A DNA stretch of 32,583 bases from Longimicrobium sp. (GTDB lineage Bacteria; Gemmatimonadota; Gemmatimonadetes; Longimicrobiales; Longimicrobiaceae), in assembly GCF_035474595.1 (NCBI RefSeq), contig NZ_DATIND010000087.1, positions 1 to 32,583 on the forward strand, in the 5' to 3' direction. The notes under the pieces were generated by a model that worked only from the letters and a program-made list of their open reading frames with translations, was not told where the DNA came from and did no database searches. The position numbers and the translations under genes are program-made. Below, one piece after another: positions 1 through 32,583 of the stretch. The stretch's first letter is position 1. Every line of letters begins with the position of its first letter.

Positions 1-34
1 CCTTCAGCAACTGCTGGATACTTGTTTCCAGCAC

Positions 35-95
35 GAGCATGGGGCACCTCCCTTTCTGGCGATTGGGTGTGGTGCCTCATGCTCTTTCTTTTTTG
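35..95 (+). terminator. Rho-independent terminator of an off-window gene
   Basis: Bases 35-48 (GAGCATGGGGCACC) pair with 71-84 (GGTGCCTCATGCTC) at 13 of 14 positions, followed by a T-rich run at 85-94. The loop is about 22 bases. It most likely ends a plus-strand gene whose body lies left of the window. Confidence 0.6.
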
Positions 96-123
96 CCGCG
101 TGTCAACGAAAAGCTATGCTATC

Positions 124-191
124 AGATCCTTCGGCCTGCAAGCGGTTGTGTGGGCGCGGGTTACGGCGTGGGCGGCCTCAGGATGACGTCT
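124..191. repeat. Palindromic intergenic repeat, copy 1
   Basis: This 68-base stretch starts AGATCCTTCGGCCTGCAA and ends CGGCCTCAGGATGACGTCT. The ends are imperfect inverted repeats (TCCTTCGGCC against GGCCTCAGGA, 8 of 10 pairing), so it can fold as a REP-like hairpin. A second copy in the same orientation lies at 3175-3241, so the two copies flank the operon at 315-2956. Confidence 0.7.
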
Positions 192-242
192 TCGGGGAGT
201 GGCATGCCCGTAGAATTGTCCATCTCCGTCCGGCCTTTGCCG

Positions 243-270
243 TTGTCGGGGGGCGGGCGATGCAGATAAA
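243..270 (+). promoter_or_regulatory. Candidate promoter of the RDD/cls operon
   Basis: TTGTCG (243-248), a 16-base spacer and GATAAA (265-270) resemble a sigma-70-type promoter and stand about 45 bases before the start at 315. The rest of the gap 1-314 holds the terminator and the repeat; I see no gene in it. Confidence 0.4.
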
Positions 271-314
271 TTCAGCGCTCTCCCCCGCCGCCCCCGCGCT
301 CCCCGGCACCCGCG

Positions 315-1634
315 ATGGCCCACGCCCAGACCGCTCCCGGGTTCGACCCGCGCAAGACCATCACCCCCGAGTCGTTCCACGTGGCGCCGCACCTGCTGGG
401 GCTGCCGCTGGCGTCTCCCAGCCGCCGCCTGGCCGCCATCCTGATCGACGTGGTGCTCTGCTCGATCCTGGCCAACAGCGGCAAGGTGGCATTCGCGCTG
501 GGCATTGCCCTGGCGTTCTTCTGGTTCGCGGGACGCAAGCTGGGCAAGGGCGGAGGGTTCTTCTCGCGCTCGGCCCGCGCGGGGTTCCGCGGCGTCGGCG
601 CGCTGATGCTGTTCGTGGCGGCCATCTCCATCTGGAACAGCGCCCGCCAGCGCGTGGCCGGCAACGACGGCGGGGACGAGGAGGGCGGGCAGCAGGCGGC
701 GATGTCGGTGAACGGCGCGCAGCCGAAGCACGTCTCGGTGGGCAGCGTGGTGACCGGGACCGCGGCCGTCGCCGCGCTGACGCACGCCACCGACTCGGCC
801 TCGGCCGCCGTGGCAGCGCGCCACGCCGTGCCGCAGCTGCGCAGGCTGAACATGAATGACGCGGCCATCCGCGAGGCGCTCAGCCAGACGGTGGCGGACC
901 GCCCCGCGCCGGTCCGCGCCGGGGTGATGGCCGCGCTCGCGTCCGCGGACAGCGCGACGGCCGCGGCGGCGGAGACCGAGACGTCGCCGGAAGACTCGGC
1001 GGACGCGGCGCTCCGGGCGGACCCGGACTCGCTGGCGGCGCTGTACGTGGCCGCCGTGCACGCCGGCGACACCACCCGCGCGGACGAGCTGCGCCCGAAG
1101 CTTGCTTCGGTGATCGCGCACGACTCGCTCGACGCGCTGCGCGGCCAGGTCGGCGAGCTGCGGGAGCAGAGCGAGGGGCTGGAGCGCGACAAGCGCGAGC
1201 TGGAGCGGGAGAAGAAGAAGGCCGAAAACCGCGGCCTCCTGTCCATCCTGCTGGAATGGCTGGACGACCTGGGGATCGGAATCGGGTGGACGGGCCTGTA
1301 CTTCACCGCCTTCATGGCGCTGTGGAAGGGGCAGACGCCGGGAAAGCGGCTGCTGGGGATCCGCGTGCTGCGCCTGGACGGCCTGCCCATGACGCTGTGG
1401 GCCAGCTTCGAGCGCTTCGGCGGCTACGCGGCCGGCTTCTTCACCGGCCTGCTCGGCTTCGCCCAGGTGCTGTGGGACCGCAACCGCCAGGCGATCCAGG
1501 ACAAGATCAGCGAGACGGTGGTGATCCGCGAAACGCGCGGCGTTCCCCTTCCCGTGGCCCCCGCCGCCCGCCCCGCGCCCCCGCGCTGGCCGCCGGCCGG
1601 CGTGGGGCACCCCCTGACGGCGAGCGCGCGATGA
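315..1634 (+). CDS. RDD-family membrane protein with a large internal insertion
   Basis: A 439-residue inner-membrane protein. RDD domains are small helical membrane domains of mostly unknown role, sometimes linked to transport. Here the domain seems split: residues about 35-75 carry the first half (basic residues, a helix with the typical Ile-Asp, then a second helix), and residues about 330-425 carry the second half (GQTPGKRLLGIRVLRLDG, then helices and the closing QDKISETVVI). Between them lie roughly 250 residues, rich in Ala, Asp and Glu, ending in a charged coiled coil (about 275-310, repeated RELEREKKKAE-like text). The proline-rich C-terminus overlaps the next gene by 4 bases (ATGA), so the two are probably cotranscribed. 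Start is the ATG at 315 just after a possible promoter. Function unknown; RDD assignment is firm for the C-terminal half. Confidence 0.85.
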   Translation: MAHAQTAPGFDPRKTITPESFHVAPHLLGLPLASPSRRLAAILIDVVLCSILANSGKVAFALGIALAFFWFAGRKLGKGGGFFSRSARAGFRGVGALMLFVAAISIWNSARQRVAGNDGGDEEGGQQAAMSVNGAQPKHVSVGSVVTGTAAVAALTHATDSASAAVAARHAVPQLRRLNMNDAAIREALSQTVADRPAPVRAGVMAALASADSATAAAAETETSPEDSADAALRADPDSLAALYVAAVHAGDTTRADELRPKLASVIAHDSLDALRGQVGELREQSEGLERDKRELEREKKKAENRGLLSILLEWLDDLGIGIGWTGLYFTAFMALWKGQTPGKRLLGIRVLRLDGLPMTLWASFERFGGYAAGFFTGLLGFAQVLWDRNRQAIQDKISETVVIRETRGVPLPVAPAARPAPPRWPPAGVGHPLTASAR

Positions 1635-2956
1635 TCCTGAAGTGGACCCAGTGGGTCGACTGGCCCTGGTGGATCTCGGTCTTCTTCGTCCTGGGCGTGC
1701 TGGCCACCGTCTGGGCCTTCGCCACCCTGTTCCTGGCGATGGGGCGCCGCCCGCGCCGCCTGACCATCTACGACCGCCCGCCCGCCGGGTCGGCGCGCTT
1801 CCTGGAAAGCATCTCCGGGCTGCTGAACGAGCCGCTGCAGAGCGGCGGCACCGCCAAGTTGCTGAACAACGGCGACCAGATCTTCCCCGCCATCCTGCAG
1901 GCGCTCGGCGAGGCGCGCCGCACCATCAACTTCATGACCTACATCTGGGAGAAGGGGACGATCTCCGACCAGGTGCTGGAGGTGCTGGTGGAGCGGGCGA
2001 AGGCGGGAGTGAAGGTGCGGGTGATGCTGGACGGGATGGGCGCCTGGCGCGCGCCGCACAAGCAGTTCAAGGCGCTGGAGGCCGCGGGCGGGCGGGTGCG
2101 CTGGTTCAACCCCTTCCGCTTCGGCAAGCTCACCGCCTTCTACCGCCGCAACCACCGCCGGGCCATCGTGGTGGACGGGAAGGTGGCGTTCACCGGCGGC
2201 GCCTCGGTGGGCGACAAGTGGCTGGGGAACGCGCAGGACCGCGACCACTGGCGCGACATCATGATCGAGGTGCGCGGGTGCCTGGCGGTGAACCTCCAGA
2301 GCGCCTTCACGCAGCTGTGGGCCAACAGCACCGGCGAGATCCTGATCGGCGAGGACCACTTCCCCGGCACCGAGGAGGCCGGGACGGCGCCCGGCGCCGA
2401 GGGGATCTCGCGCCACATCACCGTCATCAGCTCGCCGGCCGAAGGGTCGCACCCGCTGCGGCTGTTCTACTGGACCACCCTGTCGTGCGCCCGGCAGAGC
2501 ATCCTCCTGACCTCGGCGTACTTCGTTCCCGACCGCGACATCCGCCGCGCGCTGGCCGAGCGGGCGCGCGCCGGGGTGGACGTGCGGCTGCTCCTTCCCA
2601 ACAAGTACACGGACGTGAAGATCGTCCGCCTGGCCGGCCACTTCTACTTCCGAGGGCTGCTGGAGGCGGGGGTCCGGATCTACGAGTACCAGACCACCAT
2701 GATGCACACCAAGGCGCTGGTAGTCGACGGCATCTGGGGCGTGGTGGGCTCGGCCAACATGGACATCCGCAGCAAGGAGCTGAACCAGGAGGCGGTGATC
2801 GGCGTGGCCGACCGCGGCTTCGCGACCGAGCTGACCGACACCTTCCACGCGGACCTGGCCCAGAGCACGGAGATCCGCCTGAAGGAGTGGAAGCGCCGCC
2901 CCATCCTCTCCCGCGCGCTGGAGCGCATCGTGGTGCTGTTCGAGGAGCAGTATTGA
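1631..2956 (+). CDS. Cardiolipin synthase-like phospholipase D family protein
   Basis: A 441-residue protein with an N-terminal membrane helix (about 10-36) and two PLD/HKD domains. The second motif is canonical: HTKALVVD (H359, K361, D366), followed by GSANMDIRS. The first reads HRRAIVVD (H175, R177, D182), so the usual lysine is arginine, followed by GGASVGDKW. Cardiolipin synthases of this type join two phosphatidylglycerols, or PG with PE, at the inner membrane; the anchor and length fit that family, but other phosphatidyl transfers are possible. The start ATG at 1631 overlaps the RDD gene stop, giving translational coupling. Lacks the two-helix N-terminus of ClsA and is nearer to ClsB-type enzymes in layout. 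Confidence 0.88.
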   Translation: MILKWTQWVDWPWWISVFFVLGVLATVWAFATLFLAMGRRPRRLTIYDRPPAGSARFLESISGLLNEPLQSGGTAKLLNNGDQIFPAILQALGEARRTINFMTYIWEKGTISDQVLEVLVERAKAGVKVRVMLDGMGAWRAPHKQFKALEAAGGRVRWFNPFRFGKLTAFYRRNHRRAIVVDGKVAFTGGASVGDKWLGNAQDRDHWRDIMIEVRGCLAVNLQSAFTQLWANSTGEILIGEDHFPGTEEAGTAPGAEGISRHITVISSPAEGSHPLRLFYWTTLSCARQSILLTSAYFVPDRDIRRALAERARAGVDVRLLLPNKYTDVKIVRLAGHFYFRGLLEAGVRIYEYQTTMMHTKALVVDGIWGVVGSANMDIRSKELNQEAVIGVADRGFATELTDTFHADLAQSTEIRLKEWKRRPILSRALERIVVLFEEQY

Positions 2957-3016
2957 GCCTGTGGCGTAACCATTGATCCGGCGGTGGCGGCTTTCACGCG
3001 CGGATAGTGAACGGCC

Positions 3017-3046
3017 TTGACAGTACCTCGGTTCGACTGGTAGATT
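3017..3046 (+). promoter_or_regulatory. Isolated sigma-70-like promoter
   Basis: TTGACA (perfect -35, 3017-3022), an 18-base spacer and TAGATT (3041-3046). No protein gene follows on this strand before the minus-strand gene at 3345-3917, so it may drive a small RNA ending at the hairpin at 3089-3112. Confidence 0.5.
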
Positions 3047-3052
3047 TACAGC

Positions 3053-3120
3053 ACTTAATCCCCCCGGCTTACTTCGGTGACCGGGCGCGAGGCCGTCCTT
3101 CGGGGCGGCCTCTGCTTGTT
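3053..3120 (+). ncRNA. Candidate small RNA
   Basis: The predicted transcript begins about 7 bases after the -10 box and runs into GAGGCCGTCC-TTCG-GGGCGGCCTC (3089-3112), a 10-bp stem with one G-U pair and a stable UUCG loop. A weak T-rich tail (TGCTTGTT) follows. An earlier CCCGG...CCGGG pairing (about 3063-3085) encloses a second TTCG. No known RNA family is recognised; existence is inferred from promoter plus terminator-like hairpin only. Confidence 0.3.
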
Positions 3121-3174
3121 ATGACAAATTCGAGGATCGATCGTGCCCGGCAGCGCACGTGCGACCTCGCTTAT

Positions 3175-3241
3175 AGATCCTTCGGCCTGCAACCGCTCGG
3201 TGCGGGGCAACTACGGTGTGGTCGGCCTCAGGATGACGTCT
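3175..3241. repeat. Palindromic intergenic repeat, copy 2
   Basis: Matches copy 1 at 124-191 over its whole length: AGATCCTTCGGCCTGCAA at the left end, CGGCCTCAGGATGACGTCT at the right end, a variable centre and the same orientation. Confidence 0.7.
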
Positions 3242-3344
3242 CCAGGTGATTGCCGGATCCAGTATTACCAGATCGCAAAACAGCAGAGCAGCAGAGAGAG
3301 AAACCGTCCGCTGCTCTGCTTCTCCGCGTGGCTCAAATCTCTTC

Positions 3345-3917
3345 CTACCCGATGCGCAGTTGCGACCATTGCCAGCCGAAGAAGACGAGGAGGAGCGCCA
3401 CGACGACGGAGTGGTACCCGCGCCTGCCGACGAACGCGAGCGAGGCCAGCAGCGCCGCGATGCAGAGCGTGGGGACCACGCGCAGGGGACCCGCGGAAAC
3501 GATCGCGTCGTCCGTCCCGGACACGTAGTCCACCGCCAGGGCCAGCAGGGTGAAGAGCGCGAACAGCAGCCAGAAGTAGCGGCGGTTCTCGTCGTAGTAG
3601 GCGGAAAGGTCCAGCCCCTCGTCGGGGATCACGTCCGGCAGCGCCGCCGAGGCCAGCAGGAACATGCTGACCAGCGCAGACGCGAGGATCAGGAAGCCCC
3701 AGTACCTCGTCCACACGGCGGCGTGCCCCATCTCGTAGAACTCCCACCAGAACTGGAGGATGAGGAGCAGGACCAGCAGCGCCGCCGCCAGCGGAAGCCA
3801 GTGCCACGCGATGCGGCTGCGGGCGCGGAGCAGGCGGTGCAGGCTGACGGACAGGTCGGCGATCGCGAGGCCGATGAGGATGGACACCATCAGCAGCAGG
3901 TACTCGAAGGGGCTCAC
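3345..3917 (-). CDS. Six-helix membrane protein of unknown function
   Basis: 190 residues with about six hydrophobic segments: near residues 5-28, 38-62, 70-95, 115-136, 143-163 and 168-188. Short loops contain few charged residues; no catalytic motif or known domain is recognised. The start is a GTG at 3917 (MSPFEYLLL...), with no clear ribosome-binding site, so an internal start near residue 10 is possible. It is transcribed away from the MerR/thioredoxin operon, from which it is separated by 264 bases. Codon composition matches its neighbours. Role unknown; an integral inner-membrane location is the only safe statement. Confidence 0.7.
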   Translation of the reverse strand: MSPFEYLLLMVSILIGLAIADLSVSLHRLLRARSRIAWHWLPLAAALLVLLLILQFWWEFYEMGHAAVWTRYWGFLILASALVSMFLLASAALPDVIPDEGLDLSAYYDENRRYFWLLFALFTLLALAVDYVSGTDDAIVSAGPLRVVPTLCIAALLASLAFVGRRGYHSVVVALLLVFFGWQWSQLRIG

Positions 3918-4094
3918 GTGGGACCGCCGCGGCGGAAGGCTGGACTTCGAGGAGTACCCGGGGGCCTGCGGGCAAGGTAAATCGATCTCCCCCGCATGAC
4001 ACGCTTTCCCTGCGGCTGCCCCGTCCGTCCTCGCCCCATCAGCCCCGCTCGCTCGACCCGAGACGACGCGGGTGCGGCTTCCTCCACGAGCCCC

Positions 4095-4126
4095 TTGACC
4101 CTAACATCAGTGTCACGGTTTACCTT
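4095..4126 (+). promoter_or_regulatory. MerR-type promoter/operator of merR-trx
   Basis: TTGACC (-35, 4095-4100) is separated by 20 bases from TACCTT (4121-4126). The spacer carries an imperfect dyad, CCCTAACA against TGTCACGG (6 of 8 positions pairing). An over-long spacer with an internal dyad is the hallmark of promoters that MerR proteins activate by untwisting DNA. It lies 56 bases before the MerR start, so the regulator probably controls its own operon. Confidence 0.6.
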
Positions 4127-4181
4127 CACATCAGTCCGCGGGCGGCACGGTCGCGGGCAGGGCAACGACGGAGGTGGCGAG

Positions 4182-4535
4182 ATGCGCGTGGGTGAGCTTT
4201 CGGCGCGGACGGGGGTGAGCGTCCGCTCGATCCGGTACTACGAGCAGGCGGGGCTCCTTCCCGCCGCGCGCAAGCCGAACGGGTACCGCGAGTTCGACGC
4301 GTCCGCCGTGGAGCGGGTGGCGGCGATCCGCGGGCTGCTGGAGACGGGGTTCACTCTCGATGAGGTGCAGTCGCTCTCCTCCTGCCTCACCGCCGCGGGC
4401 GGCGACGCCGGCTGCTGCGGCCGCACCGTCGCGCTCTACCGCTCCCGGCTCGCGAAGATCGACCTGCAGCTGGCCACGCTCGCCACGCTGCGCGGCCGCA
4501 TCGAGGAGCGCATCGCCCTGCTGGAGCCGTGCTGA
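4182..4535 (+). CDS. MerR-family transcriptional regulator
   Basis: 117 residues. The N-terminal winged helix is typical (MRVGELSARTGVSVRSIRYY, then EQAGLLPAARKPNGYREF), followed by the hinge GFTLDEVQSL and a C-terminal dimerisation helix (about 80-112). Cysteines lie at 68, 78, 79 and at the last residue 117; such a cluster could sense a metal, a thiol oxidant or an electrophile, but the spacing does not let me name the signal. The ATG at 4182 was chosen because homology begins exactly there; the open frame upstream is non-coding and holds the operator. Followed after 34 bases by thioredoxin, suggesting that the regulator answers redox or thiol stress. This pairing is an inference from context. 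Confidence 0.9.
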   Translation: MRVGELSARTGVSVRSIRYYEQAGLLPAARKPNGYREFDASAVERVAAIRGLLETGFTLDEVQSLSSCLTAAGGDAGCCGRTVALYRSRLAKIDLQLATLATLRGRIEERIALLEPC

Positions 4536-4569
4536 CCGGCCGTACATCAACCCGACGTGGAGCAGACCG

Positions 4570-4893
4570 ATGAGCAGCACGATGACCGTGACCGACGCCA
4601 CCTTCGGCGCCGAGGTAGAGCAGCACGAGGGGCTGGCCGTGGTGGACTTCACCGCCACCTGGTGCGGCCCCTGCCGCGTGCTGGCGCCGATCCTGGAGCA
4701 GGTGGCCGCCGAGCGCGCCGGCAGCGTGAAGGTGCTGAAGCTGGACATGGACGAGAACCTGCGCACGGTAACGCGCTTCAACGTGCGCTCCGCGCCCACG
4801 CTCCTCTTCTTCAGGGACGGCCAGCCCGTGGGCCAGATCATCGGCGCCGTTCCCAAGGTGCGCATCGACGCGGCGCTGGCGGAGCTCGTCTGA
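4570..4893 (+). CDS. trxA: Thioredoxin
   Basis: 107-residue cytoplasmic thiol-disulfide reductase with the full active site ATWCGPCR near residues 29-36 and the cis-proline region RSAPTLLFF near 72-80. Length matches stand-alone thioredoxins, with no signal peptide. It reduces protein disulfides using electrons from thioredoxin reductase, which is not in the window. The start ATG at 4570 follows GGAGCAGACCG, a weak ribosome site. It is second in an operon with the MerR regulator and is closed by a strong terminator at 4975-5012. Being under a MerR regulator, it may be an inducible paralog and not the main housekeeping thioredoxin. Confidence 0.93.
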   Translation: MSSTMTVTDATFGAEVEQHEGLAVVDFTATWCGPCRVLAPILEQVAAERAGSVKVLKLDMDENLRTVTRFNVRSAPTLLFFRDGQPVGQIIGAVPKVRIDAALAELV

Positions 4894-4974
4894 CTCGCGT
4901 TCGCCGCACCGTCTCGCATGACACCGGGGGCGCGATCGAACCGCATCGCCCATCCCCTGCCCCGACCTCGAGTC

Positions 4975-5012
4975 CGAACGGCGCCGCGCACCCGCGGCGC
5001 CGTTCGCTTTTT
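4975..5012 (+). terminator. Rho-independent terminator after trx
   Basis: Perfect 14-bp stem, CGAACGGCGCCGCG (4975-4988) with CGCGGCGCCGTTCG (4993-5006), a 4-base loop and then CTTTTT. It separates the merR-trx operon from the lanthipeptide operon. Confidence 0.9.
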
Positions 5013-5075
5013 CAGCATCTCCCTCCCGCTTTTCCGGGCAAGCCCAACGCGGCCGGCGTGCCGAGAGACGAACGG

Positions 5076-5097
5076 TTTCGGCAGCAGCCTGCCGAAA
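5076..5097. promoter_or_regulatory. Inverted repeat upstream of the lanthipeptide operon
   Basis: TTTCGGCA (5076-5083) and TGCCGAAA (5090-5097) form a perfect 8-bp inverted repeat around a 6-base centre, about 93 bases before the first precursor. It has no T-run, so an operator is likelier than a terminator. The AT-richer stretch 5120-5135 next to it may hold the promoter, but no convincing -35/-10 pair was found. Confidence 0.35.
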
Positions 5098-5189
5098 TCA
5101 CGGCTGTTCTCACCTTTTCCGCCCGATTATCTATCGAACAGGCGACCCTACCGGGCGCCCGCAGCCACCCTTCGAACCTGGAGGACCCG

Positions 5190-5456
5190 ATGGGACCGCT
5201 CTACAACATGCTGGACCCGTTCGGCGGGCACGGGATGCCCGGCGACCCGATGGAGACCGTGCTGTCGCTGCAGACCATGTCCGACGCCGACGTCGCGGTG
5301 GTGGTCTATGACGACAACACCGACATCTGCCACCTGAACACCCTGCACACCAACAGCTGCTACACGGGCCAGTGCGACGGCATCGGCTCGACGGGAATCT
5401 GCAAGACGGGCAGCTGCAGCTACACCAAGGTGGCCGCGTCGCCCGGCTCGCTCTGA
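5190..5456 (+). CDS. Class III lanthipeptide precursor, peptide 1
   Basis: 88-residue ribosomal peptide precursor. The leader contains METVLSLQTM (residues 21-30), matching the hydrophobic-x-x-L-x-LQ helix that LanKC enzymes recognise, preceded by LDPFGG (8-13). The core is rich in Ser/Thr with five Cys (47, 57, 62, 71, 76), including TLHTNSC (51-57), which fits Ser/Thr-x2-Ser/Thr-x2-Cys spacing for a labionin-type ring, and STGIC and TGSC, which could give simple lanthionine rings. GGAGGA at 5180-5185 sets the ATG at 5190. It is first in the operon with LanKC and precursor 2. Class III cores are usually about 20-25 residues; this one is about twice that. Assignment rests on the shared leader and the adjacent synthetase. 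Confidence 0.85.
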   Translation: MGPLYNMLDPFGGHGMPGDPMETVLSLQTMSDADVAVVVYDDNTDICHLNTLHTNSCYTGQCDGIGSTGICKTGSCSYTKVAASPGSL

Positions 5457-5477
5457 GCCGCCGCCCCGGGCGGTGGG

Positions 5478-5505
5478 GCCGCCCAGCCGAAGGGCTGGAC
5501 GCGGC
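5478..5505 (+). other. Intercistronic hairpin between precursor 1 and LanKC
   Basis: GCCGC plus CCAGCC (5478-5488), loop GAAG, then GGCTGG (5493-5498), a 2-base bulge and GCGGC (5501-5505). There is no T-run. It could slow transcription or protect the upstream mRNA so that more precursor than synthetase is made, as is common in RiPP operons; this role is inferred. Confidence 0.45.
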
Positions 5506-5597
5506 TCCGCCGCCCGCGGGCCATCCGAACGCCCGGTCCTTCCGCCCCCGGCCTCCGCGCCGGAACGGCGGCCGCTCTTCCCGCGCAGCCCCCGCCC

Positions 5598-8411
5598 ATG
5601 GCCGACTACTCGACTTTCGTGCTCCTGGACCCCGAGTTCTTCGCGTCGCTCGACCAGCGGACGCCCGGGACGGAGTACCACGCGCGCGTCGCGTCGCTCC
5701 TCCCGGACGACTGGGAGATCGCCGCGCAGGGGGTGTGGACGTCGGTGCGACCCCCGCGGTGGGAGCACCTGCGGCAGGGGTGGAAGCTGCACGTGTCGGC
5801 CACGCCCGCCAACTCCGCCGACGTGCTGGAGCGCGTGGCGGCCGTGCTCGCACGCGACCCGGCCGCGTTCAAGTTCGCCTCCGACGCGGTGATGCTGAAC
5901 ATCCTCCTTTCCAAGAACTGGCCGCGCGAGGGCGGGGGAAAGTTCATCACCATCTATCCGTCGGGCGACGAGCAGTTCGGCCGGCTGGGCCGCGCGCTGG
6001 CCCAGGCCACGGCGGAGCTGGACGGGCCCTACATCCTTTCCGACCGCCGGGTTCCGGGAAGCCGCATCGTCTTCTACCGCTTCGGCGAGCACCTGGGCGG
6101 CGAAGAGGTGGACCCCGCGGGCACCCGCTCGCACCGGATCGCCACGCCGGGGGGCGGCACGGTGGTGGACGAGCGGCGGGGATACTACCAGATCCCGGAC
6201 GGGGTGGACGATCCCTTCGGCGCCCGGGCAGTGCGCGTGCTTCCCTCCGGCGCCGAGCCCGAGAACCGGGTGACGCTGAACGGCCGCTACCAGGTGCGCG
6301 GCGCGCTGAAGTATTCGAACGTGGGCGGGATGTACCACGCGTGGGACGTGGAGCGCGACCGCGCGGTGGTGCTCCGCGAGCGGCGCCCACTGACCGGGTG
6401 GATCGACGCCGGCACCGACGCCGTGGCGCTGCTGCGCAAGGAAGCGGAGATCCTGCGCCAGCTGCAGGGAAGCGGCCTGGCGCCGGAGCTGGTGGACCTG
6501 TTCCAGGTGTGGGAGCACCACTACCTGGTGATGGAGCACGTGGAGGGGACGCCGCTGCGCGACTACGCGGTGGCCCGGTACTTCGGCCGCGGCCGGATGG
6601 GAAGCCCGCGCCGCCTCTTCCAGGTGTTCCGGCAGCTGATCCGCGAGCTGGCCGGCGGGCTCGAAGAGTTCCACCGCCGCGGGATCGTGCTGCGCGACCT
6701 GTCGGTGGGCAACGTGCTGGTGCGCCCCGACCGCTCGGTGTGCTTCATCGACTTCGAGTACGCCTGGGAGCGGCGCGAGGCCGGCGTGTTCGCCCCGCGC
6801 GTGGAAACGCCGGGGTTCGCGTCACCCGCGCAAGCGGCGGGCGAGCCGCCGTGCGAGGCGGACGACTTCTACTCGCTGGGCGCGGTGGTGCTGGAGCTGT
6901 GCTCCATGCTGGCGCCCGGCGTGGGGCTGAATCGCGCGGGCGTGCTCGACGCCGCGCGGCTGGCGATGGACGAGATCGGCCTTCCCCCCGAGCTGCTGGA
7001 CGTCGCACGCGGCCTGCTGGAGCCGGACGCCGCCGCGCGCTGGAACGCCGGCGACGTGCGCCGCGCGCTGGACGGCGTCCGCGCTTCGGCCGTCCCGTGG
7101 GCCTGCCGCGAGCCGGGGCGCCTCCGCCCGCCGCCCCCCGTCCGCGCGGGGACCGAGGCCGAGGCCGCCGTCGCCGCGGAGGGCGTGTGCCGGTTCCTGG
7201 AGGCCAGCGCCGACACCTCGAACGCCGACGGCTTGTGGCCCGCCTCGCCCGACACGTACCGCACCAACCCCCTCTCCATCCGCTTCGGCGCCTGCGGCCC
7301 CATCGAGCAGGTGCGGCGGGCGCGGAGCAAGGTCCCGGACGCGTGGCTGGACTGGGTGGAGCAACGCGCCACGCCGGAGCGCTGCCCGCCGGGGCTCTTC
7401 GCCGGCCTTGCCGGCGTGGCGCTGACGCTGGCCGCCTGCGGGCGCGCGGAGGCCGCGCGCCGCGTGCTGGGCCAGGCGCTCGCGGCGCCGCTCCCCGCCG
7501 GGCACCATGCGCTGTACGACGGCACCGCCGGGCTGGGGATCGCCGCGCTGGCGCTGGGGAACGAGCTGGACGACGCGGAGCTGCGCGCCCACGCCGAGCG
7601 CATCGGGGGGGAGATGGAGACGCGGGCCGAGAGGCGCCGGCACGGCGTGGCGTGGCGGGGCGCGGACGGACGCATTCCCTGCGGGCTGGCGAACGGGGGG
7701 AGCGGGATCGGCCTCTTCTACACCTACCTGGGCGCCGCCACCGGCGACGTGCGCTGGTGGGACCTGGCCTCGCGCGCCCTGGCGTTCGAGCTGTCGCAGG
7801 TGACGCCCGACGCGGGGTACGCCTTCTGGCCGCTGCTGGGGGGAACGCGGCGCCGGCCGTACCGCTCGCCGCACGTGTACTTCGGCACGGCGGGGGTGGC
7901 GACGGCCGTGGTGCGCCTCCTGGCCTGCACGGGAGATCCGGAGCTGCGCGCGTGGACCGGCGAGTGCGCCCGCACCCTCAGCTTCCGCTGGACCAACAAG
8001 CTGTGGCAGGACATGGGGCTGGCGGGATGGGGCGAGACGCTGCTGGACATCCACGCGGTGACGGGCGACCCCGGGTACCGCGCGGACGCGCTGCGCGTGG
8101 CCGAGGGTCTGCTGCCGTTCCAGGTGCGCACGCGCTTCGGCACGGCGTTCCCCGGCGGCGCGCTGAACCGCGTGTCCAGCGAGTTCGGGATGGGGGCCTC
8201 GGGGATCGGGCTTTTCCTGCACCGGCTGGTGCACGGCGGCCACCGCGCCTTCTTCCCCGACCACCTCCTCCCCGGCTTCCCCGCGTCCGCGCCACTGGCG
8301 GGCGCGCCCGCATCGGCCGCCGTAGTTCCGGGGCCGGAGGCGGGCTCCGGACGCGCGAGGCCGGCGGCCGCGCGGCGCCGCGTCCGCGTGGGCATCGCGG
8401 CGGGCGCCTGA
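5598..8411 (+). CDS. lanKC: Class III lanthionine synthetase LanKC
   Basis: 937-residue trifunctional enzyme that phosphorylates Ser/Thr of the precursor, eliminates phosphate and cyclises with Cys. Residues about 1-215 form the lyase part; about 230-500 a Ser/Thr-kinase-like domain with the catalytic loop LRDLSVGNVLV (D367, N372) and the metal-binding DFE (D385-E387) in place of DFG; about 520-900 a LanC-like cyclase with glycine motifs (NGGSGIG near 700, YFGTAG near 762, GASGIGLF near the end). The Cys-Cys-His zinc ligands of LanC are not visible, as expected for class III. The ATG at 5598 lies 141 bases after precursor 1, with a weak ribosome site. The last 40 residues are Ala/Arg-rich. 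It is flanked by precursors on both sides; no transporter or leader protease is adjacent. Confidence 0.95.
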   Translation: MADYSTFVLLDPEFFASLDQRTPGTEYHARVASLLPDDWEIAAQGVWTSVRPPRWEHLRQGWKLHVSATPANSADVLERVAAVLARDPAAFKFASDAVMLNILLSKNWPREGGGKFITIYPSGDEQFGRLGRALAQATAELDGPYILSDRRVPGSRIVFYRFGEHLGGEEVDPAGTRSHRIATPGGGTVVDERRGYYQIPDGVDDPFGARAVRVLPSGAEPENRVTLNGRYQVRGALKYSNVGGMYHAWDVERDRAVVLRERRPLTGWIDAGTDAVALLRKEAEILRQLQGSGLAPELVDLFQVWEHHYLVMEHVEGTPLRDYAVARYFGRGRMGSPRRLFQVFRQLIRELAGGLEEFHRRGIVLRDLSVGNVLVRPDRSVCFIDFEYAWERREAGVFAPRVETPGFASPAQAAGEPPCEADDFYSLGAVVLELCSMLAPGVGLNRAGVLDAARLAMDEIGLPPELLDVARGLLEPDAAARWNAGDVRRALDGVRASAVPWACREPGRLRPPPPVRAGTEAEAAVAAEGVCRFLEASADTSNADGLWPASPDTYRTNPLSIRFGACGPIEQVRRARSKVPDAWLDWVEQRATPERCPPGLFAGLAGVALTLAACGRAEAARRVLGQALAAPLPAGHHALYDGTAGLGIAALALGNELDDAELRAHAERIGGEMETRAERRRHGVAWRGADGRIPCGLANGGSGIGLFYTYLGAATGDVRWWDLASRALAFELSQVTPDAGYAFWPLLGGTRRRPYRSPHVYFGTAGVATAVVRLLACTGDPELRAWTGECARTLSFRWTNKLWQDMGLAGWGETLLDIHAVTGDPGYRADALRVAEGLLPFQVRTRFGTAFPGGALNRVSSEFGMGASGIGLFLHRLVHGGHRAFFPDHLLPGFPASAPLAGAPASAAVVPGPEAGSGRARPAAARRRVRVGIAAGA

Positions 8412-8416
8412 TCCTT

Positions 8417-8433
8417 CGCGGATGGGCTCCGCG
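8417..8433 (+). other. Small hairpin between LanKC and precursor 2
   Basis: CGCGGA (8417-8422), loop TGGGC and TCCGCG (8428-8433) make a short perfect stem just after the LanKC stop. Too short and lacking T residues to be a confident terminator. Confidence 0.3.
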
Positions 8434-8489
8434 CATCGCAGCCGTCCGCGCGGGCGTCCCATCCATCCCCCCTTCATGGAGAGCCGTCG

Positions 8490-8714
8490 ATGCGAACCGC
8501 CTTCATCCTCCACGATCCTCACGGCGCCGATCCCGCCTCGATCGACACGGTGCTGTCGCTGCAGACCTTCGCCGAGGCCTCCATCCAGCCGCCGGTAAGC
8601 CAGACGGAGGTCTGCCAGACGGTGGGGGCTCCGTGCGAGCCCGGATACACCCATGACGCCGCCGCGAGCACCTGCACGGTCTGCCTTTCCACGCAGCCGC
8701 CGATCCAGGTGTAG
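8490..8714 (+). CDS. Class III lanthipeptide precursor, peptide 2
   Basis: 74-residue precursor downstream of LanKC. Its leader has SIDTVLSLQTF (residues 17-27), nearly the same as in peptide 1 (TVLSLQT is identical), after HDPHG (8-12), which parallels LDPFG there. The core differs completely: four Cys (42, 49, 62, 65), with SQTEVC (37-42), TVGAPC (44-49) and STCTVC (60-65), and a proline-rich end. The cores of the two peptides therefore probably give different products from one synthetase. GGAG lies about 9 bases before the ATG. The gene ends 16 bases from the convergent AraC-type regulator. Smaller than typical annotation cut-offs, but the leader match makes it secure. Confidence 0.85.
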   Translation: MRTAFILHDPHGADPASIDTVLSLQTFAEASIQPPVSQTEVCQTVGAPCEPGYTHDAAASTCTVCLSTQPPIQV

Positions 8715-8730
8715 CGGTCCGGGGCAATCG

Positions 8731-9486
8731 CTACGCGCGGTTCTGGAACCAGCGGTGCAGCAGCGGCTCGGCGCCCAGCAGCTCGCGCACCTGCCCGGGC
8801 GAGAGCCCGAACACGCGCCGGAACTGCTGGCTCATGTTGGCCACGGTGAGCATCCCCAGCCGCTCCGAGAGCAGGTGCAGCGGCTCGGTGCTGTTGCGCT
8901 GCACGAAGAAGGCAACGTGCAGCGCGTGCGCCAGCGCCAGCCACGCGCGCGGGTTGGGCAGCCCCATCTGCTGCAGACGGCTGCGCCAGGTGCGCGCGGC
9001 CACCTGCCGGTTCAGCGACAGCCGCTCCAGCGTGCGCACGTCGGGCGCGGCGTCCAGCAGCTCGCGCACGTCGTCCTGCTCCACCCCCGGCGGCAGGTAG
9101 CCGGCGTCCGAGGCCCAGCGCAGCACGAACGAGCTCAGATCCAGCGGATGGGTGAGCTGCGCGCGCAGCACGTCGGGGTCCGGCGCGTCGCCGCCCAGGA
9201 TGGCGCGGACCTGGGCACCCGCGGCGCTCCGCGCCGCGTCGGCCACCACCTGCAGCGGAGCCTCGGCGATCCATACGGCCACCGGCGAGCCCGGATGCCG
9301 CGCGCGCAGCTCGCGCACGTGCACCGGGAGCTGGCGCACCTCGGCACCGGGGTCGCTGTCGCCGGGAAGGCTGATCAGGCGCAGGAGCAGCACCTCGCTC
9401 CCGGCCGTACGCGGGCCGGCCGGCGCCAGGAACTCGCCGACGGACTCACGGAGGAAGGGTGAACTCCACTTGGCGACGGAAAGCAT
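8731..9486 (-). CDS. AraC-type DNA-binding regulator
   Basis: 251 residues. The C-terminal part (about 150-245) is an AraC/XylS-type double helix-turn-helix: SLNRQVAARTWRSRLQQMGL for the first and LGMLTVANMSQQFRRVFGLS for the second, followed by PGQVRELLG. The N-terminal 140 residues are not recognised; they do not look like the usual cupin sensor, and include VRELRARHPGSPVAVW, which resembles a receiver-like strand pattern. It converges on the lanthipeptide operon, so a role in its control is plausible but unproven. The ATG at 9486 follows a good promoter (9520-9547) with a short leader. Confidence 0.8.
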   Translation of the reverse strand: MLSVAKWSSPFLRESVGEFLAPAGPRTAGSEVLLLRLISLPGDSDPGAEVRQLPVHVRELRARHPGSPVAVWIAEAPLQVVADAARSAAGAQVRAILGGDAPDPDVLRAQLTHPLDLSSFVLRWASDAGYLPPGVEQDDVRELLDAAPDVRTLERLSLNRQVAARTWRSRLQQMGLPNPRAWLALAHALHVAFFVQRNSTEPLHLLSERLGMLTVANMSQQFRRVFGLSPGQVRELLGAEPLLHRWFQNRA

Positions 9487-9519
9487 GAAGATGCGGTCGC
9501 GGGTTGTAGGGCGATTCGC

Positions 9520-9547
9520 ATCTTAGTCGTTCTTTTAGGGACGTCAA
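9520..9547 (-). promoter_or_regulatory. Promoter of the AraC-type gene
   Basis: On the minus strand TTGACG (9547-9542), a 16-base spacer and TAAGAT (9525-9520) stand 33 bases before the start codon. The surrounding sequence is clearly more AT-rich than the genes. Confidence 0.6.
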
Positions 9548-9772
9548 TCAAACATTTGGTAAACAGCAGAGCGTGGACAAAACGCGGAGACTCGCCACCG
9601 CCCTCGATCTCCCTCCGCGGCCGGAGAGCCGGATCGCATCCAGGAAGGCCGCGCCGTCTCTCCACCTCTCGTCGCGGTGAAGGGTCTGCATCCCTGCGGC
9701 ACACGCCTTGAAGCGCCCTCCCCGCTCTTCCGCATGGGCATGCGACGACGGGGACACAGGCGAGGAGCGAGC

Positions 9773-10729
9773 ATGGCGACGGAGCTGCTGAGCGAGGTAC
9801 GGGGCGATCCGGACGTGGAGATCGCGCACGACGTGGAGTGCGTGCGGACCGGCATCGTCAACTGCTTCCTGTACGGCGAGCCGGGCGCGGGCGACCGCGG
9901 CTGGGTGCTGGTCGACGCGGGGATGTACGGCTTCGGGCACACCATCGTACGCCACGCGGCGCGGCGCTTCGGGGCGGAGTCGCGGCCGGCCGCGATCGTG
10001 ATGACGCACGGGCACTTCGACCACATCGGCGCCCTGCGCGAGCTGGCGGAGGCGTGGGACGCGCCGGTGTACGCGCATCGGCTGGAGCTGCCGTACCTCA
10101 CCGGCCGCTCGTCGTACCCGCCGCCGGACCCCACGGTGGGCGGAGGATTCATGGCCCTCGGCAGCCCGCTGTATCCGCGCGGCCCCATCGATCTGGGCGA
10201 GCGCGTGCAGCCGCTCCCGGAAGACGGCTCGGTGCCGGGGATGCCGGGGTGGCGGTGGCTGTGGACGCCGGGGCATACCCCCGGCCACGTCTCGCTCTTC
10301 CGCGACTCCGACGCGGTGCTGATCGCGGGCGACGCGTTCGTCACGACGAAGCAGGAGTCGCTGCTGGCGGTGCTGGAGCAGCGCCCGGAGATCCACGGCC
10401 CGCCCGCGTACTTCACGCAGGACTGGGATGCGGCGCGCGGGTCGGTGCAGCGCCTGGCCGAGCTGAAGCCCGAGGTCGTGGCCACCGGCCACGGCCGCCC
10501 GCTGCGCGGCCGGGTGATGCGCGAGGGGCTGGAGATGCTCGCGGCGAACTTCGAGATGCTCGCCGTGCCGCGCGACGGCCGCTACGTCCGCGCCCCGGCC
10601 CTCGCCGACGAGCGCGGCACCGTCTCCGTGCCCCCCGCGGTGTTCAACCCCACGCCGGTGCTGATCGGCGCGGGCGCGGCGCTGGCGCTGGGCATTCTCC
10701 TCGGCCGCCGCCTGCGCCAGCGGGATTGA
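9773..10729 (+). CDS. Metallo-beta-lactamase-fold hydrolase with C-terminal membrane helix
   Basis: 318 residues. The zinc-binding signature THGHFDHIG (H79, H81, D83, H84) is complete; further ligands are the His of TPGHTPGHVS, the Asp of IAGDAF and the His of TGHGRPL near 243. These define a glyoxalase II-like MBL hydrolase; the substrate cannot be told from sequence. A C-terminal hydrophobic stretch (about 292-312, VLIGAGAALALGILLG) followed by arginines suggests a tail anchor. The ATG at 9773 is chosen because GAGGAG lies just before it; the frame stays open upstream to 9677 but that part is Arg-rich and unlike protein. Ends with a strong terminator at 10751-10787. Confidence 0.88.
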   Translation: MATELLSEVRGDPDVEIAHDVECVRTGIVNCFLYGEPGAGDRGWVLVDAGMYGFGHTIVRHAARRFGAESRPAAIVMTHGHFDHIGALRELAEAWDAPVYAHRLELPYLTGRSSYPPPDPTVGGGFMALGSPLYPRGPIDLGERVQPLPEDGSVPGMPGWRWLWTPGHTPGHVSLFRDSDAVLIAGDAFVTTKQESLLAVLEQRPEIHGPPAYFTQDWDAARGSVQRLAELKPEVVATGHGRPLRGRVMREGLEMLAANFEMLAVPRDGRYVRAPALADERGTVSVPPAVFNPTPVLIGAGAALALGILLGRRLRQRD

Positions 10730-10750
10730 GGCGGAGGCAGCTCACGCACG

Positions 10751-10787
10751 AACAAAGGCCCGCGCTTCCGGCGCGGGCCTTTGTTTC
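10751..10787 (+). terminator. Rho-independent terminator after the MBL gene
   Basis: AACAAAGGCCCGCGC (10751-10765), loop TTCCG and GCGCGGGCCTTTGTT (10771-10785), a perfect 15-bp stem. The A-rich and T-rich ends mean it can work in both directions, also ending the minus-strand gene at 10966. Confidence 0.9.
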
Positions 10788-10839
10788 GTGGGCTGGCGGA
10801 CGAGGAAGGATGGGCGCTGGCGCGTTCCGAATGCTGTTG

Positions 10840-10948
10840 AAGCCTCGCGCGGTTTGCGAGGCTTGCCGTAGTTGTTGCCGCGGCGCCGCGGCTTCAGCCG
10901 CCTTTCCGCGCAACGGCTTCGTGCTGTCGTCGCCGCGAATCCATTCGC
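10840..10948 (-). repeat. Tandem pair of double-hairpin intergenic elements
   Basis: Read on the minus strand, the pattern is a short palindrome, then GGC-(G/A)AC-(G/A)AC, then a second part. Copy one begins with GCGAATGGATTCGC (10948-10935) and GGCGACGAC. Copy two begins with GCGGCTGAAGCCGC (10901-10888) and ends in the perfect stem AAGCCTCGC/GCGAGGCTT (10864-10840). Related single copies lie at 22554-22601 and 30267-30311. Confidence 0.55.
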
Positions 10949-10965
10949 GTCGATCTGGACGCACC

Positions 10966-11610
10966 TCACCTTCCGCGCGCCACCACCACGTCGGCCCGCG
11001 AGCGCGGCAGCACCTCGAGCGTCTGGTCGTACTGGCCGCTGAAGCCGGTGATGGTGACGCGCGTGCCGGGGCGGATCGCGCGGAAATCGAAATCGCCAGC
11101 GCCCGCGGGGAAGAAGATCTGCACCGCGCCCGATCCGTCGTCGATGCGCAGCTTGTGGCCGTACGGCGCGTCGTTCGTCACCGAATCCACCGCCGTCCCG
11201 CGCACCGTCACCAGCCGCCCCTCCGTCCGCTCGCCCACGGACGAGGCGCGCACGCGCCGCGGCCGGGGCACGCGCCCGTGGCCGATCCGCCGGATGCCGG
11301 GCGACACCAGCGTGAGCAGGCCGTGGCTGCTCGCGAGCGTCCCCGTCACCCGCATCCGCGCGCCGGTGCGCAGGTGCTGCGTGCTGTCGGCCACCCAGAT
11401 GCCGCCGGTGGCGTCCTGGATGGCGAACCCCGCGTCGATCACGCCGGAGGGCACCGTCACGATCCCCTCCACCGTCACCTCGCGGCCGGCCGCAAAGGTG
11501 CGCGCGCGGGCGATGGTGTAGGTGAGCGGCGGCCGTGCGGCGCGCTCCGGTGGCGCCAGCGCGGCGCAGGCGAGGGCGATGGCCGCGCAGGCGGCGAGCT
11601 TCACGTGCAT
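10966..11610 (-). CDS. Secreted protein with OB-fold-like domains
   Basis: 214 residues. A Sec signal peptide (about 1-22, MHVKLAACAAIALACAALA) is followed by two similar OB-fold-like segments: TVEGIVTVPSGVIDAGFAIQ...GARMRVTGTL (about 45-105) and VTVRGTAVDSV...GSGAVQIFF...GTRVTITGF (about 130-195). This build resembles the OB repeats of secreted nucleases and DUF5689-like proteins, but no catalytic domain is present. Its ATG shares one base with the stop of the upstream gene (TGATG at 11608-11612), so translation is probably coupled. Exported to the periplasm or surface; ligand unknown. Confidence 0.75.
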   Translation of the reverse strand: MHVKLAACAAIALACAALAPPERAARPPLTYTIARARTFAAGREVTVEGIVTVPSGVIDAGFAIQDATGGIWVADSTQHLRTGARMRVTGTLASSHGLLTLVSPGIRRIGHGRVPRPRRVRASSVGERTEGRLVTVRGTAVDSVTNDAPYGHKLRIDDGSGAVQIFFPAGAGDFDFRAIRPGTRVTITGFSGQYDQTLEVLPRSRADVVVARGR

Positions 11611-12137
11611 CAATCCCCCCTCGGTTCCGGAACGAACGGGATCAACCCGGCTGCGTGCATCTCCTCCTGGAGTTCCCGGGGCAGATCGCGGGCGTCCACG
11701 ATCATCCCGTTCGACAGCTCGAAAAGCCACGTGAGCGGGCTCTCCTCCACCAGCTTCCGGAGGCTCCAGCGCGAGTCGAAGTAACCGATCTTCAACATCT
11801 TGCGAATGTCGGCCGCCTTGGTCGAGGCGGTGCCCTGGCTCACCTCCATCAGCCGGCAGAGCTCGCGTGCCTCCAGGAAGGGCTGGTTGCCGGGGTCGAA
11901 GAGGAAGTTGATCTGCCCGAGCGCGTACACGATCGCCGCGGCCCAGCTCCTCGCGCGTCCGCCGGCCAGCGGAGACGGACGCTTGCGGCTGAGCACCGCG
12001 GCCATCTCCCTCGCCAGCGCGGCGTACTCGGCATCGAGGTGCGCCGCGGCGAAGGCGTCGGTGACGGCGACGATTTCGTCGTACCTCGCCCGCATCTTCT
12101 GCGGCACCTTCAGATCTTCGGAGTCGTGGGAAGCCAT
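11610..12137 (-). CDS. DUF6398-like protein with possible helix-turn-helix
   Basis: 175 residues, cytoplasmic. The first 100 residues are helical (VPQKMRARYDEIVAVTDAFA, then ALGQINFLFDPGNQPFLEA), resembling DUF6398 as I remember that family. A helix-turn-helix-like stretch follows (MEVSQGTASTKAADIRKML, about 108-126). The C-terminal segment (about 127-175) includes SNGMIVDARDLPRELQEEMH. Function unknown; DNA binding is only a possibility. Start at 12137 (MASHDSED...), diverging from hrpB with 117 bases between. The following OB-fold gene overlaps its stop codon, making these two a unit although one product is exported and the other not. Confidence 0.72.
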   Translation of the reverse strand: MASHDSEDLKVPQKMRARYDEIVAVTDAFAAAHLDAEYAALAREMAAVLSRKRPSPLAGGRARSWAAAIVYALGQINFLFDPGNQPFLEARELCRLMEVSQGTASTKAADIRKMLKIGYFDSRWSLRKLVEESPLTWLFELSNGMIVDARDLPRELQEEMHAAGLIPFVPEPRGD

Positions 12138-12254
12138 GGCCGGAATGCTGGGGGGATTCGGAAACCCGGAGAAGAATACAGAATGCGTGTTTCCGGCCCG
12201 CCGCGCGAGGGGTGAGGTGGAACGCACGCGCCCGGCGTGCGATATTGGGCCGCG

Positions 12255-14762
12255 ATGAGTCCTCTCCCCGATACCGCCCTGCCGATCGAGCCCGTGCTCC
12301 CCGCGCTGCGCGAAGCCCTGCGCGCGGGGACGGCCGCCGTGCTGCAGGCGCCCCCCGGCGCGGGGAAAACCACGCTCGTCCCCCTGACGCTGCTGGACGA
12401 GCCGTGGCTGGGCGGGCGGAAGATCGTGATGCTGGAGCCGCGCCGCCTGGCCGCGCGCGCCGCCGCGAACCGGATGGCGCAGCTGCGGGGCGAGCGCGTG
12501 GGCGCGACGGTGGGCTACCGCGTGCGGATGGAGACGCGGGTGGGCCCATCGACGCGCATCGAAGTGGTCACCGAGGGCGTGCTCACGCGGATGCTGCAGC
12601 ACGACCCGGCGCTGGAGGGGGTGGGGATCGTCGTCTTCGACGAGTTCCACGAGCGCTCGCTGCACGCCGACCTGGGCCTCGCCCTCACCCTCCAGTCGCG
12701 CGCCGTGCTCCGCGACGACCTGCGCGTGCTGGTGATGTCGGCCACGCTGGACGGCGGCCCCGTCGCGCGGCTGCTGGGGGATGCGCCGGTCGTCACCAGC
12801 GAGGGGCGCGCCTATCCGGTGGAGACGCGCTGGCTCGCGCGGCGGCCGGAGGGGCGCATCGAAGCCGTCACCGCGCGCGCGGTCCGCGACGCGCTGGAGA
12901 CGGAGGAGGGCGACGTGCTCGTCTTCCTCCCCGGCGCGGGGGAGATCCGGCGGGTGGAGGAGATGCTGGCGGCGGACGGGCTTCCGCGCGGTGTCCGCAT
13001 CCACCCGCTCTTCGGCAACCTGCCGCAGGAGGCGCAGGACGACGCCATCCGCCCCTCCCCGCCCGGCTGGCGAAAGATCGTGCTGGCGACGTCGATCGCG
13101 GAGACGAGTTTGACGATCGAGGGCGTGCGCGTGGTGGTCGATTCGGGGCTGATGCGCGTTCCCCGCTTCTCGCCGCGCACCGGGATGACGCGGCTGGAGA
13201 CGGTCGCCGTGTCGCGCGCGTCGGCCGACCAGCGGCGCGGGCGCGCCGGACGCTTGGGCCCCGGCGTCTGCCGGCGGCTGTGGACAGAGGCGGAAGACGC
13301 GGCGCTGCAGCCGTTTCGCCCGCCCGAGATCCTGGAGGCGGACCTGGCGCCGCTCGCGCTGGAGCTGGCGGCGTGGGGCGTGGCCGATCCGGCCGAGCTG
13401 CAGTGGCTGGATCCGCCGCCCGCCGCGGCCTTCGCGCAGGCGCGCGAGCTCCTGCGCGAGCTGGGCGCGCTGGACGCCGCCGGCGCCGCGACGCCGCACG
13501 GCCGGGCGATGGCGGCGCTCCCGCTGCACCCCCGCCTCGCGCACATGCTGCTGCGCGCGAAGGAGATGCGGCTCGGCGCGACGGCGTGCGACCTCGCGGC
13601 GCTGCTGGCCGAGCGCGACGTCCTGCGCGGGGAGGGACGCGCGGCGGACGCGGACGCGCGGCTGCGCCTGGCCGCGCTCCGGCGCGAGGGCGGCACCGGC
13701 GGCCACGGCGTGGACCCCGCGGCGCTGCACCGCGTCCGCGCCGAGGCGAAAGATCTCCGCCGCCACCTCGCCGCATCCCCCGCCGACGCGGACGACGAGG
13801 CGGCGGGCGTGCTGCTCGCGCTGGCGTATCCGGATCGCATCGCGCAGCGGCGGCCGGGCGCGGCTGGGCGGTATCTCCTCCGCAACGGCCGCGGCGCCGC
13901 CTTTCCGCATCCCCAATCCCTTTCCGAATCCCCGTACCTCGTCGCCGCGGAGCTGGACGACGCGGGGCGCGAGGGGCGCATCCTGATCGCCGCCCCGGTG
14001 GAGATGGCCGAGATCGAGCGCCACTTCGCGGACCAGATCGCCACCGAGGAGTCGGTAGCGTGGGACGATGCGGCCGGCGCCGTGCGCGCGCGGCGGATCG
14101 AACGCCTCGGCGCGATCGTCCTCCGCGAGGCGCCGCTGGCGGAGCCGGATCCCGGGCGCATCGCCGCCGCGCTGGCGGACGCGGTGCGGCAGGCGGGGAT
14201 CGCGTCGCTGCCGTGGACGAAGGCGTCGGCGCAGCTGCGAGAGCGCATCGCCTTCCTGCATCTCCACGACCCGTCGTTCCCCGACGTGTCGGACGGGGCG
14301 CTGCTGGAGACGCTGGGCGATTGGTTGGGGCCGCGCCTGTACGGGCTGCGGAAGATGGACGAGGTGCGGCGGATCGACCTGGCGCCGGTGCTGGAGGGGA
14401 TGCTGGCGTGGGAGCAGCGCCGGCGGCTGGACGAGCTGGCGCCGACGCACGTGGAGGTGCCCAGCGGCTCGCGCATCGCGATCGACTACACGGACGCGGC
14501 GGCGCCGGTGCTGGCGGTGCGGCTGCAGGAGGTGTTCGGGTGGACCGAGACGCCGCGGATCGCGGGCGGGCGCGTGCCGCTGACGCTGCACCTGCTGTCG
14601 CCCGCGCGGCGGCCCGTTCAGGTCACGCGCGACCTGGCCAGCTTCTGGCGAACGGGCTACTTCGAGGTGAAGAAAGATCTGAAGGGCCGGTATCCCAAGC
14701 ACTACTGGCCCGACGACCCGCTCGTCGCCGAGGCCACCGCGCGTGCCAGGCCGCGGCGGTGA
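12255..14762 (+). CDS. hrpB: ATP-dependent helicase HrpB
   Basis: 835-residue DEAH/RHA-type helicase. Walker A APPGAGKTT has K38; the Walker B is DEFH (129-132), the HrpB form of DEAH, followed by ERSLHADLG; motif III is SATL; motif VI is QRRGRAGRLGPG. The ratchet and OB-like region follow, and the C-terminal HrpB signature is clear (FEVKKDLKGRYPKHYWPDDP, near 800-820). Length agrees with the family (about 810-840). HrpB acts on nucleic acid in the cytoplasm and its exact role is poorly defined in most bacteria. I chose ATG 12255 (MSPLPDTALP), where family similarity begins; an in-frame GTG at 12237 is the alternative. Closed by the hairpin at 14768-14818. Confidence 0.95.
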   Translation: MSPLPDTALPIEPVLPALREALRAGTAAVLQAPPGAGKTTLVPLTLLDEPWLGGRKIVMLEPRRLAARAAANRMAQLRGERVGATVGYRVRMETRVGPSTRIEVVTEGVLTRMLQHDPALEGVGIVVFDEFHERSLHADLGLALTLQSRAVLRDDLRVLVMSATLDGGPVARLLGDAPVVTSEGRAYPVETRWLARRPEGRIEAVTARAVRDALETEEGDVLVFLPGAGEIRRVEEMLAADGLPRGVRIHPLFGNLPQEAQDDAIRPSPPGWRKIVLATSIAETSLTIEGVRVVVDSGLMRVPRFSPRTGMTRLETVAVSRASADQRRGRAGRLGPGVCRRLWTEAEDAALQPFRPPEILEADLAPLALELAAWGVADPAELQWLDPPPAAAFAQARELLRELGALDAAGAATPHGRAMAALPLHPRLAHMLLRAKEMRLGATACDLAALLAERDVLRGEGRAADADARLRLAALRREGGTGGHGVDPAALHRVRAEAKDLRRHLAASPADADDEAAGVLLALAYPDRIAQRRPGAAGRYLLRNGRGAAFPHPQSLSESPYLVAAELDDAGREGRILIAAPVEMAEIERHFADQIATEESVAWDDAAGAVRARRIERLGAIVLREAPLAEPDPGRIAAALADAVRQAGIASLPWTKASAQLRERIAFLHLHDPSFPDVSDGALLETLGDWLGPRLYGLRKMDEVRRIDLAPVLEGMLAWEQRRRLDELAPTHVEVPSGSRIAIDYTDAAAPVLAVRLQEVFGWTETPRIAGGRVPLTLHLLSPARRPVQVTRDLASFWRTGYFEVKKDLKGRYPKHYWPDDPLVAEATARARPRR

Positions 14763-14767
14763 CGACG

Positions 14768-14818
14768 GGAAGACAGAAGGGGCCGGACGCGCGCCGCGTC
14801 CGGCCCCTTCCGTCTTCC
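14768..14818. terminator. Long hairpin between convergent genes
   Basis: GGAAGAC, one mismatch, then GAAGGGGCCGGACGC (14776-14790), loop GCGCC, GCGTCCGGCCCCTTC (14796-14810), one mismatch and GTCTTCC (14812-14818): 22 paired bases. There is no clear T-run, but its place between the stops of hrpB and the minus-strand peptide gene fits a bidirectional terminator. Confidence 0.7.
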
Positions 14819-14829
14819 CTCGCAGGTGC

Positions 14830-15063
14830 TTACGCACACTCCACGCTGTCCGTGAATCGCACGCACCGCTCGGGGCACGCGGTGTTCTGCGAGCAGCCGA
14901 AGGTGCAGTCGAAGTTCGGATCGGTGGGGTAGCAGGGGCCCAGGAAAGAGGGCGGCGCCGGCACCACCTGCTGCTGGCCGCGCACGGTGCCGGCCTGCGC
15001 GGGCGCCACATTCGACGTCTCGAAAGACGTGACCTGGATCGCTTCGAGCTTCAGCTTCTTCAT
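14830..15063 (-). CDS. Pinensin-like lanthipeptide precursor
   Basis: 77 residues. The leader MKKLKLEAIQVTSFETS has the Lys-Lys-Leu-x-Leu...Val-x-SFET pattern seen in Bacteroidota and Longimicrobium-type class I lanthipeptide precursors of the pinensin kind. After a spacer (about 24-42) comes a 34-residue core with six Cys (44, 53, 57, 63, 67, 76) and Thr/Ser placed before them: TDPNFDC (47-53), TFGC (54-57), TAC (61-63) and TDSVEC (71-76). Pinensins are made by split LanB dehydratases and a LanC cyclase, none of which is in the window, so the peptide is an orphan here. A good promoter stands upstream at 15112-15140. Leader assignment is from memory of the family; the class is therefore likely but not certain. 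Confidence 0.75.
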   Translation of the reverse strand: MKKLKLEAIQVTSFETSNVAPAQAGTVRGQQQVVPAPPSFLGPCYPTDPNFDCTFGCSQNTACPERCVRFTDSVECA

Positions 15064-15111
15064 GGGATCGGCTCAGGTGCGGTGTACGAACGAGCGGGAG
15101 AGGAACATCAG

Positions 15112-15140
15112 AATCTATCCAAATCTGTCGCTTAATACAA
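15112..15140 (-). promoter_or_regulatory. Promoter of the pinensin-like precursor
   Basis: On the minus strand TTGTAT (15140-15135), a 17-base spacer and TAGATT (15117-15112), in an AT-rich island unlike the flanking genes. It predicts a leader of about 42 bases before the ATG at 15063. Confidence 0.55.
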
Positions 15141-15184
15141 GCTAACAGCATGAATCTCCGTCGACTCACCGCGATCCGTACGCC

Positions 15185-15706
15185 TTAACGCACTCCCTCG
15201 CGCCCTGCTGGCGGATGCCACTCCGGCGCGTCGAACATCGCCTGTTCCCCGGGCGCGTACAGGCGCGGCAGCACGGGGCGGAGCCAGTCGGCCAGCGGTA
15301 GCGCGGCGGCCTCATCGGCGCGCCAGAAGCGCGCTTCCAGCGTCTCGTCACCGTCGGCGCGCAGGGAGCCGCTGACTACGGCGCACTCGAAGACGGCCGT
15401 GACGTACTGCGCCACGTCGCCGTTGGGGTAGCGCACCTCGAACCCGGGGCCGCCCCACACCGCCAGCAGCCGGCGCGGCGTGACGAGCAGCCCCGTCTCC
15501 TCCCAAACCTCGCGCACCACCGCATCGGCCGGTGTCTCATCGGGCTCGATGGAGCCGCCCGGCGTGGACCACACGCCGCCGTCGCGCTGGCGGACCAGGA
15601 GCAGCCCGCCCGCATCGCCGCGCACCGCGGCGGTGACCGACGGCAGCACGAGGCGCATGGTTCCCACACGCTCGCGCAGGGCGCGGAGGTAGGGTGAAAT
15701 CGCCAA
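15185..15706 (-). CDS. Nudix hydrolase
   Basis: 173 residues with a perfect Nudix box: G-x5-E-x7-REVWEETGL (GGSIEPDETPADAVVREVWE, then ETGLL, about 53-77 from this start). These enzymes cleave nucleoside diphosphates linked to another group; the substrate is not predictable here. Related enzymes start just before SPYLRALRERVG, so I chose the TTG at 15706 giving LAISPYLRAL; the first in-frame ATG (15658) would remove this conserved segment, and the frame upstream is Arg/Pro-rich. The minus-strand gene upstream starts at 16002, with a stop at 15757, leaving a 50-base gap, so the two may be cotranscribed. Confidence 0.88.
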   Translation of the reverse strand: MAISPYLRALRERVGTMRLVLPSVTAAVRGDAGGLLLVRQRDGGVWSTPGGSIEPDETPADAVVREVWEETGLLVTPRRLLAVWGGPGFEVRYPNGDVAQYVTAVFECAVVSGSLRADGDETLEARFWRADEAAALPLADWLRPVLPRLYAPGEQAMFDAPEWHPPAGREGVR

Positions 15707-15756
15707 GCCGGTCTCGGTGTCTGGAGATGGAATGCGGCGTGCCGGCCGCGCCCATT

Positions 15757-16002
15757 CTACCGCGGCGTCTCGACGCGGCGGCGGCGCCACAGACCGGCGG
15801 CGGCGAACCCGGAGAGGATCGTGCCCGCCGCCATCAGGCACAGGTAGACGGTTGCGGCGGGCCGAAAATGGCCGCTCGGATTGGAGATGATGAACGAGCC
15901 GGCCATCGCGTAACCGGCGCAGGCGTACGCGCTGCCCAGCAGGCCCAGGGCGAGCACGAGCCAGGGCCCGAAGCTGCGACGCGGTGAGCCGATCGAAGTC
16001 AT
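15757..16002 (-). CDS. Small two-helix membrane protein
   Basis: 81 residues with two hydrophobic helices, about 12-34 (GPWLVLALGLLGSAYACAGY) and about 49-70 (TVYLCLMAAGTILSGFAAAG), then a basic tail RRRRVETPR. The positive tail suggests a cytoplasmic C-terminus. No family recognised. It starts at 16002; TTCCGATCAT and TTTCGATCAT form a direct repeat just upstream (16028-16051), a possible regulator site. The Nudix gene follows after 50 bases. Confidence 0.65.
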   Translation of the reverse strand: MTSIGSPRRSFGPWLVLALGLLGSAYACAGYAMAGSFIISNPSGHFRPAATVYLCLMAAGTILSGFAAAGLWRRRRVETPR

Positions 16003-16120
16003 CGTTTCATTTCATCCCATGCGCCCGTTCCGATCATTCTGTTTCGATCATAATGAGCCGGGTGACGCTTCCACAACCTTCCGGCATCGGCGGAGGCAAT
16101 CATCTCCCCTTCCGCATCAC

Positions 16121-16136
16121 AGCCCGTGATCGGGCT
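16121..16136. terminator. Short hairpin after the 16169 gene
   Basis: AGCCCG-TGAT-CGGGCT is a perfect 6-bp stem, followed by TTTGA on the plus strand and preceded by few T residues on the minus strand. It may mark the end of the minus-strand gene stopping at 16169. Confidence 0.3.
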
Positions 16137-16168
16137 TTGAGATGGCGCGGTGCCGTGTAGAGCCCGCC

Positions 16169-17350
16169 TCAGCTCCCGGCCAGCGCCTCGCCGATCTCGG
16201 CGGCGAGGTCGTCCAGCCCGGGGAACGGCCGCGCAGGGGTTCCGGGCGGCCGCAGGCGCTCGTAGCGGGTGGTGGCGCGGCGGGCCGCGAGGCAGTCGGC
16301 GGCGGGCTCGCCGTCGTCCAGCCGCGCCCCCGATTCGGCCAGCACCTCCAGGCAACCCATCTCCAGCACCTCGTCGCCGAGCGCGCCGGCGCCGGCCAGC
16401 GCGATGCGGGCCAGCGCGGCGCCGTCCATCCCCAGCTCCCGCAGCAGGGCGGCGGCGCGCGCCGTCAGGGCCAGCGCGGAGACGGACGCGCAGCGATCCA
16501 GCGCTACGTCCCCGAGAACCTCGCCCAGCCGCTCCAGCGACCGGCGCGCGGCATGATCCCACGCATCGGCCGTGAGCCGCGCCTCGGCCGCGCGGAAGAC
16601 GAGCACCGCGCGGTTCCACTCGCCGGCCCCGTCAGCCGCTGCCGCCGCCACGCGGCTCGCCTCGCGGAAGTGGCCGCGGCCGGCCAGGGCGACGCATCGC
16701 CCCTCGGCCGCCACGGTGGCGAGCGGGTCGCCGGGGGCGATGCGGCAGGCGCCGAGGTAGTGCTCCACGGCGTCGTCGCGGCCGTTGGACAGCAGCACCT
16801 TCAGGCCGTCCAGCACGGCCACGTTCGTCGCCAGCCGCTCGAGCTCTCCCATCCCGGTGCCGTCGGCGGCCAGCCGCTCGCCGGCCACGGTGACGCCCGC
16901 CATCGCCAGCGTTCCGCGCCGGCCGCCCTCCAGCATCGCCAGGAAGCGCGCCAGCGCCTCGGACACGCGGCCCGCGAGCCCGTCCAGCCGCCCCAGGGTG
17001 ATCCACGGCTGGATCGCGTGCACCGCCAGCTCCTCGCGCCCCGGGCGGGCCTCGCGCGCGATGGAATCCAGCGCGGCCAGGCAGGTCCGCCGCGCGGCAT
17101 CCGGCCGCCCGGCGTGCACCTGGACGAGCGCGGCGTGGCTGGCGCAGACGGCCAGCCGCCCCACGTCGCCGCGGGTGGGCGCGCCGGGCGCGGGGATGCG
17201 CGCCAGCGCGTCGCGGAGCCGGCGCACCCAGCCGTCGAGCGGCGCGCGCGGGAGCTGGTCGTGCGGCGAGAGAATCCGCCGCGTGACGCCGGCTCCGCCG
17301 GCCACGCCGGGGCGGGCCGCGTATTCCGGCTGGGTGACCGCACCGGCCAT
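16169..17350 (-). CDS. Helical-repeat protein of unknown function
   Basis: 393 residues, almost wholly alpha-helical and Ala-rich, without signal peptide or membrane helix. Successive blocks have a helix-turn-helix spacing like TPR proteins: CASHAALVQVHAGRPDAARR (about 68-88), GRLDGLAGRVSEALARFLAM (about 120-140), AAEGRCVALAGRGHFREASR (about 212-232) and LALTARAAALLRELGMDGA (about 292-310). I do not recognise a named family. A TPR-like scaffold is the most that can be said. GAAGGAG lies 7 bases before the ATG at 17350, so the start is well supported. It stands alone, with over 300 bases before it. Confidence 0.7.
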   Translation of the reverse strand: MAGAVTQPEYAARPGVAGGAGVTRRILSPHDQLPRAPLDGWVRRLRDALARIPAPGAPTRGDVGRLAVCASHAALVQVHAGRPDAARRTCLAALDSIAREARPGREELAVHAIQPWITLGRLDGLAGRVSEALARFLAMLEGGRRGTLAMAGVTVAGERLAADGTGMGELERLATNVAVLDGLKVLLSNGRDDAVEHYLGACRIAPGDPLATVAAEGRCVALAGRGHFREASRVAAAAADGAGEWNRAVLVFRAAEARLTADAWDHAARRSLERLGEVLGDVALDRCASVSALALTARAAALLRELGMDGAALARIALAGAGALGDEVLEMGCLEVLAESGARLDDGEPAADCLAARRATTRYERLRPPGTPARPFPGLDDLAAEIGEALAGS

Positions 17351-17667
17351 GCAATGCTCCTTCGCTGGGTGGCGATCCGTCTTCCGCCCGAATCATCCAC
17401 CCCGCGGCGCGCGGCCGGTATCCGTCTGGGACGAACGGCGGCCGCGCGTGACGAACGTCATCCCCCAACGGCGAAGCCCCCCTCCCGGCGTGGGGAGAGG
17501 GGCTTCGTGGTGACGGCGCGGTCGGGCGGCGGACGGCGCCGGGTCGGGCCGCCGCGCCAGGACGACGAGCGGGTTCTCGGACATCCGCTGCCGCAGCAAC
17601 GTGATGGTGTCGTCTGCCATGCTGTCGGAGAAACGCGAGCGGGAGATGGGGATCGGCGGACGAAGCG
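17351..17667. other. Intergenic region with a hairpin
   Basis: Holds a hairpin at 17471-17507 (CGAAGCCCC paired with GGGGCTTCG, with a partly paired inner stem), probably the 3' end of the operon above 17668. A 75-codon minus-strand frame at 17393-17620 is not convincing because the hairpin lies inside it. Confidence 0.45.
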
Positions 17668-18669
17668 TCATCCGCTCGCGCCCGGCGTTGCGATCCACTC
17701 GATCGACTGCCCGTGCGGGCCCGTGAACGCCACCGGCTCGCCGTCGACCGCGAGCAGGAAGCGGTCCTCCGGCGGCGCCCGGTCCAGCTTCGCGGCCACG
17801 GCGGGGAGGACGCGCGGGAACTCGTTGCTGATCCACACCGCGCCGAGCTCCTTCACCACCCCGGCGAAGCGCGTCCGGGTCTCCGACGCGACGTAGGCCA
17901 GCACGGCGGAGTGGAAGATGACGAGCGTCGCGTCCGGCGGAGCCGTTGCCGCGAGCGCGGGGAGGTCGGCGAGGAGATCGCCGCGCGAGACGGACGGCGG
18001 CGCCTCGGCGGCGATGCGCATTGCGGCGCGGAGGCGGGCGGCGCGGGCGTCCTGGCCGGGCCACACCAGCGTCTCCAGCCACGCCGCCTCCGCGGGATCG
18101 GAGAGGTCGAGCGGGTTCAGGTCGATCCCCGCGCGCCACGCGATCTCCGGCATCCGCTCCGGAATCGGCGTCGCGCCCTCCGCGCGGCAGGGGAAGACGG
18201 GCGGCAGATGCTCGCCCGGCGCGACCGGTGCGAGGCGCGCGCGGCCGTAGTCGTACGCGTAGCGCTCGGGGAGCAGGCACAGCCCGGCGGACGCGCCGGC
18301 CTCCAGCAGCGCCAGCGGCTGCGGCAGCCGCGCGAGCACGGGGAGCAGCACGGCGCAGCGCCCGGGCTCGTTGGTCTGCGTGCTCCGCGCCAGCACCAGC
18401 CGCCGGACCGGCTCCGGATCCTGCTCCACCAGCCGCGCGAGGTGCCCTGCATCCTCCGGCGTGCCATGGAGATGGCGCACTGCCGCGAACACCAGGTTCG
18501 GCTGCTGCTTCGCCTCGGGAAGAGCGGAGATGAACCGCAGCAGCGGCTCCGACCCGGCGACACCGCGCGCAAGCTCCTCGTAGAGCGGCGAGACGCCCTT
18601 CGCCTCGTGCTCCGCGAAACGGAGGTAGCGCTCGCCCAACTCGATGAATGGAGATTCGCCGCCCGTCAC
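17668..18669 (-). CDS. DUF2332 family protein
   Basis: 333 residues. The family is recognised from the N-terminal block (YLRFAEHEAKGVSPLYEELA), PNLVFAAVRHLHG, the glycine motif LLEAGASAGLCLLPERYAYD and the WRAGIDLNPLDLSDPAEAAW block; Asp/His positions such as TLVIFHSAVLAYV follow. The LLEAGASAGL stretch and VIFHS strand resemble a Rossmann-like methyltransferase, but the family has no proven activity. The GTG at 18669 is chosen because GGAGAG lies about 10 bases before it and it overlaps the upstream stop by 4 bases (GTGA). Last gene of a three-gene coupled operon with the PyrE-like and ABM genes. Confidence 0.88.
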   Translation of the reverse strand: MTGGESPFIELGERYLRFAEHEAKGVSPLYEELARGVAGSEPLLRFISALPEAKQQPNLVFAAVRHLHGTPEDAGHLARLVEQDPEPVRRLVLARSTQTNEPGRCAVLLPVLARLPQPLALLEAGASAGLCLLPERYAYDYGRARLAPVAPGEHLPPVFPCRAEGATPIPERMPEIAWRAGIDLNPLDLSDPAEAAWLETLVWPGQDARAARLRAAMRIAAEAPPSVSRGDLLADLPALAATAPPDATLVIFHSAVLAYVASETRTRFAGVVKELGAVWISNEFPRVLPAVAAKLDRAPPEDRFLLAVDGEPVAFTGPHGQSIEWIATPGASG

Positions 18670-19283
18670 GCCCTCTCTCCGCCCGCGGCCACGTCCTCCA
18701 GCGGGGCGCCGGCCGCGCACAGCGGGCACTCGCCGGGAAGCCAGAGCTCGTACGCCTCGCGCGCGACCGCCTCGACGGGGATGCCGCGGGCGGCGAAGAA
18801 CTCCGCGCCCGCCGCGCCCAGCACCAGCAGCGCCCCCGCGGCGACGGGAACCGCGCCGTGCGCCTGAAGCTCCGCGAACGTGCCGCGCAGCGCCGAGCCC
18901 GCGCTCATCACGTCGTCCACCATCGCGACCCGTTTGCCACGCACGCGCTCGACGTATGCGGTCGGAAGGAGATACCGCGCGGCGTACAATCCACCAGCAT
19001 CCGCCGGCATCACCCGCTCGGTGAAGCAGAACTCCACGCCCAGCGCGTGGGCCACGAGCTGCGCCAGGAACGCGCCGCCCAGCAGCGGCCCGCACACCGC
19101 GTCCACGCCGTGCGCGCGCATCGCGTCCGCCAGCGCGGCCACGAACGGCCCGATCCGCCGCGGCTCGGCGAAGAGCGCGTCCAGGTCCAGCCAGAGCCCG
19201 CCGTGATGGCCGGACTCCAGCCGGAAGTGCCCGCGCCGCCCGGAGACCAGTTCCAGGAACGCCGCCGCGCCGGGCTGCGTCAT
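18666..19283 (-). CDS. Orotate phosphoribosyltransferase-like protein
   Basis: 205 residues. The PRPP-binding motif of type I phosphoribosyltransferases is clear (KRVAMVDDVMSAGSALRGT, near 114-132), and the N-terminal part (GHFRLESGHHGGLWLDLDAL) and GPLLGGAFLAQLVA resemble PyrE. The flexible catalytic loop of orotate PRTases, normally RK-x2-K-x-HG, is not visible; the corresponding stretch is CFTERVMPADAGGLYAARYL, without the lysines. So it may use another base or have lost orotate activity. The C-terminus has ECPLCAAGAPLED, a CxxC tail found in some PyrE-like proteins. Overlaps both neighbours by 4 bases. Confidence 0.8.
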   Translation of the reverse strand: MTQPGAAAFLELVSGRRGHFRLESGHHGGLWLDLDALFAEPRRIGPFVAALADAMRAHGVDAVCGPLLGGAFLAQLVAHALGVEFCFTERVMPADAGGLYAARYLLPTAYVERVRGKRVAMVDDVMSAGSALRGTFAELQAHGAVPVAAGALLVLGAAGAEFFAARGIPVEAVAREAYELWLPGECPLCAAGAPLEDVAAGGERA

Positions 19284-19603
19284 CGCGCGAGCGGCCCCGG
19301 CTCGACCACGGGATAGTGCGCCGAGCGTTCGTCGAAGCGCGCCAGCAGCGCCCGCGCAGACTCCGGCACGACCGCGCGCTCGTAGTCGTCGCCCGCGAAC
19401 GCGCGCACCGCGTCCAGCGAATCGAACCACATCAGCGTGACGAACTCCACCTCGGCGCCCGCGTCGCGGCGGAGGAGCTGGATGCCGCGGAAGCCCGCGA
19501 TCTCCCGCCCCTCGATCGCGTGGAAGATCTCGGTGCGAAGGAGGCGTTCGTACGCGTCCGCGTTCGCGGGTGTGGTCCATCCATGCCAGATGCGGCAGAT
19601 CAT
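19280..19603 (-). CDS. Antibiotic biosynthesis monooxygenase (ABM) domain protein
   Basis: 107-residue single ABM domain: MICRIWHGWTTPANADAYER at the N-terminus, FRGIQLLRRDAGAEVEFVTL in the middle, and MWFDSLDAVRAFAG, which resembles the helix-strand pattern of small dimeric alpha/beta-barrel proteins. These include quinone monooxygenases and haem-degrading enzymes, but many have no known activity. GGAGG lies 7-8 bases before the ATG at 19603. It is the first gene of the operon ABM - PyrE-like - DUF2332, overlapping the next by ATGA. Confidence 0.85.
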   Translation of the reverse strand: MICRIWHGWTTPANADAYERLLRTEIFHAIEGREIAGFRGIQLLRRDAGAEVEFVTLMWFDSLDAVRAFAGDDYERAVVPESARALLARFDERSAHYPVVEPGPLAR

Positions 19604-19712
19604 CGGGGTTCCTCCGGGTTGTCGAGCAGCTCCGCCGGGCAGCGCGGATCTCCCGCCCCTCCATCCGCCACATCCCGCGCCGAAGGCGCCTGCCATAGCG
19701 AGGCAGAATCGA

Positions 19713-20198
19713 TCATCCCCCCTCGCCTCCTTCGCCAGCCAGGCGCCGGAGCGCGTCTCCGGCCACGCGAAACACCGTCCAGTCGTCCATCGGCTGCACG
19801 CCCAGCGAGCGGTAGAAGCGGATCGCGCTCTCGTTCCAATCCAGCACCCACCATTCCAGTCTCCCGCAGCCGCGCTCGACGGCCAGCCGCGCCAGGTGGG
19901 CCAGCAGCGCGCGCCCGATCCCCTTCCCCCGCGCCTCGGGGCGGACGTACAGGTCTTCGAGGTAGATGCCCGGGCGGCCGAGGAAGGTGGAGTAGTTGTG
20001 GAAGAAGAGCGCGAACCCCGCCGGCTCGCCGTCCGCCTCGGCGATCGCCACCTCGGCGTACGGCCGCGCGCCGAACAGCGTCTCGCGCAGCCCTTCCTCC
20101 GTCGCCACGACCTCGTGCGCCAGCCGCTCGTACTCGGCCAGCTCGCGGATGAAGCGGAGGATGAGCGAGACGTCGGCCCCGGTGGCGGCGCGGATCAT
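19713..20198 (-). CDS. GNAT N-acetyltransferase (spermidine/thialysine type)
   Basis: 161 residues, complete GNAT fold. The acetyl-CoA loop is RPEARGKGIGRALL (R/Q-x2-G-x-G/A), preceded by IYLEDLYV and followed by RLEWWVLDWNESAIRFYRSL. This set, with GFALFFHNYSTFLGRPG, is close to the SSAT-2/thialysine N-acetyltransferase subgroup, which acetylates small amines. The true substrate is unknown. The start at 20198 (MIRAATGADV) is where similarity begins. It lies 26 bases after the DUF2251 gene, in a likely three-gene operon running from 22406. Confidence 0.9.
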   Translation of the reverse strand: MIRAATGADVSLILRFIRELAEYERLAHEVVATEEGLRETLFGARPYAEVAIAEADGEPAGFALFFHNYSTFLGRPGIYLEDLYVRPEARGKGIGRALLAHLARLAVERGCGRLEWWVLDWNESAIRFYRSLGVQPMDDWTVFRVAGDALRRLAGEGGEGG

Positions 20199-20224
20199 CG
20201 GCGGGGTGGGGCGAGGAGACGGGA

Positions 20225-20641
20225 TCAGCGGAAGAGGTCGAGCGCCTCGTCTTCCCAGCGGTGGCCGAAGGTGGTCCAGCCGGTGGCGGTGCGCGCCGGG
20301 AAGCCGCTGCGGCACCACCCCCGCCGCGCCGCGAAGTCGTAGACGGCGACGGGGTGCTGGTCCAGCCGCAGCATGGCCTTCAGCCCATCGTCGGACCAGC
20401 CGACCTCGACCAGGCGGATGCGAGGCGGCACCTCGTCCACGTTGTAGATGCCGAGCGCGTCCACGATTGGCGTGTCCCCCGGCCAGTCGGGGTCCACGGC
20501 GTAGAAGTACCCCGTCAGCCCGTCGTCCTCGAAGACGGTGGTGAAGCGCTCCGCATGCGACGGGCCCTCGATGACGAACGGCTCGCCGGGCCGCGAATCG
20601 TGCGCGGCGACCACGCGGACGCGCATCGGCTGGTACGTCAT
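20225..20641 (-). CDS. DUF2251 domain protein
   Basis: 138 residues. The family pattern is visible: FTTVFEDDGLTGYFYAVD (about 32-49), IVDALGIYNV (about 59-68), EVGWSDDGLKAMLRLDQHPV (about 79-98) and AVYDFAARRGWCRSGFP. Proteins with this domain are small and cytoplasmic, with no known activity. The start at 20641 gives MTYQPMRVRVV. It follows the 577-residue gene by 31 bases and precedes the GNAT gene by 26. Confidence 0.8.
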   Translation of the reverse strand: MTYQPMRVRVVAAHDSRPGEPFVIEGPSHAERFTTVFEDDGLTGYFYAVDPDWPGDTPIVDALGIYNVDEVPPRIRLVEVGWSDDGLKAMLRLDQHPVAVYDFAARRGWCRSGFPARTATGWTTFGHRWEDEALDLFR

Positions 20642-20672
20642 CGCCGCGATCCGGGGAACGGGGAGATGCCCG

Positions 20673-22406
20673 TCACTTCTTCCCTTCCCCATCGCCCGCG
20701 CCGCCCTCTTCCTCCTCGTCCTCATCCGCATCGTCCAGCCCGCCCATCCCGGGGAAGCCGCCGAGGCCTTCCATGCCACCGGGGAAGCCGAGCGCGGAGA
20801 GATCGCCGAAGCCCTCGAGGCCGCCGGGGAAGCCGCCCATCCCGCCCAGCATTTCCTGCAGCCCCTGCATCATCTCCTCCAGGCCGTCCGCGCTCTGCGG
20901 CATCTGCCCGGCGCTCTGCATCAGGCCGCGCATCATCTCCTCCATCCTCCCGCCGCCCAGGCCGCCACCGAAGTCGAAGCCGCCCGGCGCGGGGCCCAGG
21001 TCGGCGAAGATGCGCACCTCGCAGATCGCCTCGCCGCGGCGCTGGAAGAGCGCCATCCCGGCCTGCGGCGGCACCTCGGCGCCGTCCCACCGCGTGGTGA
21101 CGTACTCCAGCGCGCACGCCTGGCCGTCGTCCGTCGCCGCGCAGGGGGTGAGGACGATGGCGCCCTCCTCGCCGATGCGCGCGCCGTACTGCCGGCGGAC
21201 GCTGTCCTCGGCGCTGACCCACGGCAGGGGGACGGGGACCAGGCACTGCGCGTCGTACGTCGCCGCCACGCCCGCGATGTCGTCCGCCGCCAGCGCCTGG
21301 AGATGGCGGGAGATGACATCGGGAAGATGGAGATCGGCGGCCGGCTGCAGCACCGGCGCGCGCTCGCCGCGGCGGCCGCGCGCGGCGGCGGGCGACCAGT
21401 ACGCGCGCAGCTCGCGGAAGCCGCCCTCCGCCCGCTCCCACACGCATGCCGCGGGAAGGAACGTCGTCTGCCCGCCCGCGGCGGTGACGATCATCCCGTG
21501 CGCCACCACGCGTTCCGGCGTCTCCACCACCCCCGCCGGCGTGTACTGCGCGCCCCCCTCGAACACCGCGCGCGCCGAGGCGACCAGCCGCTCGATCCCC
21601 GCCCCGTCCGTGCGGCCGACGAGCGGGTCGTCCAGCGCCGGCTCGCCCCCGAACAGCTTGCGGACCGCCGCCGCGTCGCCCGCCAGCAGCGCGGGAAAGT
21701 AGCCGTGCGCGGGAAGGCTGGCCTGCGCGGAGAGCGCCGCGATCTGCGCCAGCGCCTCGTCGGTCCCGGGCGCGCCGGCCAGGTGCGTGCGCAGCATCTC
21801 CATCGCGTCGCCGGGATGTTCGCCGCCGTGCGCTTCGTGGTCCTCGTCGCCGCCCAGGTGCACGAGCTGCGGCTCCAGCTCGATCGCGTCGCCCTGCCAG
21901 ATGCACCCGTAGCCGATGCCCACGGAGTGCTCGGGCAGCCCCAGCACCTCGGCCAGGTCGCCGTGGCGCGCGGTCTCGAAGCGGTAGTCCACGCTCTTCG
22001 ACGGCGCGCGGAGAATGCGCTCCACCGTCTGCGGCGAGCCGCGCCCGAACGCGGCACAGAGGACCGCCGCGTCGCCGCCCTGCGGGCCGCCGCGCTCGCC
22101 CACGAAGTAGCCGGGCCACGAGTCGTACTCGTCGGCCACCTCGCCGCCGCGGAAGAGCGTGTAGCGGAAGACGTTGTCGTCGTTCACCGTGGCCAGCAGC
22201 GCCACCGCGCCCAGCTCGCGGCTCAGCTCCGCCGCCAGCTCCACGCCCGAGTCGGGGACGTCTTCCGCCTCCTCGTCGAACACCACCACGCAGCCGCCCA
22301 TTGCCGCGGGGCCCACGTAGGCCTGCCGCCGGCGCGCCTCCAGCGCCTGGATCACGCGGTCGCGCCCGGCGCCGTGCAGGGTGATGTTGGAGTACGAGGA
22401 ACCCAT
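20673..22406 (-). CDS. Large protein with NTF2-like segments and low-complexity acidic tail
   Basis: 577 residues in three parts. Residues 1-160 (SNITLHGAGRDRVIQALEAR at the start, then VALLATVNDDNVFRYTLFRG) look like a small bacterial domain of unknown function. Residues about 200-460 contain two segments with NTF2/SnoaL-like layout: AAAVRKLFGGEPALDDPLVG and DIAGVAATYDAQCLVPVPLP, each followed by beta strands. The last 115 residues are Gly/Met/Phe-rich (repeated GGFPG) and end in DADEDEEEE and a short lysine tail; probably disordered. No catalytic residues are recognised and there is no signal peptide. First gene of a group with DUF2251 and GNAT. Confidence 0.78.
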   Translation of the reverse strand: MGSSYSNITLHGAGRDRVIQALEARRRQAYVGPAAMGGCVVVFDEEAEDVPDSGVELAAELSRELGAVALLATVNDDNVFRYTLFRGGEVADEYDSWPGYFVGERGGPQGGDAAVLCAAFGRGSPQTVERILRAPSKSVDYRFETARHGDLAEVLGLPEHSVGIGYGCIWQGDAIELEPQLVHLGGDEDHEAHGGEHPGDAMEMLRTHLAGAPGTDEALAQIAALSAQASLPAHGYFPALLAGDAAAVRKLFGGEPALDDPLVGRTDGAGIERLVASARAVFEGGAQYTPAGVVETPERVVAHGMIVTAAGGQTTFLPAACVWERAEGGFRELRAYWSPAAARGRRGERAPVLQPAADLHLPDVISRHLQALAADDIAGVAATYDAQCLVPVPLPWVSAEDSVRRQYGARIGEEGAIVLTPCAATDDGQACALEYVTTRWDGAEVPPQAGMALFQRRGEAICEVRIFADLGPAPGGFDFGGGLGGGRMEEMMRGLMQSAGQMPQSADGLEEMMQGLQEMLGGMGGFPGGLEGFGDLSALGFPGGMEGLGGFPGMGGLDDADEDEEEEGGAGDGEGKK

Positions 22407-22553
22407 TCGATCGCTTCGTCTTCGGGAGATGGGAGGCCAGCCGCGCGCGCCGGAATTTTCGACCGGTACGATAACGCCGCCGCCGCCCCCCGGCCATCGG
22501 GTGCGCGGCGGAGATGCGGGAAAGGAGACGCGTGGATCTCATCGTGGAAAAAT

Positions 22554-22601
22554 GCGGCTGAAGCCGCGGCTACAACGGCACACTGTCCGCCTTCGCGGAC
22601 A
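22554..22601 (+). repeat. Double-hairpin intergenic element, single copy
   Basis: GCGGCTGAAGCCGC (22554-22567), GGCTACAAC, then the perfect stem TGTCCGC-CTTC-GCGGACA (22584-22601). Same layout as 10840-10948 (minus strand) and 30267-30311. Confidence 0.55.
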
Positions 22602-22660
22602 TCATCCCCGCCGCATGCCGATCCAACGCGCGGGATGCCATCGTTTCGCGAGATCCACGG

Positions 22661-22684
22661 TTCACTTTCGCACTCTCGCACTCT
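22661..22684 (-). repeat. Octamer repeats at the 3' end of the AlkD gene
   Basis: On the minus strand, one base after the stop of the gene ending at 22686, AGAGTGCG occurs twice (22684-22669), followed by the degenerate AAAGTGAA. Related arrays are at 25985-26080, 26117-26148 and 28847-28878. Confidence 0.65.
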
Positions 22685-22685
22685 G

Positions 22686-23426
22686 TCACGGGATCGAGTC
22701 GGCCGCGCCGCTCCGGAGCAGCTGCTTCAGCGCCTCGCGCTTGCTGAGGGGGCTGAGCTCCGCGGCGTGCTCGCGGACGTAGCGCATCACCCAGCCGGGA
22801 TCGGTGCGCGCGTGCTGGCGCAGCGCCCAGCCGATCGCCTTGCGCAGCCAGAATTCCGCGCGCCCGAGCGACGGCTCGATGCAGCGCTCGAGCAGGTCCA
22901 GGTCCGTGTCGCGCTTCAGCGGGAGCTGGCAGAGGATGGCCGCGCGGCGCTTCCAGATGTCGCCGCCGCGGCTCCAGGCCAGCATCTCGCGCCGCATCTC
23001 GCCGGGAAAGCGGCGGAGGAGCACGGGAAGGCGGTGCGCCGCCACGTCGTCCACATAGTCCCACCACGCGCCGGTGACGACGATCTCCTCGTACATCGGC
23101 AGCGCATCCAGCGTCTGGAAGCGGGCGAAGCGCCGGTCGCCCGCCAGCCGGAGCGCGGCGTAGCGCTCCTCGCGGAACTCGGCATCGCGCCAGAGACCCA
23201 GCACCGCCGCGCGCCACGCCTCCGCCGTCGCCAGCTCCACCTCCGCGAACAGCTGGCGGAAGATGGCGCGCTGCGGCGTGGCCTTCACGCCGTGGTACGG
23301 CATCGCGGACTTCATGTACGCCCGCGCGCCCTCCGCCGTGGCCGGGTCGCCCGCGGCGGCGAGCGCGGCGCGCAGGCGCGGAAGGAGCCCATCGGCGTCA
23401 GCGGTCGTTGGAGATATGGGGATCAT
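22686..23426 (-). CDS. DNA alkylation repair protein (AlkD-like)
   Basis: 246 residues, all-helical HEAT-like repeats. The signature includes MKSAMPYHGVKATPQRAIFR near the N-terminus, the aromatic/acidic block GAWWDYVDDVAAH (AlkD enzymes use a Trp and an Asp in this region), RRAAILCQLPLK and FWLRKAIGWALRQHARTDPG. AlkD removes 3-methyladenine and 7-methylguanine from DNA without base flipping. The start at 23426 (MIPISPTTADADG) fits family length; upstream in-frame residues look non-coding. The gene is single, with the octamer repeats right after its stop. Confidence 0.92.
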   Translation of the reverse strand: MIPISPTTADADGLLPRLRAALAAAGDPATAEGARAYMKSAMPYHGVKATPQRAIFRQLFAEVELATAEAWRAAVLGLWRDAEFREERYAALRLAGDRRFARFQTLDALPMYEEIVVTGAWWDYVDDVAAHRLPVLLRRFPGEMRREMLAWSRGGDIWKRRAAILCQLPLKRDTDLDLLERCIEPSLGRAEFWLRKAIGWALRQHARTDPGWVMRYVREHAAELSPLSKREALKQLLRSGAADSIP

Positions 23427-23588
23427 GAGATGGAGATCACCGGCTGGATGAGCGGCGGCGGGCGCATCCCGTATGGGTATCGGATGACGATGACCGCGGC
23501 AACATCCCGCTCCGGCGCGCGGGATCGCCATCTTCATCCCCGGTCGTGAAGCGCTTCATCTGCCACGGCGGGGTGGAGCAGAGGATGC

Positions 23589-23616
23589 TTGTATCCGCCC
23601 GATCCGCCATTACCTT
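23589..23616 (+). promoter_or_regulatory. Candidate promoter of the porin operon
   Basis: TTGTAT (23589-23594), a 16-base spacer and TACCTT (23611-23616) lie 55 bases before the start at 23671. The context ATTACCTTGC also occurs at 32529-32538, near the right end of the window. Confidence 0.4.
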
Positions 23617-23670
23617 GCGTCGTGTTAATCGCTCCGCCCTTCGCGCCACGCTCCGCTCCGATCCCCCGCA

Positions 23671-24753
23671 ATGCGCCTGCGCGTTCTGGCATTCGCCTTT
23701 TTCCTGCTGCCGTGCGCCGTTCCCGCCCCCGCGCAGCACCGCGGCCCGCGGGTCGGCGGCCTTCTCTTCGCCGGGCTGGACTTCGCCGCGCGGCAGAAGG
23801 GGGACACGGGGTTCGAGCTGGCGCAGGCGGCGGGGCTGCTGAACGTGGGCTTCACCGACCACTTCGACGCCGTCACCGAGGTCACCGCCACGCCGGTGGA
23901 CGGGCGCGAGCGGATCCGCGTGGAGCGCTTGTTCGCGCGCTACGCCTTCAACGACGCGCTGAAGCTCTCCGCCGGCCGCTTCCACACCCCCATCGCGTAC
24001 TGGAACACCGCGTACCATCACGGCGCCTGGCTGCAGACCTCGGTCGCGCGCCCGGAGCTGATCCGCTTCGGCACGCCGCTGCTGCCGCTGCACTTCGCGG
24101 GCATCCAGGCCGAGGGGCTGCTGCCGCCCGCGCCGCTGGGGCTGGGCTACGTCGTCGCCGCGGGCCGCGGACGCGGCAGCGACCCGGAGACCCCCGGCCG
24201 CACCGGCGAGCTGGCGGGGTGGGACGGCCGGCCGGCGTGGGTGGCGCGCGTGTACTCGCGCCCGCCGGCGCTGGGGCGCGTGCAGGTGGGCGCCAGCGGC
24301 TACCTGGACCGCGCGGTGGCGCGCACCGGCACGCGGGTGGACGAGCGCATCCTCTCCGCGCACCTGGCGTGGGAGATGGACTGGCCCGAGGTGCTGGCCG
24401 AGTACGCGCACCTCCAGCACCGCCCCGCGGGCTCCGGCGGCGGCTGGGCGGGCGGCGAAGCGTGGTACGTGCAGGTGGGCGGGCGATTGTACGGCAGGTC
24501 CGAGGGGATCAAGGGCTACGGGCGGATGGAGCGCGTGCGCGTCTCCGCCGCCGACTCGCTGCTGGGGCCGCTGCACCCGCGCTACGACGGCGCCGTCCTG
24601 GGGCTGCGCGTGGACGTCACCCCCTTCGCCATGGTGCGCGGCGAGCTCCGGCAGGAGCAGCGCGCGGTGACCGGCCGCGCGAACAGCGTGCTCCTGGAGG
24701 CCAGCGTGGTGCTGGCCCGCTCCTCCGACCGTCCCTCCCTGCATTCCCACTGA
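23671..24753 (+). CDS. Porin-like outer-membrane beta-barrel protein
   Basis: 360 residues. Signal peptide about 1-22 (MRLRVLAFAFFLLPCAVPAPAQ), then strands of alternating polarity with Tyr/Trp girdles, e.g. FAGLDFAARQKGDTGFELAQ, RFHTPIAYWNTAYHHGAWLQ and YGRSEGIKGYGRMERVR. The RFHTPIAYWN segment resembles the inner constriction of phosphate/oligosaccharide-selective porins. Ends with strand-like LLEASVVLA and a short tail; no OmpA domain. Probably sits in the outer membrane and passes small solutes. Followed after 7 bases by a PstS-like protein, suggesting an anion-uptake pair. Confidence 0.75.
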   Translation: MRLRVLAFAFFLLPCAVPAPAQHRGPRVGGLLFAGLDFAARQKGDTGFELAQAAGLLNVGFTDHFDAVTEVTATPVDGRERIRVERLFARYAFNDALKLSAGRFHTPIAYWNTAYHHGAWLQTSVARPELIRFGTPLLPLHFAGIQAEGLLPPAPLGLGYVVAAGRGRGSDPETPGRTGELAGWDGRPAWVARVYSRPPALGRVQVGASGYLDRAVARTGTRVDERILSAHLAWEMDWPEVLAEYAHLQHRPAGSGGGWAGGEAWYVQVGGRLYGRSEGIKGYGRMERVRVSAADSLLGPLHPRYDGAVLGLRVDVTPFAMVRGELRQEQRAVTGRANSVLLEASVVLARSSDRPSLHSH

Positions 24754-24760
24754 GCCGACG

Positions 24761-25276
24761 ATGTTCCGATCTCTCCGCCCCGTCCGCGCCGGCGCCGCCC
24801 TGCTCGCGGCGGCGCTGCTTTCCCTCGCCCGCGCGGACACCGCCCCGGCGCAGACGGCCGCGCGCCAGCCTCCCGCGGGCGCCGTGGCCATCATCGCGCA
24901 CCCCCGCACCCCGGTGAACGGGCTGACGCTGGCCGAGCTCCGGCAGGTGTTCCTGGGCGAGCAGCGGTACTGGCGGGACCGCACGCGCATCCAGCTGGTG
25001 GCCCGCGTTCCCGAGGCCAGCGAGCGCAGGGTGGTGCTGCACGTCATCTACAACAACATGACGGAGGCCCAGTACAGCCGGTTCTGGACCGGCAAGCAGA
25101 CGCGCGTCGAGGGTTCCAGCCCGTGGCCGGCCTTCAACAGCGAGACGGCGCGCGAGATGGTGGCCGCCCGGCAGGGCGCCATCACCTTCGTTCCCGCGAG
25201 GCAGACGACCACCGGGGTGAAGGTGCTGCGCATCGACGGCAAGCTCCCCGGCGATCCCGGGTACCCGCTGCAGTAG
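24761..25276 (+). CDS. Small phosphate-binding-like periplasmic protein
   Basis: 171 residues with a Sec signal peptide (about 1-31, ending near DTAPAQ). The mature part begins with VAIIAHPRTPVNGLTLAELR, then QVFLGEQRYWRDRTRIQLVA and a C-terminal GAITFVPARQTTTGVKVLRI; this is the pattern of short PstS-like/substrate-binding family proteins that cover only half of a normal PstS. It likely binds phosphate or a similar anion, but the missing second lobe means transport through an ABC system is not assured. Starts 7 bases after the porin gene, so probably cotranscribed and working with it. Confidence 0.8.
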   Translation: MFRSLRPVRAGAALLAAALLSLARADTAPAQTAARQPPAGAVAIIAHPRTPVNGLTLAELRQVFLGEQRYWRDRTRIQLVARVPEASERRVVLHVIYNNMTEAQYSRFWTGKQTRVEGSSPWPAFNSETAREMVAARQGAITFVPARQTTTGVKVLRIDGKLPGDPGYPLQ

Positions 25277-25330
25277 CGGCTTTTCCAAGGCCGGGAGATC
25301 TCTTCGCCGGTCGAAACCCACGCAATCCTG

Positions 25331-25981
25331 ATGAGGCTCGCTCCGTGGGGATGGGTGCGGCGCATGCTGGGCGCGGCGGGGGCGTGGATCGTTTCCAAGG
25401 TCCCCGAGCTGGTGCTGCAGTGCGCGCTGATCGTGTTCAGCATCGTCCTGGCGCTGGCCGTGGACCAATGGCAGGGCGAGCGCAGCGACCGCGATCTGGC
25501 GCTGCAGTCGCTGGACGGCTTCGAGCGCGAAATCGGGGCGAACCGCGCCAAGCTGGAGGACAAGACCGACTATTACGTGACCTTGCGCGACGTGGTGCCT
25601 CGCATGGACTCGGCGGGGAAGCTGCGGACCGCGGACGAGTTCTACGACATGCTGGGGGTGCAGAGCTTCCAGCCGCCGGCGCTGCAGGCCACGGCCTGGC
25701 AGACGGCGGTGGCCACGGGAGCGCTGCGCCTGCTCGACTATCCCACGGTCGACGCCCTCTCGCGCGCCTACAACCAGCAGGCGAGGTACGAACGCGTCAG
25801 CGAAAGCCGCATGCCGGAGTTCCTGCGCACCGGCACCGCGCCGCAGGGCGCCACCCGCGCCATGGTGCGCGCCACACTGCTCTACATGGACGACGAGGTG
25901 CGCGAGGAGAAGAGCCTGGCCGCGGAATTCGACAACGCGCTGGCGAAGATCGCCGCCGCCAAACGCCGGGAAGGCGGCTGA
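25331..25981 (+). CDS. Membrane-anchored protein of unknown function
   Basis: 216 residues. One N-terminal helix (about 26-44, ELVLQCALIVFSIVLALAVD) is followed by QWQGERSDRDLALQSL and a long mostly helical soluble part (about 60-205). The arrangement of a helix followed by a WxxxR/D-rich helix and a long helical domain resembles DUF6090-like proteins of Bacteroidota, but I am not sure. No catalytic motif. It begins 54 bases after the PstS-like gene and may be third in that operon. The 8-bp repeat array starts 3 bases after its stop. Confidence 0.7.
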   Translation: MRLAPWGWVRRMLGAAGAWIVSKVPELVLQCALIVFSIVLALAVDQWQGERSDRDLALQSLDGFEREIGANRAKLEDKTDYYVTLRDVVPRMDSAGKLRTADEFYDMLGVQSFQPPALQATAWQTAVATGALRLLDYPTVDALSRAYNQQARYERVSESRMPEFLRTGTAPQGATRAMVRATLLYMDDEVREEKSLAAEFDNALAKIAAAKRREGG

Positions 25982-25984
25982 GGG

Positions 25985-26080
25985 GAAGTGCGGAAGTGCG
26001 GAAGTGCGGAAGTGCGGAAGTGCGGAAGTGCGGAAGTGCGGAAGTGCGGAAGTGCGGAAGTGCGGAAGTGCGGAAGTGCG
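25985..26080 (+). repeat. Twelve perfect copies of GAAGTGCG
   Basis: Exactly 12 tandem copies of the octamer GAAGTGCG, 96 bases, beginning 3 bases after the stop at 25981. The degenerate units that follow (AAGAGTACG, AAAGTACG) belong to the same family. Any frame reads EVRKCGSA-type peptide; no gene is implied. Perfect repeats of this length are prone to slippage, so copy number may vary between cells. Confidence 0.97.
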
Positions 26081-26116
26081 AAGAGTACGAAAGTACGCCG
26101 AATCCACGCGATCCAG

Positions 26117-26148
26117 CGTACTCTCGTACTTTTCGACTTTCGTACTTC
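26117..26148 (-). repeat. Octamer repeats at the 3' end of msrA
   Basis: Read on the minus strand after the msrA stop (26154-26152, 3-base gap): GAAGTACG, AAAGTCGA, AAAGTACG, AGAGTACG. The array is sense for msrA, as the array at 25985-26080 is for the gene before it. Confidence 0.7.
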
Positions 26149-26151
26149 AGT

Positions 26152-26694
26152 TCAGGCGCTTTGCAAACGCGACAGGTACTTCTGGCGGAACCTGGCCACC
26201 TTGGGCGCGATCACCACCTGGCAGTAGCCCTGGCCCGGGTTGCGGGCGAAGTAGTGCTGGTGGTAGTCCTCGGCCGCGTAGAACTGCGCCAGCGGCTCGA
26301 TCTGCGTGACGATGGGGTTCTCCCACACGCCCTCGGCCTCCAGGTCCTGGATCACCTCGCGCGCGGTCTGCTCCTGCTCCGGCGAGTGGGTGAAGACGGC
26401 CGAGCGGTACTGCGTGCCCACGTCGGCGCCCTGGCGGTTAGGCGTGGTGGGGTCGTGGATGGTGAAGAACACCTCCAGGATCTCGCGGTAGCTCACCTCG
26501 GCCGGGTCGAAGGTGACCTGCACCACCTCCGCGTGCCCCGTCCGGCCGGTGCAGACGCTGTGGTAGTCCGGGTTCGGCACGCTCCCGCCCGCATACCCGC
26601 TCACCACCTTCTCCACGCCGCGCAGCTGCTCGTACACCGCCTCCAGGCACCAGAAGCATCCCCCCGCCAGCGTGGCGACTTCTCTATCGGGCAT
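26152..26694 (-). CDS. msrA: Peptide methionine sulfoxide reductase A
   Basis: 180-residue MsrA. The catalytic motif AGGCFWCLE (nucleophile C13) is followed by [20 protein letters not shown], the conserved [13 protein letters not shown] and the later [12 protein letters not shown]; a possible resolving Cys is in GQGYCQVVI. Reduces methionine-S-sulfoxide in proteins using thioredoxin, such as the one at 4570. No signal peptide, so cytoplasmic. GGGAG precedes the ATG at 26694 by 9 bases. Convergent with the gene at 25331; its 3' end carries octamer repeats. Confidence 0.96.
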
Positions 26695-27024
26695 CTCGTT
26701 CTCCCTCTCGGTTTCCAGGCATCACCCAAACTCATGACCCCACGAAGGTTGGATGAAGATGGGTTACCCATGCCGAGCCACGCCGGTCTCGCTCCTCCGC
26801 GCCCCGCCAGATGCACGATGCGTCTCCGCCGCCGCCAGCGCCAGAGGCAGAGGCAGAGGCAGAAACGAAGCGTCCCCAAAGCGATGTCCGGGGGTTACTG
26901 GCGGGCGCTCACGAAGCCAAGCCGCGCGCATGTCATTTCGGGGTTGCGCTTGACACAACGGCGATTAACGATGGATATACCCGCTGCTTGTGAAAGCTTA
27001 ATGAACATCGCCAGGAGAAAAACA
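26695..27024. other. Intergenic region before the low-GC gene
   Basis: Between divergent genes. Contains three tandem AGAGGC units (26843-26860), nothing gene-like in the first 250 bases, and the promoter at 26950-26981. GC falls toward the right end. Confidence 0.5.
26950..26981 (+). promoter_or_regulatory. Candidate promoter of the low-GC gene
   Basis: TTGACA (26950-26955) is a perfect -35; TATACC at 26976-26981 lies 20 bases on, or GATATA at 26974 with 18. The distance to the start at 27025 is about 45 bases. Confidence 0.45.
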
Positions 27025-27714
27025 ATGTTCCGCATCGTGATCGGCGTGGTTTTCCTCGTCCTTGCCACGTTGGCAATCTTGGAAGCGATCAGGGTGGGTC
27101 CCACCACGTCGGCCGGCACGGTCCTGCTCAACCTTGGTACCGAAATCATAGGTATCGTGATTACAGTGGCCGTCGTCGACTGGCTGTTCGAGCGGCGAAG
27201 GCACGCGGACGAGGCGAAGAAACTCGCATGGCGTGTGCTGCACGACCTCGATCATGCTGTCTGGGTCTGGCAAGGAGGAAGACGCGACCTGGCTCTAGAC
27301 GAATTACTCGGACTGATCTCTTCGATTGGGGATAATGACCCGATCCCGTCATTCACCAGTACACTTCTGCTACGGTTAGGAAGTGCGGCGGAGATCACCT
27401 GCCGTCACCAAAGTGAGGTGGTTTCCGTAAATAGAGACCTGGAGAAAAGCCTTGGACAGTTGGCCAAGCTCGCAGCATTGCGAGACCCGAACTGCACTCT
27501 CTCGACTTCCGCGATCCGTTGGCACCTGTGGGATGCGGCCCTCAACCTCGCCGCTACTCTTGACTTGGATCGCTCAGTAATCGCGAAGGAGCTGATCGCA
27601 CCGCTGCGAGATCCCTCAGAAGAAGCACAAGAATGGAGACACTACGGCCATCGAGTGGTCGTTTCTTCTCCCCCCTCCCGAACTCCAATGGATTTAGGAC
27701 AATTGGGTGACTGA
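27025..27714 (+). CDS. Two-helix membrane protein, lower GC than its neighbours
   Basis: 229 residues. Two helices, about 1-20 (MFRIVIGVVFLVLATLAILE) and about 31-50 (TVLLNLGTEIIGIVITVAVV), are followed by WLFERRRHADEAKKLA and a helical cytoplasmic domain (about 60-200). The second helix plus ERRR resembles small proteins with a NLGTEIIGI-type membrane segment found in many bacteria; function unknown. AGGAG at 27013-27017 puts the start at 27025; an ATG at 27001 lies upstream of that site. The first 360 bases counted (27061-27420) have about 58% GC against roughly 70% around, and codon third positions are more mixed, so it was probably acquired by transfer. It sits alone. Confidence 0.75.
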   Translation: MFRIVIGVVFLVLATLAILEAIRVGPTTSAGTVLLNLGTEIIGIVITVAVVDWLFERRRHADEAKKLAWRVLHDLDHAVWVWQGGRRDLALDELLGLISSIGDNDPIPSFTSTLLLRLGSAAEITCRHQSEVVSVNRDLEKSLGQLAKLAALRDPNCTLSTSAIRWHLWDAALNLAATLDLDRSVIAKELIAPLRDPSEEAQEWRHYGHRVVVSSPPSRTPMDLGQLGD

Positions 27715-27755
27715 AGTAGGTCATGGAGGGGCCACACAGACACCTCACACCGACC

Positions 27756-28805
27756 TCAGCTCCGCAGCTCGGTGACGCTCTCCACGAACTCGCTGAAGGG
27801 GAACATGTCGAAGCTTTCGAACGGGCGCGGCGCGTATCCGGCGCGCACGAACGAGGCCAGATCCCGCGCGTGCGACGCGATGCTGCACGACACCAGGCAC
27901 ACCGCCGCCGGCCGCCACGCCGCCACCCGCTCCGCCACCCCCGGCGCGCACCCGTAGCGCGACGGGTTCACGAACACCACGCTCGGCCGCTCCGCCTCCG
28001 GCCGCCCCACCAGCCTCTCCGCGGGGATGCGCTCGTAGCGCGCGTGCGCCAGCCCGTGCAGCGCGGCGTTGCGCACGGCGCTCTCGATGGCCCAGCGGTT
28101 GGTGTCCACGCCGACGACCACGCTCTCCGGCGTCGCCGCCAGGATGGAGTGGAGACCCACGCCGCAGTACAGGTCGACGATGCGCGATGGATCGGAGGCC
28201 GCGTCGCGCGCGGCGGCGGCGAGGTCCGCGGTGAGCCAGCGGTTGGTCTGGAAGAAGGCGAGGTGATGCGAAAGGATGGTGCGGCCCAGCAGCTCGTGGC
28301 GGAGATACGCTTCGCCCAGCTCGATCGCCTGCGAGGGAAGGGAGATGCCGAGCAGCCCGGGCGACGCGTCCAGCAGCTCGCGGCAGAATCCGTCCAGCGA
28401 CGCGCTTCCCCGCTCCGCCGCGATCGTGAGATGCGCCCGCTCCGAGCCGAATTCCAGCCGCACCTCGAACCCCGTCACCCGCCCCTCGCGCGGCGCCGCG
28501 GCGATCCGCTCAGCGACGTCGCGGACCAGCGGCCGCGCCTCCGCCGGGAGCACCCAGAGCGATTCCTCCACCGGCACGCGCCCGAGCCGCGGATCCACGC
28601 CCACGAACGCGCCGTCGTCCCCCCGGCCGAGATAGAAGCTGCCGCGCATCCGGTAGCCGCGCTCCACCGGGCATCTCCGCATCCCGCGGAACACCCCGCC
28701 GAAGCCGTGCTCGTCCAGCACGCGTGCGATCTCCATCTCCTTCTCGTCCGCATGCCGCGCGTAGTCTTCAGCGAGAGATGCGGCGGTGGATGCGGTCTCC
28801 GTCAT
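27756..28805 (-). CDS. TrmA/RlmC/RlmD-family RNA methyltransferase-like protein
   Basis: 349 residues. SAM-binding motif I is VDLYCGVGLHS, followed by the acidic VVGVDTNRWAIESA; the family's DPPR position reads VNPSRYG; the catalytic cysteine stretch is LVSCSIASHARDLA (usual SCNPxTLxRDL); the closing base region is FDMFPFSEFVESV (usual DMFPxTxHVE). These suggest a 5-methyluridine-type RNA methyltransferase using a Cys nucleophile. An N-terminal cysteine cluster for an Fe-S site, as in RlmD, is not seen. The start at 28805 (MTETASTAAS) overlaps the HD gene stop by 4 bases. Last gene of the infA operon. The changed DPPR site leaves room for a different nucleic acid target. Confidence 0.82.
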   Translation of the reverse strand: MTETASTAASLAEDYARHADEKEMEIARVLDEHGFGGVFRGMRRCPVERGYRMRGSFYLGRGDDGAFVGVDPRLGRVPVEESLWVLPAEARPLVRDVAERIAAAPREGRVTGFEVRLEFGSERAHLTIAAERGSASLDGFCRELLDASPGLLGISLPSQAIELGEAYLRHELLGRTILSHHLAFFQTNRWLTADLAAAARDAASDPSRIVDLYCGVGLHSILAATPESVVVGVDTNRWAIESAVRNAALHGLAHARYERIPAERLVGRPEAERPSVVFVNPSRYGCAPGVAERVAAWRPAAVCLVSCSIASHARDLASFVRAGYAPRPFESFDMFPFSEFVESVTELRS

Positions 28806-29464
28806 CCCCCGTCCCCACCCCCCGGCGCGGGCGCGCGCCGGTCCAGCGCACTTCCGCACTCCCGCACTTCCGCACTTTCCCGGCGGAGCGCGTCCAGCAG
28901 CGCGCGGGGAACGGGCGAGGTGAGGCGCGCGTCGGCGTTCGCCCGGAACTCGTCCAGCGCGCCGGGAGGCGCATCCCCCCGCTGCTCGTATTCGGCGGCC
29001 TGGAATGCGGTTTCGAGCTTGTCCAGCTCCTTCACGAAGCGCGCTTCGGGCGATTCGGCCGCGTCGTACTCGCGCCAGAGCGCGGCCAGCGAGTCGTCGC
29101 CGGCGAGCGCGGCCAGCCGCAGCATCGCCGCTTCCTCGCGGCGGCGCTTCTCATCTGCGGGTACGTTGTCGTAGGGGGTGATGTCGCCGACGAGCGATTC
29201 GGCCAGGTCGTGCACCACGGCCATGGCCACGCAGCGCGGCACGTCCAGCGGCGGCGCGGCGCGCGGGGCCAGCACCAGCGCCAGCAGCGCGGTGCGGAAG
29301 GAGTGCTCGGCTACGGATTCGGGAGCGGAGATGCCGCGCAGCGCCCAGCCAGCGCGCGGCGTGTCCTTCAGGCGCCCGGCCAGGTGGAAGAAGCGCAGCA
29401 GCGCGGCGGCCGACGGATCGGCGCCGCGCTCGTCTGCGTTGGGAAGGGGAGATTGGTCCCGCAT
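28802..29464 (-). CDS. HD-domain phosphohydrolase (YfbR/HDDC2-like)
   Basis: 220 residues. HD motifs are complete: AEHSFRTALLAL with its His, then AMAVVHDLAESLVGDITPYD, which has the HD pair and the following E and D, as in 5'-deoxynucleotidases of the YfbR/HDDC2 group. EARFVKELDKLETAFQAAEY matches the family's later helix. Such enzymes release phosphate from deoxynucleoside monophosphates and need a divalent metal. The last 32 residues (ESAEVRECGSALDRR plus a Gly/Pro tail) come from the octamer repeat array at 28847-28878, so the natural end may once have been shorter. Overlaps the methyltransferase gene by ATGA; starts 38 bases after the small gene's stop. Confidence 0.88.
   Translation of the reverse strand: MRDQSPLPNADERGADPSAAALLRFFHLAGRLKDTPRAGWALRGISAPESVAEHSFRTALLALVLAPRAAPPLDVPRCVAMAVVHDLAESLVGDITPYDNVPADEKRRREEAAMLRLAALAGDDSLAALWREYDAAESPEARFVKELDKLETAFQAAEYEQRGDAPPGALDEFRANADARLTSPVPRALLDALRRESAEVRECGSALDRRAPAPGGGDGG
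28847..28878 (-). repeat. Octamer repeats inside the end of the HD gene
   Basis: On the minus strand AAAGTGCG, GAAGTGCG, GGAGTGCG, GAAGTGCG. They lie inside the reading frame of the HD gene and code for ESAEVRECGSA, 42 bases before the stop. Confidence 0.75.
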
Positions 29465-29502
29465 TCCCGGAAGATCGGCCGCCAGGGGCCGGTCGGGAAG
29501 GG

Positions 29503-29775
29503 TCAGCCGGCCACGAGCGCGGGCTCGCTCCGCACCAGCACGTTGGAGGCGGCCGCGAAGAAGGGCTTGCCGTCGCCCTCCGTAAGCTTCAGCTCCAGCA
29601 GGCGGCCGCCGTCGCCGGTACGGCCCAGCACGCGCACCACCATTCCGGCACCGGCGGCGCAGAACACCTCCTCGCCGGCCGAGGGAAGCCGGTCCAGGGC
29701 CGTCACCCAGCCGGGCCGCGCCTCGTGGTTCACCGTCAGGGAGTCGCGCTCGATCCGCCGGGCACTGTTGTTCAT
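29503..29775 (-). CDS. Small hypothetical protein
   Basis: 90 residues, no membrane helix. Starts MNNSARRIERDSL; a compact beta-rich part follows (AGEEVFCAAGAGMVVRVLGR, then GGRLLELKLTEGDGKPFFAA). Not recognised; the alternation of strands suggests a small beta-barrel fold, perhaps nucleic-acid-related given its place between infA and the HD gene, but that is only context. GGAGG lies 10 bases before this ATG; an in-frame ATG at 29781 sits only 4 bases from the same GGAGG, so either start is possible. Gap of 41 bases to infA. Confidence 0.65.
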   Translation of the reverse strand: MNNSARRIERDSLTVNHEARPGWVTALDRLPSAGEEVFCAAGAGMVVRVLGRTGDGGRLLELKLTEGDGKPFFAAASNVLVRSEPALVAG

Positions 29776-29816
29776 CGTCATCCTGCCTCCGGTGAATGCG
29801 GGAGGGGCGGCGCCGG

Positions 29817-30035
29817 TCACTTGTGCCGGTAGGTAATCCGCCCCTTCGAGAGATCGTACGGGCTGATGGCGAGCGTCACGCGGTCGCCTTCCAGCACCCG
29901 GATGCGGAACTTGGCCATCTTCCCCGCGCCGTAGGCCAGCACCTCGTGGCCGTTGGGAAGCTCGACGCGGTAACGGCGATCCGGCAGGACCTCCTTCACC
30001 ACCCCCTCCATCTCGATCGATTCCTGCTTCGCCAT
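29817..30035 (-). CDS. infA: Translation initiation factor IF-1
   Basis: 72-residue S1/OB-fold protein. [20 protein letters not shown] starts the fold, followed by [20 protein letters not shown] and the strongly conserved end [20 protein letters not shown]-1 binds the 30S A site and helps start-codon selection. The middle differs from the common form (GHEVLAHISGKMRK), so this may be a second, specialised copy; the usual infA sits in the ribosomal-protein operon, which is not here. It is the first gene of the operon with the small protein, HD hydrolase and TrmA-like gene, suggesting a link to RNA modification or translation. Confidence 0.95.
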
Positions 30036-30432
30036 CCCGTTCGCTTTCCGCCGGACCCCCGCCCGGCATGGGAAGAACGCCCGCGTCGCGCGTCGAGCCT
30101 CGGACGCGCGTTGCGGGCGGTGGCCGGCAGGGGCCGGTGCCCCCGCTGAGCCGCACTCACTTGTACACCCCCGCGCCGCGATCGTTCGCGTACAGGAATG
30201 CAACACCGCAAGATAGCGGTTTTGCGGCCATAGCGAAACCACGCCGTTCCGGCGGCTGCGGGCCAGGCGAATGAATTCGCGGCAACCACCGCACAAAGTC
30301 CCTGCGGGGCTGCGGCCCCGGCATCGGCGCGGAACGCTGCCCGCGCGCGAGGCGTCATATTCCGGCGCGCCCGCGCGTTCCACCCTGCGGCCCCTCATCC
30401 GTCTCCCCTCTCCTTCGATTTCGGCGCAGCGC
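30036..30432. other. Divergent intergenic region between infA and the carboxypeptidase-like cluster
   Basis: Holds a double-hairpin element (30267-30311) and an AT-richer stretch (about 30180-30245) where the infA promoter probably lies; no clear -35/-10 pair could be fixed. No coding frame is convincing. Confidence 0.45.
30267..30311 (+). repeat. Double-hairpin intergenic element, single copy
   Basis: GCGAATGAATTCGC (30267-30280), GGCAACCAC, GCACAA and AGTCCC-TGC-GGGGCT (30297-30311). The first 20 bases match the minus-strand copy at 10948-10929 at 18 of 20 positions. Confidence 0.5.
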
Positions 30433-31194
30433 ATGAAGACTCCTCTCTCCAGCCTCCAGCCGTGCGGCGAACGGTGGGACGCGATGGAGCGCCTCGGCGA
30501 CGGGCGGCGCGTCTGCCGCCGCTGCGAGCGGCCCGTCACCGACCTGCGCGGGATGAGCGTGGACGAGATCACCTTCGTCCACGTGATGAGCGACGAACCC
30601 GTCTGCGGCGTCTACTCGCCCGGGCAGCTCCGGCCCGATGCGGCAGAGGCGAAGCGCTGCCGCTCCGGCGCGCTGGTGACGCTGGCGCTCGGCGCCTCGC
30701 TCCTCGCCGCGCGCGCGGATGCGCAGACGGCGGTGGCGCCCGCGCCCGAGCTGGTGCAGCTTCCGGCGGACGCCGCGGCGCGGCCCGGCGACGCATCGCA
30801 GCCGTCGCACGCGCCGGGCGCCGCCGCGGCGGAAGACACCGTGCTCTACGGCACCGTGCGGACGAAAGACGGAACTCCGCTCCCGGGGGCGGCGGTGATG
30901 GTCGTCGGAACCGCGGCTCGGGCGGTCACGGACAGCGCGGGTGGGTTCGCCGTCCGGGTGCCCCGGGAGCATGGGGGGAAGATCGAGCTTCGCGTCGGGC
31001 GGCTTGGCTACGTGACGCGGACCGTCTTCGTTTCCGCGGCCGGAAACCGGGCCGGCGTCGGAGTGCTGCTCGAGCCCTCCGCCATCATGCTGGCCGGGTT
31101 GGTCGCAAGCGCCGATGGGCGCGGGGCCGTGGAAGACCGCGCGGCGCGGCGGGAGGGCTTTTCGGTGGCTCGGATCGAGGTGTCCGGCCCGTGA
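30433..31194 (+). CDS. Zinc-ribbon / carboxypeptidase-regulatory-like membrane protein, paralog 1
   Basis: 253 residues in three parts. A cytoplasmic N-terminus has Cys at 11, 28, 31 and 58, with the pattern C...[16 protein letters not shown]...MSVDEITF...VCGVY, known from many Bacteroidota proteins with carboxypeptidase-like regulatory domains. A single helix follows ([18 protein letters not shown], about 78-96), then a periplasmic beta-sandwich of carboxypeptidase-regulatory type ([36 protein letters not shown]; about 135-220). It ends [13 protein letters not shown]. Probably sits across the inner membrane, with the zinc site inside. The start ATG 30433 gives cysteine positions identical to the next paralog. 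First of three genes. Confidence 0.82.
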
Positions 31195-31249
31195 TCCATT
31201 ACTTCGCTAACGTCTCCTTCATCGATCTCTCCCACACCGGGTGACGCCC

Positions 31250-32002
31250 ATGGAAGCCGACATCTCCCACCTGCGGTTCTGCGACGAAGATTGGGGCGGG
31301 ATGGAGCCGCTCGGGCCGGACCGCCGCCTGTGCGCCCGATGCTCGCGCCCGGTGGTGGACATGCGCCACCTCACGCTCGACGAGATCACGGAGATCCACC
31401 TGTGGAGCGAGGAGCGGGTCTGCGGCTTCTACGCGCCCGAGCACTTCGCGCCGGCGGCATCCTCACCGCCGAGGCGCGGCCGCCCGGGGCTGGTGACGCT
31501 GGCGCTGGGCGCGTCGCTCCTGGCTGCGCGCGCGGAGGCCCAGCCCGCCGCGCCCGCCGCCCGCGAGCACGTGCAGCTCCCGCCCGGCGCCGCGGCGAAG
31601 CCCGGCGATGCGCCGCACGCCGCCGAGCCGGACGGTGCGGCTCGAGCCGACACGCTGATCCACGGCAGGGTCCGCGCGGCCGACGGAACCCCGGTCGTCG
31701 CCGCCACCGTCGCCGCGGAGGTGCACGGCGCGGCGATCCGCGCGGTCACGGACACCGCCGGCCGGTTCGTTCTGCGCATCCCGCCGAACGCCGATCGCGA
31801 GCTGACGCTGCGTGTCTACAGGATCGGATTCGAGCCCACGACGCTCTCCATCGAAACCACCGGGCGCCAGATCGAGATCCACGTCAGCCTTGCGGCCAGC
31901 GCAACCATCGGCCTGGGGTCGATCGTCGCCGTCGGCCCGGTGGAAACCGCCAGGCGCCGCGAAGGCTTCTCGGTCGCAAGGCTCACGGTTTCCAATCCAT
32001 GA
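31250..32002 (+). CDS. Zinc-ribbon / carboxypeptidase-regulatory-like membrane protein, paralog 2
   Basis: 250 residues, same layout as paralog 1, with Cys at exactly the same places (11, 28, 31, 58), helix [18 protein letters not shown], then the sandwich (HGRVRAADGTPVVAATVAAE, IRAVTDTAGRFVLRIP) and the end EGFSVARLTVSNP. The matching cysteine numbering supports the ATG at 31250 over an in-frame GTG at 31241. It follows paralog 1 by 55 bases and overlaps paralog 3 by ATGA. Function unknown; the tandem arrangement points to duplication. Confidence 0.82.
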   Translation: MEADISHLRFCDEDWGGMEPLGPDRRLCARCSRPVVDMRHLTLDEITEIHLWSEERVCGFYAPEHFAPAASSPPRRGRPGLVTLALGASLLAARAEAQPAAPAAREHVQLPPGAAAKPGDAPHAAEPDGAARADTLIHGRVRAADGTPVVAATVAAEVHGAAIRAVTDTAGRFVLRIPPNADRELTLRVYRIGFEPTTLSIETTGRQIEIHVSLAASATIGLGSIVAVGPVETARRREGFSVARLTVSNP

Positions 32003-32445
32003 CGAAGCTTTTCGTGACCTCGCTCGCCGCGCTCCTCGTCGTCGCGCTCGCGCTCGCGTCCCCCACGCGGGCCGCGGCGCAGCGGCCGCCCGGGGCGGAC
32101 ACGCTGCAGATCCACGGGACCGTGCGCGCGGCCGACGGCAGCCCCGTCCGCGGGGCGGAGATCGTCGTCGAGGGCACGCGCCGGACGACGGCCACCGACA
32201 GCTCGGGACGGTTCGCCCTCGGCGTCCCGCACCGGCGTGAACGCCGTCTGCGCCTCCGCGTCATCCGGCTCGGGTACGCGCCCCGGACGATCTCCGTGCG
32301 CACCACGGGAAGCGAGGCCCGGGTGGCCGCGGTGCTGCAGCCGCGAGAGGTCGACCTCTCGGCGCTGGAGAACCGGGACGGTCCGGTGGCCTCCACGCGA
32401 AGTCTCGGATTCACGATCAGCGTGATCCACGTATCCAGTCCCTGA
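31999..32445 (+). CDS. Secreted carboxypeptidase-regulatory-like protein, paralog 3
   Basis: 148 residues. A Sec signal peptide (about 1-27, LFVTSLAALLVVALALASP) replaces the zinc ribbon and helix. The sandwich follows (IHGTVRAADGSPVRGAEIVV, RRTTATDSSGRFALGVPHRR, LGYAPRTISVRTTG), then the conserved end RSLGFTISVIHVSSP, matching the tails of paralogs 1 and 2. Its start overlaps the previous stop by 4 bases, so it is translated with them. Fully exported; perhaps a partner or truncated relative of the other two. Confidence 0.8.
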   Translation: MTKLFVTSLAALLVVALALASPTRAAAQRPPGADTLQIHGTVRAADGSPVRGAEIVVEGTRRTTATDSSGRFALGVPHRRERRLRLRVIRLGYAPRTISVRTTGSEARVAAVLQPREVDLSALENRDGPVASTRSLGFTISVIHVSSP

Positions 32446-32583
32446 GCGGCGATCCGCGGGGCCCGGCCGTCATCGTCGGCCAGGCCGTTCATGATGCACG
32501 CACGGCTGGTGGTGCATTTCGGGCCACATTACCTTGCATCTCGACAATCTGCATCCCCCGTCAGACCCACCTCCCCCCCCCCC
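32446..32583. other. Right end of the sequence, no gene
   Basis: Contains ATTACCTTGCATC (32528-32540), matching the promoter context at 23609-23618 (ATTACCTTGCGTC), so another gene may begin beyond the window. Ends with 11 C residues (32573-32583), typical of an assembly break. Confidence 0.35.

Follow-up and report, generated by a model that had tools for sequence, protein, structure and literature searches.

Phosphorylation, removal of the phosphate and cyclisation by cysteine are the established chemistry of class III lanthipeptide synthetases. The prochlorosin and SyncM systems of class II resemble the locus described here in that peptides with a shared leader and unrelated cores are served by one synthetase, but they rely on a LanM enzyme with many precursors, whereas the present locus is of class III and has two. 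In the labyrinthopeptin cluster (labA1/labA2 with one LabKC), as here, one class III synthetase is accompanied by two precursors for different products; its two cores share one ring plan and the cluster has transporters, whereas the cores reported here are not alignable and have no linked transporter. Labyrinthopeptins A1 and A2, which come from one LanKC, act synergistically (PMC10676316). The Thur/andalusicin system (ThurKC with ThurA1-A7) is similar in its LxLQ leader, its leader-groove residues, its several precursors and its lack of a clustered protease (PMC10604976), but has seven near-identical precursors and a methyltransferase, in contrast to two unlike precursors and no tailoring enzyme. 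As 57% of class III precursors stand alone in their cluster according to a large survey (PMC7268733), several precursors per cluster are common, and in other class III systems leaders are removed by unclustered M1 and M16 peptidases (PMC8960859; PMC10885120). Characterised class III products come from Actinobacteria, Firmicutes and Myxobacteria (PMC12328550); the literature searched contained none from Gemmatimonadota and no paper on class III clusters in Longimicrobium. Since neither multiple precursors for one LanKC nor proteases encoded outside the cluster are rare in class III, the system is less exceptional than an earlier note on this DNA implied. The kind of system is already known, and what is added here is the degree of mismatch between the cores, a cluster-private regulator with its palindrome, and a difference in the exporter.

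The window, i.e. the whole stretch of DNA that was analysed (32,583 nucleotides), is the complete contig C87 of a draft genome of 6.57 Mb in 163 contigs, obtained from a soil bacterium of the Gemmatimonadota. Its features of interest are listed in Table 1. The arrangement given in the earlier note, with two precursors flanking one LanKC, is borne out by translation of the three frames, all of which lie on the same strand; the AraC-like gene and the palindrome were absent from that note and are added here. The main reading is a compact class III lanthipeptide operon in the order precursor 1 (P1), LanKC, precursor 2 (P2), as part of the full mechanism proposed below, to which a probability of roughly 0.77 is given. 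A Shine-Dalgarno-like GGAG precedes both precursor genes, while the start codon of LanKC is uncertain as it has no clear ribosome-binding site.

Table 1. Coordinates of the class III lanthipeptide locus and its flanking elements in the window
Feature	Position	Strand	Remarks
Terminator-like hairpin, 14 pairs then CTTTTT	4975..5012	+	3' of the preceding thioredoxin gene
Palindrome TTTCGGCAGCAGCCTGCCGAAA, candidate operator	5076..5097	.	about 93 bp before precursor 1
Precursor 1 (P1, LanA1), 88 aa, begins MGPLYNMLDPFGGHGMPGDPMETVLSLQTM, TVLSLQT leader, core with five Cys	5190..5456	+	
Hairpin of very high stability in the gap from precursor 1 to LanKC	5464..5520	+	-55.9 kcal/mol, z -4.4
LanKC (class III lanthionine synthetase), 937 aa, with RamC_N lyase, kinase and zinc-free LanC-like cyclase	5598..8411	+	
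Precursor 2 (P2, LanA2), 74 aa, begins MRTAFILHDPHGADPASIDTVLSLQTF, same leader motif, unrelated four-Cys core	8490..8714	+	
AraC-like regulator, convergent with the operon	8731..9486	-	HTH_18 E 1.3e-4 (below Pfam cut-off); AraC-family C-terminus

The leaders connect the two precursors to each other and to the enzyme. Both carry TVLSLQT and, as noted earlier, a DPxG element (DPFG in P1, DPHG in P2). In the 6.57 Mb genome, a degenerate DNA pattern for TVLSLQT matches twice and no more, each time beside LanKC, while its reversed control matches nowhere, and the codon block itself is identical at 20 of 21 bases between the two genes. LxLQ is a motif of class III precursors (PMC7268733), and ThurKC reads the leader residues M(-22), V(-19), L(-18), L(-16) and Q(-15) (PMC10604976). 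P1 agrees at all five at identical spacing (M, V, L, L, Q) and P2 at all but the first, which is Ile (I, V, L, L, Q), so that both leaders fit M/I(-22)xxV(-19)L(-18)xL(-16)Q(-15). When 88 LanKC-type sequences are aligned together with ThurKC, the leader-groove contacts R112, Y148, Y243, E258 and W302 are identical to those of ThurKC, and F236 and F306 are replaced by Tyr (roles of the groove and lyase residues from PMC10604976). As the register matches in both precursors, both should dock in one LanKC groove, and judging by the conserved contacts the helical V-L-S-L-Q leader common to the two would enter the groove that lies between lyase and kinase. Since both leaders fit the recognised register and LanKC keeps the main leader contacts, the best reading of the sequences is one enzyme acting on both peptides, and we infer that LanKC modifies the two of them. 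A DPF-like extension before the motif recurs in sister precursors of the family, namely in G224 (LNPFDNGIPGDP) and G379 (FDPFAEN). The leader of P1 has a homologue in the precursor of G224 (55% over residues 5-33; E 1.8e-5), and G224 is the only place elsewhere in the family where a relative of P1 was found.

The leader is all that the two precursors have in common, as had been proposed: the leader alignment reaches z 6.7, whereas the parts that follow give z 1.5 (p 0.08) and are not alignable, and the cores differ in length (precursors of 88 and 74 aa), cysteine number (five vs four) and sequence. The 19 precursor pairs from 13 other loci with at least two precursors can all be aligned beyond the motif (z 5.0 to 28), which makes the pair in the window the most mismatched of a comparison set that is modest in size and pattern-selected. 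The nearest arrangement is that of Streptacidiphilus jeojiense (L089), where LanKC is likewise flanked by a precursor on either side, with a shared leader, but where the post-leader parts can still be aligned (42%, z 5.0). At a LanKC locus of candidate division WOR-3 (L095:5162-5842), the long leader MKKVLRLQKVNDKKGGKPRP is almost the same in three small genes, whose cores differ and have a single Cys each. The ring motif S/T-x2-S/T-x2-5-C, which is typical of class III though not universal, occurs twice in P1 and is missing from P2. This could mean that P1 is the sole working substrate and P2 a recent or decaying copy with a core that has drifted beyond recognition, and it would agree with the lack of a P2 homologue in the relatives examined, whereas the P1 leader has one in G224, where no P2-like gene was found in the 0.4 kb between LanKC and the regulator. 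P2, however, keeps its TVLSLQT codon block and ribosome-binding site, its frame is intact, its four cysteines are in place and its third-position GC is coding-like (0.88, with 0.97 in P1), so this explanation is an unlikely one. The combination of one operon, one enzyme and two unlike cores, together with the synergy of the labyrinthopeptins, has also led us to consider a two-part product with joint activity, an idea that is compatible with the main mechanism but that we hold to be improbable, as no such unlike pair exists in the sister clusters, with one recognisable precursor each in G224 and G400 and three similar ones in G379.

For the synthetase, the reading of two substrates modified by one class III enzyme agrees with domain content and with most of the residues compared. 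LanKC contains the Pfam domains RamC_N, Pkinase and LANC_like, passes the NCBI class III profile NF038151 (613.5 bits, cut-off 575) as the earlier class assignment would predict, and has ThurKC as its best relative by sequence in the PDB (8sao, E 2.9e-54; also 8sap and 8sam). All eight ThurKC lyase residues (K65, H67, K94, K108, K117, D152, R163, R191) are retained in the alignment. In the kinase, E279 and DFE are retained, while the position of the ThurKC beta3 lysine K257 is taken by Arg260 (window 6375-6377), a naturally occurring exchange at a position where the residue is normally essential; kinase activity with Arg260 is assumed here. As K257A in ThurKC gave degraded peptide (PMC10604976), the arginine might be thought to leave the enzyme inactive and the cluster a relic, but every LanKC found in the family shares it, as do three from Actinobacteria (L041, L043, L045) with intact precursors, and the other catalytic residues checked as well as all four palindromes are conserved, which makes decay of this kind very improbable. 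An identity as class IV synthetase (LanL) is hardly credible, for the score of 567.1 bits against the class IV profile, near the class III score as it is, falls below the cut-off of 650, and the zinc-ligand positions of the cyclase hold Y, D and M instead of the C, C and H of class IV-like sequences in the alignment. In the proposed mechanism, the kinase of LanKC would phosphorylate Ser/Thr of each core, the lyase domain would remove the phosphate, and the zinc-free cyclase would join Cys to the dehydro residues, yielding two different lanthionine- or labionin-bearing peptides.

Variations of this architecture are found elsewhere. In two other Gemmatimonadota genera a lyase-kinase protein is separate from a LanC-like cyclase (L021:7432-9066 and 11610-12947; L022:1240-2721 and 2718-3917, with the cyclase gene first in L022), LxLQ-type small ORFs are located nearby, and the separate cyclases also seem to be devoid of zinc ligands. 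At L019:8567-12946 a full LanKC is followed by a stand-alone LanC-like protein with CHG-type zinc motifs and then by a glycosyltransferase-like gene, and G224 encodes, besides its LanKC, a class IV-like synthetase whose zinc motifs are FWCHG and LCHG (L023:8705-11878). LanKC matches occur in 8 of 395 genomes of the phylum, and full-length relatives in 4 of the 21 family genomes: G000, G224 (59%), G379 (44%) and G400 (42%). Among 80 named LanKC loci, 37 have at least one candidate precursor and 12 have two or more, as counted by a simple pattern on the LanKC strand within 3 kb, a few matches of which are clearly false.

The family clusters share a candidate control element. In each of the four family genomes with a LanKC, a palindrome with the consensus WTCGGCA-N6-YGCCGAAA precedes the first gene of the cluster, and it occurs nowhere else in the 21 genomes; as the pattern was drawn from a comparison of the four upstream regions, its presence there is by construction, and the independent evidence is its absence elsewhere together with a shuffle test. 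In this open search for dyads with gaps of 3-12, the conserved dyad had a total mismatch of 1, while the best of 2000 Markov shuffles reached 9 and none was as good (0/2000). The window has a single site, which is matched once on each strand, and at LanKC loci outside the family the core dyad had no match. The regulator lies under the gathering score of HTH_18, which its G379 homologue passes (37 against 33.6); a profile match to AdpA (6.1e-5) was obtained, whereas Foldseek matches to MarA and AraT reached only E 0.2-0.4. Its best family homologues (43% or more) are found exactly in the four LanKC genomes, 0.4 to 5 kb downstream of LanKC and convergent with it, and the other genomes have at most 36%, with the 43% line set after the result was known and the four genomes being related. 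This co-occurrence suggests that the AraC-like protein probably binds the palindrome and thereby controls transcription of the operon. In the structural model of the regulator, the N-terminal domain is of alpha/beta type and gives weak Foldseek matches of receiver type (PorX, RcsB), which would make the protein a possible fusion of a pseudo-receiver with an AraC helix-turn-helix.

Terminator-like sites number two in the search against 0.9 expected, and the one at 4975-5012 closes the preceding gene and sets the upstream edge of the unit, with transcription predicted to start between it and position 5190. Stable stems recur at the same position after the precursor in the window (z -4.4), in G224 (z -3.3) and in G400 (z -2.4). 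The hairpin at 5464-5520 is likely an attenuator or a stem that protects the mRNA, and would probably make P1 more abundant than the enzyme.

Export and leader removal are probably provided from beyond the locus. The statement that no transporter or leader peptidase is adjacent can be extended to the entire 32.6 kb contig, on which neither was found and 13 ABC transporter queries had no match. The sister cluster of the same genus (G400; L038/L039, AVDCRST_MAG68, 42%) is comparable in its LanKC, AraC-like regulator, palindrome and hairpin after the precursor, but it has one recognisable precursor and, directly 3' of LanKC, an ABC exporter followed by a MacB/FtsX-type permease and then the regulator; in the window, P2 thus occupies the place of the exporter. 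As the genome encodes ten ABC_membrane proteins and the sister's exporter stands in the place of P2, export from elsewhere in the genome is a reasonable assumption. No single exporter in trans could be picked, as the sister's exporter resembles three ABC proteins of the genome to much the same degree (41, 39 and 40%), and the same applies to a single leader peptidase, where 12 M1 and 12 M16 matches are too many to choose from. Ten of the M16 matches form five adjacent pairs (contigs C65, C121, C141, C52 and C22); in Bacillus and Paenibacillus, pairs of this type cleave off class III leaders. In the mechanism as proposed, unlinked host metallopeptidases would remove the leader and an ABC exporter would export the products.

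A more far-reaching interpretation, offered tentatively and with rather more doubt than belief, is that Gemmatimonadota have in this locus a class III equivalent of the prochlorosins, in which a relaxed LanKC would read the shared leader only and place rings on unrelated cores, one of them without the usual ring motif, and in which the only copy of the operator in the genome would let a cluster-private regulator switch the system. With two naturally paired cores that resist alignment, one LanKC would offer a clean test of how far leader binding by itself governs ring formation in class III. The single conserved palindrome would likewise offer direct access to the conditions under which such a cryptic cluster is turned on.
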